Assembly (NCBI GenBank): GCA_022826005.1
Contig: JAJDVT010000141.1
Coordinates: 124,001-188,000 of the forward strand
Source of the DNA: Gemmatimonadota bacterium
GTDB lineage: Bacteria; Gemmatimonadota; Gemmatimonadetes; Longimicrobiales; Gaopeijiaceae
DNA length: 64,000 nucleotides
Direction of reading: 5' to 3'
The translations under genes were made by a program, and so were the position numbers. Below the pieces are notes generated by a model. The model searched no databases. It saw nothing but the letters and a program-made list of their open reading frames with translations, and was not told the DNA's origin. The number at the start of each line of letters is the position of its first letter. The first letter of the stretch is position 1. This document shows positions 1 to 64,000 of this stretch, piece by piece.

Positions 1-303
1 GCCGTGGTGCTGGCGAGCGCGGCGGAGAGGCTCGAGCCGTTGTGGGCTGATCCCGCCGCCGTCATCCCGGCCTCCGAACTGGAGGTCCTCAACGCGCGCT
101 CGCCGCTGAACGGGCGCCCGTTGTCCGTAAGCGGAGTTGTGCGAGATTCCACACGAGGTCCGTACGCGACACGGAACCCGCGCGCGGTGGAGGAGTTCGC
201 GGCCACGGCCGAGGGTCTGCTGCCTGACGGGTCGCTGGAGGTGCGCGACCGCGCCGGGAAAAGGTGGCGCTTGATCGCGGGAACCGTGCAATCCTGGAGC
301 TGA
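1..303 (+). CDS. birA: Biotin--protein ligase, C-terminal part (partial)
   Basis: This is the 3' end of a gene that enters from the left edge; the reading frame is open from base 1. The remaining 100 residues match the C-terminal small domain of biotin--[acetyl-CoA carboxylase] ligase: an N-G-R-P-L-S-V-S-G-V strand, an E-G-L-L-P-D-G-S-L turn and a closing R-L-I-A-G-T-V strand. The enzyme adds biotin to the carboxyl carrier protein of acetyl-CoA carboxylase in the cytoplasm. The catalytic domain lies outside the window, so the call rests on the tail and on the neighbour: biotin ligase directly before type III pantothenate kinase is a common bacterial arrangement. The stop codon is three bases before the coaX start, so the two are probably cotranscribed. 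Confidence 0.7.
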   Translation, partial: AVVLASAAERLEPLWADPAAVIPASELEVLNARSPLNGRPLSVSGVVRDSTRGPYATRNPRAVEEFAATAEGLLPDGSLEVRDRAGKRWRLIAGTVQSWS

Positions 304-306
304 CAC

Positions 307-1128
307 ATGCACTGCCAGCTGGTCGCCGACGTGGGAAACACCGAGACCGTCTTCGGTCTCCTGGACCTCTCGGGCGAAGAGGTCCTGGAGAGCTGGAGGG
401 TCAGTACCCGCGTGCCGCGGACCACCGCCGAGTACCGGGTCCTCATCGAGGCGCTCCTCGGTGGCCGGCCGGAGGGCGCCGGCTCCATACGCCGCGGTGT
501 GATCGGGTCGGTCGTGCCTTCGGTGACGCGCACTCTGCGCGAGGTGATGTCATCGGTTGCCGGCGGCCCCGTGTTCGAGGTGACGGCCGACTCCGGACTC
601 CCCATCCGGCTCGACGTGGAGGAGCCGCGCACGGTCGGCGCCGACCGGATCGTGAATACCCTGGCGGCGAAGACCCGCTTCGCGCGGGACACCATCGCGG
701 TGGACCTGGGGACCGCTACCACCTTCGACTGCATCACGGCCGAGGGGGTGTTCCGCGGCGGGGTGATTGCGCCCGGCCTCAGCGCGGGCCTCGACTGGCT
801 GGCGAAGAGCACAGCCAAGCTCCCGATCGTGGAGCTGATTCCGCCCGATGTGGTCGTGGGACGCCGCACCGAGACCTGCATCCAGAGCGGCGTCTTCTAT
901 TCGGCGGTCGACGCCGTGGACGGTATGGTGGCTCGCATCCGCGACAGCTGGTGTCGCGAAGAGGGCAGGGGAGCCGGCGAGGGACGCTCCCCCGCCGACA
1001 TCCTGGTGGTCGCGACCGGCGGGTTCGCGCCGGTGATCGCGCCCCACGCCGGTTCAGTGGACAGGATCGAGCCGTTCCTCACCCTCCAGGGGCTGGGGAT
1101 CGCCGGAGCGTATCTGGCGAGCCGCTGA
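307..1128 (+). CDS. coaX: Type III pantothenate kinase
   Basis: Phosphorylates pantothenate with ATP, the first committed step of coenzyme A synthesis in the cytoplasm. The 273 residues carry the ASKHA-fold marks of the CoaX family: phosphate-binding D-V-G-N-T at residues 8-12, G-A-D-R at 111-114, D-L-G-T-A-T-T at 133-139, and G-G-V-I-A-P-G at 151-157. Length is slightly above the usual 250-260. The ATG at 307 follows the birA stop almost immediately, suggesting translational coupling. The insert around residues 215-225 is rich in E, G and R and is probably a surface loop. Type I and type II kinases are excluded by the motifs. Confidence 0.95.
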   Translation: MHCQLVADVGNTETVFGLLDLSGEEVLESWRVSTRVPRTTAEYRVLIEALLGGRPEGAGSIRRGVIGSVVPSVTRTLREVMSSVAGGPVFEVTADSGLPIRLDVEEPRTVGADRIVNTLAAKTRFARDTIAVDLGTATTFDCITAEGVFRGGVIAPGLSAGLDWLAKSTAKLPIVELIPPDVVVGRRTETCIQSGVFYSAVDAVDGMVARIRDSWCREEGRGAGEGRSPADILVVATGGFAPVIAPHAGSVDRIEPFLTLQGLGIAGAYLASR

Positions 1129-1178
1129 GAGAAGGTCCGGTTCCCGGGAGACATGGCCCGGTCCCTGGTTGGGAGGGA

Positions 1179-1196
1179 TTGTGAAGCCTTTCACAA
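1179..1196. promoter_or_regulatory. Perfect Rex-type operator palindrome
   Basis: The sequence TTGTGAAGCCTTTCACAA is a perfect inverted repeat of two 7-bp arms around a 4-base spacer. It equals the published consensus for the NADH-sensing repressor Rex (TTGTGAA-N4-TTCACAA). It lies 51 bases after the coaX stop and 40 bases before the -35-like TTGACA of groES. Rex itself is not encoded in the window, so binding is inference. Confidence 0.6.
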
Positions 1197-1235
1197 ACTC
1201 CTTGGAATGCACTCCCGACACCGACACCCCGGGGG

Positions 1236-1264
1236 TTGACACCGTCCAGCCGCATCGCGAAACT
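1236..1264 (+). promoter_or_regulatory. Putative sigma-70 promoter of groES-groEL
   Basis: A perfect -35 hexamer TTGACA at 1236-1241 is followed after 17 bases by GAAACT at 1259-1264, which is a poor -10 (three of six matches). The CIRCE operator starts 13 bases further on, the usual position for HrcA repression. The -10 assignment is the weak part. Confidence 0.4.
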
Positions 1265-1276
1265 CCAGTGCTGCTG

Positions 1277-1303
1277 TTAGCACTCTCCGAGCGCGAGTGC
1301 TAA
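1277..1303. promoter_or_regulatory. CIRCE operator (HrcA binding site)
   Basis: TTAGCACTC at 1277-1285 and GAGTGCTAA at 1295-1303, separated by nine bases, match the CIRCE consensus in every position. Three further base pairs (CTG/CAG) extend the dyad to 1274-1306. CIRCE binds the heat-shock repressor HrcA; here it lies in the groES leader 75 bases before the start codon. Confidence 0.97.
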
Positions 1304-1378
1304 CAGGGCGCGGATGGCCGCCCTCGCGCCGGCGGCCCGCCGCAACATCCAAACCCAACTTCATCCAAGGAGGAGCGC

Positions 1379-1678
1379 ATGTCTGCCGCAAAGAAGATCC
1401 AGCCCCTGGCGGATCGCGTTGTGGTGAGGGCCCTCGAAGAGGCCGAGCAGATGCGGGGAGGCCTGTACATCCCCGATACAGCCAAGGAAAAGCCCCAGGA
1501 GGGCGAAATCGTGGCTGTGGGACCGGGCAAGCCGAACGACGATGGCGGCCGGGTACCGATGGAGGTCGCCGAGGGCGATCGCGTGCTGTACGGGAAGTAC
1601 AGCGGCACCGAAGTGACCGTCGACGGCGACGAGTATCTGATTCTCCGCGAGTCGGACATCCTCGCCAAAGTCAACTAA
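1379..1678 (+). CDS. groES: Co-chaperonin GroES
   Basis: Seven-subunit lid of the GroEL folding chamber, cytoplasmic. The 99 residues show the family's P-L-A-D-R-V-V-V start, the mobile loop with G-G-L-Y-I-P-D-T around residues 27-34, and the closing [10 protein letters not shown]. The start is fixed by a strong ribosome-binding site AAGGAGGAG at 1367-1375. It is followed after 21 bases by groEL, forming the standard two-gene heat-shock operon under CIRCE control. Confidence 0.98.
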
Positions 1679-1699
1679 TCCACCCAGGAGACAAGCGAA

Positions 1700-3331
<1,632 letters not shown>

Positions 3332-3366
3332 GCCGGCCGGGACACCTGGCCCGGAAGAGCAGGGAG

Positions 3367-3396
3367 GGGGCCGGGCGCGGGAGCGCGTCCGGCCCC
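3367..3396. terminator. Hairpin between convergent groEL and ATPase gene
   Basis: A GC-rich stem of 13 bp (GGGGCCGGGCGCG at 3367-3379 paired with 3384-3396, one G-U pair) with a 4-base loop lies between the groEL stop and the stop of the convergent downstream gene. No T-run follows on either strand, so it may act as an RNA 3'-end stabiliser or a Rho-associated end rather than a classical intrinsic terminator. Confidence 0.55.
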
Positions 3397-3403
3397 TGCA
3401 TGC

Positions 3404-4990
3404 CTACATCCCCCACACAGTGATCTCCCGCCCCTCGAACGCTTCGGCCCGCCGGAAGATCCTCTCGCTCCACGGCTTGCCGGATGTCCGGTCGAAGACC
3501 GCCAGATGGCCGTCCTCCGCCCCCCACCGGTCCATGTAGGTCGCCGTCTGCGGCAGACCCTCGGCCACCGTGGCATCGACGCTGCCGCGCACCACCTTGC
3601 ACTCGACCACCACGCGCTGCTCCCGCCGGGGGCCGACGTCCCCCACCGGCCAGATCACGGCCAGGTCGATCCGCCGCCGCCCCACCCCGTACTCGCGCTC
3701 GATCCGCCCGCCCGAGTTGACCACCCTCTGCAGGAACGCCTGCAACAGCAGCTGCGGGCCCGCCTCCTTGTACTGGAAGCGCTCCACCCAGTGCTCTGAA
3801 TGGTCGCGGAAGAACTCCTGGAACGCCCGCATCAGGGCGTCCATGTCCAGATACCCGTCCCTCACGAACCATGCCGGATCGTGCGGCAGCGCCTCCTGCT
3901 GCGGATAAGACAGTTCCCGCGGAATCACCTCCTGGTAGATCGGATTGGCGATCGCCACCGGAGCCGTCTGCCTTACCATCCCCAGGTCGCGAACGTACTG
4001 CAGGTCTTCCGTGCTGAAGCCGCCTGCATCGGGGTCGCCGCTCAGGACGGGCTCGATCACCCTCCGCACACGGGGCTCCTCCAGCTTGTGCACCAGCTGG
4101 TCAAGGTGCGTGTCACGGCGCAGGATCAGGCGCTCGCGCGCCTCCTGCACGGCGTCCAGGGTCACTTCCTGCGACCTGTCCCGCACGCCGTCTCTTTGGA
4201 AGCAGGCCTCTCTCGCCAGCGCATTCACCAGCCATGGCTGCCCGACGGAGAGACGCCAGACCTCGGCAATGGCGGCCTGCGCGAAGAGCTGGCCGGTCTC
4301 GGCGGTGTGCTGGGCGAGGAGGTCCCGCACATCGCCCGCGCGGAAATCGCCCATCCGCAGCGACTCGGCCTTGACGTTGAAAGCGCTCCCGCCGAGCACC
4401 GGCTCCTTTTCGGACGATGCGTGGATGCGGTAGTCCCGCACATCGCGCACACCGCAGAGGATCACGGTCTGGGGAAAGTGCCCCGGGCGGTTCGCGTAGC
4501 CTGCCCGAAGTTGCCGCAGCACCGACACCAGCGTGTCGCCGATGAGCGCGTCGATCTCGTCGATGAGCAGGACCAGCGGCTTCGGGTCCGCTGCCGCCCA
4601 GCGCGCGAGGGTTGCCTGCATCGCGGCGTCCGGTCCCCTTCGCTCCAGCAGTTGCGGCCAGAGCCTCTCGACGGAGTGATCGCCCAGGGCGGAGATCGCT
4701 TCGTCGCCGAGTCCTCCGAGGATGGTCCGCATCCCACGCTCCACGTCCTCCCGCGCCGTCTGCGCGGGCTCTACGTTGACGTAGACGCAGCGGTAGTCGC
4801 CGCCCCCGGTCAGCCGGTCGCGAAGCCCCCTCAGCGCCGTGGTCTTCCCGGTCTGGCGGGGAGCGTGCAGCACGATGTACTGCCACTCGTCAATCAGTCG
4901 GTCCAGATCATCCAGGTCGAACCGCGACAGGGGCGGGAGGTGGTAATGCTTCTCCGCGATGATCGGACCCGAGGTGTTGAAGAATCGCAT
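3404..4990 (-). CDS. AAA-like ATPase with PD-(D/E)XK nuclease-like C-terminus
   Basis: This 528-residue protein starts at the ATG at 4990. An N-terminal P-loop domain has Walker A A-P-R-Q-T-G-K-T-T at residues 43-51 and Walker B L-V-L-L-I-D-E-I-D around 139-147, as in the AAA-like families that come as ATPase-plus-nuclease proteins (AAA-ATPase-like with PDDEXK_9). Near the C-terminus R-I-D-L-A-V (Asp about 442) is followed by V-V-V-E-C-K (Glu463, Lys465), the spacing and order of a PD-(D/E)XK active site. A long in-frame extension upstream of 4990 is out of place for the family and was not used. It is a single gene, convergent with groEL. Such proteins are widespread but functionally obscure; roles in DNA processing or stress are guesses. 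Confidence 0.75.
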   Translation of the reverse strand: MRFFNTSGPIIAEKHYHLPPLSRFDLDDLDRLIDEWQYIVLHAPRQTGKTTALRGLRDRLTGGGDYRCVYVNVEPAQTAREDVERGMRTILGGLGDEAISALGDHSVERLWPQLLERRGPDAAMQATLARWAAADPKPLVLLIDEIDALIGDTLVSVLRQLRAGYANRPGHFPQTVILCGVRDVRDYRIHASSEKEPVLGGSAFNVKAESLRMGDFRAGDVRDLLAQHTAETGQLFAQAAIAEVWRLSVGQPWLVNALAREACFQRDGVRDRSQEVTLDAVQEARERLILRRDTHLDQLVHKLEEPRVRRVIEPVLSGDPDAGGFSTEDLQYVRDLGMVRQTAPVAIANPIYQEVIPRELSYPQQEALPHDPAWFVRDGYLDMDALMRAFQEFFRDHSEHWVERFQYKEAGPQLLLQAFLQRVVNSGGRIEREYGVGRRRIDLAVIWPVGDVGPRREQRVVVECKVVRGSVDATVAEGLPQTATYMDRWGAEDGHLAVFDRTSGKPWSERIFRRAEAFEGREITVWGM

Positions 4991-5063
4991 GTTGGAATGG
5001 TGGCGAAGGCGCGCGGCCAACCGCAACCGTCGGCCGGTGCCCCCCCGGTCAGCCGGTGGACAG

Positions 5064-5106
5064 AATTCCACCGCATTCGAGCGGCGATGCATCCGTGCCG
5101 ATGCGG
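5064..5106 (+). repeat. Dispersed element, left-end fragment
   Basis: About 40 bases resemble the left part of the element at 34186-34424. The shared core is GCATTCGAGCGGCGATGC here and GCATTCGAGAGGCGATGC there, continuing into ATCCG. It lies in the divergent gap between the ATPase gene and the cyanophycinase gene. The rest of the element is absent. Confidence 0.6.
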
Positions 5107-5257
5107 AGGCCTTCATCGAGCGCTGGGACCGGCTCAGGCCTCCGGGGACGGACTGACCCGGCGGCTTGCCCCTGCTCCCACTGGCGATCCACGCCCCCGC
5201 TACCCAACTTCGCATATGATCTGCATCGAAGTCCCCCACCGCCCGAGGATTGCGCCC

Positions 5258-6184
5258 GTGAATCCGACCAACACCACCCCGATCCGCCCCGCCGCGCTGG
5301 CCCTGGCGCTCGCGCTCAGCCCCGCGGTCATGCTCAGCCCTGCCCTCCCGCTCGCCCCCGCGGCGGCACACGCCCAGGAGGTCGGACCCCCCAACGGCAG
5401 CCTCATCATCGCCGGCGGCGCGCTGCGCGACCCGGCCGTCTTCGCCCAATTCGTCGAACTGGCCGGCGGCCCCTCCGCTCCGATCGTCATCATTCCAACG
5501 GCCGGCGGGGGGCAGAACTACGACCAGTACTTCTCCGGCCGCCGTTCCTTCGAGCGCGCGGGGGCGCGGAACATCACCATCCTCCACACCACCGACCCGG
5601 AGGTTGCCGACACCGACGCCTTCGTCGAGCCCCTCCGCGAAGCCCGGGGCGTCTGGTTCAGCGGCGGGCGCCAGTGGCGGCTGGCCGACTCCTACCTGGA
5701 CACGAAGACCCACGACGCGCTCTGGGACGTGCTGGAGCGGGGCGGCGTCATCGGAGGATCGTCGGCGGGCGCCTCCATCCAGGGGTCCTACCTGGTGCGC
5801 GGCGACACCCGCACCAACACGGTCATGATGGGGGACCACGAGGTCGGGCTCGGCTTCCTGAAGGGCGTGGGGATCGACCAGCACCTGCTCCGCCGCAACC
5901 GCCACTTCGACATGATCGAGGTGATCCGCGCCAAACCCGAACTCCTGGGGATCGGCATCGACGAGAACACCGCGATCGTCGTGCGGGGCGACCGCTTCGA
6001 GGTGGTCGGGCAGAGCTACGCCGTGATCTACGACCACGACGCCACCCTCGACAGCGGGGGACTGTTCTACTTCCTCGCTCCGGGGGACATCTACAACATG
6101 GCCACGCGCGAGGCCTTCCGGCCCGGCCGCGACAACCAGCCGCTGGGCCGGATCACCGGCACGCCCTGGCCGCCGGTACGGTAG
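5258..6184 (+). CDS. Exported cyanophycinase-like serine peptidase (S51)
   Basis: Family members hydrolyse cyanophycin (multi-L-arginyl-poly-L-aspartate) to beta-Asp-Arg dipeptides. Starting at the GTG at 5258, residues 1-40 form a signal peptide ending in A-A-A-H-A-Q. The start is favoured by GAGGA at 5245-5249; an in-frame ATG at 5216 lacks a site. The S51 core is complete: G-G-A-L near 53-56, I-I-P-T-A near 78-82, G-V-W-F-S-G-G-R-Q at 131-139, and the nucleophile elbow G-G-S-S-A-G-A with the catalytic Ser near 169. A secreted location means it probably acts on external polymer or another peptide rather than on an internal store; no cyanophycin synthetase gene is present in the window. Confidence 0.85.
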   Translation: MNPTNTTPIRPAALALALALSPAVMLSPALPLAPAAAHAQEVGPPNGSLIIAGGALRDPAVFAQFVELAGGPSAPIVIIPTAGGGQNYDQYFSGRRSFERAGARNITILHTTDPEVADTDAFVEPLREARGVWFSGGRQWRLADSYLDTKTHDALWDVLERGGVIGGSSAGASIQGSYLVRGDTRTNTVMMGDHEVGLGFLKGVGIDQHLLRRNRHFDMIEVIRAKPELLGIGIDENTAIVVRGDRFEVVGQSYAVIYDHDATLDSGGLFYFLAPGDIYNMATREAFRPGRDNQPLGRITGTPWPPVR

Positions 6185-6226
6185 CTCTGCCGCCATGCTC
6201 TGCCGCGCCATGCTCTGCCCGCCATG

Positions 6227-6256
6227 TTGACGCTGCCCGGCCAACGCCGCTAGAAT
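6227..6256 (+). promoter_or_regulatory. Sigma-70 promoter of the infC operon
   Basis: TTGACG at 6227-6232 and TAGAAT at 6251-6256 are separated by 18 bases, close to the sigma-70 consensus. Transcription would start near 6263, giving a leader of about 175 bases before infC. Confidence 0.65.
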
Positions 6257-6368
6257 AAATATCTGTACATTTCAGGAAGTAGAGGACTGACCGCCTCTCA
6301 CCCAAGCAGTTGACGGGCTTCCGGGTCTCCTGGTCGAGGCGCCTCCGGGTGCCCCGGCAGGTCGCGCG

Positions 6369-6385
6369 GCCCGGGTTTTCCGGGC
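6369..6385 (+). terminator. Possible attenuator hairpin in the infC leader
   Basis: GCCCGG at 6369-6374 pairs with CCGGGC at 6380-6385 around a GTTTT loop, followed by TTTCGCATTT. It sits in the infC leader where IF3/L20 operons often carry autoregulatory structures. The stem is short, so the role is uncertain. Confidence 0.3.
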
Positions 6386-6439
6386 TTTCGCATTTCCGGA
6401 ATACGGCACTCAGAACAGACCCAGAAGGAAATTTCCAAG

Positions 6440-6955
6440 ATCGCAGAAAAACGCGTCCGGGTGAATGAACAGATCCGGATCAGCCCCATTCGCCTGATCG
6501 ATGAGGAAGGGGGGCAGATCGGCATCGTGTCCCTGGACGAAGCGCGCGCGCGGGCTGCCCAGCGAGGGCTCGACCTGGTGGAGGTCGCTCCCGATTCGCG
6601 CCCGCCTGTTGTCCGCATGATGGACTACGGCAAGTACAAGTACAAGGCCGCCCGCGCCGCCCGCGAGGCGCGCCGCAAACAGCACACCGTCCAGATCAAG
6701 GAGGTCAAGTTCCGACCGGGAATCGAGGATCACGACTACGAGTTCAAGCTCCGCCACGCCCGGCGGTTCCTCGAGGAGGGGAACAAGGTCAAGCTCACGA
6801 TGATGTTCCGCGGCCGCCAGGTGACGCACCCCGAACTCGGACGGGAGGTGTTGCTGCGCCTGACCAGCGACCTCGGCGAGTGGGCCACGGTCGAGCAGTA
6901 TCCCAACTTCGAAGGCCGCCAGATGTCGATGATCCTCAAGCCCCTGAAGAGCTGA
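6440..6955 (+). CDS. infC: Translation initiation factor IF-3
   Basis: Binds the 30S subunit, keeps subunits apart and proofreads the start codon. The 171 residues include the N-domain (V-N-E-Q-I-R-I, then G-I-V-S-L-D-E-A) and the C-domain (E-V-K-F-R-P-G, K-V-K-L-T-M-M-F-R-G-R). The best-placed start is the rare codon ATC at 6440, ten bases after AGAAGGA at 6423-6429. The only conventional start, GTG at 6461, has no ribosome-binding site and would delete conserved basic residues (A-E-K-R-V-R). Non-AUG AUU/AUC starts are a known IF3 feature used for self-regulation. It heads the operon infC-rpmI-rplT-pheS-pheT. Confidence 0.9.
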   Translation: MAEKRVRVNEQIRISPIRLIDEEGGQIGIVSLDEARARAAQRGLDLVEVAPDSRPPVVRMMDYGKYKYKAARAAREARRKQHTVQIKEVKFRPGIEDHDYEFKLRHARRFLEEGNKVKLTMMFRGRQVTHPELGREVLLRLTSDLGEWATVEQYPNFEGRQMSMILKPLKS

Positions 6956-6973
6956 CAAGCCGTTGGAGAACCG

Positions 6974-7171
6974 ATGCCGAAGATGAAATCCAACCGGGGC
7001 GCCGCCAAGCGCTTCCGCAGAACCGGAACCGGAAAGCTCGTGCGGATGCGGGCGTACAAGTCCCACATCCTGACGAAGAAGAACCGCAAGAGGAAGCGGC
7101 GGCTGAGAACGGCGACGGAGGCGTCCAGGGCCGACGCACGCCGGGTCCGCCGGATGCTGCCCGGCAGCTGA
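6974..7171 (+). CDS. rpmI: 50S ribosomal protein L35
   Basis: A very basic 65-residue protein with the family's M-P-K-M-K-S-N start, [12 protein letters not shown] and [13 protein letters not shown]. It lies 18 bases after infC and 28 bases before rplT, the universal infC-rpmI-rplT order. Confidence 0.97.
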
Positions 7172-7199
7172 TCCCGGGAATGCCAAGGAGACGATAAAC

Positions 7200-7559
7200 A
7201 TGCCGCGCTCTACGCATTCGGTCGCGCGCAACAGGCGAAAGAAGAAGATGCTGCGCACCGCGAAGGGCTACTTCGGGGGTCGCAAGAATCTCTACAGGAC
7301 CGCCAAGGACGCGGTCGAAAAGGGCTGGGAACACGCCTACCGCGACCGCCGCAAGAAGAAGCGGAACTTCCGCCGCCTCTGGATCACCCGGATCAACGCC
7401 GCCGCCCGCGAGAACGATATCTCCTATTCGCGGTTCATCAACGGCCTGAAGCGCGCCGGGGTGGAACTGGACCGCAAGGCACTCGCGGACCTCGCGATCC
7501 GGAGCCCCGACGCCTTCGCATCGCTGGCCGACCGCGCGAAGTCGGCGTTGCGGAACTAG
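7200..7559 (+). CDS. rplT: 50S ribosomal protein L20
   Basis: 119 residues, normal length. The N-terminal R-S-T-H-S-V-A-R-N-R-R-K-K basic helix binds 23S rRNA early in assembly; A-K-G-Y-F-G-G-R-K-N and R-R-L-W-I-T-R-I-N-A-A-A-R are signature segments. In many bacteria L20 represses its own operon through the leader RNA. Ribosome-binding site AAGGAG at 7185-7190. Confidence 0.98.
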   Translation: MPRSTHSVARNRRKKKMLRTAKGYFGGRKNLYRTAKDAVEKGWEHAYRDRRKKKRNFRRLWITRINAAARENDISYSRFINGLKRAGVELDRKALADLAIRSPDAFASLADRAKSALRN

Positions 7560-7645
7560 TTCGCCCAGGGGCCGCCGGGTCCATCCCGGATGCATTGCCT
7601 TCCGAATGCCGCGGGGACCTCTTCCGCAGGCTGCCGGCCACGGCG

Positions 7646-8656
7646 ATGATCGACGAGCTCAGGCAGCTGGAGCGCGAAGCCCTGGAGGCGATTCGCGCGG
7701 CGGAGAACCCCGATGAGCTGGAGCGGGTCCGGGTCCGTTACGTGGGTCGCAGGGAAGGCCTCGTTTCGGGGCTGCTGCGGCGCCTCGGGACCCTTGACGC
7801 TGCCGAACGCCCGGCGGCCGGAGCGGCGGCCAACCGCGCGAAGAAGGCGCTGGCTGCGGCGCTCGAGGAACGTCTGGGCGAGCTCGCCGCGGCAGATGGC
7901 GGAGGGGGCCCTGATCCCGATCTGACCCTGCCACCCCGCCGCAAGTGGCGCGGTACCGTGCATCCGGTCAGCCAGGTCATCGACGACATCTGGGCGATCT
8001 TCCGCAGCCTGGGCTTCACCCGTGCGCGCGGACCCGAGGTGGACAACGAGTGGTACAATTTCGTCGCCCTCAACACGCCCCTCGACCATCCGGCGGCCGA
8101 CGAGCAGGACACGCTGTACCTGTCTCCCGGGCTTCTGCTGCGCAGCCACACCTCGCCGGTGCAGATCCGCACCATGGAGGTGCACCAGCCGCCCATCCGC
8201 ATCCTCGCGCCGGGGATGGTCTACCGCAGGGACACCTACGACGCGACGCACACCCCCGCCTTCGCGCAGATCGAGGGGCTGGTCGTGGACGAGGGGGTCA
8301 CCTTCGTGGACTTCAAGGCCACGCTGGCCGAGTTCGCGAGGCGCTTCTGGGGACCGGGGACACAGGTGCGCTTTCGCCCTTCGTTCTTTCCGTTCACAGA
8401 ACCGTCGGCTGAGGTCGACGTAAAGCGGGTTATCGTACGCGAGGACGGGCGCGAGGAGGGGACCGACTGGATCGAGATCATGGGGGCGGGGATGGTCGAT
8501 CCGGCGGTGCTGGAGAACGTGGGGTACGATTCCGAGCGCTACACCGGGTGGGCGTTCGGGATGGGACCGGCCCGGGTCGCGCTGCTGCGTCACGGTGTGC
8601 GCGACCTGAGGCTCTTCTACGAGAACGACATGCGCTTCCTGGGGCAGTTCGCATGA
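7646..8656 (+). CDS. pheS: Phenylalanine--tRNA ligase alpha subunit
   Basis: Catalytic subunit of the (alpha-beta)2 enzyme that charges tRNA-Phe. It has 336 residues from the ATG at 7646, where the predicted coiled-coil arm (I-D-E-L-R-Q-L-E-R-E-A) begins. An in-frame TTG at 7595 would add 17 residues that do not look like the family. Class II motif 2 is G-M-V-Y-R-R-D-T and motif 3 runs through G-W-A-F-G-M-G-P-A-R-V-A-L-L-R; Q-I-E-G-L lies between them. The stop codon overlaps the pheT start (ATGA), implying coupled translation. Confidence 0.96.
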   Translation: MIDELRQLEREALEAIRAAENPDELERVRVRYVGRREGLVSGLLRRLGTLDAAERPAAGAAANRAKKALAAALEERLGELAAADGGGGPDPDLTLPPRRKWRGTVHPVSQVIDDIWAIFRSLGFTRARGPEVDNEWYNFVALNTPLDHPAADEQDTLYLSPGLLLRSHTSPVQIRTMEVHQPPIRILAPGMVYRRDTYDATHTPAFAQIEGLVVDEGVTFVDFKATLAEFARRFWGPGTQVRFRPSFFPFTEPSAEVDVKRVIVREDGREEGTDWIEIMGAGMVDPAVLENVGYDSERYTGWAFGMGPARVALLRHGVRDLRLFYENDMRFLGQFA

Positions 8657-11091
8657 AGGTGTCCTTCCGCTGGCTGTGCGACGTGGCGCCGGGGATCGAA
8701 CTGACCCCGGAAGAGGCCATGGCCCGGCTGGCACTCCGGGGCGCGCCCGTCGAGGAGGCCGAGGACCTGTCCGCCGGGCTGGAGGATGTCGTCATCGGCC
8801 GCGTGCTGGAGGCCCGCCCGCACCCGAACGCCGACCGGCTGACGCTCTGCCGGGTAGAGGGGGCGGAGGGGGAGGTTCCGGTCGTGTGCGGGGCCCCGGA
8901 TGTGCGCGAGGGGGCCTTCTACCCATTCGCGCCGGTGGGGGCGGTCCTTCCGGGAGGTTTTCGGATCGGGAAGCGGAAGATCCGGGGCGAATACAGCCAG
9001 GGGATGCTTTGTTCGGAGAGCGAACTAAGTCTCGGGGAGGACCACGCCGGGATCATGCTTCTGGACGGCGAGTACGAGGTGGGCGCTGCCTTTGCGGAGG
9101 CCATCGGGCTGAAGGACTGGCGCTTCGACGTCGAAGTGACCCCCAACCGCGGAGACCTGCTGTCGCATGTGGGGATCGCGCGGGAGCTGCACCCGGAAGG
9201 CCACGCGGGGATCGTGCTGCCGGACTTCCCGGGTGGGGACGGAACCGCCGCGGCGGCGGCGTTGGTGACCGGCGTCGTCCGCGGGAGCGCAGAGAGCCGT
9301 TCGGCCGGGGCGCGCATCGCGATCGAGGACCCTGATCTCTGCCAGCGGTACCTCGGCGCGGTCATACGGGGAGTCTCGGTGGGGCCCTCGCCCCGCTGGC
9401 TGGCGAAGCGTCTGCGGGCTGCGGGCGCGCGTCCGATCAACAACGTCGTGGACGCCACCAACTACGTCATGCTGGAGCTCGGGCAACCGCTGCACGCCTT
9501 CGACCTGGACCGGCTGCAGGACGCCACCATCGTGGTGGGCCGGGCCCGTCCCGGCGAATCCCTGGTGACGCTGGACGGGGAGACACGGCCGGTCACCCCC
9601 GAGATGCTGATGATCCGCGATGCACACCGGCCGGTGGCGATCGCCGGGGTGATGGGGGGACGGGACTCGGAGGTCTCCGGGGGGACCGCGGACATCCTGC
9701 TCGAGTGCGCGCTCTTCGAACCGAAGCAGGTGCGCGCGACGAGACGCGCCCTGGGGATGTCCACCGACGCGAGCTACCGCTTCGAGCGCGGGGTCGACCC
9801 GGCTGCGATGGAGACCGCGGTGCGGAGGGCCGCGGCGCTGATCCTGGCGACTGCCGGCGGCAGGCTGGACGGGGAGATCATCGATACATGCCCCGAGCCC
9901 TGGGAGGCGCCCCGGGTCACGCTCCGCCCCTCCCGGGTGGCGCACCTGCTCGGCGTGGACTTCACCGCCGGCGAGATCGCCGGGCTGCTTGCCCCGCTCG
10001 GGTACACGCTCGCGGGGCGCGTCGGCGACGCCCTCGAATTCCTGGTCCCGGGACACCGCAGCCAGGACACGTTGCGCGAAGTCGACCTAATCGAGGAGGT
10101 GGCGCGCACTCACGGCTACGACGCCTTCCCGCAGGAGCTCTCCCCCTTCCGTCCCGGCACGGTGCCGGACCACCCTCTCTTCCAGCTGGAGGACCGGCTG
10201 CGCGCCCTGCTCGTCGCCGACGGGATCAGCGAGGCTCAGACCCCGGCGCTGGGGCCGGCGAGCGACGGAGACGTGGAGCTGCTGAACCCGATGTCCGCCG
10301 AGGAGAGCCGGCTGCGCCGCGACCGGCTGCCGGGGCTGCTCCGCCACGTGGAGCGGAACATGGCGCGGGGCGTTCGCGACGTGCGCCTCTTCGAGCTCGG
10401 CACAGCCTTCGCGCCGGTCCCGGACGCCGCGCCGGCCGAATCGGCGCGGGTGGCCGCCGTGCTGACCGGGCGGCGCGCGCCGCTGCAGTGGTCGGCCGGG
10501 GGGGAGCCGTTCGACGTGTACGACATCGCGCGGGTGCTGGAGCTGGTCGGGGCGGAGGCGTTCCCGGGGGCACGGTTGGAGGTGTGGGAGGGGGGCGATG
10601 GCTTGCCGCAGGGGGTGGCGGCGCTGTTCGCGCCGGGAAGGGCGTACGTGCTGCGCGCGGCGGAGGGGGGGGTCGTGGGGTGGGGGGGTGAGGTGGCCGC
10701 CGGCGCGGTGGACGTGCCGCCGTGGGCGGGGGCGGTGGTGGGGGGGGAGGTGCTGCTTCCGGATCTTCCCGCGCCGAAGCCCGCAGTGACGGCGAGCGAG
10801 CTGCCCGGGCATCCCGCGTCGCAGCGCGATGTGGCCTTTCTCCTCCCGGCCGGGACCCGGGCCGGGGATGTGCTGAGGTCTTGCCGGGCGGGGGGCGGAC
10901 CCCTCCTCGAGGGGGTGGAAGCCTTCGACCTCTACGTGGGGGACGATCTTCCTCCCGGCGCGCGCTCCCTGGCCGTGCGCTTGCGTTTCCGCGCCCGGGG
11001 ACGGACCCTGACGGACAGAGAGGTCGACAAGGCCTGCCGCCGCGTGCTCAGGAAGGTGAAGGAGGTGACCGGTGTCGAACCGAGAAGCTGA
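8653..11091 (+). CDS. pheT: Phenylalanine--tRNA ligase beta subunit
   Basis: 812 residues with the full bacterial beta-subunit layout: an N-terminal core, an OB-fold tRNA-binding (EMAP-like) domain at about 40-150 containing H-P-N-A-D-R-L and S-Q-G-M-L-C-S-E-S-E-L, B3/B4 editing domain (about 210-390, with I-N-N-V-V-D-A-T-N-Y-V), B5 domain (about 400-470), the inactive catalytic-like domain, and a ferredoxin-fold anticodon-binding domain at the end. The region around 560-640 is unusually Gly/Val/Ala rich with long G runs in the DNA, a loose linker. The start overlaps pheS by four bases. Confidence 0.96.
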   Translation: MKVSFRWLCDVAPGIELTPEEAMARLALRGAPVEEAEDLSAGLEDVVIGRVLEARPHPNADRLTLCRVEGAEGEVPVVCGAPDVREGAFYPFAPVGAVLPGGFRIGKRKIRGEYSQGMLCSESELSLGEDHAGIMLLDGEYEVGAAFAEAIGLKDWRFDVEVTPNRGDLLSHVGIARELHPEGHAGIVLPDFPGGDGTAAAAALVTGVVRGSAESRSAGARIAIEDPDLCQRYLGAVIRGVSVGPSPRWLAKRLRAAGARPINNVVDATNYVMLELGQPLHAFDLDRLQDATIVVGRARPGESLVTLDGETRPVTPEMLMIRDAHRPVAIAGVMGGRDSEVSGGTADILLECALFEPKQVRATRRALGMSTDASYRFERGVDPAAMETAVRRAAALILATAGGRLDGEIIDTCPEPWEAPRVTLRPSRVAHLLGVDFTAGEIAGLLAPLGYTLAGRVGDALEFLVPGHRSQDTLREVDLIEEVARTHGYDAFPQELSPFRPGTVPDHPLFQLEDRLRALLVADGISEAQTPALGPASDGDVELLNPMSAEESRLRRDRLPGLLRHVERNMARGVRDVRLFELGTAFAPVPDAAPAESARVAAVLTGRRAPLQWSAGGEPFDVYDIARVLELVGAEAFPGARLEVWEGGDGLPQGVAALFAPGRAYVLRAAEGGVVGWGGEVAAGAVDVPPWAGAVVGGEVLLPDLPAPKPAVTASELPGHPASQRDVAFLLPAGTRAGDVLRSCRAGGGPLLEGVEAFDLYVGDDLPPGARSLAVRLRFRARGRTLTDREVDKACRRVLRKVKEVTGVEPRS

Positions 11092-11383
11092 CGGCGCGGT
11101 CGCCGGAAACAGGGCACTGGACCGGCTGGAGGAGGCCGTGGAGCGGGCGCTCAAGGAGCTGCGGGCGGCCCGGGACGCGGCGAATGAGGCCGAGGTCAAG
11201 GCAAAACGCAGCGAGCAGCTCATGCGCCAGCTCGTGGACGGCCGGCAGGACCCCGCCGCGTTGGCGGAGCGGGTTGCGCAGCTGGAGGCGGAGAACGAAG
11301 ATCTTCGCGACCGGATCGGCCGGGGCCGCGAGGCGGTGGACCGGATTCTGGCCAGCATCCGCTTCCTGGAGGACAGGCGATGA
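11072..11383 (+). CDS. Small coiled-coil protein before ZapA (ZapB-like candidate)
   Basis: 103 residues, almost entirely predicted helix with heptad-like Leu/Ala spacing from about residue 15 to 100 (A-L-D-R-L-E-E-A-V-E-R-A-L, then E-R-V-A-Q-L-E-A-E-N-E-D-L-R). The GTG start at 11072 has GGAGG at 11061-11065 and lies inside the end of pheT; the stop overlaps the zapA start (ATGA). Tight coupling with zapA suggests a division-ring partner such as ZapB, but the similarity visible is only coiled-coil character, so the name is a hypothesis. Confidence 0.7.
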   Translation: MSNREADGAVAGNRALDRLEEAVERALKELRAARDAANEAEVKAKRSEQLMRQLVDGRQDPAALAERVAQLEAENEDLRDRIGRGREAVDRILASIRFLEDRR

Positions 11384-11661
11384 GCGAGGAAGGGGCCGAG
11401 GGCTACACGACGATCACCGTGGAGCTGGCGGGTGAACACTACACCCTGCGCACCGACGCCGACGAGGCGTACACCCGCCGCTGCGCCGCGCTGGTGGACG
11501 CGCGCATGAAGGAGATCGGAGTTGATCCCGGGCCCTTCGCCAAGAAGGCCGCCATCATGGCCGCGTTCTCCCTCGCCGATGAACTGCTCAGACAGGAGGC
11601 CGCTGTCCAGACCCGGTCGCGCGCGCTGATCGAACGCATCGAGGCCGCCATCGGGGACTGA
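11380..11661 (+). CDS. zapA: Cell division protein ZapA
   Basis: 93 residues that bind and bundle FtsZ filaments at midcell. Typical segments are I-T-V-E-L-A-G-E-H-Y-T-L-R-T (the beta-hairpin dimer region), A-L-V-D-A-R-M-K-E-I and A-A-I-M-A-A-F-S-L-A-D-E-L-L, followed by a helical tail. It is the last gene of the infC-pheT-zapA transcription unit; a new functional unit (sulfite oxidation) starts 24 bases later. Confidence 0.9.
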   Translation: MSEEGAEGYTTITVELAGEHYTLRTDADEAYTRRCAALVDARMKEIGVDPGPFAKKAAIMAAFSLADELLRQEAAVQTRSRALIERIEAAIGD

Positions 11662-11685
11662 TTCCCAGCGAGAGGAGCAAACGAC

Positions 11686-12954
11686 ATGCCGACAGCGGAC
11701 CGCAACGGACTGTCGCGGCGGGCGTGGCTGGCGGCGGCTACCGGGGCCGCTGCCACCGGCCTGGCGATGACCCGCCTGGATGCCCTGAAGGCCGCTCCCC
11801 TCCAGGATCCTCCGGGCCAGCTCCCCGATCCCACCAAAGTGCCGGGCCGCTTCGTCTCCGAGGTCGGCCGGCGGGCCACCGGCGAACAGCCCCGCCGGCT
11901 CGTACGCACCCTGGCCCTGTCCAGCTCATCGCGAACCCCGATCCACGAGCTCCAGGGGACGATCACACCCTCCGACCTGCACTTCGAGTGGCATCACGCC
12001 GGGGTTCCGGAGATCGTGGCGGAGGAACACGAGCTGCTCGTGCATGGGATGGTGGACCGGCCGATGGTCTTCCGCATGGCCGACCTGAGGCGCTATCCGC
12101 AGGTCTCGCGCATCTGCTTCATCGAATGTTCCGGGAACGGCGGCGGCGCCTACAGCCGGTCGCGCATGCCCACGACGATCACCGCCCAGCAACTCGACGG
12201 GCTCCTCAGCACCAGCGAGTGGACCGGTGTCATGCTGTCGACCATCCTGCGCGAGGTCGGGGTGAAGCCGGGCGCGAGCTGGATCCTGGCCGAGGGCCGC
12301 GACGCTGCCGTGATGGCCCGCAGCGTCCCGCTCGACAAGGCCATGGACGACGCGATGCTCGCGTACGGCCAGAACGGCGAGGCGATCCGCCCCGAACAGG
12401 GCTACCCGGTGCGGCTGCTCCTGCCCGGCTGGGAGGGCAACGCGATGGTGAAGTGGCTGCGCCGCATCGAGGTCGGCGACCGTCCCACGATGACCCGCGA
12501 CGAGACGTCCCGCTACACCGATCCCCTCAAGGACGGCACCGCGCGCCAGTTCAGCTTCGTCATGGACGCCAAGTCGGTCATCACCTTCCCGTCGTACCCC
12601 TACGTTCTCCCGGAACGGGGCTGGTGGGAGATCGAGGGGCTGGCCTGGACGGGCAGGGGACGCATCACGCGGGTCGAGGTCAGCACCGACGGGGGGCGTT
12701 CCTGGACCGACGCCGCGCTCCAGCAGCCGGTACTGCCGAAGTCCACCGTGCGCTTCCGCCACCTCTGGAACTGGAACGGACGCGAGACGGTCATCCTGAG
12801 CCGCGCGACCGATGAAACGGGATACGTGCAGCCGACCGTGCAGCAGCTCTGGGACGCCCGCGGCGAGCGCACGTCGTACCATCACAACCACCAGCGCGCG
12901 TGGAGGGTGGCGGCTGACGGCGCGGTGACCTTCGGGCTGGGAGACCTGCTGTGA
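11686..12954 (+). CDS. Tat-exported sulfite oxidase-type molybdoenzyme (SoxC/SorA family)
   Basis: Molybdopterin enzyme of the sulfite oxidase family, expected to oxidise sulfite or a Sox intermediate in the periplasm and pass electrons to cytochrome c. The 422 residues begin with a twin-arginine signal (S-R-R-A-W-L at 10-15, then a hydrophobic A/G-rich stretch). The conserved molybdenum-ligand cysteine is in F-I-E-C-S-G-N-G (Cys148). A dimerisation domain with W-W-E-I-E-G-L-A-W-T-G-R-G and V-E-V-S-T-D-G-G-R-S-W follows. Ribosome-binding site GAGAGGAG lies before 11686. The stop codon overlaps the start of a cytochrome c gene (GTGA), which supplies the electron acceptor. SoxC versus SorA cannot be decided here; no other sox genes are present. 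Confidence 0.88.
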   Translation: MPTADRNGLSRRAWLAAATGAAATGLAMTRLDALKAAPLQDPPGQLPDPTKVPGRFVSEVGRRATGEQPRRLVRTLALSSSSRTPIHELQGTITPSDLHFEWHHAGVPEIVAEEHELLVHGMVDRPMVFRMADLRRYPQVSRICFIECSGNGGGAYSRSRMPTTITAQQLDGLLSTSEWTGVMLSTILREVGVKPGASWILAEGRDAAVMARSVPLDKAMDDAMLAYGQNGEAIRPEQGYPVRLLLPGWEGNAMVKWLRRIEVGDRPTMTRDETSRYTDPLKDGTARQFSFVMDAKSVITFPSYPYVLPERGWWEIEGLAWTGRGRITRVEVSTDGGRSWTDAALQQPVLPKSTVRFRHLWNWNGRETVILSRATDETGYVQPTVQQLWDARGERTSYHHNHQRAWRVAADGAVTFGLGDLL

Positions 12955-13610
12955 AACGGCAGCTCCCGTGCCTGGCGGCGCCTCGCCGCCCTCGGTGCGA
13001 CGCGGGGATTATCCACAGTCTGCTCGTCGCGCTGGCTGCCGGCGCGTGCGCGTCCGAGCCGCCGCCGGCCGACTCCGAGCGACCCGCGCGGACATCGGAA
13101 CTGTCGACTGACGCCCCCGGGCTGCCCGGCCACGCCCCGGAACGCTTCGGCTTCGGCGCTGATGCGTCTCCCGAGCGGGTGGCTCTCTGGGACATCGACA
13201 TCAAGCCCGACGGCGAGGGGCTGCCGCCCGGAAGCGGTTCGGTCGCCGACGGGCGGCGGGTCTACGAGGTCTCCTGTCTCCAGTGCCACGGTCCCACCGG
13301 CACCGAGGGGCCGAACGACCGCCTGGTGAGCGCCGACGAGTGGGAGCAGTGGCCTCCCGGCCGGGCCGTGGGCATGTACTGGCCCTACGCCACGACGCTC
13401 TTCGACTACACGCGCCGGTCGATGCCCCAGACGACCCCGGGCACGCTTTCCGACGACGATGTCTACGCGGTCGTCGCCTACGTGCTCCACCTCAACGGCC
13501 TGGTTCCGGCGGACGCCGTCCTGGATGCCGCCACTCTCGCCGCGATCGAAATGCCGGCGCGGGAGCGCTTCGTGCCCGACAACAGGACGGGGGGACCCGT
13601 AGTGCGCTAG
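12951..13610 (+). CDS. Cytochrome c lipoprotein, partner of the sulfite oxidase
   Basis: 219 residues with one haem c site C-L-Q-C-H (Cys109, Cys112, His113) and a later Met in S-M-P-Q that can be the sixth ligand. It should carry electrons from the molybdoenzyme encoded directly upstream, with which it shares four bases. Residues 20-33 are hydrophobic and end in L-A-A-G-A-C, a plausible lipobox with Cys33 as lipidation site. Residues 5-23 are encoded by a copy of a dispersed repeat (12966-13018), so the N-terminal region of the signal sequence looks newly acquired or rebuilt. Confidence 0.85.
   Translation: MKRQLPCLAAPRRPRCDAGIIHSLLVALAAGACASEPPPADSERPARTSELSTDAPGLPGHAPERFGFGADASPERVALWDIDIKPDGEGLPPGSGSVADGRRVYEVSCLQCHGPTGTEGPNDRLVSADEWEQWPPGRAVGMYWPYATTLFDYTRRSMPQTTPGTLSDDDVYAVVAYVLHLNGLVPADAVLDAATLAAIEMPARERFVPDNRTGGPVVR
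12966..13018 (+). repeat. Dispersed element, right-end fragment inside a coding region
   Basis: About 53 bases match the right end of the element at 34186-34424; the terminal GCGGGGATTATCCAC is identical in both, and the preceding GGCGCCTCGCC and CTCGGTGC blocks are shared. It is read in frame as the n-region of a cytochrome c signal peptide. Confidence 0.75.
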
Positions 13611-13635
13611 TGGAGGGGCCCCTCCCGCCGCTCGC

Positions 13636-13677
13636 TTGCGCACCTCCGGGACCGCAACCTATTGTAACTCCACAATA
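13636..13677 (+). promoter_or_regulatory. Possible rny promoter with inverted repeat at -10
   Basis: TTGCGC at 13636-13641 and TATTGT at 13660-13665 are spaced by 18 bases. The -10 is one arm of an inverted repeat, TATTGT (13660-13665) and ACAATA (13672-13677) with a six-base spacer. It could be a promoter with an overlapping operator; no regulator is known for it. Confidence 0.35.
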
Positions 13678-13762
13678 AGGAACGCCTGGCCGGGGGTCCC
13701 TGGCCGGGGTTCGCGCGCAGAATCGTACGGCCGGATGAAGCGTCCGGTCTTGGAGAGAATAC

Positions 13763-15328
13763 ATGGATCCGCTGGGTATTGCCCTGGCGGTGAGCGTGGC
13801 CGTGGGGGTCGCGGCATACCTCCTGGGCAGGGGCCGGGAGCGGGCGCGGCAGCGGAGGGAGACGGAAGAAGCCCGGGACGAAGCGTCACGCATCCGCAAC
13901 AGGGCAGAGGGGGAGGCCGAGAACCTTCGCCGCGCCGCCGAGCTCCAGGCCAAGGAGAAGGTCTTCCGGCTGAGGGAGACCTGGGAGAAGGAAGAAGGGC
14001 GGCGCAGGGAAGAGGTCCGGCGCGGCGAGCGGCGGCTCGCGCAGCGTTCAGAAAGCACTGATCGCAAGGCGGACCAGCTGGATCGCCGCCACGACGCCCT
14101 GGAAGCTCGTGCGGGGCATTTGCAGGCTGCCGAAGAGGCTGTCGTCCGCCGGCGAGAGGAAGCCGACCGGGTTGTGGCGGAGGTGCGCGGGCGCCTGGAA
14201 TCCATGGCGGGGATCACGTCGGAGGAGGCCAAGGCCGAACTGATCGCGGGCCTCGAGGACGAGGCGCGCGCCGAGGCCGCCAACACCGGGCGCGAGATCA
14301 GGGAGGAGGCGCAGCGTACCGCCGAACGCGAGGCCAAGCGGGTGATTGCCATGGCGGTCCAGCGCATGGCCGCCGACGAGACCGCGCAGCTCACGGTCTC
14401 GGTGGTCCAGCTCCCCTCCGACGAGATGAAGGGCAGAATCATCGGCCGCGAGGGCCGGAACATCCGCGCCTTCGAGCAGGTGACCGGGATCGACGTGATC
14501 ATCGACGACACCCCGGAGGCGGTCGTGCTCTCCGGCTACAATCCGGTCCGCCGCGAGGTCGCCCGCCTTGCCCTGGCACGGCTGATCGAGGACGGCCGGA
14601 TCCACCCCGGGCGGATCGAGGAGGTGGTCGCGGCCAGCGAGAAGGACGTCGAGAAGGAGATGCGCGAAGCCGCGGAGGAGGTACTCTACGCGCTGGGCAT
14701 ACACAACGTGCACGCCGAGATCGTGAAGGTCCTGGGCGCGCTCAAGTTCCGCACCTCCTTCGGCCAGAACCAGCTCGGGCACGCCCGCGAGGTGGCGGTG
14801 CTGGCGGGGAATATGGCCGCCGAGATGGGGCTGGACGTGAAGATGGCGCGGCGGGCCGGCCTGCTGCACGACGTAGGCAAGGGGCTGACCCACGAGCAGG
14901 AGCTGACTCACGTCGAGCTGGGCCACCGGCTGTGCAAGCGCTACAAGGAGCCCGACGTCGTGCTCAACGCCATTCGCGCCCACCACGACGAGGAACCCCA
15001 CCGGTATGTGGAGGCGTGGCTGGTGACGGCGGCCGACGCGATCAGCGGATCCCGGCCGGGCGCGCGCCGGGAGATGTTCGAGGGATATGTGAAGCGGCTC
15101 GAGAAGCTCGAGGAGATTGCCACCGAGCATCCGGGGGTCGTTCGCTGCTTCGCCATTCAGGCCGGGCGCGAACTCCGCGTGATGGTCGAGCCGGATCGCG
15201 TCTCCGACGAGGACATGGCCCGGATCTCGGAGGCCGTTGCCAGGAAGATCGAGGGCGAACTGCAGTACCCCGGCCAGATCAAGGTCGTCGTCATTCGCGA
15301 AACACGGGCCGTCGACTTTGCCCGCTGA
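13763..15328 (+). CDS. rny: Ribonuclease Y
   Basis: Membrane-anchored endoribonuclease that starts decay of many mRNAs. 521 residues: an N-terminal transmembrane helix (about 4-22), a long charged coiled coil (about 25-200), a KH RNA-binding domain with [11 protein letters not shown], and an HD phosphohydrolase domain with L-L-H-D-V-G-K-G and A-H-H-D-E-E-P supplying metal ligands. Length and order match the family. The neighbours downstream (folD, xseA, xseB, ispA, nadK, recN) run on the same strand with overlaps. Confidence 0.97.
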
Positions 15329-15362
15329 CCCCATACCGACTCAACACGGCACAGGAGACTCC

Positions 15363-16256
15363 ATGCCGGCAGCAATCATCTCGGGAACGGAAATCGCCCG
15401 GACGATCCGGGACGAACTCAATGGGCAGGTGGCATCCCTGGCGAAGGAGGGGCTGGTGCCGGGGCTCGCGACGGTACTGGTGGGCGAGGATCCGGCGAGC
15501 AGGCTCTACGTCGGGATGAAGCAGCGGGCCGCCGCGGAGGCCGGGATCCATTCCCGCTCGGAAAACCTTCACGCCACGACCTCGGAAGCCGACCTCCTCG
15601 CGCTCATCGACGCACTCAACGCCGATCCGGCCATTCACGGGATCCTGGTGCAGCTTCCGCTGCCGCGCCACATCGACGACGCGAAGGTGCTGCTGGCGAT
15701 CGACCCCGACAAGGATGTGGACGGCTTCCATCCGGTGAACGTGGGCCGCCTGGCCACCGGCGATCCGGATGTGCTGGCGCCGTGCACCCCGCGCGGCGTG
15801 ATCGAGATGCTGCTGAGGAGCGGCGCCGACCCGTCGGGCAAGCACGCGGTCATCGTGGGCCGGTCGAACATCGTCGGGAAGCCGATGGCGCTCCTGCTGC
15901 TGCGCAAGGCCGCGGGCGGCAACGCCACAGTCACCGTGGCCCACAGCCGCACCGCCGACCTGGGCGAGCTGACCCGCACCGCCGACATCCTGATCGTTGC
16001 GGTGGGGTGGCCCAACACCATCACCGCCGACATGGTCAAGCCGGGCGCCACCGTAATCGACGTGGGCACCAACCGCGTCGACGATGCCGGTCACCCGCGC
16101 GGCTACCGGGTAGTGGGCGACGCGGACTTTGCAGGGGTGCGGGAGGTCGCGGGTGCGATCACGCCCGTGCCGGGAGGCGTGGGCCCGATGACCATCGCCA
16201 TGCTCCTCACCAACACGGTCGAGGCGGCGATCCGGCTGCGGAAGGCCGAACGGTGA
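15363..16256 (+). CDS. folD: Bifunctional methylenetetrahydrofolate dehydrogenase/cyclohydrolase
   Basis: Interconverts methylene-, methenyl- and 10-formyl-tetrahydrofolate with NADP. 297 residues, with the signatures [11 protein letters not shown], the dinucleotide-binding G-R-S-N-I-V-G-K-P, and the closing [10 protein letters not shown]. The catalytic Lys lies in the Y-V-G-M-K-Q segment near residue 52. The stop codon overlaps the xseA start. Confidence 0.97.
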
Positions 16257-17470
16257 GCGAACGGGACGCCGGGTACGACGGCAACCTGGAGCTGTTCCAG
16301 GACCGCGAAGCTCCCGCGCCGCGGGTGTGGACCGTTCGCCAGGTGAACCGCGCCGTCCGTCTCCTGCTCGAGCAGACCCTCCCGCAGCTCTGGGTCACCG
16401 GGGAAGTCGCCAACTTCAGGCGGCACCGTTCCGGCCACTGCTATTTCACCCTCAAGGACCGCGCTGCCCAGCTCCGCTGCGTCATGTTCCGCCGCGAGGC
16501 CCGGACCCTGCCCACCGACCCGGAGGAGGGGATGACGCTGCGCCTCTTCGGCGGCCTGACGCTGTACGAGGCCCGTGGCAGCTATCAGTTCGTGGTCCAG
16601 CGGCTCGAGGCCGAGCAGGCCGAGGGGATGTGGAAGCTGGCGTTCGACCGGCTGCGCCGGAAGCTGGATGCCGAAGGGCTGACCGACCCGGCTCGCAAGC
16701 GCCCCCTTCCGGAGTTTCCCCGCACCGTGGGAGTGGTCACTTCGCCCGGGAGCGCGGCTCTGCGGGACATCATCGCGGTGACCGCGCGGCGTGCCCCCTG
16801 GCTTCACCTGCTGGTGCGCGGAACGGCGGTGCAGGGACGCGGGAGCGGAGCGGAGATCGCCGCCGCGATCACCACGCTGGCCGGGCGCGCCGTGGACCTT
16901 GTTGTCGTTGCTCGCGGGGGCGGCTCGATCGAGGACCTCTGGGGCTTCAACGAAGAGCCCGTCGCGCGCGCGGTCGCGGAGTGTCGGGTGCCGGTGGTCT
17001 CCGGCGTGGGACACGAGACGGACGTCACGATCTGCGACCTGGTGGCCGACCTCAGGGCCGCGACCCCTTCAGCCGCGGCCGAAGCGGTGGCGCCCGACCG
17101 CAAGGCTCTGGCGCGCCGGCTCGACGGTCTGCGGCAGCGCCTGGGGAAGACCCTGGCGGCGCAGTCGCGCACCCGCCGCTGGCGGCTGGATGCGGGGGCG
17201 TCCCGGCTGTCGGAGGCGGTGCACCGCCGAGTGCGCCGAGAGGCGGGACGGCTGGCCGCCGCGGCCGCGGCGATGGAAGCGCTCTCGCCGCTGTCGACGC
17301 TGGCCCGGGGCTACGCCGTGCCCCTCGATAGCGGCGGGCGGCTGCTGCGCACCACCGGCGACTTCAACCCTGCCCGTCGCTTCAGGCTGCGCGTGGTGGA
17401 CGGGAGCGTGCCCTGCGCGGTGGCGGGTGCGCCGGAACAGCAGCCGGGAGTGACCGGAATTGGACGCTGA
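16253..17470 (+). CDS. xseA: Exodeoxyribonuclease VII large subunit
   Basis: Catalytic subunit of ExoVII, which degrades single-stranded DNA in both directions. 405 residues from a GTG overlapping the folD stop. The N-terminal OB fold contains W-V-T-G-E-V-A-N-F and G-H-C-Y-F-T-L-K-D; the catalytic core has [21 protein letters not shown] and G-H-E-T-D-V-T-I, followed by a charged helical region. It overlaps xseB by 11 bases. Confidence 0.96.
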
Positions 17471-17726
17471 TGCGCGGGGCGAACCGGGGCTGGACGAGCT
17501 CATTCACAGGATCGAGGAGATCGTGCGGCGGCTGGACTCCGACTCGCTGGGACTCGACGACGCCCTTGTCCTCTTCGAGGAGGGTGTGGGGCACCTGGGC
17601 CGTGCGCGGGAGATCCTCGCCCGGACCGAACTCAGGATCGAGGAGCTGATCGGGCCCGAGGGGGAAGCGGTCCGCGATCTCGGGCAACCGGGAAGCGCAG
17701 GCCGTGATGACGGGGACGATGCCTGA
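17460..17726 (+). CDS. xseB: Exodeoxyribonuclease VII small subunit
   Basis: 88-residue helical hairpin that decorates the XseA filament. Conserved L-D-E-L-I-H-R-I-E-E-I, L-D-S-D-S-L-G-L-D-D-A-L and F-E-E-G-V segments are clear. The start is a TTG at 17460 with GGAG at 17447-17450. The 3' end overlaps the next gene by 23 bases. Confidence 0.9.
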   Translation: MDADARGEPGLDELIHRIEEIVRRLDSDSLGLDDALVLFEEGVGHLGRAREILARTELRIEELIGPEGEAVRDLGQPGSAGRDDGDDA

Positions 17727-18639
17727 GGCTTCCTTCCGTTGCTTCCTCGCGGAGCGCGGGAAGGAGGTGGAGGCGGCACTGCGGCGCTGCGTCGCCGGGC
17801 TTGTGGCGCTCGTCCCGGATGGCGTGCGGGCTGCAGTGGAGGATGGCGCGCTCGGCGGCGGCAAGCGTCTGCGGCCGATTCTGCTGGTGACGGCCTGCGA
17901 GGAGTTGGGTGGCGAAGCGGGCGAAGCCGTGTACGACCTGTCGGCGTCGGTGGAGCTGATCCACGCCTATTCGCTCCTGCACGACGATCTGCCCTGCATG
18001 GACGACGCGCCGCTGCGCCGGGGCCGGCCGACCGCACACGTTGTCCACGGGGTGGGGGCCGCCACGGTCGCGGGTGCGGCGATGATTCCCTGGGCCGCGT
18101 CCTGGGCATTCGGCTCGGCGCAGCGGGCGGGGCGCAGCCGGGAGGAGGCTCGCCGCATCGCGCTGCACCTTCTCGAAGCGGCGGGCGCGGGCGGCATGAT
18201 CGGAGGACAGGCGGTGGACCTTCTCGCCGAAGGGGGGTCCCGGGCCGGGGCGGCGCCCCTGGACGAGGTGGAGCTGGAGCGGCTCCACGGGATGAAGACG
18301 GGGGCGCTGCTCGCCGCATCGCTGGAGATCGGCGCCATGGCGGCGGGCGGAGGGGACGCCGCGCTGACCGCAATGGGCCGGTTCGGACGCAGGGTGGGGC
18401 TGGCGTTCCAGGTCATGGACGATGTCCTCGACGCGACGGGTTCGGAGGAGGTCCTTGGAAAGCGCCCATCGGACAGCGAACATGGGAAGTCCACCTATGT
18501 TCAGCTTCTGGGCGTGGTGGGCGCGCGGAATCGGGCACGCGCGCTGGTTGCCCGCGCGACCGCGGCTCTGGATGCGGCCGGGCTGGCGGCGCCCCGCCTG
18601 AGGGAACTCGCCCGCTTCGTGATCGAGCGACGACGATGA
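17704..18639 (+). CDS. ispA: Polyprenyl synthetase, (2E,6E)-farnesyl diphosphate synthase type
   Basis: Condenses isopentenyl diphosphate with allylic diphosphates to make farnesyl diphosphate or a near relative. 311 residues with G-G-K-R-L-R-P near 52-58, the first Asp-rich motif D-D-L-P-C-M-D-D at 94-101 (four-residue spacing typical of bacterial short-chain enzymes), and a second D-D-V-L-D. Placement after xseB is the classic bacterial xseA-xseB-ispA order. Product length (C15 versus C20) is not settled by the sequence. An alternative ATG at 17719 would remove five residues. Confidence 0.9.
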   Translation: MMTGTMPEASFRCFLAERGKEVEAALRRCVAGLVALVPDGVRAAVEDGALGGGKRLRPILLVTACEELGGEAGEAVYDLSASVELIHAYSLLHDDLPCMDDAPLRRGRPTAHVVHGVGAATVAGAAMIPWAASWAFGSAQRAGRSREEARRIALHLLEAAGAGGMIGGQAVDLLAEGGSRAGAAPLDEVELERLHGMKTGALLAASLEIGAMAAGGGDAALTAMGRFGRRVGLAFQVMDDVLDATGSEEVLGKRPSDSEHGKSTYVQLLGVVGARNRARALVARATAALDAAGLAAPRLRELARFVIERRR

Positions 18640-19541
18640 GGGCCGCGAGCATTCGAACCGTGGGCATCGTGGGGCGCACCGCCGCGAGCGGACCCGATGG
18701 CCGGATCGCGGCAGCGTGTCGCGAGATCGCCGCGGCCGCCGCGGATTGTGGCGCCACTGCCAGTGTGGAACCCGCCCTGGCCTCCGCCGTCCCCGGTCTC
18801 CCCAAGGTGGATCTGAGCGTCGATTCGGTCGATCTGGTAGTCTCCCTGGGAGGGGACGGCACCCTGCTGCGGGCGGCCAGACTCCTGTTCGGCCGCAACA
18901 TTCCGGTTCTGGGGATCAACCTCGGGAGCCTGGGGTTCCTGACTTCAGTGTCCGCTGACGGGATCCCGGAAGCGATGCGCAGCGTTCTCCGCGGCGACTT
19001 CTTCCTCGAGCGCCGCAGAACTCTGGCCGCCGAAATCCGTGATCCGCAGGGAGTCTCGCGCCGGAACTTCACCGTCCTGAACGACGCGGTGGTGCACAAG
19101 GCCGGGGCGGCTCAGGTGGTCCACCTCGGCCTTTGGGTCGGGCCGCGGGGCGAGGAGGAGGAGATCGGCAGCTTCTCGGGTGACGGGGTGATCCTCTCCA
19201 CCCCCACCGGATCGACCGCGTATTCCCTCTCGGCGGGCGGGCCGATCATCGTGCCGGAGCTCAACTGCTTTCTCGTGACGCCCATCATGCCCCACACCCT
19301 GGCGCTCCGCCCGCTGCTCGTTCCGGGCGGTGAGGAGATCGCGGTGACCTCGCTTGACCGCCGCGAACCGCTCCTGTTGACGGTAGACGGACAGGAGGGC
19401 GGCACCGTTCGGCACGGCGACCGGGTCGTCGTGCGGATGGGCACCTTCCGGGTCCCCCTCGTCCGGCTTTCCGGACATTCCTTCTTCGCCACCCTGAGGC
19501 GGAAGCTGAGCTGGGCGGTCCGGTCGGCCGACGGCGGTTGA
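18636..19541 (+). CDS. nadK: NAD kinase
   Basis: Makes NADP from NAD and ATP or polyphosphate. 301 residues with S-L-G-G-D-G-T-L-L (the catalytic G-G-D-G-T), L-N-D-A-V-V, and P-T-G-S-T-A-Y-S-L-S-A-G-G-P. It overlaps the ispA stop by four bases (ATGA), so translation is coupled. It is followed by recN after 48 bases. Confidence 0.96.
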   Translation: MRAASIRTVGIVGRTAASGPDGRIAAACREIAAAAADCGATASVEPALASAVPGLPKVDLSVDSVDLVVSLGGDGTLLRAARLLFGRNIPVLGINLGSLGFLTSVSADGIPEAMRSVLRGDFFLERRRTLAAEIRDPQGVSRRNFTVLNDAVVHKAGAAQVVHLGLWVGPRGEEEEIGSFSGDGVILSTPTGSTAYSLSAGGPIIVPELNCFLVTPIMPHTLALRPLLVPGGEEIAVTSLDRREPLLLTVDGQEGGTVRHGDRVVVRMGTFRVPLVRLSGHSFFATLRRKLSWAVRSADGG

Positions 19542-19575
19542 TCCCATCCAGCCATACCGGCGCCCCCCGGGGCGG

Positions 19576-19581
19576 TATAAT
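19576..19581 (+). promoter_or_regulatory. Perfect -10 box placing a leaderless start for recN
   Basis: TATAAT at 19576-19581 is followed by only eight bases before the recN ATG at 19590. A start site seven to nine bases after the -10 would coincide with the A of the start codon. There is no Shine-Dalgarno sequence before the ATG and no matching -35 at normal spacing. Confidence 0.45.
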
Positions 19582-19589
19582 CCTTCTGT

Positions 19590-21290
19590 ATGCTGATTGA
19601 GCTGAGAATCCGCAACTTCGCAGTCCTCGAGGACCTGGCGATGGCGCTCGGGCCCGGGCTCAACGTCGTCTCGGGCGAGACGGGCGCGGGCAAGTCCATC
19701 GTCGTCAACGCCCTGGAGGTACTGCTGGGCGGGCGCGCCTCGTCCGGGATCGTGCGGGCCGGCGCGGCGCGCGCAGTCGTGGAGGGGGTGGCCGACATCG
19801 AGGGACTCGCCGAAGTGGTGGCCGTCCTCGAAGAGTTGGGGCTGGAGGCGGACGACCACCTGTTGGTCCTGAGGCGCGAGGTTCGCAGCGAAGGGCGCAG
19901 CCGCGGCTGGGTGAACGGGTCTCCCGTGACGGCGGGCGTGCTGCGCCGGATCGGCTCGCTGCTGGTGGATATTCACGGGCAGCACGAGCACCAGCGCCTG
20001 CTGTCGGCGGACTTCCAGCGCGAGGTCCTCGACCTGTTCGGCGGGAACCACGAGCTGGCGGAGCTGGTGGCCGCGGCCCACCGGCGCGTCGCGGGCCTGG
20101 AGAGGCGGCTCGCGGAGCTGGAGGAGCGCCGCCGCGAACTGGCCAGCCGCGCCGATTTCATCCGCTTCCGGCTGGGAGAGATCCGCGGGGCGAAACTGCG
20201 CGCAGGCGAGGACGAGGAGCTGCGCGCCGAGGCCGCCCGCCTCGCCAACGCCGACCTGCTCGCGCGCGAGACCCTCGCACTGCAGACACTCCTGCACAGC
20301 GGCGAGGACGCCGTCGCGGACAGGCTCTCCCGCGCGGCTACCCGGCTCCGCCGCCTCGCCGAAACCGACCCGGCGCTCGCCCCCCTCGCGGCCGCGCTCG
20401 ACGACGCCTACCACCGCGTGGCCGACGCGGCGGCCGAGCTCGGCGCATACGGCGGCGCGATCGACCACGACCCCGCGCGCCTGGACGCCCTGCGCGAGCG
20501 GCAGGTGGTCCTCCAGGCGCTGATGCGGAAGTACGGCCCGACCCTCGCGGCGGTGATCGAGACCGGGGAGGCCCTGGCGCGGGAGCTCGACGAGCTCGAA
20601 GGCGGGGCGCTCGACGCCGCCACCCTGCGCAGCCGCCTCGAGAGCACGCGGGCCGAATGGCGGAGCGCAGCGGAAGAGCTCTCGGCGCGCCGCCGGAGCG
20701 CCGCCGCGTCGCTGTCGGACCGGGCGGATTCCATCTTCCCCTCGCTCGGCCTCGCGGGGGGGCGCTTTGTGGTGGAGTTCGGGGAGCTGCGGGCACCGGC
20801 AGCGCATGGGCTCGAGCGGATCCGCTTCCTGGCCACGATGAACCCGGGCTTCCCCCCGGGTCCGCTGTCGCAGATCGCGTCCGGGGGCGAACTCTCCCGG
20901 GTGATGCTCGCGCTCAAGTCGGTGCTAACCGGGATCGACGACCTCCCCACCCTGGTCTTCGACGAGATCGACGCCGGCGTCGGGGGCGTCGTGGCGGCGA
21001 GCGTGGGGGAGAGGCTGGTCGAAGTGGCGCGGGGGAGGCAGGTCGTGGCAATCACCCACCTGGCCCGCATCGCGGCGCGCGCGGCCACGCACTTCGCGGT
21101 CGAGAAGCGCACGGTGGACGGGGCCGCGGCGACGCAGCTCAGGCGCCTCGGCGCCGGCGAGCGGGTGCGGGAGATCGCACGCATGCTCGGCGGCGACCCC
21201 GATTCGGAGTCGTCGCTGAACCACGCCCGGTCGCTCCTCGGATCAGCCGCCCCAGATCCTCCGGAAGAGGCGGAAGCCGACCTCCAGTGA
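19590..21290 (+). CDS. recN: DNA repair protein RecN
   Basis: SMC-like ATPase that acts at double-strand breaks. 566 residues: Walker A G-E-T-G-A-G-K-S at 29-36, D-I-H-G-Q-H-E-H-Q, a two-part coiled coil (about 150-400), the ABC signature I-A-S-G-G-E-L-S-R, and Walker B L-V-F-D-E-I-D-A-G-V-G-G. It ends the long plus-strand gene run. The last 48 bases overlap the convergent outer-membrane protein gene. Confidence 0.97.
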   Translation: MLIELRIRNFAVLEDLAMALGPGLNVVSGETGAGKSIVVNALEVLLGGRASSGIVRAGAARAVVEGVADIEGLAEVVAVLEELGLEADDHLLVLRREVRSEGRSRGWVNGSPVTAGVLRRIGSLLVDIHGQHEHQRLLSADFQREVLDLFGGNHELAELVAAAHRRVAGLERRLAELEERRRELASRADFIRFRLGEIRGAKLRAGEDEELRAEAARLANADLLARETLALQTLLHSGEDAVADRLSRAATRLRRLAETDPALAPLAAALDDAYHRVADAAAELGAYGGAIDHDPARLDALRERQVVLQALMRKYGPTLAAVIETGEALARELDELEGGALDAATLRSRLESTRAEWRSAAEELSARRRSAAASLSDRADSIFPSLGLAGGRFVVEFGELRAPAAHGLERIRFLATMNPGFPPGPLSQIASGGELSRVMLALKSVLTGIDDLPTLVFDEIDAGVGGVVAASVGERLVEVARGRQVVAITHLARIAARAATHFAVEKRTVDGAAATQLRRLGAGERVREIARMLGGDPDSESSLNHARSLLGSAAPDPPEEAEADLQ

Positions 21291-22793
21291 AGCCTCCCGG
21301 GGAACGTCCGCGTCGCTTCCCCCGACCACCCTGCGGTACACGATCCGGATCTCGAGCGGGGCGGCCGGGATTCCGTCCCGGTTCGCAGCCGCCCGGTTGT
21401 ACACCATGCCGAGCAGCAGGTGGCTCGCGGAGTAGCCGGTGCCCGGAACGAGGATGGACGGATCCGCGCTCACGGCCGGCGGGGCGGCGGGATCGGTTTC
21501 GCCGGGCGTGCGGAGCGCAAACGAGTCGTCGCCTTTGCGGAAGAGGCGGTAGCCCGCCAGCGCGGACAGGCCGCCGGAGATCCGGTACCACGGCGAGAGT
21601 TCCACGATCTGGTAGTCGCCGGGATCCCAGTCGAGCCGGGCCTGGGTGGACATGGGGGCGAAGGGCGCTGCCGGATCGAAGATGCGCCGCTCGCTCGTGC
21701 CTCCGATCTGGATCCCGTAGCGCAGGTCCGCCCACAGGCCGAAGCCGAGCGGCCAGTGGCCGTTCATCCAGCCCCTGAGTTCCACATCCCACTGGGCGTC
21801 GCCGGAGGGGGTGTCCAGGAAGTTGGCCGGATCGTCCTGCGACCCGGTGGGGAGGCGGAGCAGGGCCCCGGCGCCCGCAACGACCCGGTAGGACGACATT
21901 TCCCCGCCGGCATCGGCCAGGCGCGCGTCCGCCCGCAGCTCCGCGTCGCCCAGCTGCCAGACCGACCGCCACTTGGTCAGCCCGTGGGAAGCGGCGATGC
22001 CGTAGCGCGGCGCGGTGAGAAAGGACTGCAGATCCTCGTAGGTGACGGGGGCCTCGGAGAGCGGAATCGTGGCCGGAGCGCTGACGCCGGCCGCGGAGAA
22101 GGCCGCAGCCAGCGCAGCCAGCCTGGCTTGCAGCGCCTCGCCGGCCGGGGATCTCGCCAGCGGGGCGAACATCGCGCCGTACAGGAGCGATGCGGACCCC
22201 TCGAACGCTCGCGCATCGTCAAGGACACGGGTTGCCGCGGCACACTCGGGCGACGACGGGTCACTCTGGCAAGTGCCGTCGCGGTAGGCACCGTAGTCCG
22301 CGACCGCGCTCTGCAGGCCATTCATGAACGCGGTCACCTGCACCTCGCGGTCGATCGCCGGGTTGAATCCGGCGTTCGCCGTGGTGGAGTCCGCCGAGAA
22401 ATGGAGGCTGAACTCGGTGTCGCTGCCGGCCAGCGGAACGACCACTCCGACCGTCAGCCAGTCGAAGACGCCGGCGTCCAGCGCGATCGGAACCTGCGCC
22501 GAGCCCCTCTCGGCCACCGTCTGCATCGAACCCAGGGTCAGGGTCCAGGGCTCCCCGATCATCGTGCCAACGACGGACTGCGTGCGGGACAGGAAGGGAA
22601 AGACCCCGGCGCCCGCCGGTCCGCTCAGTGCGCCCGCCAGCCGCTCGTCCGCATACGACGCGTACAGCGCGCGCGCGTCGAGTCGAAGCGTTCCCCGGGG
22701 CACCAGCGGCGAATACGGCTCCTGCGCGGTCGCGGCCGACGAAGCGACGAGGAGACAGAGGGCAGCGGCGGCCGGAAATGCGGTGCGGTGCAA
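21243..22793 (-). CDS. Putative outer-membrane beta-barrel protein
   Basis: 516 residues with a clear signal peptide (1-23, ending A-T-A-Q) and a body of alternating hydrophobic and polar stretches typical of barrel strands (for example F-G-L-W-A-D-L-R-Y-G-I-Q-I-G, S-L-E-V-G-F-R-L-F-R). The only cysteines in the mature part lie in one short loop near residue 190. I do not recognise the family. It may be a channel or a surface protein; no transport partners are adjacent. It converges with recN, overlapping by 48 bases. Confidence 0.65.
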   Translation of the reverse strand: MHRTAFPAAAALCLLVASSAATAQEPYSPLVPRGTLRLDARALYASYADERLAGALSGPAGAGVFPFLSRTQSVVGTMIGEPWTLTLGSMQTVAERGSAQVPIALDAGVFDWLTVGVVVPLAGSDTEFSLHFSADSTTANAGFNPAIDREVQVTAFMNGLQSAVADYGAYRDGTCQSDPSSPECAAATRVLDDARAFEGSASLLYGAMFAPLARSPAGEALQARLAALAAAFSAAGVSAPATIPLSEAPVTYEDLQSFLTAPRYGIAASHGLTKWRSVWQLGDAELRADARLADAGGEMSSYRVVAGAGALLRLPTGSQDDPANFLDTPSGDAQWDVELRGWMNGHWPLGFGLWADLRYGIQIGGTSERRIFDPAAPFAPMSTQARLDWDPGDYQIVELSPWYRISGGLSALAGYRLFRKGDDSFALRTPGETDPAAPPAVSADPSILVPGTGYSASHLLLGMVYNRAAANRDGIPAAPLEIRIVYRRVVGGSDADVPREASLEVGFRLFRRIWGG

Positions 22794-22945
22794 AGGGTGA
22801 TCCGGTCTTTCGGCTGAGGTCGGCGCGGCGGCGCCACGCAGGCGGGTCAGTGAAGATAATGCCGCTTGCCCGGGGGACGAACCGGGCCGGGAAGTGTGGG
22901 TCGGCGCCGATGGTTGCTCACGGCCCGGCCTGACCCCTGGAGCGC

Positions 22946-22974
22946 TTGACAGGGTGCCCGGCCGGGCGTAGGGT
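22946..22974 (+). promoter_or_regulatory. Sigma-70 promoter of the tRNA-Gly/tRNA-Cys unit
   Basis: Perfect -35 TTGACA at 22946-22951 and TAGGGT at 22969-22974, 17 bases apart, 13 bases before the mature tRNA-Gly. Transcription probably continues through tRNA-Cys and possibly into the AhpD-like gene. Confidence 0.7.
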
Positions 22975-22987
22975 TCTAGTCCCGCAC

Positions 22988-23060
<73 letters not shown>

Positions 23061-23137
23061 CTGTAGTCAGGTTCAGCCGCGGCGCATCGCCGCTTGAAAC
23101 AGGGGGCGACGGCCGCAGCCGCGCCCCCCTTCGTATC

Positions 23138-23209
<72 letters not shown>

Positions 23210-23227
23210 CTCTTCATGGATTGGCAC

Positions 23228-23950
23228 ATGGCCTACATCCCATACACGCCACGCTCCGAAGCGGGGCCGGAACTCTCGGCGCTCTACGCCCGCTACACCG
23301 ACGCCGGCGGCGATGTCGACAACATCCTGCGCATCCATTCCCTGGATCCGCCGTCCATGGAGCACCACTACCGGCTCTACAGGCATCTGATGGCCGGCCC
23401 CTCCCCGCTGTCGAGAGCGCAGCGCGAGATGGTCGCGGTCGTGGTGTCCGCCGAGAATGACTGCTTCTACTGAATCAACCACCACGGGGCGGGACTCCGT
23501 CGGCTTGCGGGAACGCGGACGCTCGGCGACGCGCTGGCCAGGGGCCGTCGGCCGGAGTCGCTGGGTGCGGGGGATCGGGCGATGCTGGACTACGCGGTCA
23601 AGCTTACCCGTCACCCGGGCGGGATGACGGCGGATGACACGGGCGCGCTGCGCGCGGCCGGCTTCGATGACCGGGCGATCCTCGACATCTGCCAGATCGT
23701 GGCCTACTACAACTATGTCAACCGGCTCGCCGACGGGCTCGGGGTGGAGCTGGAGGCCGGGTGGCGGGATGGGGAGCTCACCTTGACGCGGCGGGAGTTC
23801 GAAGCGCAGCGGGGGGTCCGGTGCCGGGGCGTGGTGGCCGGGCGAAGGAGTGCGGCGGCCGGGCGAGCGGACGCTGGCGCCGGGCAGCAGGGTGCAGAGG
23901 CGCGGGCCGGCGCTGTTGAGCAACCGCGCACCGGGGGGGAGAGGCCGTGA
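23228..23950 (+). CDS. AhpD-like peroxidase-related protein with probable selenocysteine (CxxU)
   Basis: The frame is open from 23228 to 23950 except for one TGA at 23471-23473. Both sides of the TGA belong to one family: the carboxymuconolactone decarboxylase/AhpD-like 'peroxidase-related enzyme'. Upstream reads S-R-A-Q-R-E-M-V-A-V-V-V-S-A-E-N-D-C-F-Y; downstream reads I-N-H-H-G-A-G-L-R-R and later A-V-K-L-T-R-H-P and V-N-R-L-A-D-G-L-G-V-E-L-E. In relatives the TGA position is the second cysteine of the redox motif CxxCxxxH; here it is Cys79-F-Y-(TGA82)-I-N-H-H. Replacement of exactly the catalytic Cys, plus a hairpin at SECIS distance, argues for selenocysteine rather than a nonsense mutation. 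Read through, it is 240 residues. The 3' end overlaps hutH. An upstream ATG at 23216 is also possible. Confidence 0.75.
23484..23500 (+). promoter_or_regulatory. Candidate SECIS hairpin downstream of the in-frame UGA
   Basis: ACGGGG at 23484-23489 pairs with CTCCGT at 23495-23500 (one G-U pair), enclosing loop CGGGA. The loop begins 16 bases after the UGA, and has G residues at its start, as in bacterial SECIS elements recognised by SelB. The stem is short and needs structural testing. Confidence 0.5.
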
Positions 23951-25464
23951 TAGCGATCAGCGGCGAGGGGCTCACGCTGGAGCAGATCGAGGCGGTGGCG
24001 CGCGGCGCCCCGGCCATGCATGGCGGCACCGAGGTGCGGCTCGACGGCGAGGCAGCCCGCAAGATGCACCGCTCCCGAACCGCGCTCGAGCGCCTCAAGG
24101 CGGGTGACTTGCCCGTGTACGGATTGAACACCGGGTTCGGGCGGCTTGCCGACGTACGCATCGCCCGTGAGGCGCAGCGGGAGCTCCAGCGCAACATGGT
24201 GAGGAGCCACGCGGCGGGGGCGGGGGCCGCGCTTCCCGCCGAGGTGGTGCGCGCAATCCTGCTGCTCAGGGCCAACGCGCTGGCTCGGGGCCAGTCGGGG
24301 TGCCGGCCGGTGGTGGTCGAGCGGCTCCTGGAGCTGCTCAACCACGGGATTCACCCGGTCGTGCCGGAGCTCGGTTCGGTGGGGGCGAGCGGGGATCTGG
24401 CGCCGCTGGCCCACGTCGCGCTCGCGCTGATGGGAGAGGGTAGGGCCGAAGCAGGCGGCGAGGAGCGCGATGCCGGGGAACTCCTCGCCGCGGCCGGGGT
24501 TGCGCCGCTGGAGCTGGCCGAGAAGGAGGGGCTGGCGCTGGTGAACGGGACCCAGGCCGTGACGGGGATCGGGGTCCTGGCCGCACAGCGCTTCGGGCGC
24601 GCCCTGGACACGGCGGACGTGGCCGGTGCGATTTCGCTGGAGGGGCTGCGGGGGACGCCGAGGCCATTCCGCGCGGAGATCCACGCCGCGCGGCCGCATC
24701 CCGGGCAGATTGCCAGCGCGCGGCGGCTGCGGGAGCTCCTTGCCGGATCGGACATCCGCGAATCGCACCGGGCGGGGGATCCGCGCGTGCAGGACGCCTA
24801 CTCGCTTCGCTGCATGCCACAGGTGCACGGCGCGGCTCGCGAGGCCCACGCCTACGCGCACCGGATCCTCGCCACCGAGGCGAATTCGACCACCGACAAT
24901 CCCCTCGTGCTGCCGGAGGGGGACCTCGTCCTCAGCGGCGGCAACTTCCACGCGCAGGTCGTCGCCCAGTGCCTCGACCTCGTCGCGATCGCGGCGGCGG
25001 ATCTGGCCGCCATCTCGGAGCGGCGCATCGACCGCCTCCTCAACCCCGACCTCTCCGGCCTCCCCGCCTTCCTCTCCCCCGCACCCGGCATTCGCTCGGG
25101 GATGATGATCGCGCAGGTCACCGCCGCGGACGCCCTGGCCGAAATGCGCGTACTTGCGGGTCCCGCGAGCATCGATTCCGTTTCCACGAGCGCGTCGCAG
25201 GAGGATCACGTGTCGATGGGCATGGCCTGCGCCAGGAAGGTCCGCCGGAGCGTCGCGCTGCTGGAGACGGTGCTGGCGGCGGAGATCCTCTGCGGGGTGC
25301 AGGCGGTCGAGTTCCACCGTCCCCTGCGCGCCGGCGCCGGGGTGGAGCGGGCGCTGGCGGAGGTTCGGGCCCGGGTGCCGCGCTTGGACCGGGACCGGCA
25401 GCTGGCGGGCGACCTTGCGGCCGTGCTGGAGCTGGTCGCCTCCGGCGCGCTGTGCAACCCGTGA
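23947..25464 (+). CDS. hutH: Histidine ammonia-lyase
   Basis: Converts L-histidine to trans-urocanate and ammonia. 505 residues with the cofactor-forming triad Ala147-Ser148-Gly149 in S-V-G-A-S-G-D-L-A-P-L, Y-G-L-N-T-G-F-G near 58-65, and the C-terminal H-V-S-M-G active-site loop. GTG start at 23947 overlaps the upstream stop codon. First gene of the hut set, followed 68 bases later by hutU. Confidence 0.97.
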   Translation: MIAISGEGLTLEQIEAVARGAPAMHGGTEVRLDGEAARKMHRSRTALERLKAGDLPVYGLNTGFGRLADVRIAREAQRELQRNMVRSHAAGAGAALPAEVVRAILLLRANALARGQSGCRPVVVERLLELLNHGIHPVVPELGSVGASGDLAPLAHVALALMGEGRAEAGGEERDAGELLAAAGVAPLELAEKEGLALVNGTQAVTGIGVLAAQRFGRALDTADVAGAISLEGLRGTPRPFRAEIHAARPHPGQIASARRLRELLAGSDIRESHRAGDPRVQDAYSLRCMPQVHGAAREAHAYAHRILATEANSTTDNPLVLPEGDLVLSGGNFHAQVVAQCLDLVAIAAADLAAISERRIDRLLNPDLSGLPAFLSPAPGIRSGMMIAQVTAADALAEMRVLAGPASIDSVSTSASQEDHVSMGMACARKVRRSVALLETVLAAEILCGVQAVEFHRPLRAGAGVERALAEVRARVPRLDRDRQLAGDLAAVLELVASGALCNP

Positions 25465-25532
25465 CGCTTTTGCGGTCCCCGGCGTCATGCGACCCCCCCT
25501 GACATCTTGCAGCCCCTGAAAAGGAGTTAGCC

Positions 25533-27254
<1,722 letters not shown>

Positions 27255-27272
27255 TCCGATTCCGGCGATGAT

Positions 27273-27309
27273 GTAAAGTCCTCATTACAATATGTAATGT
27301 CTGCTTTAC
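27273..27309. repeat. Central palindrome of the dispersed element between hutU and hutF
   Basis: Arms GTAAAG and CTTTAC (27273-27278, 27304-27309) flank an inner hairpin CATTACA-ATA-TGTAATG. Read on the minus strand it aligns with the core of the element at 34186-34424 (shared ACTTTAC / ATTGTNATG blocks). It lies just after hutU and just before the hutF stop, so it may also end transcription in both directions. Confidence 0.65.
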
Positions 27310-27311
27310 TT

Positions 27312-28712
27312 TCAACGCCCTCCTGGCTGAATCAGCCCATCGACTGCCGCCGCATAGCCGCGCGCGGCCCCCTCCTCGCACATGTGGCGTCTGTCCCTCA
27401 CCACCCAGTCCCCCGCCACCATCACGTCCCGCACCGGGCTCTCGGTTCCCGAGAACACCCACGAATCGAGCACGGCGTGACCCCTTCGCCCGGCGAGCGC
27501 GGGGTGGCCGGCGTCGAGCACCGCCAGATCGGCGCGTCTGCCCACCGCCACCGTCCCGCCGTCCCATGCCAGCGCCCGGCACCCGTTCTCCCAGGCGTGC
27601 GCGAGCAAGGCCCCGCCTGCACCGGCCAGCGCACCGTTGCGCGTCCGGTCCGGGCCGGTCCGCGGCACCGATCGTGCCCGCGCGGCGAGCCGCTGCCCGT
27701 AGTCGAGCAGGCGCAGCTCCTCGACCGGGCTCCTCGAGACGTGGCTGTCCGTCCCGATCCCGAACCGTCCCCCGGCGCGGACCAGGGCTCCGAGCGGGAA
27801 CAGCCCATCCCCCAGGTTGGCCTCGGTCGTCGGGCACAGCCCCACCACCGCACCGCGCGCCGCCACGGCCGCCGCCTCCGCCCCGGTCATGTGCGTCGCG
27901 TGCACGAGGCACCACCCCTGGTCGACCGGCGCGTGGTCCAGCAGCCACTGCACCGGGCGGGCGCCGCGCTGCGCCAGACATTCCCGCACCTCCCGCTCCT
28001 GCTCCGCGACGTGGATGTGCATGGGGGAGCCCGCCGCACAAGGGTTTTCGAAGATGCGCCGGAAGGTCGCCGGGCGGACCGCGCGCACGCTGTGCAGCGC
28101 CAGGCCGAGGCCACAGCCGGCACCGCCGCAGACATCGGCGAGATCCGCGCGGATCCGCAAGGCCTCGTCGAGGTCGAGCCGGAAGCGCCGCTGGCTCCCC
28201 GTGAGGGGTTCGCCTCCGAGCCCCGCATTCTCGTAGACGACCGGCATGTGCACGAGACCGATCCCGGCCTTCTCCGCCGCCCGCACGATCCTGCGGCTCA
28301 TCTCCGCCGGGTCCGCGTAGCGGCCGCCCCCCGGGGGGTGGTGGAGGTAGTGGAACTCGCCCACGCAGGTGAAACCCGCCTTTAGCAGCTCGACATACAG
28401 CTGCAGCGCGATCGCCTCCACCTCGTCCGGGCCCGGCAGCGCCGCGAGCCGGTACATGACCTCTCGCCAGCTCCAGAATGAGTCCGGCCCGTCCGCCTCG
28501 GCCAGGCCTGCGAGGGCGCGCTGGAAGGCGTGGCTGTGCAGGTTCGGGACTCCGGGCACCGTCCAACCGCAAACCTGCTCGCAGGCGGCGTCCGGGCTCC
28601 CGGGGGACAGCGACGCGATCCGGCCCGCCGCGTCGACTTCCATCCGCACGTCGGGCTCCCACCTGTCGCCGACCAGGAGTGCTTCGAAGCGGAAGGCGGG
28701 CGGTGGCGGCAC
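27312..28712 (-). CDS. hutF: Formimidoylglutamate deiminase
   Basis: Converts N-formimidoyl-L-glutamate to N-formyl-L-glutamate plus ammonia, the alternative lower branch of histidine breakdown. 466-residue amidohydrolase: metal ligands in N-L-H-S-H-A-F-Q, later M-H-I-H-V-A-E-Q, H-A-T-H and G-T-D-S-H-V-S. The signature L-A-E-A-D-G-P-D-S-F-W-S-W-R-E matches HutF rather than guanine or hydroxydechloroatrazine deaminases. It is transcribed against hutH/hutU and divergently from hutI. The N-formylglutamate deformylase needed next (HutG) is not in the window. Confidence 0.93.
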   Translation of the reverse strand: MPPPPAFRFEALLVGDRWEPDVRMEVDAAGRIASLSPGSPDAACEQVCGWTVPGVPNLHSHAFQRALAGLAEADGPDSFWSWREVMYRLAALPGPDEVEAIALQLYVELLKAGFTCVGEFHYLHHPPGGGRYADPAEMSRRIVRAAEKAGIGLVHMPVVYENAGLGGEPLTGSQRRFRLDLDEALRIRADLADVCGGAGCGLGLALHSVRAVRPATFRRIFENPCAAGSPMHIHVAEQEREVRECLAQRGARPVQWLLDHAPVDQGWCLVHATHMTGAEAAAVAARGAVVGLCPTTEANLGDGLFPLGALVRAGGRFGIGTDSHVSRSPVEELRLLDYGQRLAARARSVPRTGPDRTRNGALAGAGGALLAHAWENGCRALAWDGGTVAVGRRADLAVLDAGHPALAGRRGHAVLDSWVFSGTESPVRDVMVAGDWVVRDRRHMCEEGAARGYAAAVDGLIQPGGR

Positions 28713-28860
28713 TTCATCCTCGCGGCAGGATTGCGTTGGCGAGCGGTTCGGTGCATCAATCTAGCAACCCGCGGACAGGCCCGCGCGAGCACCGGGCAGG
28801 GCGCGTAGGCGCGTTGGCACGGCGCTCCGTCCGGGAACAACAGGCAAGGGGGACAAAGGG

Positions 28861-30174
28861 ATGATGCCCGAAGCCGGGTGGGACCGCCTCTGGACCGGGG
28901 TTCAGCTGGCGACGATGGCCGACCGGTCGCTCGGCGTCATTCGTGACGGTGCCATCGCAAGCGCGGGCGGCCGCATCGCCTGGATGGGGAAGGAGGCCGA
29001 CCTCTCTCCCCGCCAGCGGACGAGCGCAGCCGAGGTCATCCCCTGCGGGGGTGCCTGGATGACCCCCGGGTTCATCGACTGCCACACCCACATCGTATTC
29101 GGCGGGGACCGCAGCGGCGACTTCCGCCGCCGCCTGCACGGCCAGTCCTACGCGGACATTGCGCGCGCCGGGGGCGGGATAATGTCGACCGTGCGCGCCA
29201 CCCGCCGGGCCTCCAGCGAAGAGCTGACCCGCCGGGCCGCCGCCCGGGGAAGGGAGCTGGCCGGCTGGGGCGTCACGACCATCGAGGTCAAGTCCGGATA
29301 CGGCCTCGACCTGGAAACGGAGCTGCGCATGCTCGATGTGGCGGCAGCCCTCCCGCGCCACATCCCGTCCGGCACCTCACCCACGCTGCTGGCCGCCCAC
29401 GCCATCCCGCCAGAGTACGCGGGACGGCGCGGCGACTACCTCCGCCTCATTCTGGAAGAGATCCTCCCCGCGGCCCTGCAGCAGGGCCACGCAACGGCGA
29501 TCGACGCCTTCTGCGAAGACATCGCGTTCACACCCGCCGAGGCGCGGGCCATCCTGGAAGCCGGAATCGCCGCCGGACTGCACGGCCGCCTCCACGCCGA
29601 CCAGCTCTCCGACCTGGATGGGGGCGCCCTCGCGGCGGCCACCGGGGCCCGCTCCGCCGACCACCTCGAGTACCTGTCCGGTGACGGGGTGCGCGCCATG
29701 GCGGCAGCGGGTGTGTGTGCGGTCCTTCTTCCCGGCGCGGCGTACACCCTGAGGGTGGAGCACAGCCCCCCCGTCCAGGCCCTGAGGCGGGCCGGGGTGA
29801 CGATGGCGGTGGCCACCGACGCCAACCCGGGATCGTCGCCCATCACCAATGTGGGCATGATCCTGAACCTCGCCTGCATCCGGTTCGGACTCACTCCCGA
29901 GGAGGCCCTGCTGGGGTTCACCTCCGCGGCGGCGAGCGTACTCGGGCTGGAGGACGATCGCGGCACCCTGGAGCCGGGAAAGCGCGCGGACCTGGCACTC
30001 TGGGGCGTCGAGGACCCCCTGCAACTGTGCTACTGGATGGGGTCGAGTCCGCTCCGGTCGCTGATCAAGGACGGCGTGCCCTGGGAGCCCGCGGACCGGC
30101 GGCTCGGCGCCCTCGGTACCACGCGGAGACCATCCACACACAGCCCGGAGAAGACGGCCCGCGGCCCGGAGTGA
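28861..30174 (+). CDS. hutI: Imidazolonepropionase
   Basis: Opens imidazolone propionate to N-formimidoylglutamate. 437-residue metal-dependent amidohydrolase: F-I-D-C-H-T-H-I-V-F-G-G-D-R (metal ligands and substrate site), K-S-G-Y-G-L, G-R-L-H-A-D-Q-L and A-T-D-A-N-P-G. The tail after about residue 410 is basic and low complexity, slightly longer than usual. Its divergent partner hutF supplies the next enzyme; the 148-base gap between them should hold both promoters, but I see no clear operator. Confidence 0.95.
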   Translation: MMPEAGWDRLWTGVQLATMADRSLGVIRDGAIASAGGRIAWMGKEADLSPRQRTSAAEVIPCGGAWMTPGFIDCHTHIVFGGDRSGDFRRRLHGQSYADIARAGGGIMSTVRATRRASSEELTRRAAARGRELAGWGVTTIEVKSGYGLDLETELRMLDVAAALPRHIPSGTSPTLLAAHAIPPEYAGRRGDYLRLILEEILPAALQQGHATAIDAFCEDIAFTPAEARAILEAGIAAGLHGRLHADQLSDLDGGALAAATGARSADHLEYLSGDGVRAMAAAGVCAVLLPGAAYTLRVEHSPPVQALRRAGVTMAVATDANPGSSPITNVGMILNLACIRFGLTPEEALLGFTSAAASVLGLEDDRGTLEPGKRADLALWGVEDPLQLCYWMGSSPLRSLIKDGVPWEPADRRLGALGTTRRPSTHSPEKTARGPE

Positions 30175-30243
30175 CGCCCGCGCCGGACCGCGCAGGCCGT
30201 CACCCCGGACGGGAGGGCCGGGTTCGGCTCTCGGGCGCCCGCG

Positions 30244-31563
30244 CTAGTTGCCGCGCCGCGGAGGCGTCCGTCTGGGCGGAGACGACTTCGGGGGCGAGCG
30301 CCGCGGCGGTGCGGAGCTGGCCTTCGGAGGCGCCGAGCGTGTGCGCGAAGGTGCCGACCGTACCCTGGGTGCCTTCGAACCCGTCCTCTTGGGTGCCGGT
30401 CGTGCCTTCGTGGGCGTGGAAGGACGGGTGGGGGTGACTCGTCCGGTCCGGCCCGCATCGGGCCGCGTGCGCACCCTCGGCGGCGTCGCGCGGCTGGTCT
30501 GCGGGATCGAACGGCCCACTGTCGGGGTCACACGGCCGGCCGAGGGCGTCGCGCGGCGCGTCGGTGCCTGCGTCACCACCGGGCGGCTGCTCCGTGGCCG
30601 CGAGTCCGTGCGGGGGTCTTCCCCCCTCGTTTCCGGCCGGGAGGTCCGCACCGCCGAGCCCGGGGTGACCACGAGCCCGCCGGATCGCGTCCGTGGCTGT
30701 GCCGACGGCCGCGCCGGCGTGGAAGGGCGCGACCCCGCGATTTCCGGCCGTTCGCGCACCCGCGGACGCGCGGTCCTGGTTGCCGGCTCGGCACGGGAGC
30801 CTCGGCCGCCACGGCCGGCGGTCGGATCCACCACATCGGCCGTGTGCGAGGGCCGGGCGCTCCGGTCCCCGCGGGGAACCGCCCTGGAAACCGGGCGCTC
30901 GGGTCCGTTGTCGCTCACGTACACGTAGGGGCGGGGATCTTCCTTGTAGCGGGGCCCGAAGAGCGGGGACCGGACTGCGACCGTCCGGGGCTGCGCGTAG
31001 CCCCTGTCGTAGGCGTAGCCCCTGCCGTAGTAGACGGTCCGGTATCCGCGATGGCCTCCCCAATAGGGATCCCATCCTCCATACGCCCAACTGTCGTACC
31101 ATGGGTCATGCCGGAACGGGGAATGCCACCCGTAGGCGTACCAGCCGAAGTGAAACCGCGGGGAAGGGACGAAGACGACCGGCTCCCACCAGGGATCGAA
31201 CCATCCATGGCGATAGTACGGATCGCAATACTGGAACGGTTCGAACCAGAGGTAGTCCCGGCAGTGGGGCCGGAGCACGAACGGATGGGAGGTGTACAGG
31301 TAACCCCCGTAGCCGTAGTCTCCGTAGCCGTAGTCGCTGGAGCCGAATCCGATTCCGAATCCGAACGAGACGCCGACCCCTGCCTTGAGCCCGATTCCGC
31401 CGGCCGGACTGGCCGGTCCGAAACCGAATCCGTAGCCCGGTTCGGGATAGTGGTTCGCCGTGAACCCGATGCCGCCCCCAACATGTTCGTATACCTGTGC
31501 AGCCCCGGGCGCGGCGCCCGTGAGCGCCGCTGCCGCGGCCAGTATCATGGTCGGTTTCTTCAT
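30244..31563 (-). CDS. Secreted Tyr/Gly/Trp-rich protein with a long basic Arg/Pro/Ser/Thr tail
   Basis: 439 residues; not a recognised family. A signal peptide (about 1-23) is followed by a Gly/Phe/Tyr repeat zone (G-F-G-I-G-F-G, then Y-G-Y-G-D-Y-G-Y-G-G-Y), a central region rich in Trp, Tyr and His (H-G-W-F-D-P-W-W-E-P), and from about residue 230 a disordered tail of Arg, Pro, Ser and Thr with many T-P-R and S-R-P units. Of three consecutive ATGs the third (31563) is chosen because AGGAG at 31571-31575 (complement) is seven bases away. The tail could bind nucleic acid, lipopolysaccharide or cell wall; this is speculation. Confidence 0.75.
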   Translation of the reverse strand: MKKPTMILAAAAALTGAAPGAAQVYEHVGGGIGFTANHYPEPGYGFGFGPASPAGGIGLKAGVGVSFGFGIGFGSSDYGYGDYGYGGYLYTSHPFVLRPHCRDYLWFEPFQYCDPYYRHGWFDPWWEPVVFVPSPRFHFGWYAYGWHSPFRHDPWYDSWAYGGWDPYWGGHRGYRTVYYGRGYAYDRGYAQPRTVAVRSPLFGPRYKEDPRPYVYVSDNGPERPVSRAVPRGDRSARPSHTADVVDPTAGRGGRGSRAEPATRTARPRVRERPEIAGSRPSTPARPSAQPRTRSGGLVVTPGSAVRTSRPETRGEDPRTDSRPRSSRPVVTQAPTRRATPSAGRVTPTVGRSIPQTSRATPPRVRTRPDAGRTGRVTPTRPSTPTKARPAPKRTGSKAPRVRSAPSRTRSAPPKASSAPPRRSPPKSSPPRRTPPRRGN

Positions 31564-31756
31564 CATCATTCTCCTGTGCGGGTAGAATCATGCATTCACG
31601 GACATGCACCGATCGTGCCATCCGCGCGTGGCGAGGCAATCTCTTGCCGTGCAAGGGATTAGCAGGGAAGGGGCGCCGGAGGCACGCTCCCGCTGTCCGG
31701 AAACCGCCACACCCCCGCCAGGGTTTGAGGACGGCCGGCTGTACCGTTTCGGGTGC

Positions 31757-31876
31757 TCAGGAAAGCCACCTGTGGATCAGGAATAGCGCCAGGAGCAGCA
31801 CAAAGGGGGATGCCGTCAACAGGATCCTGGCCCAGGCCCCCGGGCGGGGTCCGGGCGCCTTGCCGGTTCCGGTCAT
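31757..31876 (-). CDS. Candidate small membrane protein
   Basis: 39 residues: a basic Gly/Pro start (M-T-G-T-G-K-A-P-G-P-R-P) and one strongly hydrophobic C-terminal helix (I-L-L-T-A-S-P-F-V-L-L-L-A-L-F-L-I) ending R-W-L-S. The ATG at 31876 has GCAGG immediately before it, a weak ribosome-binding site. It lies alone between the Tyr/Gly-rich protein gene and rho. It may be real or chance; the transmembrane segment with flanking positive charges is the only support. Confidence 0.35.
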   Translation of the reverse strand: MTGTGKAPGPRPGAWARILLTASPFVLLLALFLIHRWLS

Positions 31877-31899
31877 CCTGCTTGCCCCTCCTGTCGTTC

Positions 31900-32215
31900 C
31901 GGGCTGCACGCGAGTCCAACATGGGGTGCCGAGGCGGCCGTTCACAAGAGTCGTCGCCCGCGGGCTGAAACGGGCTTGGCCTTGCGGAGCGGCTCCAGGT
32001 GTTGAATCTTGTCTTCACGGTGTCGGGCAACGACTCCAGGCACGGATTGCCTGTGGAGGCGTTTCGTTGGACTTCGCATTGCGAAGCACTTGCCCGGCGC
32101 GATTCCCAGGGGTGACGGTCGTGCGGGTGCGCGCATTCTCCCCTTGCTCCATTCGTCGAGAGGCGTGCTGCCTGCGCCGCAGGACCCGGCACGCTTCCAG
32201 TAAGGTGGGACCATC
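31900..32215 (+). other. Non-coding leader region upstream of rho
   Basis: About 300 bases without a convincing gene; open frames here have no domain or ribosome-binding site. A small hairpin CTTCGC-ATT-GCGAAG lies at 32072-32086. Long leaders with Rho autoregulation are known for rho, but no specific element is recognised. Confidence 0.4.
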
Positions 32216-33607
32216 GTGAGCGATCTGGACTTGCCCGGCTCACGGGCAGAGAGGGCTGGCGATCAGCCGGCCGGGATGCGCGGCGGGGCCTGGCAGGCGC
32301 CCGACGTGCCGGAGGCGGTTTCGGAGCCGAACACGTCTTCGCAGCAGCAGAATACTTCAGCGGGAGAAGGGGGACCTCCGGCAAACCGGCGGCGCGGCCG
32401 CCGCGGACGCGGACGCGGCGGTCCACCTCCGCATCGCCAGGGCCCTCCCGGAGGCGAGGAGGGCCGCGAACCCGGAGAGCCGCTGGGAATCCTGGAGGTG
32501 CTGGCCAGCGGATCGGGCTTCATTCGGCAGCCTCAGGCGGGCTATGTCTCCAGCAAGGACGACATTTACGTCGGAGCGCGGCTCATCCACCGGTTCGGCC
32601 TGCGGACCGGCGATGAACTCGCGGGGATCGTCGGTCGCCGTCCCCGCAATGGCAAGAGCCCGCCGCTCCGCTACCTCGATCTCGTCAACGGCCAGTCGCC
32701 TGCCAGCGCTGCGAACCGCCCCGACTTCAACCGCCTGAGCGCGGTGCATCCCCGGCATCAGCTCAAGCTGGAATGCGGCCGGGTGTTTGCCGGAGAGCCG
32801 GATCTGACCAACCGGGTGATCGATCTCTTCTGTCCGCTGGGCAAGGGGCAGAGGGCGATGATCGTGGCCCCCGCCAAGGCAGGAAAGACGACCATCCTGC
32901 AGGCGATCGCGGAGGGGGTCGCCACGAACCACCCCGAGTGCGAATTGATGATCCTCCTGGTCGACGAGCGGCCGGAGGAGGTCACCGAGATGGAATCGTG
33001 CGGCTTCGGCGAGGTCATTTCGTCGACCTTCGATCTTACCGCGGAGCGCCACTGCCAGGTTGCCGAGATGACGCTCGAGCGATGCCGCCGGAGGGTTGAG
33101 ACGGGGAAGCACGTGGTCATCATCCTCGACTCGATCACAAGGCTTGCGCGCGCGCACAACACGATCGAGGAGGGCAGCGGCCGGACCCTTTCCGGGGGCC
33201 TGGACGCCAGCTCGCTCGAAAAGCCGAAGCGATTTCTCGGCAGCGCGCGGCTCATCAAGGAGGAGCAGGGCGGGGGATCCCTGACGATCATCGCCACCGC
33301 GCTGGTGGACACCGGATCGAGGATGGACCAGGTGATCTTCGAGGAGTTCAAGGGGACCGGCAACAGCGAACTGGTGCTGAGCCGAGAGCTTGCCGACCGG
33401 CGGATCTATCCTGCGATCGACCTGCGGGCGTCGGCGACCCGGAAGGAGGAGTTGCTCCTGTCCCCCGAGGCGCTCCGGCTGTCCCGCGCGATGCGGCGGC
33501 AGCTTTCGGACCAGCACCCCGCCGAGGCCATGGACGAACTCCAGCGGGTCATGCGGCAGACCCGCTCCAACGACGAACTGATCAAGCTGGCTCTGGAAAG
33601 GCTGTAG
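32216..33607 (+). CDS. rho: Transcription termination factor Rho
   Basis: Hexameric RNA helicase that ends transcription. 463 residues from a GTG with AAGGTGGGA just upstream. The N-terminus carries a low-complexity insert rich in Arg and Gly (about 55-75: [12 protein letters not shown]), as in Rho of high-GC bacteria. Then the cold-shock-like RNA-binding domain (G-F-I-R-Q-P, D-D-I-Y-V), Walker A A-P-A-K-A-G-K-T-T, Walker B V-I-I-L-D-S-I-T-R-L-A-R, and the R-loop region G-T-G-N-S-E-L follow. The 3' end overlaps the convergent SRPBCC gene by 26 bases. Confidence 0.97.
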   Translation: MSDLDLPGSRAERAGDQPAGMRGGAWQAPDVPEAVSEPNTSSQQQNTSAGEGGPPANRRRGRRGRGRGGPPPHRQGPPGGEEGREPGEPLGILEVLASGSGFIRQPQAGYVSSKDDIYVGARLIHRFGLRTGDELAGIVGRRPRNGKSPPLRYLDLVNGQSPASAANRPDFNRLSAVHPRHQLKLECGRVFAGEPDLTNRVIDLFCPLGKGQRAMIVAPAKAGKTTILQAIAEGVATNHPECELMILLVDERPEEVTEMESCGFGEVISSTFDLTAERHCQVAEMTLERCRRRVETGKHVVIILDSITRLARAHNTIEEGSGRTLSGGLDASSLEKPKRFLGSARLIKEEQGGGSLTIIATALVDTGSRMDQVIFEEFKGTGNSELVLSRELADRRIYPAIDLRASATRKEELLLSPEALRLSRAMRRQLSDQHPAEAMDELQRVMRQTRSNDELIKLALERL

Positions 33608-34175
33608 GACCGCCCGGCTGTCCGGTTCGGACCCGCTCCCTCAGGCGTTCCAGGCTCTCCTGAAGCTGCCTCCCCTGCGACTCCTCCATGTTCAGCGCGG
33701 TCCAGCCGAGCAGCGGGTTCCACCCGAGGTCGGCGCGCTCGGACCAGGTGACGAGCGATCCCCCGTCGCGCGCTTCCACCGTGATCGTGCCCTCGAAGCG
33801 GATCGCTCCCCCTTCGACCTCGACGACGTAGTCCACCGAGTGCGGTGGCCGGGAGGCGGCGATGGTGAGGGAGCCGGAGCCGATGCCGGGGTCGTCCCAC
33901 ACACGGCGGGCACCCGGGCCCGTGGGCGGGCCCTCCAGGCGTGATTCCACGTCGCCCCAGGGCGTCCACTCCGTCCAGGCGTCCAGGTCGTCGAGGAAGG
34001 GGAAGATATCCCCGGGCGGGGCCGCGATCTCGACCGAGCGCGTCACCTCGACGGTCCCGGGGAGGAGAATCCCCACGCCCACGAAGAGGGCCGCCAGGAG
34101 GGCGAGAATCCCCGCGGCCAGCGCCCCGCGGCGGGCCACTGTGGGCGGGATGCGGGAGACGCGGAAGGCGGCCAC
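33582..34175 (-). CDS. Membrane-anchored SRPBCC (polyketide cyclase-like) protein
   Basis: 197 residues: an N-terminal transmembrane helix (about 18-41: A-A-G-I-L-A-L-L-A-A-L-F-V-G-V-G-I) and then a START-like SRPBCC domain with E-I-A-A-P-P-G-D-I-F-P-F-L-D-D-L and W-T-E-W-T-P-W. Such domains bind hydrophobic ligands; the ligand is unknown. A near-complete dispersed element starts 11 bases upstream of the start codon, so that element probably contains or displaces the promoter. Confidence 0.8.
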   Translation of the reverse strand: MAAFRVSRIPPTVARRGALAAGILALLAALFVGVGILLPGTVEVTRSVEIAAPPGDIFPFLDDLDAWTEWTPWGDVESRLEGPPTGPGARRVWDDPGIGSGSLTIAASRPPHSVDYVVEVEGGAIRFEGTITVEARDGGSLVTWSERADLGWNPLLGWTALNMEESQGRQLQESLERLRERVRTGQPGGPTAFPEPA

Positions 34176-34185
34176 GGACTACAAG

Positions 34186-34424
34186 CCCATGGAATTAGTC
34201 CCCGCTGCATTCGAGAGGCGATGCATCCGCGCTGAACCGCGGTGCTCACGCGCTCGCAATGTCAAGAGGACTTTACGAATTGTCATGTTCACCTTACTTT
34301 CCGGGTTCCTGAAGCACCGCCCTGCGTTGCTCCTCGGGCGAATAGCTCTGCTATGCGCCCTTCGTCGCGCCTTGCCGGCCCGGCGCCTCGCCTCCCTCGG
34401 TGCCACGCGGGGATTATCCACGGG
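34186..34424. mobile_element. MITE-like element with imperfect terminal inverted repeats
   Basis: A 239-base non-coding element. Its left end CATGGAATTAGTCCCCGC (34188-34205) and right end GCGGGGATTATCCACGGG (34407-34424) are imperfect inverted repeats. The middle carries an AT-rich imperfect palindrome (about 34260-34300: GTCAAGAGGACTTTAC and ATTGTCATGTTCACC). Fragments of left, centre or right recur at 5064, 12966, 27273, 47997, 57501 and 61168. No transposase is encoded and no clear target-site duplication was found. Confidence 0.7.
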
Positions 34425-34429
34425 CTTGT

Positions 34430-35590
34430 CTAGGCGAAGAAGGAGCGGAGGCGCCCCACCGCGCGCTCCAGGGTTTCGGCCTGCTTGCAGAACGCGAACC
34501 TGACCAGCTTCGCGCCCCGCCCGGGCCGGCTGAAGAAGGAGGAACCAGGAACGGGCGCCACGCCGCACTCCCTGGCCATGAAGGTGGCGAAGGCCGTGTC
34601 GTCCAGGGCGCTGAGCGCCGAAAAGTCCGCCATGATGTAGTAGGCTCCTTCGGGAGGGGTGCAGGCGAAGCCCGCGTCCCGCAGGCCACGATGGAGGATG
34701 TCGCGGCGGCGGCGGTAGTCTCGCGCGATGCCGTCGTAGTAGTCCTGGCCCAGCGAATCGAGGCCCGCCGCGCAGGCCTCCTGGAGCGGGGCGGGCGCAC
34801 CGACGGTGAGGAAATCGTGAACCTTGCGTATGGCCGAGGTGAGTGCAGGAGGGGCGACGATCGTGCCGATGCGCCATCCGGTGATGCTGAAGGTCTTGGA
34901 CAGACCCGATATGACGATCGTCCGCTCGCGCATGCCCGGCATTCCGGCCAGCGGGATGTGCCGGCCCGCGAAGACGATGTGCTCGTAGATCTCGTCGGTG
35001 ATGGCGAGCAGGTCATGTTCGATGCAGAGTTCCGCGACGGCGGACATCTCGTCCGGGTCGAAGACGCGTCCCGTGGGATTGTTGGGCGTGTTGATCACGA
35101 TGGCGCGGGTGCGCCGGGTAACCGCGGAGCGCAGCCGGCCGGGGTCGAGACGAAAACCGGGGGGAGCAAGGGGCAGGAAGACGGGGGAAGCGTCGCAAAG
35201 GATCGCGTCCGGGCCGTAGTTTTCGTAGAATGGCTCCAGGACGATCACCTCTTCACCCGGATCGACCACCGCGAGCATCACCGCCGCCATTGCCTCGGTG
35301 GCGCCGCAGGTTACCGTGATGTCATTGTCCGGGTCGACTGCGAGGCCATACCATTGATGATACCTGCGGGCCAGAGCGGAGCGGAGCGCCGGAGCGCCCC
35401 AGGTGATCGCGTATTGATTGGCGTCGCGCTGGATGGCCCGGCAGGCGGCGTCCTTCAGCAGCTGCGGGGCCGGAAAATCGGGGAAGCCTTGCGCCAGGTT
35501 TATCGCGTCGTGCCGGCGTGCAACCCGGGTCATGTCGCGAATGACCGACTCGGTGAAAGTGTGGGTACGGGTGGCTGTGCGTTGACTCAT
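34430..35590 (-). CDS. Class I pyridoxal-phosphate aminotransferase
   Basis: 386 residues of fold type I, closest in style to the kynurenine/methionine/glutamine aminotransferase group: N-L-A-Q-G-F-P-D-F, Y-A-I-T-W-G near the start, N-T-P-N-N-P-T-G-R-V-F, T-D-E-I-Y-E-H, and the PLP lysine in S-G-L-S-K-T-F-S-I-T-G-W-R-I-G. The start chosen is the ATG at 35590, where family similarity begins; the frame stays open far upstream only as a shadow of the gene on the other strand. The substrate cannot be read from sequence. It diverges from the next gene. Confidence 0.9.
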   Translation of the reverse strand: MSQRTATRTHTFTESVIRDMTRVARRHDAINLAQGFPDFPAPQLLKDAACRAIQRDANQYAITWGAPALRSALARRYHQWYGLAVDPDNDITVTCGATEAMAAVMLAVVDPGEEVIVLEPFYENYGPDAILCDASPVFLPLAPPGFRLDPGRLRSAVTRRTRAIVINTPNNPTGRVFDPDEMSAVAELCIEHDLLAITDEIYEHIVFAGRHIPLAGMPGMRERTIVISGLSKTFSITGWRIGTIVAPPALTSAIRKVHDFLTVGAPAPLQEACAAGLDSLGQDYYDGIARDYRRRRDILHRGLRDAGFACTPPEGAYYIMADFSALSALDDTAFATFMARECGVAPVPGSSFFSRPGRGAKLVRFAFCKQAETLERAVGRLRSFFA

Positions 35591-35725
35591 GGCACGGACG
35601 GTAGGAACGGTCGCCGCCTCTGGCAAGGCGCCCGTGCCGTGTGACGCACGGGTTGAGGTTGTTCGAATGTCAACGATCTTGTATTTTATACTTTCCTGTT
35701 TGAGAAATTCAACTCGCCGACCAGA

Positions 35726-37210
35726 TTGATCGAATCTCCAACCTATCGGGAAGCGCTCGACCGCGTGCTTGCCTGTGCCGTCTTCTTTCACGGCGCAGAG
35801 AGTCTGGCCGACCTGGCCAAGCTTGACTTCGAGCGTCTGCTGGATCAGAGCGGACTGGCTGACGTGGCTGGCGACATCACCTTCGCCGACGCGGCCGAAG
35901 CCCTGCGCTCCGATGTGCAGATCGGGTCCGAGTTCAGCTCGGTTCTCGACGACCTGGACGAGAGACGGAGTCTGATCGCGCGCGAGCGGACCTACGCGAG
36001 GACACCCGCGAGGCTGGCGGCACTCGGGGACCGATTCGGCGTCAGCCGCGAGAGGGCGCGACAGCTCGAGGTTCGGCTGCGGTGGGCTGTGGAACGCCGA
36101 ATTGGAGACGTGATCGAGAGGGCGGCGCAGTGGCTGACACGCGCGGTGGGCCAGGCGGCGCCCCCGTGGAAGTTCCAGAAGGTACTGGGCCTGTTCGTGG
36201 GCGACGCCGCGCCCAGGTGGCGGGAAGCCGCGGAGGTCGCGGTCATGGCTGCCGGGAAGTACGAATACCTCGACGGCGTCGTGGGCAATGCGACCTTCCG
36301 AGGGTTCATCTTGAAGGCGCGGCAACGCGCGCCCGATCTGGCGAACCCGGCGGGCGTGGTCGACGAAGAGGCGCTGCGCGAGGCGATCGGGGCACAGCGC
36401 GCCCCGGAGTGGGAGTCGCTGGTGCGCAACGCCGGTCTGGTCCGTCTCCAGGGGCACCTGGTGCTGCGGGACACGCGCCGGGCGCGCGTCTTCCTGGCCC
36501 TGGAACGAACGGGAGACCCGTGCGACCGGCAGACCATCGCCCGGGAATCCGGGCTCCGCGACAATTCGTCGCTGTCCAGCCTGCTGTCCTCCGACCCGTT
36601 GTTTGTTCGCTTCACCAAGGACAAGTGGGGTCTGCAGGAGTGGACCGACGAGCCGTACGGCGGTGTCGTGGACGCCTTGGTGAAGCGGATCGAGGAAGGG
36701 GGCGGACAGGCCCGGATCGACGAGCTGGTGCGGCAGATCCCCAGGCAGTTCGACGTTCTCCCCGCCACGGTGCGGAACTATCTCGGGACGCGGAAGTTCG
36801 AGATCGTCGGCGATCACGTGCGCGTTGCGACAGCGCCGTCCGCCCCGCGGCAGAGGCTCGACGATGCCCGGGACGTGGCGTGGACGACCGACGGGACGCC
36901 GACCCTGCGCTTCACGGTGGGCGAGCACCACCTCAAGGGCAACAGCCAGAAGATCTCTCCCGCGATCGCGCAGCACCTGGGGGTGGGGCTGGACGGCTCG
37001 GTGAAGATTCCCTTCGAGCATCCGCCCGGGGTGCACGATGCGTCGGTGATCTGGCGGTCCTACGACCCGAACGGGCCGGAGATCGGACGCCTCCGCGAGG
37101 CGCTGTCGGCGTGTGACGTCGTGCCCGGCAACGAGGTATTCCTGCTCCTTCGGCGTGAGGGATTTCGCGTCGTCAAGGACGGCTCGGCGATGTTGGAGGC
37201 CAAACCCTGA
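35726..37210 (+). CDS. Uncharacterised protein with sigma-region-4-like HTH and HARE-HTH-like segment
   Basis: 494 residues from a TTG at 35726; the true start could be slightly different. Residues 85-122 (R-T-P-A-R-L-A-A-L-G-D-R-F-G-V-S-R-E-R-A-R-Q-L-E) closely resemble the DNA-binding helix-turn-helix of sigma-70 region 4, yet no regions 2 or 3 exist, so it is not a sigma factor. Around 305-365 there is a winged-helix-like segment (V-V-D-A-L-V-K-R-I-E-E-G-G-G-Q, then T-V-R-N-Y-L) like HARE-HTH. The C-terminal 110 residues contain a beta-rich domain (V-G-E-H-H-L-K-G-N-S-Q-K-I). AT-rich sequence with TATACT (35687-35692) precedes it. Function unknown; DNA binding is likely. Confidence 0.75.
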   Translation: MIESPTYREALDRVLACAVFFHGAESLADLAKLDFERLLDQSGLADVAGDITFADAAEALRSDVQIGSEFSSVLDDLDERRSLIARERTYARTPARLAALGDRFGVSRERARQLEVRLRWAVERRIGDVIERAAQWLTRAVGQAAPPWKFQKVLGLFVGDAAPRWREAAEVAVMAAGKYEYLDGVVGNATFRGFILKARQRAPDLANPAGVVDEEALREAIGAQRAPEWESLVRNAGLVRLQGHLVLRDTRRARVFLALERTGDPCDRQTIARESGLRDNSSLSSLLSSDPLFVRFTKDKWGLQEWTDEPYGGVVDALVKRIEEGGGQARIDELVRQIPRQFDVLPATVRNYLGTRKFEIVGDHVRVATAPSAPRQRLDDARDVAWTTDGTPTLRFTVGEHHLKGNSQKISPAIAQHLGVGLDGSVKIPFEHPPGVHDASVIWRSYDPNGPEIGRLREALSACDVVPGNEVFLLLRREGFRVVKDGSAMLEAKP

Positions 37211-37298
37211 CGGCGGCGGGCACCGTCGCCGCACACTCCGCACTCCGCCCTCGCGCGAGCCGGTTCCGGGTCGGTGAGCACCCCGCCGCCGCCCCGAA

Positions 37299-38552
37299 GT
37301 GCGCCGGCGATCACGCGTGAGCCGCACCCCCGCCCTGTCGCGGGGGCCCAAGTCGCGAGATCCCGCGTCACGAGGTCCCGCGTCCCGGCGCTGGTGGATC
37401 CTCGCCCTGCTCGGTGCGGCCGAGCTGCTCGGGATGTCGCTGTGGTTCACCGCGACGGCGGTGTCGGACGACCTCGCGGCACGCTGGGATCCTTCGGCCG
37501 CGGGGGCGGGGTGGCTGGCCACCGCCGTCAACCTCGGGTTCGTGGCGGGGACGGCGGTGGCGGCCATCCTGAACCTGGCCGACATCCTCCGTTCGCGGCT
37601 GTACTTCGCGGCGGCCGCGGCGCTTGCGGCGCTTGCGAATGCCGGCGTGCTGGCGGCCCCCGGTTTCGGCGAGGCGGTGGCGCTGCGCTTCGCCACCGGG
37701 TTCCTGCTCGCGGGCGTCTACCCTCCGGCGATGAAAATGGCCGCCACCTGGTTCCGCTCGGCGCGCGGGCTCGCCATCGGGACGATCGTGGGTGCGCTTA
37801 CGGTGGGGAAGGCCACGCCGTACCTGCTCAAGGCGCTGCCGCACGCGGGTCCGGAGCAGGTGATCCTGGGCGCGTCCGCGGGGGCGCTGGCCGCCGGCCT
37901 CCTCGTGCTGTTCCTCTACCGCGACGGGCCCTACCCGTTCAGGCGGGGCGCGTTTTCGTGGGGGCTCGCCGCGCGGGTGGTCCGCCACCGCGAGACCCGG
38001 CTCGCCACGGCCGGGTACCTGGGCCACATGTGGGAGCTGTACGCGATGTGGGCGTGGGTGCCGGCCTTCCTGGCCGCGTCGAGCGAGGCGGCGGGGCAGG
38101 GGGGCGGCTACGTCGAGCTGGCCAGCTTCGGCGCGCTCGCGGCGGGGGGGTTGGGGTGCCTGTGGGGCGGGTGGGCGGCCGACCGGATCGGGCGGGAGCG
38201 GCTCGTCAACCGCGCGATGGCCGCGAGCGGTCTCTGCTGCATGGCGATCGGTCTCCTCTTCGGGCAGATGTTCCCGCTCGTCGTGGCGGTCACCCTGGTG
38301 TGGGGATTCTTCGTGGTGGCCGACTCGGCACAGTTCAGCGCACTCGTCACCGAACTCGCGCCGCCGGAGGCCGCCGGCACCGCCCTGACCCTCCAGACCT
38401 GCGCCGGGTTCCTCCTGGCGTCGGTGACGGTGCAGGGGATTCCCCGGGTCGCCGAGGGGGTGGGGTGGCGCTGGGCGTTCGCCGTCCTGGCGCTCGGTCC
38501 GGCAGCGGGGATTGCCGCGATCAACCGTCTGCGGCGCGGCGCCTCCGGATGA
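37299..38552 (+). CDS. Major facilitator superfamily transporter
   Basis: 417 residues with about 12 predicted membrane helices, starting near residue 34 (W-I-L-A-L-L-G-A-A-E-L-L-G-M-S-L-W-F). The loop between helices 8-9 region has G-G-W-A-A-D-R-I-G-R-E-R, the MFS cytoplasmic D-R-x-G-R/E motif. The first 30 residues are basic and low complexity; a second GTG at 37317 is equally likely as the start. Substrate unknown. The 3' end overlaps the convergent membrane protein gene by 32 bases. Confidence 0.85.
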   Translation: MRRRSRVSRTPALSRGPKSRDPASRGPASRRWWILALLGAAELLGMSLWFTATAVSDDLAARWDPSAAGAGWLATAVNLGFVAGTAVAAILNLADILRSRLYFAAAAALAALANAGVLAAPGFGEAVALRFATGFLLAGVYPPAMKMAATWFRSARGLAIGTIVGALTVGKATPYLLKALPHAGPEQVILGASAGALAAGLLVLFLYRDGPYPFRRGAFSWGLAARVVRHRETRLATAGYLGHMWELYAMWAWVPAFLAASSEAAGQGGGYVELASFGALAAGGLGCLWGGWAADRIGRERLVNRAMAASGLCCMAIGLLFGQMFPLVVAVTLVWGFFVVADSAQFSALVTELAPPEAAGTALTLQTCAGFLLASVTVQGIPRVAEGVGWRWAFAVLALGPAAGIAAINRLRRGASG

Positions 38553-39609
38553 GGACGATTCCCCAGGTCATGACCGGCAGAACGAAGACGGCGAGGTACC
38601 CGTACGAGATGTAGCGGTAACCGGCCCCGATCAGCGGGATCAGCCCGAACTGGGCAATCGCCGCGCCGAGCGCCAGCATGCCCACCGCAGCCGTCACCCG
38701 GGCAAGCGGCGGCAACTCCCCGCCTCTCTCTTCGTAGCGCCGGGCGATCCGTTCGTTTACCGCGTGCAGCAGTCCCGCGCCGGTCTCGGCCAGGGTGCCG
38801 AAGAGCATGACCTGGAAGACGATCTGGAAGGTGCGCGAACCGAGCAGCTCCAGCATGTGATTCGCCGGCACGGTCTCGTCGACGATTCCGGGATACTGTC
38901 CCGCGATCGCGACGAAGAAGAGAAAGGCCGGGATCATCCCGATGGGACCGGACAGCAGCCCCGACACGAGCGTGTCCCTGCGGCTGCGGGCGTGGCGGAT
39001 GGTGATCAGCACGGCGGGCAGGACGCCGAGGTTGTAGCCCACGTATTCGAAGCCGCTGCGGATCCAGCTTCCATCGATGCCGCCGCTCGCCAGCGCGCTC
39101 CGGATGGCGGGGCTGAAGCTTGCCAGGCACCAGACGAAGAAGATCAGGTAGACCAGGTACAGGACCGCCGACCACCCGGTCAGCACCCGTTCGATGATCC
39201 GGTTTCCCCCGAAGACGAGGACGCCCACCGCCGTCATGATTCCGACCACCCCCACGAGGTAGTGGAAGCCGAAGGTCTCTTCGAGGATGGAACCGGCGGC
39301 GGCGGCGATCACGGCCAGCACGATCATCATCAGCGCGACGTAGAGTACCTCGAAGGCGACCCATCCCGGTCCCAGCAGCCGCTGGAAGAAGCTCCTGTAC
39401 TCGAACGCCCGGAATACGCGCGCGAACTCGTAGCTCACTACGCACACCGCGCTGAAGAGGGCCGTCGAAAGGGCCATGGCCAGCAAGCCCCCCAGCGGCC
39501 CGCGCGACAGGAAGAACTCGACCAGCTCCCGTCCGGTCCCGTATCCGCCGGCGATCACCACCGACTGGAAGATGAAACCGGGCAGCAGGTAGCGGCGCAG
39601 CAGGCTCAC
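38521..39609 (-). CDS. YkvI-like multi-spanning membrane protein
   Basis: 362 residues with about ten membrane helices (for example V-V-I-A-G-G-Y-G-T-G-R-E, M-M-I-V-L-A-V-I-A-A-A-A-G). The overall pattern matches the YkvI family, LeuT-fold-like proteins of unknown substrate. The start is set at the GTG at 39609 because GGGAGGA lies nine bases upstream; longer in-frame starts lack a site. It follows the osmoprotectant transporter on the same strand after 124 bases and may share its transcript. Confidence 0.75.
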   Translation of the reverse strand: MSLLRRYLLPGFIFQSVVIAGGYGTGRELVEFFLSRGPLGGLLAMALSTALFSAVCVVSYEFARVFRAFEYRSFFQRLLGPGWVAFEVLYVALMMIVLAVIAAAAGSILEETFGFHYLVGVVGIMTAVGVLVFGGNRIIERVLTGWSAVLYLVYLIFFVWCLASFSPAIRSALASGGIDGSWIRSGFEYVGYNLGVLPAVLITIRHARSRRDTLVSGLLSGPIGMIPAFLFFVAIAGQYPGIVDETVPANHMLELLGSRTFQIVFQVMLFGTLAETGAGLLHAVNERIARRYEERGGELPPLARVTAAVGMLALGAAIAQFGLIPLIGAGYRYISYGYLAVFVLPVMTWGIVLIRRRRAADG

Positions 39610-39733
39610 CAGTGAAATTCCTCCCCTCAACCGTCCGTGGACGGATCCGCCCGAGCCTTGGGAGTGGCGTGGTGCCGCACCCAAGAGCCGCTCGACCGGG
39701 TCGAAGCCAGTTCGGGCGACAGTGAACCTGGGG

Positions 39734-41338
39734 CTACCTCCGCCCCTCCGCCACCCCCCTTGGGGCGATCACGGTCTCGGCTCCGGCCAGCCCCCAGTCC
39801 ACCACCAGCGCGAGGCCGGCGGCGGGAACGGCTCCCGAGAGGATCATGACCGGATCGGTGAGCGAGAGCCCCGCCACGATGGGGTCGCCCAGTCCGCCCG
39901 CCCCGATGAAGGCCGCCAGGGTCGCGGTACCCACGTTGATCACCGCCGCCGTCCGCACCCCCGCCATGATCACCGGCGCGGCCAGCGGGAGCCGGATGCG
40001 GTGCAGCAGCTGCCACTCGGTCATTCCGAGTGCGCGCCCCGCCCCCACCGCCTCCGGCGCCGCCTCGATGATTCCCGTGTAGGTGTTGCGCAGGATCGGG
40101 AGGAGCGAGTACAGGAAGAGCGCCGCCACCGCCGGGGCCACTCCGATCCCGAGCACGGGGATCATGAAGGCGAGGAGCGCGATGCTCGGGATGGTCTGGA
40201 GCACCCCGGCGACCCGCAGGGCGGAACCGGCCAGCACCCGCCGCCGCTCCAGGACGACCCCTGCCGGCAGCGCCACCAGGATCGCGGCTCCGAGGGAGGC
40301 TAGGACCAGAAGGAGGTGGCGGGTGACCTGCCGGCCGAGCTCGCCCCGGTTGTCCCACATGTACCGGGGCAGTGTCAGAAGCACCGGCGCGCCTTCTCCC
40401 CTGCTGCCCGTGCCGCCGGCGTCCAGCTCCGGCCCCGGTGACCCGGTGCCCAGCCCGATCTCCGCCAGCAACGCCGCCGCGGCCTCCGCGATGGGCATGC
40501 CATCGACCTCGATGCGCTCGTTGGCGCGCCGCACCGCGTCGACGCCGATCCTTCCCGAAAGCCGGTTCAGGACGAGCACCGCCTCCGGGCGCTCCTCGCG
40601 GAAGGTCCGGCCCAGGAGTGCCGCGGCGTCGTAGGGCGGAAAGAAGCCGAGGTCATCGGCAAGCACCGCGAGGTCGTAGCGGGAGATGGCGCCGTCGGTG
40701 GAATAGGCGTCGATCACGTCCACCTCGTGCTCCTCGAGCGCCTGGTACTTGACCGCCTGCAGGAGGCTGCGCGTCTCGCGGAAATCGATCCCGTAGGTGG
40801 CCGCAAGTCCGTCCAGCCCGTCGGCCCGGCCGATGAAGTCCGGGGAAAACCCTCCCGCAAGCCCCGGTGCGATCGCCGCGAGTCCGGAGAGCGTGCGGAT
40901 GCCGAGGGAGTCCGCGGCCTCGCGGCGCATGGCCATCGCGTAGGTGTTCTCGAAGCCCAGCGGCGGGAGCCAGTGCAGCCCCCAGCGCGTCTCGAACTCC
41001 TCGCTGACCCGGTTGAAGACCTGGATGGACCCCCCGGTGGCCGTTTCCCCCAGAACCGCCGCCAGCCCGGTACCCGTATACTCGGGGTAGACATCGACAT
41101 CGCCACCGACGATCGCCTGCATCAGTATTTCAGTCGTTCCGAGTCCCGGACGCCGGTCCACCGCGTGGCCGTCGGCCTCGAGGACCTGGGCGAAGACCTC
41201 CGCGAGCAGGTAGGACTCCGCGAACGCCTTCGAGGCGACGACGATGGGACGTTGCGGGTCCTGTGCCTGCACCGACACGGACGCCGGCGGGAACAGCGCT
41301 GCCAGCAGGAAGAATCTCCACCTGTGGACCGCGGTCAC
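39734..41338 (-). CDS. Osmoprotectant ABC transporter: substrate-binding protein fused to permease
   Basis: 534 residues. A signal peptide (1-26, ending V-Q-A-Q) is followed by an OpuAC/ProX-type binding domain (A-S-K-A-F-A-E-S-Y-L-L-A-E, G-T-T-E-I-L-M-Q-A-I, D-V-Y-P-E-Y-T-G-T-G-L) to about residue 290. From about 320 a BPD-type permease has the E-A-A-P-E-A-V-G-A-G-R-A-L-G-M loop that docks on the ATPase and several membrane helices. Likely ligands are betaine, choline or related quaternary amines. The binding domain precedes the permease, unlike the better-known permease-first fusions. GTG start overlaps the stop of the ATPase gene (GTGA). Confidence 0.88.
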   Translation of the reverse strand: MTAVHRWRFFLLAALFPPASVSVQAQDPQRPIVVASKAFAESYLLAEVFAQVLEADGHAVDRRPGLGTTEILMQAIVGGDVDVYPEYTGTGLAAVLGETATGGSIQVFNRVSEEFETRWGLHWLPPLGFENTYAMAMRREAADSLGIRTLSGLAAIAPGLAGGFSPDFIGRADGLDGLAATYGIDFRETRSLLQAVKYQALEEHEVDVIDAYSTDGAISRYDLAVLADDLGFFPPYDAAALLGRTFREERPEAVLVLNRLSGRIGVDAVRRANERIEVDGMPIAEAAAALLAEIGLGTGSPGPELDAGGTGSRGEGAPVLLTLPRYMWDNRGELGRQVTRHLLLVLASLGAAILVALPAGVVLERRRVLAGSALRVAGVLQTIPSIALLAFMIPVLGIGVAPAVAALFLYSLLPILRNTYTGIIEAAPEAVGAGRALGMTEWQLLHRIRLPLAAPVIMAGVRTAAVINVGTATLAAFIGAGGLGDPIVAGLSLTDPVMILSGAVPAAGLALVVDWGLAGAETVIAPRGVAEGRR

Positions 41339-42063
41339 AACGCCACCCCGGACTTCTCGAGGAGCTCGGCGGCGTAACCGGTGGCGCTGTCGGCGAGTTC
41401 CCGCGCCGGAGCCTCGAGTGCGACTCCGCCCGCCCGCATCACTGCGATGTGAGTGGCCACCAGGACCGCTTCTCCGAGGTCGTGCGTCACGAAGACCGCG
41501 GTCACGCCCTCCGACTTGCGCAGCGCGATGAACGCCTCCTGCGCCTCGCTGCGGGTGATGGCGTCGAGGGCACCGAAGGGCTCGTCCATCAGAAGGATGT
41601 CGGGACCGGCCGCGATTGCGCGAGCGATGGCCACCCGCTGGCGCTGGCCCCCGGAGAGTTCGCGCGGATAGCGGTCCGCGAACGTGTCCGGACCCAGGCC
41701 GACGGCTTCCAGGCTGCGCCGGCCGTGCCCCGTGGCGTCCCCCCGTCCGAGGAGGCGCGGAACCAGCGAGGCGTTCGCCAGGCACGTCCAGTGGGGGATC
41801 AGGCCGCCGTCCTGCTGCACATACCCGATGGAGCGGCGCAGGGAGACCGGGTCAAGGGTGTCGACGGACTCCCCTCGGACCAGCACCCGCCCGGCATCCA
41901 GGTCGGTGAGCCTGTTGATCGATCGCAGGAGGGTCGTCTTGCCCGAGCCGCTCTCGCCGACCAGGCCGAGGCAATCCCCCGCTTCGACGCGCAGCGAGAC
42001 CCCGTCCAGCGCCACCGTCGAGCCGTAGCGCTTCTCGGCGCCCTCGATCCGGATCAGGGCCAC
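41335..42063 (-). CDS. Osmoprotectant ABC transporter ATP-binding protein
   Basis: 242 residues: Walker A G-E-S-G-S-G-K-T-T at 36-44, Q-loop Y-V-Q-Q-D-G-G-L-I-P-H-W, signature L-S-G-G-Q-R-Q-R, Walker B I-L-L-M-D-E-P-F-G-A-L-D and H-loop F-V-T-H-D. It resembles OpuCA/ProV but lacks the C-terminal CBS pair used for ionic-strength sensing in those proteins. It overlaps both neighbours by a few bases, so the three genes form one operon. Confidence 0.92.
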   Translation of the reverse strand: MALIRIEGAEKRYGSTVALDGVSLRVEAGDCLGLVGESGSGKTTLLRSINRLTDLDAGRVLVRGESVDTLDPVSLRRSIGYVQQDGGLIPHWTCLANASLVPRLLGRGDATGHGRRSLEAVGLGPDTFADRYPRELSGGQRQRVAIARAIAAGPDILLMDEPFGALDAITRSEAQEAFIALRKSEGVTAVFVTHDLGEAVLVATHIAVMRAGGVALEAPARELADSATGYAAELLEKSGVAL

Positions 42064-43046
42064 GGCGTCCCTTCCCCGAGTGCGCGCACCATCACCTCCC
42101 CGTCCACGTTTCCCCCGGTCACCACGGCCACGACGGTCTCGCCCGCCTCGACGGGAACGCGGCCGCACATCAGCGCCGCGACCGCCGCCGCCCCCGCGGG
42201 CTCGGCGACGAGCTTGGCGCGGGTGGCGAGCAGCTTCATCGCCGCAAGCATCTCCTCATCGGAGACCAGCACCACATCCTCCACATGATCGGCCACATAC
42301 CGGTAGGTGAGCCTCCCGGCCATCGGAGACGCGAGCCCGTCGGCGATGGTGTCGGTGCGGTCGAGCCGGACGGCGCGCCCCTCGTCGAGACTCCGGCGCA
42401 TCGCCGAGGCCCCCACCGGCTCGACCCCGAAGATGCGCATTCGGCACCTGCCGGCCAGCCGCCCCGCACAGGCCAGGGCACCCGCTATCCCGGCGATCTG
42501 CCCGCCACCCCCGACCGGGACCACGATCACACCCGGGCCCGGCACGTCGTCGGCAATCTCGAGCCCGGTCGACCCGTGCCCCGCGATGACCTCCGGCGCG
42601 TCGAAGGGATGGAGGAAGACGAGACCGTCGGCTTCGGCGCGGCGGTAGGCCTCGGCAAACGCTCCCGCGGCGTCCCCGTGGAGGACCACTTCGGCGCCGT
42701 AGCCCGCCGCCGCGGCAGCCTTGGTGCGCGCCGCGCGTTCCGGCATGACGACCACCGCCCGCGCACCCACCCGTCCGGCCGCCCACGCGACGGCCTGGGC
42801 ATGGTTCCCCGCGGAGATGGTGACCACGCCGCGGGCGCGCTCGGCCGGTCCAAGCGACGCAATCGCGTTCAGCGCTCCACGCACCTTGAACGACCCCGTC
42901 TTCTGCAGATTCTCGCACTTGAGGACCGGAGCCGTTGCCGAGTTGCGCCCCAGCGTCCGGAACGACAGCAGCGGAGTGCGATGCACGGCCGCATCGACCC
43001 GCCGCCGCGCGGAGACAAAATCCTTCGCCGTCAGGGAAGCGTTCAT
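42054..43046 (-). CDS. Threonine/serine dehydratase-family PLP enzyme
   Basis: 330 residues of PLP fold type II: the cofactor lysine in T-G-S-F-K-V-R-G-A (Lys54), the phosphate-binding glycine loop V-G-G-G-G-Q, S-A-G-N-H-A-Q-A-V-A, and a C-terminal G-G-N-V-D. There is no regulatory ACT domain, so it resembles catabolic threonine dehydratases, serine racemases or the EutB-type enzymes of ectoine use. It is the first gene of the operon with the osmoprotectant transporter, which suggests that the enzyme acts on an imported compound; this is inference. Confidence 0.85.
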   Translation of the reverse strand: MNASLTAKDFVSARRRVDAAVHRTPLLSFRTLGRNSATAPVLKCENLQKTGSFKVRGALNAIASLGPAERARGVVTISAGNHAQAVAWAAGRVGARAVVVMPERAARTKAAAAAGYGAEVVLHGDAAGAFAEAYRRAEADGLVFLHPFDAPEVIAGHGSTGLEIADDVPGPGVIVVPVGGGGQIAGIAGALACAGRLAGRCRMRIFGVEPVGASAMRRSLDEGRAVRLDRTDTIADGLASPMAGRLTYRYVADHVEDVVLVSDEEMLAAMKLLATRAKLVAEPAGAAAVAALMCGRVPVEAGETVVAVVTGGNVDGEVMVRALGEGTPWP

Positions 43047-43071
43047 GGGCCGGCTGCCGACGAATCAGTCG

Positions 43072-43101
43072 TTGCGTTCACCGAATCGGAATGCCTATTA
43101 T
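43072..43101 (+). promoter_or_regulatory. Sigma-70 promoter of the TonB receptor gene
   Basis: TTGCGT at 43072-43077 and TATTAT at 43096-43101, 18 bases apart; transcription would start near 43108, about 60 bases before the start codon. Confidence 0.5.
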
Positions 43102-43166
43102 AGTCACCAGTCAATGCCCGCCCCGATCGAAGGGCGGCGCTCACCCACTCGCGAGGATGGAGTCCC

Positions 43167-45875
43167 ATGCGCTCAGGATCAAGGTTTGCCGCGTTACTGT
43201 CGTTCGCCTTCGCGCTCCTCTCATCCGCGCAGGCGCAGGGGCAGCAGGGAACCATCACCGGGCGGGTCGTCGATATCGAGTCGGCGGGACCGCTCTCGGG
43301 CGCCGCGGTCGCGGTCCTCGGGCAGGACATCACACAGGGCACGAATGCGCAGGGACGGTTCAGCATAACGGTCGAACCGGGAACCTATTCGTTGGTGGTG
43401 TCCCTTATCGGCTACGCAACGAGGCGAATTGACGGGGTCGCGGTCAACGCCGGCGACGAGACGGAGGTGACGATCTCGCTCAGCTCCCAGGCGCTCGCCC
43501 TCAATCCGGTGGTCGTCACCGCCTCGCGCCGCCAGGAGAAGACGCTGGAGGCCCCCGCCTCGATCTCCACCGTTTCCGCGGAGCAGGTGGCCCGGACGAC
43601 CGCCACCACCGTGGCCGATCATGTCCGGGCCCTGCCGGGAGTCGACGCCGCCCAGACCGGGATCAACCAGGGGACGGTCGTCGCCCGCGGGTTCAACAAC
43701 GTCTTCTCGGGCGCCCTGCTCGCGATCATCGACAACCGCTATGCGCGCGTCCCGTCGCTCCGGTTCAACGCGTACAACATGTTCCCGACCAACGACCTCG
43801 ATCTCGACCGCATCGAGGTGTCCCTGGGGCCGGGGGCCGCGCTCTACGGGCCCAACGCGTCGAACGGGGTCATGCACCTGATCACGTCGTCGCCCCTCGA
43901 CAGGCAGGGGAGCAGCATCTCGCTCGCGGGGGGCGAACGCTCACTCTTCCAGGGACAGTTCCGCACGGCCCATGCTCCGAGCGAGAACTTCGGCTTCAAG
44001 ATCTCCGCCCAGTACATGCGGGGCAACGACTGGGAGTACGACGATCCGGTCGAAGCGGCGGCCCGCCGCGCCGACTGCGCCATCTGCATGCGGGACAACC
44101 TGGCCCAGCGCTACTCCGCCGACGCCCGCCTCGACTTCCGCTTCGCCGGCGACGGGAACCTCGTGCTGAACGGAGGGACCTCGACCCTGGTCACCGGAGT
44201 GGAGATGACCGGAATCGGCGCCTTCCAGGTGAAGAACTGGGGGTACAACTACCTCCAGTCCCGGTTCTCCAAGGGACGGCTCTTCGCCCAGGCCTTCCTC
44301 AATCTCACGAACTCCGGGTCGGATGTTGGCGGCACCGACCCCGGAGAAGGAACCTTCGGCCTGCGAACGGGCGATCCGGTCGTGGACCAGTCCACGACCA
44401 TGGCCTTCCAGTTCCAGTACGGCTTCGATCTGGGGTCGCGCCAGAGCTTCACCTACGGAGTCGACTGGCAGCGCACCGAGCCGAAGAGCGGCGGCACGAT
44501 CTTCGGCGCCAACGAGGACGACGACATCATCTCCGAGGTCGGCGCGTACCTGCACTCGGAGACCTCCATCCTCGACAACCTGGATCTGGTCACCGCAATT
44601 CGCGTGGACGACCACAGCCGTCTCACCGATCCCAACATCTCGCCGCGGGCGGCGCTGGTTTTCAGTCCGGCCGACGAACAGTCCTTCCGCCTGACCTATA
44701 ACCGGGCCTTCGCCACGCCCACCAGCACCAACCTCTTCCTGGACATCGTGGCCGACCGGATCCCGATCGTTCCGGGAGTCGCCTACGACATCAGGGCCCG
44801 CGGCGTGCCGAGCAGCGGATATGCATTCAGCCAGTCCTGTCCCGGTGGCTTCATGTCCTACTGCATGCACTCGCCGGTTGCTCAGGGGCCGATCCCGGCG
44901 AACGCGGCGCTGCTGTGGAACGGTGTCGTCGATCTTCTTACCGTCGTCTACCCGGAATTGGCCCTCGCGGCAGGCCTGCTCAAGAATCCGGGGGCCGGAC
45001 CCAACGATCCGGAGATCGGAACCTTCGTAGGCCTTCTGAATACGGGCGCCGCGCCCGGCGAGAATCCCTTCCAGCCGGTCACCGGGTCCCTCGGGGACGT
45101 GTCGCCGCTGGTGCCGACCATCAACAACACCTACGAGGTCGGATACAAGGGACTGATCGGGGGTCGGCTGCGTTTTTCCGCGGACGTCTACTCGACCACG
45201 GTCGAGAACTTCGTCGGTCCGCTGCGGGCGGTAACCCCCAATGTCTTCCTGGAACCGGGGAGCACTCTGGCATTCGTCCTCAACCGCCTCGCGCCGCTGA
45301 TCCAGGGTGGGATCGTGACGGAGGAAGTGGTGCGGGGAGTCGTGGCCCAGGCTGCGGCCCTGCCCCTGGGCACCATCGCGCCGGACGGCGCTGCCTCGCC
45401 CGATATCCTCGTCACCTACCGGAACTACGGCGAGATCACCTACTGGGGCACCGACCTTGCGGCCCGCTTCCTGGTCAGCGACAAGGTCCAGCTCGACGGC
45501 AGCTACTCCTTCCAGAGCGAGGACTGTTTCGACTTCGAGGAGGACGGCGTCTGCACCGGGTCCCAGGACATCGCGCTGAACGCCCCCAACCACAAGGGCT
45601 CGTTCGGGTTGACCATCGACGATCAGTCGGTGGGCTACAACGCCGGGTTGAGGATGCGCTTCAACGCGGGATTCCCGATGAACTCGGGGGTGTACCTGGG
45701 CGAGGTGGATGCCTACCAGCTCATCGACGCGTCGCTCGGCTACCGGCTGCCCTTCCAGCCCGGCGCCCACGTCTCGCTGACCGCGAACAACATCCTCAAC
45801 AACATGCACCGGGAGTTCGTGGGTGCGCCCGAAATCGGCAGGATGCTGCTGCTGCGGGTGCGCTACGACTTCTGA
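43167..45875 (+). CDS. TonB-dependent outer-membrane receptor with carboxypeptidase-like N-domain
   Basis: 902 residues. Signal peptide about 1-25 (ending A-Q-A-Q-G), then a CarboxypepD_reg-like beta-sandwich at about 28-110 (G-T-I-T-G-R-V-V, G-T-Y-S-L-V-V-S-L-I-G-Y). A plug domain (about 125-235: V-V-V-T-A-S-R, A-D-H-V-R-A-L-P-G-V-D, Y-G-P-N-A-S-N-G-V-M-H) and a 22-strand-type barrel follow, ending in the outer-membrane signal L-L-R-V-R-Y-D-F. It imports an unknown substrate with energy from TonB; no binding lipoprotein of the SusD type is adjacent. The paired Cys in A-D-C-A-I-C-M near residue 310 may form a loop disulphide. Confidence 0.93.
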   Translation: MRSGSRFAALLSFAFALLSSAQAQGQQGTITGRVVDIESAGPLSGAAVAVLGQDITQGTNAQGRFSITVEPGTYSLVVSLIGYATRRIDGVAVNAGDETEVTISLSSQALALNPVVVTASRRQEKTLEAPASISTVSAEQVARTTATTVADHVRALPGVDAAQTGINQGTVVARGFNNVFSGALLAIIDNRYARVPSLRFNAYNMFPTNDLDLDRIEVSLGPGAALYGPNASNGVMHLITSSPLDRQGSSISLAGGERSLFQGQFRTAHAPSENFGFKISAQYMRGNDWEYDDPVEAAARRADCAICMRDNLAQRYSADARLDFRFAGDGNLVLNGGTSTLVTGVEMTGIGAFQVKNWGYNYLQSRFSKGRLFAQAFLNLTNSGSDVGGTDPGEGTFGLRTGDPVVDQSTTMAFQFQYGFDLGSRQSFTYGVDWQRTEPKSGGTIFGANEDDDIISEVGAYLHSETSILDNLDLVTAIRVDDHSRLTDPNISPRAALVFSPADEQSFRLTYNRAFATPTSTNLFLDIVADRIPIVPGVAYDIRARGVPSSGYAFSQSCPGGFMSYCMHSPVAQGPIPANAALLWNGVVDLLTVVYPELALAAGLLKNPGAGPNDPEIGTFVGLLNTGAAPGENPFQPVTGSLGDVSPLVPTINNTYEVGYKGLIGGRLRFSADVYSTTVENFVGPLRAVTPNVFLEPGSTLAFVLNRLAPLIQGGIVTEEVVRGVVAQAAALPLGTIAPDGAASPDILVTYRNYGEITYWGTDLAARFLVSDKVQLDGSYSFQSEDCFDFEEDGVCTGSQDIALNAPNHKGSFGLTIDDQSVGYNAGLRMRFNAGFPMNSGVYLGEVDAYQLIDASLGYRLPFQPGAHVSLTANNILNNMHREFVGAPEIGRMLLLRVRYDF

Positions 45876-45903
45876 TTGCCTTGATGAGAAGGCACGGAGC
45901 CAG

Positions 45904-46365
45904 GTGACTTCGGGCGGAAAGCGCCAGCGCCAGAGCGCGCTCCTCGAGATCATCAAGGAGCACCGGGTGCCGCATCAGGAGGCGCTGCGGGAGCTTCTCG
46001 CCGAGGCGGGATTCCCGGTCACGCAGCCCACCCTGTCCCGGGACATCCGCGATCTGCGGCTGGTGAAGGTGACGGGGGCCGACGGCAGGCCGCACTACAC
46101 GCTGCCCGAGGAGTGGGACCATGTGCCGCCGCTCGACTCCATACTGCCGACGCTCTTCGTTGCCGTTGAGACGGTGGGCAACCTGGCCATTGTCCGCACG
46201 CTGAACGGCGCCGCGCAGACGGTGGCATCGGGGATCGACTGGGAGGAGTACGAGGGGCTGGCCGGGACCATCGCCGGCGACGACACGGTCCTTCTGATCC
46301 TGAGGGATTCGGAGGCGGCCGGGGAGGTGGCCCGTGCCCTGACGGAGCTGGCGCGGAAGGCCTGA
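45904..46365 (+). CDS. argR: Arginine repressor ArgR
   Basis: 153 residues. The winged helix-turn-helix (V-T-Q-P-T-L-S-R-D-I-R-D-L-R-L-V-K-V) and the hexamerisation/arginine-binding domain (V-G-N-L-A-I-V-R-T, L-A-G-T-I-A-G-D-D-T-V-L-L-I) are complete, with the G-D-D-T arginine-binding signature. GTG start at 45904; GGAG lies at 45897-45900. It sits directly before argG-argH, whose promoter carries two ARG boxes. Confidence 0.93.
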   Translation: MTSGGKRQRQSALLEIIKEHRVPHQEALRELLAEAGFPVTQPTLSRDIRDLRLVKVTGADGRPHYTLPEEWDHVPPLDSILPTLFVAVETVGNLAIVRTLNGAAQTVASGIDWEEYEGLAGTIAGDDTVLLILRDSEAAGEVARALTELARKA

Positions 46366-46481
46366 GCCGGACCGTGGCGGCGGAAGGGCGGGGAGGGGAG
46401 TGGGCGGGTTGGGTGTGGATTCGAACGACCTCGCCGGAGGGACGGCAGGCCTTGTAGACACCAGGCAATACCGGGAGACAC

Positions 46482-46510
46482 TTGACGCTGGGGAGCCGAC
46501 TGTATATTAT
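46482..46510 (+). promoter_or_regulatory. Strong sigma-70 promoter for argG
   Basis: TTGACG at 46482-46487 and TATTAT at 46505-46510 are exactly 17 bases apart. The -10 lies inside the first ARG box, the arrangement expected for direct repression. Confidence 0.75.
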
Positions 46511-46535
46511 TCCGTAAGAACTGCATTATTTTTCA
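46501..46535. promoter_or_regulatory. Tandem ARG boxes (ArgR operators)
   Basis: TGTATATTATTCC at 46501-46513 and TGCATTATTTTTCA at 46522-46535 both resemble the ARG-box dyad (TGNAT around ATTCA). Their centres are about 21 bases apart, one face of the helix over two turns, as for ArgR hexamers elsewhere. They overlap the argG promoter, and argR is the preceding gene. Confidence 0.65.
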
Positions 46536-46583
46536 TTTCACGCTTACAACCACGGCGCTTTCCGAAGCAGCCGGCTACATCAC

Positions 46584-46659
46584 GGGCCTGGAGCGCAAGG
46601 ACTCTGGCAAGACACCGTACGGCCTTGGCGGGAGACGTACGGACCTTGCGCTCCGGCCC
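46584..46659 (+). ncRNA. Structured argG leader hairpin
   Basis: GGGCCTGGAGCGCAAGG at 46584-46600 pairs with CCTTGCGCTCCGGCCC at 46644-46659 (16 bp with one bulged U). The 43-base closing loop contains a second hairpin, CCGTAC (46615-46620) with GTACGG (46637-46642). A perfect GC palindrome, CCGGCGCGGCGCCGG at 46665-46679, follows 34 bases before the argG ATG. No known riboswitch class was recognised. Confidence 0.55.
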
Positions 46660-46712
46660 GCCAACCGGCGCGGCGCCGGGAGTTGCAGAAGCGGAACCGG
46701 ACCAGGATTTCC

Positions 46713-47987
46713 ATGAAGATCGTGCTGGGATATTCAGGAGGCCTCGACACCACGGTGATCGTCCCGTGGCTGCGGGAGAACTACCGGACCGACGTCATCT
46801 GCATGGCTGCGGACGTGGGACAGCGCGGCGGGGTCGACAGGCTGGCCGGCAAGGCTTTCGCGTCGGGGGCTTCGGGCTTCTTCGGAGAGGATCTCAGGGA
46901 GGAGTTCGTCTCCGACTACGCGTTGCCGGTGCTGAGGGCAGGTGCCGTCTACAGCCGCAAGTATCTGCTGGGCACCGCCATGGCGCGTCCGTTGATCTCT
47001 CGCCGGATGGTGGAGGTCGCCCGGCGGACCGGGGCGCACGCGCTGGCGCACGGATGCACGGGGAAGGGCAACGACCAGCTGCGCTTCGAGGTGTCGTTCG
47101 CGGCGCTGGCGCCCGACCTGCGGGTGATCGCGCCGTGGAGGGAGTGGGAGATCCGGTCGCGGCAGGACGCGCTCGACTATGCCCGGGCTCGCGGCATCTC
47201 GCTCGAAGGGATCGACGTGGAGAAGCTCTACTCCCGCGACGAGAACCTCTGGCACATCAGTCACGAGGGCGGCCCGCTGGAGGATCCCGGCAACGCCGCG
47301 GGAGCGGACGTGTTCATATGGACGCGTGACCCGGCCGAGGCCCCCGACGCACCCCTCGAGATCGAAATCGGCTTCGAGGCCGGCTTCCCGGTGGCGATCG
47401 ACGGGCGCGCGCTGTCTCCCCTGGACCTCCTCCTGGAGCTCAATGAAATGGGCTCGGAGCATGGGGTGGGCCGCGCCGACGTGATCGAGGACCGGGTGGT
47501 GGGAATCAAGTCGCGGGGCGTGTACGAGACGCCCGGGGGGACCATCCTGCTGGCGGCGCTCCAGGAGTTGGAGCAACTTGTCCTGTCACGCCGCTGCCTG
47601 GCTCTCAAGGATGCGCTGGCACCACGCTACGCGGATCTGGTGTACGAGGGCCTGTGGTGGACACCGGAGCGGGAGGCGCTGGACGCCATGGTCGACTCGA
47701 TGATGAAGCACGTCGCCGGGACCGTGCGGATGCGCCTCTTCAAGGGGCAGACCACGGTGGTTTCGCGCCATGCTCCGGCGTCGCTCTACGATCTCGATCT
47801 CGCCTCCTTCGGCGCCTCGGAAGGGTATGAACACTCCGACTCCACCGGCTTCGTCAAGCTGTTCAGCCTCCCGCAGCGGGCGATCGCCGCGCAGAAGCTC
47901 GCGGCGCGGGAGGCGGCCCGGGCGAACGGACGGGGGAGCGATCCGGCGGGAACGCCCCGGCGGCTGGTCGCCACGGCGGACCACTGA
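46713..47987 (+). CDS. argG: Argininosuccinate synthase
   Basis: Joins citrulline and aspartate with ATP to make argininosuccinate. 424 residues from the ATG at 46713 (M-K-I-V-L-G-Y-S-G-G-L-D-T-T), which places the pyrophosphate-binding loop at residues 6-13 as in the family. An in-frame ATG at 46683 would add ten unrelated residues inside the leader structure. Further marks are G-C-T-G-K-G-N-D-Q-L-R-F-E and E-N-L-W-H-I-S-H-E-G. The C-terminal 20 residues are low complexity. A fragment of the dispersed element separates it from argH. Confidence 0.95.
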   Translation: MKIVLGYSGGLDTTVIVPWLRENYRTDVICMAADVGQRGGVDRLAGKAFASGASGFFGEDLREEFVSDYALPVLRAGAVYSRKYLLGTAMARPLISRRMVEVARRTGAHALAHGCTGKGNDQLRFEVSFAALAPDLRVIAPWREWEIRSRQDALDYARARGISLEGIDVEKLYSRDENLWHISHEGGPLEDPGNAAGADVFIWTRDPAEAPDAPLEIEIGFEAGFPVAIDGRALSPLDLLLELNEMGSEHGVGRADVIEDRVVGIKSRGVYETPGGTILLAALQELEQLVLSRRCLALKDALAPRYADLVYEGLWWTPEREALDAMVDSMMKHVAGTVRMRLFKGQTTVVSRHAPASLYDLDLASFGASEGYEHSDSTGFVKLFSLPQRAIAAQKLAAREAARANGRGSDPAGTPRRLVATADH

Positions 47988-47996
47988 CCTGGCGGG

Positions 47997-48040
47997 CCGT
48001 GGAATAGGTCCCCTCCGCATTCGGTCGACGATGCATCTCA
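47997..48040 (+). repeat. Dispersed element, left-end fragment between argG and argH
   Basis: CCGTGGAATAGGTCCCC at 47998-48014 matches the left terminal repeat of the 34186-34424 element, followed by GCATTCGGTCGACGATGCAT, which aligns with GCATTCGAGAGGCGATGCAT there. The rest of the element is missing. Confidence 0.65.
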
Positions 48041-48070
48041 CGGCCGTACAGCCGGACGACTGCTGACCCG

Positions 48071-49483
48071 GTGGGCACTCCGCGGGAAGGATCCGGCCAT
48101 GCCCTCTGGGGCGGGCGTTTCGAGGGAGGGCTCTCCCGGGAGATGGAGGCGCTCAACCGCTCCCTCGACGTGGACTGGCGGCTGTGGCGGCAGGACGTGC
48201 GGGGGAGCCGGGCGTGGGCCCGCGGCCTGGAGCGGGCGGGGATCCTGTCGGCCGCCGAGGCCGCGGAGATCGACGACGGACTGGGACGGGTCGCGAGGGT
48301 GCTGGAGGAGGCGGCGGGACCGGAAGCCTTCGCCGACGAGGACATTCACACTGTGGTCGAGCGCCTGCTGACCGAGACGATCGGTCCCGTGGGAGGGAAG
48401 CTCCACGCGGGGCGCTCCCGCAACGATCAGGCGGTGACCGGCTTCCGCCTCTGGGGGAAGGACGCGGTCCGGGCGCTCCGCGGGGAGATCGTCGCGCTGA
48501 TCGGGGCCATCGCCGGGAGGGCCCGGGAGACGGAAGGGATCGTGATGCCGGGCTACACCCACCTGCAGCAGGCCCAGCCGGTCCCGGCCGCGCACTGGCT
48601 GCTGTCGCGCGCCTGGCCCCTGCTCCGGGATCTGGAGCACCTGCGGGCGGTGCAGCGCGAGTGCGACGTTCTTCCTCTCGGCTCGGGGGCCCTTGCCGGA
48701 TGTCCCTTTGAGGTGGACCGCGAAGCGCTCGCCGCCGACCTCGGCTTCAGCCGCGTCACCGAGAACTCGATGGACGGCGTGGGGGACCGCGACTGGGCGG
48801 CCCGGCTGGTATTCGGGGCCGCCATGACCGGGGTGCACCTGTCCCAGCTCGCCGAGGACCTGGTCCTCTTCTCGACCTCCGAGTTCGGGTTCGTTCGGCT
48901 CGGCGACGGCTTCACGACGGGATCGTCGCTGATGCCGCAGAAGCGGAACCCGGACGTGGCCGAGCTCACGCGGGGCAAGTCAGGCAGGCTGGTGGGCAAC
49001 CTGACCGGGTTGATGACGGTGCTGAAGGGACTGCCGGCGGGATACAACCGGGACCTGCAGGAGGACAAGGAGGCCGTGTTCGACTCGGTCGACACGCTGT
49101 CGGTGGTGCTGCCCGCGATGACCGGCGCCGTGCGGGGCATGGAGCTGGTGCGGGAGAGGATCGACGACGCGCTGCGCCCCGAGATGCTGGCCACCGACCT
49201 GGCCGACCACCTGGTGCGTCGCGGCGTACCGTTCCGCGAGAGCCACGACCTCGCGGGGGCGCTGGTTCGCGCCGCCGAGGCTTCGGGCCGGGAACTCAGC
49301 GCCCTGACGCTGGAGGAGATGCGGGCCGTGCACCCGGACTTCGGCCCTGAGGTGGTCGCGATCTTCGACGCGGCGGCTTCGGTCGAGTCGCGCGCGGTCC
49401 GCGGCGGCACGTCGGCGGAGGCGCTGGAGGACCAGTTCAAGGCGCTGGCGGAGGCCGTGGCACGCGCTTCTAGCGACCCCTGA
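48071..49483 (+). CDS. argH: Argininosuccinate lyase
   Basis: Splits argininosuccinate into arginine and fumarate, the last step of arginine synthesis. 470 residues with W-G-G-R-F near 13-17, A-G-R-S-R-N-D-Q (substrate binding), and the fumarase/aspartase-superfamily signature G-S-S-L-M-P-Q-K-R-N-P-D. GTG start at 48071, 83 bases after argG and just beyond a repeat fragment. Cotranscription with argG is likely. Confidence 0.96.
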   Translation: MGTPREGSGHALWGGRFEGGLSREMEALNRSLDVDWRLWRQDVRGSRAWARGLERAGILSAAEAAEIDDGLGRVARVLEEAAGPEAFADEDIHTVVERLLTETIGPVGGKLHAGRSRNDQAVTGFRLWGKDAVRALRGEIVALIGAIAGRARETEGIVMPGYTHLQQAQPVPAAHWLLSRAWPLLRDLEHLRAVQRECDVLPLGSGALAGCPFEVDREALAADLGFSRVTENSMDGVGDRDWAARLVFGAAMTGVHLSQLAEDLVLFSTSEFGFVRLGDGFTTGSSLMPQKRNPDVAELTRGKSGRLVGNLTGLMTVLKGLPAGYNRDLQEDKEAVFDSVDTLSVVLPAMTGAVRGMELVRERIDDALRPEMLATDLADHLVRRGVPFRESHDLAGALVRAAEASGRELSALTLEEMRAVHPDFGPEVVAIFDAAASVESRAVRGGTSAEALEDQFKALAEAVARASSDP

Positions 49484-49491
49484 GCGGCCGG

Positions 49492-50508
49492 CTACAGCGT
49501 CCGTCCCGCGGCCTCCGCGAAGACGCCGAGGTCGCGCATCAGCGCGGCGAAACCGTCGAAGGTCAGGGACTGGTCGCCGTCCGACATGGCGGCCTCCGGA
49601 TCCGGGTGCACCTCCACGATCAGCCCGTCCGCCCCGGCGGCCACGGCCGCGAAGCTCAGCGGGGCGACCAGGTCGCGGCGCCCGCCGGCGTGGGACGGGT
49701 CGGCGATCACCGGCAGGTGGGTCTCCATCTTCAGCCAGGGGATCGCGGCGAGATCGAAGGTGTTGCGCGTCTCGGCCCCGAAGGTGCGGATCCCCCGCTC
49801 GCACAGAACCACCTGCATGTTCCCCCGGCTCATGACGTATTCCGCGGCGAGGAGCAGGTCCTTGAGCGTCGCCGACATGCCGCGCTTCAGCAGCACGGGC
49901 CGCTGCAGCTGTCCGACCTCCCTGAGCAGGGGGAAGTTCTGCATGTTCCGGGTCCCGATCTGGAGCATGTCGACGTATCCCGCCACCAGCTCGGCGTGCC
50001 GCGGGTCGAGGACCTCGGTCACCACGGGCAGACCGGTCTCCGCGCGCACCTCGGTCAGGATGCGCAGGCCATCCTCCTTGAGTCCGTCGAAGGAATACGG
50101 CGAGGTGCGGGGCTTGAAGGCGCCCCCACGGAGCAGCGCCGCGCCCTCCCCGGCCACCGCGCGTCCGGTCTCGGCCATCATCGCGGCGCCTTCGACCGAG
50201 CAGGGACCCGCCGCGACCAGACAGGCCTTTCCCCCGAACAGCCGGTCGCCCACCGGCACCCTGGTGGTCCTGTCGGCGGCGAAATCGCGCGCGGCCAGCT
50301 TGTACGGCCGCATCACGGGGTGGACCGAATCGACCCCGGGGATGGAGAGCAGGGGAACGTGCGCCAGGCGCGCCTCGTCCCCGATGCATCCGATGATCGT
50401 GCGGCTCTCCCCGATGGAGACGTGCGTGCGAAAACCCAGTCCCTCCACCCGCTCCCGGATGCGGTCCAGCTGTTCTGCGGTGATACCCTTCGCTGCTACG
50501 ATGATCAT
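49492..50508 (-). CDS. aroF: 3-deoxy-7-phosphoheptulonate synthase (type I beta)
   Basis: Condenses phosphoenolpyruvate and erythrose 4-phosphate, the first step of the shikimate pathway. 338 residues: an N-terminal ferredoxin-like regulatory domain (1-75) used for feedback control in this subfamily, then the TIM barrel with [23 protein letters not shown] and D-P-S-H-A-G-G metal/substrate motifs. The ATG at 50508 begins the regulatory domain exactly; upstream in-frame sequence is not family-like. It ends nine bases from the convergent argH stop and diverges from rpiA. Confidence 0.93.
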
Positions 50509-50780
50509 GGCATTCGTTTTCCCTTGCGGACGCTCTTCGCCGGTGCGACTGGAAGAAGCGCCTTGTGAGTGGCTGACGTGGGAAGATGGACAATTCGGCC
50601 AAAGAGTAAAGCGCCCGGATGCGGCGTGGCGTCCGCCCGCGTGCGGCACCGCGAGATTGTCCGTGTCGATTCGGGGCGCCCCCGATCTTCGTTGCGGGGG
50701 CACAACTGGTGACTGCAATCCTGACGACATAGATTTGACCTCGTGAACGGCAAGAGAACCCTCGGATCCCCGGCTGGCCC

Positions 50781-51488
50781 TTGGTCCTGACCGCAGTCGA
50801 AGACCTGAAGAGCGAGGCGGGACGTGAAGCGGCCACGGATGTGGCCTCGGGAATGCGTCTGGGGCTGGGAACCGGCTCGACCGCCGCCTATTTCCTCAGG
50901 CACCTCGGTGCCCGGCTGGCGAGCGGCGAACTAACCGACGTGGTCGGTGTTCCCACCTCCGTCCGCACGGAGAAAGCTGCACGCCGGCTGGGGATACCAC
51001 TTGGTACCCTCAGCGAACTGGCACCTCTCGATCTCACCGTGGACGGCGCTGACGAGGTCGATCCGAAACTCAACCTGATAAAGGGGCTGGGCGGCGCGCT
51101 GCTGCGCGAAAAGATGGTGGCCCAGGCGTCGGATCGTTTCGTGGTGGTCGTGGACGACGCCAAGCTGGTCCGCCGGCTCGGGGAGCTCGCCCCGGTGCCG
51201 GTGGAGGTCGTTCCGTTCGAATTCGACAGCCATTGGAGGTGGTTGCAGGCTCTGGGGGCCGATCCGCAGTTGAGGAGGAACGAAAGTGGCGATGTCTTTG
51301 TGACCGATAACGGACTGCTAATCATCGACTGCCGGTTCGTCAAGGGGATCGACGATCCGCAGGAGCTGGAGAACCGGTTGATGCATCGGGCGGGGGTCGT
51401 CGATTCGGGACTGTTTCCGGGTCTGGCCGACGAGGTGGTGGTGGCCGGGGGCGGTGGCGTGTACCGCATGTCCGCGGGTGAGGGCTGA
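50781..51488 (+). CDS. rpiA: Ribose-5-phosphate isomerase A
   Basis: Interconverts ribose 5-phosphate and ribulose 5-phosphate. 235 residues with [17 protein letters not shown] (catalytic acid), and [11 protein letters not shown]. The start is a TTG at 50781; no better codon lies in frame before the conserved helix E-A-G-R-E-A-A. It is followed directly by rpe, which uses the same product. Confidence 0.94.
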
Positions 51489-51489
51489 A

Positions 51490-52176
51490 GTGGTCAGGAT
51501 CGCGCCGTCACTGCTGAGCTGCCGCTTCGCGGAGCTGGGCCGGGAGGTGAAGACGGTCGACGAGGCGGGCGCGGAGTGGATTCACGTGGACGTGATGGAC
51601 GGCCGCTTCGTGCCGAACATCACGATCGGGCCGCTGATCGCCGGCGCGGTGCGGGGCGTAACGCAGCGCACGGTCGATGTGCATCTGATGATCGAGGAAC
51701 CCGACCGCTACATTGCCGACTTCGCCAGGGCCGGAGCGGACGTGATCACCGTACACGCCGAGGCGGCGCGGCACCTCCACCGCACCCTGGAGCTGATCCG
51801 CTCGCTGGGCAAGCGCGCCGGAGTGGCGCTGAACCCCGCCACCCCCCTGTCCGCCGTCGAGGAGGTGCTGGACGGGATCGATCTGCTGCTGGTGATGACC
51901 GTGAACCCGGGCTTCGGCGGCCAGGCCTTCATTCCGCGGTCGCTGGACAAGTTGGCGCGCGCGAGGGCGCTGGTCGAGGCGCACCGTCCGGGTGAAGTGG
52001 AGGTGCAGGTGGATGGCGGCGTGAGCGAGAAAACGGCACCGGCCCTGGTCGCGGCGGGCGCGACGGTGCTGGTGGCCGGCTCCGCGGTGTTCGGCCATCC
52101 GCGGGGCGCCGCGGCCGGTGTGGCGGCGCTGCGCGCGTCGGTGGAGGGGATCTCCTGGGACGAGCGGGGTCGATAG
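51490..52176 (+). CDS. rpe: Ribulose-phosphate 3-epimerase
   Basis: Interconverts ribulose 5-phosphate and xylulose 5-phosphate. 228 residues of TIM-barrel fold: I-A-P-S-L-L-S, H-V-D-V-M-D-G-R-F-V-P-N, D-V-H-L-M-I, M-T-V-N-P-G-F-G-G-Q and V-D-G-G-V. The GTG at 51490 begins the conserved V-R-I-A-P-S strand, with GAGGG seven bases upstream; a GTG at 51478 is an alternative overlapping rpiA. Confidence 0.94.
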   Translation: MVRIAPSLLSCRFAELGREVKTVDEAGAEWIHVDVMDGRFVPNITIGPLIAGAVRGVTQRTVDVHLMIEEPDRYIADFARAGADVITVHAEAARHLHRTLELIRSLGKRAGVALNPATPLSAVEEVLDGIDLLLVMTVNPGFGGQAFIPRSLDKLARARALVEAHRPGEVEVQVDGGVSEKTAPALVAAGATVLVAGSAVFGHPRGAAAGVAALRASVEGISWDERGR

Positions 52177-52180
52177 GGTC

Positions 52181-53575
52181 ATGGCAACCTTCGTCAATGA
52201 GTGCGAGATACCGTTCCCGGTCGAGGATGTCTTCGGCTGGCACACGCGCCCCGGCGCGCTGGAGCGTCTGCTGCCGCCCTGGGAGGACGTGCGCGTCATT
52301 TCGCGCGAGGGCGGCATCGCCGATGGGGGCGTGGTGCGGATCCGGGCGAAGCGCGGCCCCATCTCGGCGGTGATGAAGGTCCGGCACACCGCGTTCGAGG
52401 AGGGCCGGTTCTTCTGCGACGAACAGGTCTCCGGACCCCTCCAGTCCTGGGTGCACAACCACGAGTTCGAACCGGCGGGGAGCGGAGCTACCCTCCTCCG
52501 GGACCGGATCGAGTGGGAGCCGCCCGGCGGGGCCGCGGGACAGATCTTCGCGCGGGGCGTCATCGAGGCCGAACTCGGGCGCTTCTTCCCCTTCCGGGCG
52601 CGGCGGATTGCGCAGGACCTGGCGCGCCACGCCGCCTGGCAGGGCCCTCCACTGACGGTCGCGGTCACCGGCGCGAGCGGCTTCGTCGGCTCGGCGCTCT
52701 GTCATTTCCTCACCACGGGGGGTCATGAGGTCCGCCGGGTCGTGCGCCGCAAACCCGACCGGGAGAAGGGCGAGATCGCATGGTATCCCATGGAGCGGCG
52801 CATCGAGCGGGCCCGGCTCGAGGGGGTCGACGCCGTGGTGCACCTGGCCGGAGAGAGCCTGACCGGCGAGCGCTGGACCCCGGCGAAGAAGAGGGCGATC
52901 TGGAGGAGCAGAGTGGAGGGAACCCGGCTGCTGGTCGAGGCGCTGAGCAGCCTCAGGCAGCCTCCGCGGGTTCTGGTTTCGTCGTCGGCGGTCGGGTTCT
53001 ACGGGAACCGGGGTGCCGAGCGGCTGAGGGAGGAAAGCCGGCCCGGGAAGGGGTTCCTGGCGGACCTGTGCCGGGAGTGGGAAGCGGAGGCTGCCGGGGC
53101 GCGCCGGGCGGGCATCCGGGTGGTTCTGCTCCGCACCGGGCTCGTCCTCAGCCCCGCGGGTGGAGCCCTCGGCACGATGCTGCTCCCCTTCAAGATGGGG
53201 ATCGGCGGCCGCCTCGGCACCGGACGCCAGTACGTGAGCTGGATCGATCACGACGACTTCGTCGGGCTCGTCTTCCACGCGATCACCACCCCCTCGCTCA
53301 GGGGACCGGTCAACGCCACCGCGCCCCACCCGGTCCCCAACGCCACCTTCACCACGATCCTGGGACGCGTGCTCAAGCGCCCCACGCTGCTGCCCGTGCC
53401 GTCGCTGGCGGTGAAGGGCATGTTCGGGGAGATGGGAAGGATCCTGCTGCTGGAGGGGGCCCGGGTACTGCCGGAGGCGGCCTCGCGGAGCGGCTTCCAC
53501 TTCGACTTCGAGGGTCTCGAGGACTCGCTGGCCTACCAGCTCGGCCACACCGGCCCAGCCGTACGGCAGCGATGA
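52181..53575 (+). CDS. SRPBCC domain fused to TIGR01777-family epimerase
   Basis: 464 residues. The N-terminal 150 residues form a START-like SRPBCC domain (E-I-P-F-P-V-E-D-V-F-G-W-H, L-L-P-P-W). From about 158 an extended short-chain dehydrogenase domain begins with V-T-G-A-S-G-F-V-G-S-A-L and has V-H-L-A-G-E and S-S-S-A-V-G-F-Y-G, all typical of TIGR01777 (YfcH-like) epimerases. This fusion is widespread. The substrate is unknown; the cyclase-like domain may deliver a hydrophobic ligand. It begins four bases after rpe. Confidence 0.88.
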   Translation: MATFVNECEIPFPVEDVFGWHTRPGALERLLPPWEDVRVISREGGIADGGVVRIRAKRGPISAVMKVRHTAFEEGRFFCDEQVSGPLQSWVHNHEFEPAGSGATLLRDRIEWEPPGGAAGQIFARGVIEAELGRFFPFRARRIAQDLARHAAWQGPPLTVAVTGASGFVGSALCHFLTTGGHEVRRVVRRKPDREKGEIAWYPMERRIERARLEGVDAVVHLAGESLTGERWTPAKKRAIWRSRVEGTRLLVEALSSLRQPPRVLVSSSAVGFYGNRGAERLREESRPGKGFLADLCREWEAEAAGARRAGIRVVLLRTGLVLSPAGGALGTMLLPFKMGIGGRLGTGRQYVSWIDHDDFVGLVFHAITTPSLRGPVNATAPHPVPNATFTTILGRVLKRPTLLPVPSLAVKGMFGEMGRILLLEGARVLPEAASRSGFHFDFEGLEDSLAYQLGHTGPAVRQR

Positions 53576-53642
53576 TCCCACCGCCCCGCCGCAGTTGCCC
53601 ACCGGTGCACCCCCGCGATCCGCGCTGGCCGATGGGCCACGG

Positions 53643-54269
53643 ATGAGCCGGGAGTCGCACCCCTCCGGCCTGGCGCTCGCGGACCTCGCCTCCGACCCGC
53701 TGGAGGAGTTCGCGCGCTGGTTCGCCGCCGCCGAGGCCGAACCCGGGATCGTCTTCGCGGAGGCGGTCTGCCTCTCCACTCTGGGACCGGAGGACACCCC
53801 CGAGGGACGAATGGTCCTGCTGAAGCATTTCGACGCGCGCGGGTTCGTTTTCTACACCAACCTGGACTCGCACAAGGGCCGCGCGCTCTCGGCGCACCCC
53901 AGGGCGGGCATGACCTTCTATTGGCAGCCCCTGAGGCGCCAGGTGCGGATTCGGGGCCCCGTCGAACCGGTGTCGCCCGGGGAGGCGGACGCCTACTTTG
54001 CCAGCCGCCCCCGGGAGAGCCGGATCGGGGCCTGGGCGTCGGACCAGAGCCGGGAGCTGGAGAGCCGGGCGGTGCTGGAGGCGAGGGCGCGGGAGCTGGA
54101 AGCGCGCTTCGCGGACGGCGACGTCCCCAGGCCACCCAACTGGTCGGGCTTCCGCATCGTCCCCGAGGCCATCGAGTTCTGGCAGGAGGGGCGCGCGCGG
54201 CTGCACGACCGCTTCATCTACGAGCGCGACGAAGCGGGGGGATGGGCCCGCCGGCGACTGTATCCCTGA
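53643..54269 (+). CDS. pdxH: Pyridoxamine 5'-phosphate oxidase
   Basis: FMN enzyme that makes pyridoxal 5'-phosphate. 208 residues with R-M-V-L-L-K-H-F, F-Y-T-N-L-D-S-H-K-G-R (FMN site), Q-V-R-I-R-G-P-V-E, S-R-P-R-E-S-R-I-G-A-W-A-S and the C-terminal R-L-H-D-R-F-I-Y. The ATG at 53643 is favoured. The product is cofactor for three enzymes encoded nearby. Confidence 0.95.
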   Translation: MSRESHPSGLALADLASDPLEEFARWFAAAEAEPGIVFAEAVCLSTLGPEDTPEGRMVLLKHFDARGFVFYTNLDSHKGRALSAHPRAGMTFYWQPLRRQVRIRGPVEPVSPGEADAYFASRPRESRIGAWASDQSRELESRAVLEARARELEARFADGDVPRPPNWSGFRIVPEAIEFWQEGRARLHDRFIYERDEAGGWARRRLYP

Positions 54270-54310
54270 GCTGGGCAGCCTCATTCCGAGCTCAGATAAG
54301 AAATCTTAAC

Positions 54311-57300
54311 TTAAGAATTATTTTCTTGATCCACGGAGCCCGCCAGCGCGCTCTCGTTCAGTGCCACCGCCAGCGTTTCCAGCAACAACGCGGCCTCCGC
54401 TTCGCCGAATACCAGCGGCGGCTTGATCTTGATTACATTGTGGCCGGGGCCGTCAGCGCTGAGCAGCACCCCCATCTCGCGGGCCCGGTTGACCAGATAG
54501 CTGCAGGCCTCGGGGAAGGGCTCGCGGGAAGCACGGTCGCGGACGAACTCGATGCCCAGGAAGAGCCCGCGCCCGCGCACATCGCCCACCAGCGGGTGAT
54601 CCGCGGTAAGTTCGCGCAGCCCCCGCAGGAGCCCCCCGCCGACGACGCGCGCACGGTCCTGCAGGCCCCGGTCCCGGATCTCCGCCAGCACCGCGCGCGC
54701 CGCCGCGCAGGAGACGGGGTTGCCGCCGAAGGTGCTGAAGTATTCCATCCCGTTGGCAAAGGAGTCGGCGATCTCGCGGGTGGTGACGACCGCGGCGACC
54801 GGGTGCCCGTTTCCCATCGGCTTGCCCAGGGTGACGATGTCGGGCACGACGCCCTGCAGCTCGAACCCCCAGAACGCGGCGCCCACCCGGCCGAACCCGA
54901 CCTGCACCTCGTCGGCGATGCAGACGCCGCCCGCGCGGCGGATGTGGCGGAAGGCCGCGTCCAGGTATCCGGGGGGCGGTTCTATCTGGCCGCCGCAGCT
55001 CAGGATCGGCTCGGCGATGATGGCCGCGACCCCGGGGCCGCCCGCGGAGGCATCGAGGCGGGCGGCGGCGCGGGCCACGTCGTCGCCGTAGCGCCGTCCC
55101 AGGTCGACATCGGAAAGTCCCTGCCCGCGCCGGTAGCGGCCCCGGTAGACATCGGGCATCGGGGCTACCGCCACCCTGCCGCTCGGTCCCTTCCCCCCGG
55201 GTCCGTCGAACTTGTAGTGGCTGACCTCGACCAGCCCCCCGGTATTGCCGTGGTATCCGCCCTCCAGGCAGACCACCCCGTCGTGGCCGCTGTGGCAGCG
55301 CGCCATCCTCAGCGCCAGCTCGTTCGCCTCGCTCCCCGAGCAGACCAGGAAGACGACCTCGAGCGGAGCGGGGAAGTGGGCCAGCAGTTCGTCGGCGAGC
55401 GCGACGATCTCGCCGTGCAGGTAGCGAGTGTTGGTGTTGAGGACGCGGGATTGGCGCGCGATCGCCTCGGCAACGCGGCGATTCCCGTGCCCGACGTGCG
55501 GGACGTTGTTGACGGTGTCGAGGTAGCGGCGCGCGGCGTCGTCGTAGAGGTAGGCGCCCAGTCCGCGCACCATGTGGATGGGGTCGGCGTAGGACAGACT
55601 CAGGGACGAACCGAGAACCGTCTTGCGCTTTGCCGTTAGATCGCGCTTCCGCAAGACCGGATCGTCGGCGGAGAGGGTTGCGGTGACGGTTCCGGGGAGA
55701 AGGCCGCTGAGCGGGGACGGGTCGGGGAGCACGCTCTCCCAGACCGGGCGCAGCCTCTGCAGCGCCACGCCGGGAAAGTTGCCGGGGTCGGCGCCCTCGA
55801 TGCCGTCGTCGTGCAGGGGGTCCAGCGCGATGACCTGGAAGTGCAGGTGGGGTGGCCAGCCCCCGTTGACGTCCGCGCCGCCGAGCCGGCCGATCACGTC
55901 GCCGGCGTCGACGGCCTGGCCGGGCTCGAGGTGGCGGAGGGTGGCGTGGTCGAGGTGGCCGTAGAGGGTGTGGAAGCCGGGGCCGTCCGGGATCGTGCCG
56001 CCGGCAGCGGGTCCGCCGTCGCGGCCACTTGCGGCGGGGGCGTGCCGCAGGATGACGGTCGGGCCGTAGTCGCCCGGCCGGTCGTTGTCCGCCACCGACG
56101 CGACGACACCCGCGAGGGGACTGTGGACGGGGGTCCCCGCGGGCGCGAAGAGGTCGAGGCCGAGGTGGATGGTGCGGGCCTCGGGGCCATCGTTTCCCGG
56201 TGCGTGGAAGGCGGGGGCGTCGTAGAGGAGCCGGGCCTCGCCGTAGCGGCCCACTCCCACCGTGGCCCCGTGGGCGGCCATCTCGGCCGCCACCCAGCGG
56301 TCGAGCGCGCCCTCGGGGAGGAGGTCGTCGGGGTGGGGGAGTTCAAGGCTGCCCACGGAAAGGTCGATGGTGTGGGGGCGCGCAAGGACATCGCGCGTCA
56401 TCACGGGCGCGGCCGGCGCCGGCGGAGTGACCGCCGCGAGTCCGGCTTTGGGCGGGAGCCCGGCGGCTTCGCGAATCCTGAATTCGGCGATCCTCCAGTC
56501 GGTCCGGGCCAGGGTGCCCAGGAGTTCCCAGGCGGGTTCCTGGCTCACCGCGAGGTAGGCGTTGTCCGGCTGGCGCCGCATCTCGCCGGCCTGCACGCAC
56601 ACCGAGAGGCAGAGCCGCAGGGCCACGATCGGCACGATGGCCGCGCATTCCGCCCCGCTGACCGGGCCCGCGGAAGCGTAGCCGCGCACGATGGCGCACG
56701 CCGCCTCGAGCGGATCGGGCAGCCCCATCATGGCGTATGTGGCCGCCACGGCGATCTCGGCCGCCCGCCAGCCGCGCACCACATCGCCGAAATCGATGAG
56801 CGCGGCCAGCCGGGCCCCCCTGAGTGAAGGGACCACGATCACGTTGTAGTCGTTCGCGTCGTTATGGATCACCGAGAAAGGCAGGTCGTTCCGTACCGGA
56901 TCCAGCCGGCGCACGGCGCGTTCCAGCGTCGCCGTGACCAGGTCGCGGCCCGTGGCGAGGTCACCCCGGCGAGCGCGCACGGTCCCGGCCGCGGTCTCCA
57001 TCCTCCAGGGGAAGTCGCGCGCCAGCGCCGGCTGGTCGAAGTGCGTGAGCGCTGCGTCCAGTTCGGCGAGGAGCGTGCCGAGCGACTCGAGTACGGCCAT
57101 CGAACGGGGCCTGTGTTCAGCCAGGGGGATACCGTCGATGTAGGTGCAGGCGCACGCAATGATCGGCTCTCCGTGAAGGTCGGCCTCCGCGATCGTGGGC
57201 TGGGGGGCGGCACCCTCCGCGATCACGGACTGGGGGGCGGCACCTTCGGCCGGAACCACCCGTGGGATGCGCTCACCCAGGCCGGAGCCTTCCAGGTGGC

Positions 57301-57493
57301 CAAGCGCGGCGGTGATCAGTTCGAAGACAGGCCGTCTGCCGGGGGAGCCGAGCTTGAGTACGAGGTCCCCCACCGACCCGCAAACGCGGTAGTTCCAGTC
57401 GAACTCACCGGGCAGAGGGATCGTTTGGCCGTCCACGCCGAAGAGCCGGCGCGCGATGGTTCGGGCGTCGCCCGGGGTGGGGCGGTGGTTCAC
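54311..57493 (-). CDS. Trifunctional fusion: aminoglycoside-phosphotransferase-fold kinase, M23 peptidase-like domain, class III aminotransferase-fold lyase
   Basis: 1060 residues. Residues 1-345 form an APH-fold kinase with catalytic H-N-D-A-N-D-Y-N (210-217) and metal-binding D-F-G-D (234-237), most like hydroxylysine/homoserine-type kinases. Residues about 385-600 are an M23 lysostaphin-like domain retaining all metal ligands: H-L-G-L-D (His443, Asp447) and H-L-H (His549, His551), plus Y-G-H (513). Residues about 630-1050 are a class III aminotransferase-fold enzyme with PLP lysine in T-L-G-K-P-M-G (Lys891) and D-E-V-Q-V-G-F-G-R, the group that includes ethanolamine-phosphate and phosphohydroxylysine phospho-lyases. 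A two-copy 30-base tandem repeat encodes A-E-G-A-A-P-Q twice near 82-98. No signal peptide. The kinase plus phospho-lyase logic suggests amino-alcohol breakdown; the peptidase role is unclear. Confidence 0.88.
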
Positions 57494-57500
57494 TTCAGCA

Positions 57501-57585
57501 GTCCGTGGATAAACCCGTGAGAGCGGCGAGGCGCCGCGTTTCCAAGGCGCCTTGAGAGGGGAATGGCAGCGCTATTCGCCGAGAT
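57501..57585 (-). repeat. Dispersed element, right-end fragment
   Basis: Read on the minus strand, GGCGAATAGCGCTGCCAT, GGCGCCTCGCC and TTTATCCACGG appear in the same order as GGCGAATAGCTCTGCTAT, GGCGCCTCGCC and ATTATCCACGG of the 34186-34424 element. It lies directly upstream of the trifunctional gene's start codon. Confidence 0.6.
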
Positions 57586-57631
57586 TCATGTAAGTGACAT
57601 ATAAAGCAACTATTTAGACAATCTCTAGCAG

Positions 57632-57757
57632 TCATGGTCCCCTATTTGCAGAGGTCCATACGGATCCGCGCTGATACTCGGGGTCCACCGCCAGCAACTG
57701 GTTCTTCCGGTAGTTGAGGAGCTGTCCGGCGGTTCGTTGCTTCGAGCGTGATTTCAT
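57632..57757 (-). pseudogene. N-terminal fragment of a DUF262 (GmrSD-type) protein
   Basis: A 41-residue frame reads A-G-Q-L-L-N-Y-R-K-N-Q-L-L-A-V-D, then P-E-Y-Q-R-G-S-V-W-T before unrelated residues and a stop. The D-P-E-Y-Q-R-x-x-V-W block is the hallmark of the N-terminal DUF262 nuclease domain of GmrS-like modification-dependent restriction enzymes and relatives. The rest of the gene (normally several hundred residues) is gone, so it is a remnant. Confidence 0.55.
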
Positions 57758-58287
57758 CCGCTGGACTCACCGGGAACGAGGCGCCCGGCCCGAAGACCGA
57801 CGCGCGCGAGATCAGGTCGATGTGGCTGGTAAATGTCGGATATCCATCACGCCCCGGCAAGCAACGTCATTGGGTCTCAGAGCGGGAGACAGAGGCTCCG
57901 CGAGGACGTAGCACAGGCACGACGGCCGCGGCGCGACATGGTCTTGATGGAGCGGCCAGCGATGTGGCGGGGGTGCCTGTCGGCCGTCGTCACGCCGGCG
58001 CGCCTGCCACCTCGTGGGAATGCGCGAAAAGAAGAAGGGTAATGACAAGAAATGAAATGATTGACTTGACTTGACATGTCGGGAAGGAAGCATACCGTGG
58101 TCAGGGCAGGCCTTCGATCGTCGCTTTGGCCTTGGTCCTTGTCGGACTGTCTGGGGGTGGATGAAGACGATGAGGAGGGCATCGGTTCGGGCAAGTGCCA
58201 CGAAGAATGCATAGTCGTAAGGAGGTGGGTTCTGGACCGGTCGGATCGTCTCTTCTTCGCGTCGGGCATTGCCGAGTGACCCACAAG
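57758..58287. other. Stretch without a recognisable gene
   Basis: About 530 bases in which no frame shows a domain, signal or ribosome-binding site. It includes a direct repeat of TTGACT (58058-58075) ending in TTGACA, which could be a -35 region for the propeller pseudogene downstream. Base composition is less GC-rich than the core of the window, in keeping with decayed sequence. Confidence 0.5.
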
Positions 58288-59153
58288 ATGCGTCGAGGCG
58301 CTACATTGGGGTGCCTCGCTCTCGGGTTGGCCGGCTGTGCGGAAGGGGGGACGTCGCACACGCCGAGCGAGGCGGTCACCGACAGCGCGGGCGTACGGTT
58401 CGTTGGCGATTCCGACCCGCTGTGGGATTCAGGGGAAGGCTGGCGGGTGACCACGGATCCGGTGCTTTCCATCGGCGTCGTTGACACGCCGTTGGTCCAG
58501 CAATTCCACCACATCGAGGGGCTGACCCGGATGAGCGACGGTACCATCGTCGTGTTGAACACGGGCAGCGGCCAGCTCAAGGCGTTCGATTCGGGTGGGA
58601 ACCACCTGTGAAGCGCGGGTGGACTGGGTGCCGGTCCCGGAGAAATGAACGACCACCAGGGGAAGCGTCTTCTGAGGCTGAGGGGCGATACGCTACTGGT
58701 CATTAGCGGATTCTACCGGATAACCTTCGGACCTGACGGACGATTGGTTGAACATCGACTTCAGCCGGAAGAGGGCGCTTGCCGGAGTTTGACGATCCCG
58801 GCTGCCGGCGACGAGTATGCGGAGTGCCGCACCACCAGCGGCGACGTTGTTCCGGGCCCCTGGGTCCGGGAGAGCACCATCGTGCGGATCGGCCAGGATC
58901 AGGTTGATTCGATAGGTCCCTTCTTCCTTTCGGACGGCTGGCGGAGTCATTCCGAAGTCATCAGGTCGCCGCTTGGCCCCAGAGGTACCCTCAGATTCGC
59001 CCGTAGCGAGCCTACCCTGCTCTACGCCCGCGATGACGAATACAGGATAGAGTTGTGGGACCTGTTATCCGGTAGCCCTTCGATGGTGGTCCGAAGGCAG
59101 TCGCCCCGTTGGGCCAGGACGGAGGTCGACATCGTCCTCGACACGTGGGGCTT
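58288..59153 (+). pseudogene. Six-bladed beta-propeller lipoprotein pseudogene
   Basis: The start reads M-R-R-G-A-T-L-G-C-L-A-L-G-L-A-G-C, a lipoprotein signal. Propeller sequence follows (G-L-T-R-M-S-D-G-T-I-V-V-L-N) but a TGA at 58609-58611 interrupts it; the same frame continues with S-A-G-G-L-G-A-G-P-G-E-M and L-R-G-D-T-L-L-V. In the intact paralogue at 59998-61182 the stop position is an Arg (H-L-R-T-A-G-G), so CGA to TGA is the simple explanation. Similarity ends near 59150, about 100 residues early, where a second decayed gene begins. Confidence 0.8.
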
Positions 59154-59843
59154 CAATGAACAGCTCGCGCCTGGGGACGTGGGCATGCCTGCCGGCGACG
59201 AAGAAGCTGACCCAGTAGAGCGACGACACGTACGCCCACTGCCAGAACAGGGCCACCCCGACAATGCCGGCAACGACCGGCGGCACAAGACCAACGGAAA
59301 AGGCCGCGTACAGGAGCAGCGTCGGGATCGGCGTAACGAAGCCGTTGCCGATGTCGACGGTGAACCGAGGGTACTGCGATCCGTGTAGGACGAATCGATC
59401 GGCGAGTACGCTGCCCAGGAATCCGCCCAGACCGTCGGGGACAGCGCCTGCCTCAGCGGCACCCTGCTGGTGAGGAACTCGACAGCGGATGAGCGGCCGG
59501 TCTCACGCTGGCGTCTGCGCCAGTACTCGGCGCGCCTCCTGATGTGGTCCCATAGGAAGTACAGGCACACCTCCCAATAGCAGATCAGCAGATTGAGCGA
59601 AAAGAACAGGATGAAGAGGCAATGGATGAAGCTGAACCCGCCCTGCAGGTGGTAGCGGGCGCCTATGCCGGGCAGCGCCAGAAGTGCGACCAGCAGCGCC
59701 ACCAGCACGCCAACCGGGATCCCCGAAGTGCTTTGCTGTGCGCTCTGGCTGGTCTGCGCGGTCCGGTCGTCACCCACGTCCTGTGATCCTCGTCGTTTGG
59801 AGCTGGCGTCGCGGAACTCCGACCAAGGATGCCGCCATCGCAA
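59065..59843 (-). pseudogene. Frameshifted and truncated membrane protein gene
   Basis: The minus-strand frame from 59843 encodes hydrophobic helices (V-L-V-A-L-L-V-A-L-L-A-L-P-G, F-I-H-C-L-F-I-L-F-F-S-L-N-L-L-I) and then S-S-Y-T-D-R-S-T-L-G. At about 59361-59366 the sensible reading moves to another frame (T-V-D-I-G-N-G-F-V-T-P, L-L-L-Y-A-A-F-S, W-Q-W-A-Y-V-S-S-L-Y-W-V-S-F-F); loss of one base there restores continuity. The end runs into the propeller pseudogene near 59150. Family not recognised. Confidence 0.65.
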
Positions 59844-59846
59844 CCC

Positions 59847-59962
59847 TTACGGCAACCTCCTCACGACGACGCTCGGGATATCGAATTCATCGGTTTCCCA
59901 GAATGCCGCCAGACCGTCGGGACGGGAATGCGTCGGGCATCTCTGTAGCGCATGCGGCGAAG
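59847..59962 (-). pseudogene. C-terminal remnant of a beta-propeller gene
   Basis: The frame ends [14 protein letters not shown], then I-P-S-V-V-V-R-R-L-P. The same C-terminus closes the gene at 63215-64000 ([24 protein letters not shown]). The DNA of 59851-59962 and 63231-63342 is a direct repeat of roughly 110 bases. Upstream similarity is lost, so only the tail remains here. Confidence 0.7.
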
Positions 59963-59997
59963 GCCCGCCACTCGCCTGGATGTCGACTATCGGCCCA

Positions 59998-61182
59998 CTA
60001 CCCCTCTGCGCGGAACAGTCGGTGCAACTGGATGTGCGTGACGTCCAGTTCGTCGATACGGGCCCCCAGCACGTAGTCCTGACCCACCTGGTAGAGCCAG
60101 AAATAGCCTTCGAATCGCACCTCGCCGCGAAACCGGCCTTGCCCGTCAAAGACATCGAAGACCGTCTCGTCGTGCAGGGGTACGAACGGCTCGCGCCGGA
60201 CCCAGACGTCACCTGTGATCCCCACGGTCATGCCGAACACGGCTGGCACCAGGTCCGGAGGTTCCTTCTCGTTGTCCGGCACACCGCCACCTGCCGCTCC
60301 GGGGATCTGGAATCTCTGTATATCCGCGACGGCCGCGTCCACCTCCTTGTCGGTCGGCGCACGGCGTCCGTCCAGGCGCCGGATGATCCGCGTCAGGTCG
60401 CCATCGAGAGACCACACCTCGATCGAATACTCGGGATTCGGGGCGATCGCCACTACCGGGGGCAACCCACCCGATTCAACCCAGGTGCTCGCACGCAAGA
60501 CACCCCACCGATGCCAATAGTGCCCGAGAAGGGCTTCCGTTCCATCCCGCGCCACGCGAATGACGCGAGTAGGTGGAACCGTGCCGTGCACGGCAGGGTT
60601 CTCGTCTGAGACGACTTCACAAACCAGGAACGAACCTTCCTGGAGAAGACGGGAATGGGCGCAAGGAACACCACGCTCTCCAGAAAAGTGTCGCACGACA
60701 TCGATCATCGTCTGACGAACGTAGTCGCCGGTCGGGCTGAAAACCAAGTGACGGTCCCCGGCGTCCACAAGAAGAGTGTCGCCAGCCAGCCGGACAAAGC
60801 CCTCCGCGTACTCGAACTCTCCCGGCCCCTCGCCGAAACCACCCGCCGTCCGCAGGTGCGCGCCTCCCGGTCCAAAGAAACGCAGTTCGGAAGTTCCGTT
60901 GTCCAGCGCGACGATGGTGCCGTCACTCAGACGAGACGCCTTGGTGACGACAGTAAACAGCGTCGGCGGAGGCCCATGCGCTCCACCGATCACGACCAGG
61001 GGCTCCGCGTCCACCGACCAGCGCTCACCCACGGCCGGCACGCCGGTGTTCATCGCGATTGCGATCCCGGCCGAGTCTCGCGTGTGGTAGGTCGGTTCCG
61101 GCAGCGGCTCCGTGTCACCCTGACACCCGGCAAGCACAGCCAGACAGGCGAGGGCGACACGTATTCGCGATGGAAAGAACAC
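59998..61182 (-). CDS. Six-bladed beta-propeller lipoprotein
   Basis: 394 residues from a GTG at 61182, giving a compact lipoprotein signal (F-P-S-R-I-R-V-A-L-A-C-L-A-V-L-A-G-C, lipid Cys20). Repeated propeller blades include A-S-R-L-S-D-G-T-I-V-A-L-D, G-G-F-G-E-G-P-G-E-F, G-D-T-L-L-V-D-A-G-D-R and a later D-V-F-D-G-Q-G-R-F. Such NHL-like propellers are abundant, uncharacterised surface or periplasmic proteins. An alternative ATG at 61197 lies inside the palindrome of a dispersed repeat copy. It is the only complete propeller gene of three or four present here. Confidence 0.82.
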   Translation of the reverse strand: MFFPSRIRVALACLAVLAGCQGDTEPLPEPTYHTRDSAGIAIAMNTGVPAVGERWSVDAEPLVVIGGAHGPPPTLFTVVTKASRLSDGTIVALDNGTSELRFFGPGGAHLRTAGGFGEGPGEFEYAEGFVRLAGDTLLVDAGDRHLVFSPTGDYVRQTMIDVVRHFSGERGVPCAHSRLLQEGSFLVCEVVSDENPAVHGTVPPTRVIRVARDGTEALLGHYWHRWGVLRASTWVESGGLPPVVAIAPNPEYSIEVWSLDGDLTRIIRRLDGRRAPTDKEVDAAVADIQRFQIPGAAGGGVPDNEKEPPDLVPAVFGMTVGITGDVWVRREPFVPLHDETVFDVFDGQGRFRGEVRFEGYFWLYQVGQDYVLGARIDELDVTHIQLHRLFRAEG

Positions 61183-61335
61183 ATTACCAATTGTCATGTT
61201 CTCTTTACTTTCGTGATCCCTGAAGCACCGCTCCGGGCTACTCCTAGGCGATAGCCCTGCTGTTCACCATTCGTCGCGCCTGGCCAGCCCGGTGTCTCGC
61301 CAGCCTGGTGTCACTCGGGGATTATCCACGATGGA
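61168..61335 (+). repeat. Dispersed element, centre and right-end copy
   Basis: About 165 bases align with the centre and right part of the 34186-34424 element: ATTACCAATTGTCATGTTC, CCTGAAGCACCG, the CTCCT/GGCGA/TAGC block, TTCGTCGCGCCT and the end GGGGATTATCCACG. The left end is missing. It overlaps the start of the propeller lipoprotein gene. Confidence 0.7.
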
Positions 61336-61376
61336 CTGCTCCAGGTGGCGGAACACTCTGGCCGGCAGGAGCAATC

Positions 61377-61781
61377 TTATTGGACAGCGCCACATCGCTT
61401 ATGCTTCTTGCGCTGTAAGCAAGAGCCCCACCTCGCGTCACCATGGGCACCCTGTGGGTCCAGCGCACGCTTAGTACCACTCCTTGGGCACGGGTACGCG
61501 GAGGCATATATCACATGCTTTTTCAGCGGGCGCGGGGCGAACTCATCGAAGCAACATCCGCACCCGGCATCTTGAGATGTTTCATCGAAACTTGTCCCGG
61601 ACGAGGAAGCAGTGGATATGGAACCCGCTAGGGCTAGCTTGAGCGGTTCGTCCGACGCGCCACTTGATGTACCATCGTCCACACTGTTGGCGGGTGCTGC
61701 CACAACGAGCGCGAAGACTATCAGCGGTGAGGCTACCGTCAGGACAACGGTGCGGAAACGGTTGGCAGGGTTGCGACGCAT
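61377..61781 (-). CDS. Secreted six-cysteine protein under a sigma-54 promoter
   Basis: 134 residues with an excellent ribosome-binding site (AAGGAGGA eight bases before the ATG). A signal peptide spans about 1-33 (V-V-L-T-V-A-S-P-L-I-V-F-A-L-V-V-A-A-P-A). The mature part has a Ser/Thr/Ala-rich linker to about 72 and a compact C-terminal module with six Cys (74, 76, 77, 98, 121, 130; motifs C-G-C-C, Y-P-C-P, G-S-C, K-R-C) and three His (89, 113, 127). This could be disulphide-bonded or metal-binding. I do not recognise a family. A sigma-54 promoter, upstream inverted repeats and a sigma-54 activator gene precede it on the same strand. A secreted signal, toxin or metal-binding peptide are all possible. 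Confidence 0.75.
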   Translation of the reverse strand: MRRNPANRFRTVVLTVASPLIVFALVVAAPANSVDDGTSSGASDEPLKLALAGSISTASSSGTSFDETSQDAGCGCCFDEFAPRPLKKHVIYASAYPCPRSGTKRALDPQGAHGDARWGSCLQRKKHKRCGAVQ

Positions 61782-61887
61782 TTGGCTTCCTCCTTAGGAG
61801 AAGAGGTGGCGTATGGATCGGGCAGGCATCGCGGCGTGCCCGCCGATGAGTCCCGGTCGGTCCGGGGTTCACTCCAATCCTCGCAAT

Positions 61888-61903
61888 TGCAATTCGCATG
61901 CCA
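61888..61903 (-). promoter_or_regulatory. Sigma-54 promoter of the six-cysteine protein gene
   Basis: On the minus strand TGGCATGCGAATTGCA matches the -24/-12 consensus (TGGCAYR-N4-TTGCW) at every fixed position. Transcription would start near 61876, about 95 bases before the ATG at 61781. Confidence 0.85.
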
Positions 61904-62020
61904 TTCTATCGGTCGATTCTGTCGGCGTTCGGTGAAAAGTCTCCGTAAGTCATTTGATGAAATGTGGTTTGCGGAGTGGTACGGCCCCGGCCACACTACC
62001 CCTTTCAACCTCCATCCAGT

Positions 62021-62072
62021 GTGTCGCAGCTGCAGTCGCTGCGACACCAAATGCGACAGTCGGCCTGTCGCA
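62021..62072. promoter_or_regulatory. Paired inverted repeats, likely activator (enhancer) sites
   Basis: Two dyads share the half-site TGTCGCA. The first has 10-bp arms GTGTCGCAGC (62021-62030) and GCTGCGACAC (62038-62047). The second has 8-bp arms TGCGACAG (62052-62059) and CTGTCGCA (62065-62072). They lie about 120 to 170 bases upstream of the sigma-54 promoter, normal for an enhancer, and just after the stop codon of the activator gene. Confidence 0.75.
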
Positions 62073-62107
62073 GCGGAGAGGCTATCAGCACAGAAGTAAA
62101 CCGATTG

Positions 62108-63058
62108 TCATCCCACTGGTCTCCTTCCGAAGTACCGATCCAACCGGCGATATAACGTCGAGCGGTTGATTCGCAACAACCTGGCGGCTTGGCTCCTGTT
62201 GCCGCCCGCAACTCTCAGAGCCGCAACCAGCTCTCGCTTCCTGTCCTCGTCGGTCTTCGGGTTCGGAGGCCCGCCCAAGTCCGGCTCCTGCCTCGCCCCG
62301 ATCTGCTGGTTCGCGATCGCCTCGTCAACGAGATGGAAAGGGATCAAACCGTCCTTTGCAACGACCATACAGTAGTCTATGACGCTCAAGAGTTCCCGAA
62401 CGTTCCCCGGCCAATCATGGCGTCGCAAACGGAACGTAGCGTCTTCGGTAAACTCACACTGGGCGCCATTCGCCCGAAGGTACCGGTCTACGATGCGGAC
62501 GATTTCCTCTCCTCGCTCACGAAGTGGAGGCAATTCGTAGCGGACCGATAACCGAGCCACCAGATCCTCACGGAACTCGCCGTTCGCAATCGCTACCCCC
62601 AAGTCCCGGTTCGTTGCGGCGATGACACGTATGTCGGACTTGCGAACGGTAGTCGAGCCCAGGCGGCTGAATTGTCCCGTCTCGAGCAGGATGAGGAACA
62701 TCACCTGGATCGAGTGTGGTAGGGCCCCGAACTCGTCGAGAAACAGGGTGCCGCCTGCCGCGGCTTCGACCACTCCAGGCTTCGATTCGGTCGCGCCTGT
62801 GTATGCTCCCTTGATATGTCCGAACAACTGCGCCTGGGCCAAAGACTGGGTAAAAACTCCACAGTTTTGTGGCACAAACGGGCCCTTGGCCCGGAGACTC
62901 AGCTCATGGAGGATCCGGGCGAGATACCCCTTCCCGGAGCCGGGCGGACCGAGCAGGAGGATATGGGCGTTCGTCGGACCGAAGTGGATGGCAAAACGAC
63001 GCATATCTTCCGGTAGGTCGTTCCAATCATCATTCCAGCGATCCGGGGATTTGCACAT
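62108..63058 (-). CDS. Sigma-54-dependent transcriptional activator (no sensor domain)
   Basis: 316 residues from the ATG at 63058 (a TTG at 63082 would add eight). An AAA+ domain starts almost at once: Walker A G-P-P-G-S-G-K-G at 37-44, the sigma-54-contacting loop G-A-Y-T-G-A at 84-89 (the Tyr form of GAFTGA), Walker B G-G-T-L-F-L-D-E at 102-109, and A-A-T-N-R-D-L (sensor I). A Fis-type helix-turn-helix (N-R-S-Q-A-A-R-L-L-R-I-N-R-S-T-L-Y-R-R-L) ends the protein. There is no receiver, GAF or PAS domain, as in PspF, so activity must be set by a partner protein or by expression. The neighbouring sigma-54 promoter is the obvious target. Confidence 0.92.
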   Translation of the reverse strand: MCKSPDRWNDDWNDLPEDMRRFAIHFGPTNAHILLLGPPGSGKGYLARILHELSLRAKGPFVPQNCGVFTQSLAQAQLFGHIKGAYTGATESKPGVVEAAAGGTLFLDEFGALPHSIQVMFLILLETGQFSRLGSTTVRKSDIRVIAATNRDLGVAIANGEFREDLVARLSVRYELPPLRERGEEIVRIVDRYLRANGAQCEFTEDATFRLRRHDWPGNVRELLSVIDYCMVVAKDGLIPFHLVDEAIANQQIGARQEPDLGGPPNPKTDEDRKRELVAALRVAGGNRSQAARLLRINRSTLYRRLDRYFGRRPVG

Positions 63059-63120
63059 AATTCCCAACGCGGGCAGATCCAAGAAAGAACGAAATGCGGC
63101 CAGAACAGTGGGTCAAGGGT

Positions 63121-63149
63121 AGTATAGGGAGCGAAGCTGCTTCCAGCAA
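63121..63149 (-). promoter_or_regulatory. Sigma-70 promoter of the activator gene
   Basis: On the minus strand TTGCTG (63144-63149) and TATACT (63121-63126) are 17 bases apart; the -10 matches five of six positions. A start near 63114 gives a leader of about 55 bases to the ATG at 63058. Confidence 0.5.
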
Positions 63150-63214
63150 GGCTGGCTGGCGGAAGGGGCGGAGGGGCGCCTGAGAGGAGCTGCCGAAACA
63201 ACCCTGTGGTCCCG

Positions 63215-64000
63215 CTACCTCAGCGCCTCCGGCAACCTCCTCACGACGATGCTTGGAACATCGAATTCATCGGTTTCCCAGAATGCCGCCAGGCCGTCCG
63301 GTCCGAACGCGGCCGGCATCTCCGTGACGCCCGCGGGGAAGGTGCCGAGGTATTCGCGGTCCGGGCCGAAGACATCGATGGGGCCCTCGTCGTCCCACGG
63401 CTCGTCGCCCCTCCGCTGGACCCAGAGGGCGCCGTCCCAGCTGGCACCCAGTCCGCGAACGACCGGCACCTCGTCGAAGAATTCGCGGGTTTCCAGTCCC
63501 TCGCGGTAGGCATCGGGCAGGCTGGGTGCCTGGGCGAGGGTTTCTGCGTCGGCGTCATTGAGCTGGCGCTCGAATTCGTGAAGTGCCTGCTCGATCGTGC
63601 GAGAGCGAATCCGGGAGTCAACGGGCTCGGGCTCATGCGGTCGCTGCAGCACGCCAACCAGCGATCCGTCCGGCGCGATGAGCCCTATCGCATAGGCCGA
63701 GGAGTCGGAGTAGGCGATCGTGCCGTCGGGGAGAACGTCCCAGTGCAGTTCGGGCTCGAAGAACATTACGGCGCTGTTCACGGCCCCGACCAACGCGGAC
63801 GCGGCCCTGGACTCGTTCGCCAGGTCGCCGGGGGTCAGCTCCTCGCTGCTCTCCTCCCGCGGTACGCGCCAGGCCTGCAGGAACGGTTCCGCGGCCACCA
63901 GTTCTCCGCCTAGCTCCAGCCGCTCGATCCCGCGGTGGCCGACGCCCGCGGGTTCCGATTCAGCGCCCAACAACTGCTCGAGTGCACCGAACATCTGGCC
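63215..64000 (-). CDS. Six-bladed beta-propeller protein, C-terminal part (partial)
   Basis: The frame is open to the right edge, so the N-terminus lies outside. The 261 residues seen have blades such as [24 protein letters not shown] and [14 protein letters not shown], and end with [19 protein letters not shown]. It belongs to the same broad family as the gene at 59998-61182. Its last 110 bases of coding DNA recur at 59851-59962. Confidence 0.8.

Follow-up and report, generated by a model that had tools for sequence, protein, structure and literature searches.

Bacterial AhpD-like selenoproteins are a described group, as the sequence-only reading of this locus had noted. Those of TIGR01926, which carry a CxxU motif, come from the Sargasso Sea study of 2005 (PMC1088965), appear as the GOS 'AhpD-like 1' proteins of COG2128 (PMC2398784), and are included in a 2026 review (PMC13188914); selenium use by this protein family is therefore already known. 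The same review gives the rules for a bacterial SECIS (bSECIS) element as a loop of 3–9 nt, a stem of 4–16 bp, a G in the first two loop positions, and a distance from the UGA of 16–37 nt. Among the Cys enzymes, PA0269 has a five-residue relay made up of Glu36, Cys48, Tyr50, Cys51, and His55 (PMC3141380).

The gene described here lies in a window of 64,000 nucleotides, the whole stretch of DNA analysed, from a Gemmatimonadota MAG of 4.85 Mb in 143 contigs. The features of the window to which the text refers are:

22988–23061, tRNA-Gly(GCC), preceding tRNA-Cys(GCA), the two occurring side by side only in close relatives
23138–23210, forward strand, tRNA-Cys(GCA), ending 17 nt before the AhpD-like start codon and kept only by close relatives
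23228–23950, forward strand, gene for an AhpD-like selenoprotein of 240 aa (Sec at residue 82), based on TIGR01926 (1.7e-41), PDB 3c1l (2.4e-32), the start, and dN/dS
23426–23428, forward strand, codon for E67, invariant, equivalent by its spacing (PMC3141380) to Glu118 of M. tuberculosis AhpD and Glu36 of PA0269
23462–23464, forward strand, codon for C79, the partner Cys of the CxxU pair
23471–23473, forward strand, UGA codon read as selenocysteine (U82), being TGA or Cys in all aligned homologues
23483–23485, forward strand, codon for H86, invariant, equivalent by its spacing (PMC3141380) to His137 of M. tuberculosis AhpD and His55 of PA0269
23484–23500, forward strand, apical bSECIS hairpin, stem ACGGGG/CUCCGU and loop CGGGA (23490–23494), based on synonymous freeze, pairing, and class-wide occurrence
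23947–25464, forward strand, hutH, histidine ammonia-lyase (TIGR01225, 641 bits, cut-off 539)
25533–27254, forward strand, hutU, urocanate hydratase, next downstream of hutH (TIGR01228, 933 bits)
27312–28712, opposite strand, hutF

The two tRNA genes were considered as part of the selenoprotein system, and this was ruled out by their retention in close relatives only.

Read as open reading frames, 23228–23950 is one frame in which the TGA at codon 82 is the sole internal stop, and the protein around it reads ...ENDCFY-U-INHHGAGL.... It had been proposed from the sequence that this one TGA interrupts an otherwise continuous family match at the second Cys of a CxxCxxxH motif, and this is indeed the case. 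With read-through of the TGA, residues 9–173 match TIGR01926 ('peroxidase-related enzyme') at 141.9 bits (cut-off 81.8) and the motif is C79-F-Y-U82-I-N-H-H86, which means that both halves belong to one member of the family. Pfam CMD is also matched by the read-through protein. The conserved domain covers approximately residues 4–175, and the remainder is a variable low-complexity tail. The start codon at 23228 is the one retained in most relatives. Ordinary gene calling truncates the product at 81 aa, as anticipated, or at 85 aa if the alternative upstream ATG at 23216 is taken as the start. Proteins 73–87% identical to this one are found in 'Gemmatimonadetes bacterium' MAGs, and the gene is conserved across the Gemmatimonadota.

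The AhpD catalytic relay of Glu, a Cys/Sec pair, and His is present as E67, C79, U82, and H86. In an alignment of 40 homologues, in which column numbering begins at residue 4, five columns are invariant, among them E67, U82, and H86, and C79 is conserved in at least 90%. The Glu-x11-Cys-x-Tyr-Cys-x3-His spacing of PA0269 (PMC3141380) is shared, with E36, C48, Y50, C51, and H55 corresponding to E67, C79, Y81, U82, and H86. However, both PA0269 and M. tuberculosis AhpD have Cys where Sec is predicted here, and the overall identity is low (approximately 26% to PA0269). An AlphaFold2 model, with Sec entered as Cys, has a mean pLDDT of 95.6, and the closest solved structure is that of Mlr4105 (PDB 3c1l), a putative antioxidant defense protein of approximately 37% identity (TM approximately 0.9), which differs in being a Cys enzyme with CYYC. 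The protein is thus likely to have the all-helical CMD/AhpD fold. In the CxxCxxxH centre, Sec would occupy the position of the second Cys and form a pair with C79, assisted by E67, Y81, and H86, and the predicted activity is for this reason likely to be that of a thiol/selenol peroxidase or of disulfide exchange. Family membership would likewise point to a peroxidase or thiol/selenol exchange role.

Homologues were sampled from 59 related genomes at E values up to 1e-15, and 36 of these genomes have them. Wherever the Sec site is alignable in the related genomes its codon is TGA or TGC, to which wider sampling added one TGT; there is nothing else at this position. A sense codon other than Cys in relatives, or decay of the half after the TGA, had been put forward as evidence that would count against a selenoprotein, and neither was seen. 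A contig scan with an active-site pattern that required a Cys codon returned only 5 loci, partly because of that requirement.

A lone TGA in one MAG could look like this if it were a nonsense change in a former Cys gene, or a sequencing or assembly error, TGC to TGA being a change of a single base. However, the same codon is TGA in dozens of genomes that were assembled independently, as well as in two lineages of paralogues, the codons of the hairpin described below are frozen, and purifying selection acts on the part downstream of the TGA. Comparison of the window gene with seven relatives gives a dN/dS of 0.13–0.29 before the UGA and 0.11–0.24 after it; selection is equally strong on either side, which indicates that the second half is translated and useful. 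This conservation, together with the dN/dS values, refutes a pseudogene or sequencing error, which retains a negligible probability.

The host genome has two paralogues on other contigs (L002, G000:C77; L003, G000:C50), which also have CFYU. These represent a second group of AhpD-like selenoprotein genes (CFYU-E/TQAH), whose SECIS is of another form, its loop being 24 nt after the UGA; this group is present in another family of the class as well (L116). Distant homologues in relatives from the same order (L084, L085, L087) have TGA at the site within the variant motifs GGAAU, which lacks the first Cys, NQCVFU, and NECPFU. Their placement in the tree is unsure due to long branches.

The distribution of selA follows that of the TGA form. 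By our own count, selA is matched in 31 out of 32 related genomes with the TGA form, the match in G039 being partial. The exception, G024, is an assembly that is 88% complete in 830 contigs, and the absence of selA is most simply explained by this incompleteness. Four genomes have only non-TGA homologues (G023, G042, G054, G058), one of which has selA. In 16 more distant genomes, all 15 with selA carry a homologue with an in-frame TGA (the site was checked in 14, G161 excepted), and the only one without selA, G181, has TGT (Cys) and a degraded hairpin. The Cys forms require two changes in a tree of 54 sequences, and that of G181 is nested inside the Sec clade which, with selA gone, fits a Sec-to-Cys change accompanying loss of the pathway. 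This is a clear natural experiment: where selA has been lost, the codon is one for Cys and the hairpin has gone.

It had been suggested that selA, selB, selD, and tRNA-Sec be sought in the same genome, and all four are present: selA (483 bits, 6.6e-145); selB (297 bits, over the cut-off, profile positions 2–345, in an open frame of 751 codons); tRNA-Sec (77.9 bits, anticodon TCA, that is UCA); and selD (9.5e-113). The selD gene has its own in-frame TGA within the GAGUACK site and, after this, a GC-rich inverted repeat (L021, G000:C71), and its product is therefore probably also a selenoprotein. The cell's own SelB and tRNA-Sec(UCA) would then insert selenocysteine at the UGA of codon 82.

UGA is reassigned in some other bacteria, and the codon might be decoded as Trp or Gly in this way, or as Cys through near-cognate suppression. 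In this genome, however, UGA serves as an ordinary stop, for example at the ends of the AhpD-like gene and of selB, which indicates that the genetic code is not reassigned, and what the relatives have in its place at codon 82 is Cys and neither Trp nor Gly. These two observations rule out codon reassignment and, with tRNA-Sec(UCA) and selA, selB, and selD present, decoding as a residue other than Sec is exceedingly unlikely.

The sequence-only reading had placed a hairpin loop 16 bases past the TGA and considered its geometry to be that of a bacterial SECIS. The hairpin at 23484–23500 does have its loop starting at 23490, 16 nt after the UGA, and its 5 nt loop, 6 bp stem, and spacing are within the rules of PMC13188914. 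In group A, the lineage of the window gene, the UGA is followed by ACGGRG-CGGGN-CUCCGY with the loop at 16 nt; group B (CFYU-TQAH) has GACCUC-CGGGCC-GAGGUC there, and a spacing of 24 nt to the loop. Both satisfy the published stem, loop, G-position, and spacing rules.

In group A, the hairpin codons show 0.39 of the expected synonymous diversity and codons elsewhere 0.89; the corresponding values for group B are 0.28 and 0.85 (p about 0.002 in both cases, taken over codon columns and not over sequences, as related sequences are not independent). The stem Leu is CTC in 25 out of 25 group B sequences, with most other Leu columns dominated by CTG. In the group A hairpin, 96.7% of cells are paired, versus at most 54% when the position is slid. 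A compensatory double change, from C-G to U-A, is seen in two divergent group B sequences. No double compensatory change was found in the group A hairpin, where changes are one-sided only and preserve the pair, and where the bottom A-U pair is lost in some sequences. The TGA forms in other families of the class retain the group A hairpin. In the case of the Cys forms L051 and L052, the Leu codon is CTG and the group A hairpin is gone.

Thermodynamic stability is unusable as proof of a SECIS in this G+C-rich DNA, the folding energy of the hairpin region being no better than that of shuffled sequence (z of -0.06 to +1.13). The hairpin alone has -6.4 kcal/mol, where a bSECIS is expected at or below -7.5 kcal/mol, and the whole region has -10.6 to -16.0, with the best fold varying with the cut points. 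Since folding energy is uninformative, the reality of the hairpin rests on the comparative evidence, according to which a bSECIS just 3' of the codon would direct decoding at the UGA.

The first interpretation, that this is a genuine selenoprotein gene, is strongly supported by these computational observations, from which insertion of Sec at residue 82 is inferred; every computational check proposed with that interpretation turned out in its favour. The best explanation overall, which we hold to be very nearly certain, is of an AhpD-like (TIGR01926) Sec protein with SECIS-directed decoding, a redox role, and possible coupling to hutH.

The GTG start of hutH overlaps the TGA stop of the AhpD-like gene by 4 nt (GTGA). 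One bacterial family (f1) has 29 group A loci with readable downstream sequence, and hutH comes directly after the gene in 28 of them, the sole exception being L035, from a genome with no hutH match. A 4 nt overlap, ATGA, GTGA, or TTGA, is present in 24 loci by our own count, despite a part after the UGA that ranges from about 114 to 158 residues. This fixed order and the stop/start overlap make translational coupling plausible, and would suggest that Sec read-through feeds the translation of histidine ammonia-lyase, in that ribosomes finishing the selenoprotein may pass to hutH, whose product is the first enzyme of histidine breakdown.

Such coupling might go as far as a selenium-sensitive switch, in which read-through delivers translation to hutH, while low selenium leads to a stop at codon 82 and less hutH. 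This would add to the selenoprotein explanation rather than exclude it. The position of hutH and the overlaps kept at varying length agree with a switch, as does the lack of an obvious Shine-Dalgarno sequence, as judged by eye, at many hutH starts. However, stop/start overlaps are common in bacterial operons, there are purine-rich Shine-Dalgarno-like stretches at the hutH of the window and that of L024, the f1 loci L113–L115 end in TAG with no overlap, the layout is absent outside the family, and, in the set of 59 relatives, 7 f1 genomes carry hutH with no AhpD-like selenoprotein gene. A switch is on balance doubtful; if there is one, Sec insertion would be needed for efficient hutH translation and selenium supply would control histidine catabolism in this Gemmatimonadota family.

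In the loci examined outside family f1, no hutH was found downstream of the AhpD-like gene, and the linkage is therefore not a general trait of the protein family. In G014, a remnant matching residues 162–195 is present just upstream of hutH (L093, 1262–1363) with no intact copy, which suggests that the selenoprotein gene was lost by internal deletion. In G011, hutH comes directly after a tRNA-Cys-like stretch, and the hutH matches in G020 and G008 each have one internal TGA, which may be the stop of the gene with the match extending past it. In the open-licence literature, nothing was found on hutH with alkylhydroperoxidase, and no title or abstract links histidine ammonia-lyase and a selenoprotein. 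The fixed place before hutH raises a concrete and testable link between selenium and histidine use.

The Gemmatimonadota, a phylum that the text of PMC13188914 does not name, gain a selenoprotein that is well documented, SECIS elements included, in two groups of paralogues, and whose genes standard gene calling would split in two. The related profile NF041238 (AhpD_rel_CFYUT, alkylhydroperoxidase-related (seleno)protein) shares the CFYU motif and a homologous AhpD-type domain, but membership was rejected at 56.7 and 48.6 bits, below the equivalog cut-off of 175, with the 56.7-bit match covering profile positions 151–339 of 357 only. It is the known AhpD-like CxxU selenoproteins of TIGR01926 that the window copy resembles, in scoring over the cut-off, in its CxxU with Sec at the second redox position, in the SECIS just downstream, and in having Cys homologues. 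It differs from these in its variable C-terminal tail and in an end that overlaps hutH, and what is new is that the gene is fixed upstream of hutH within one bacterial family.
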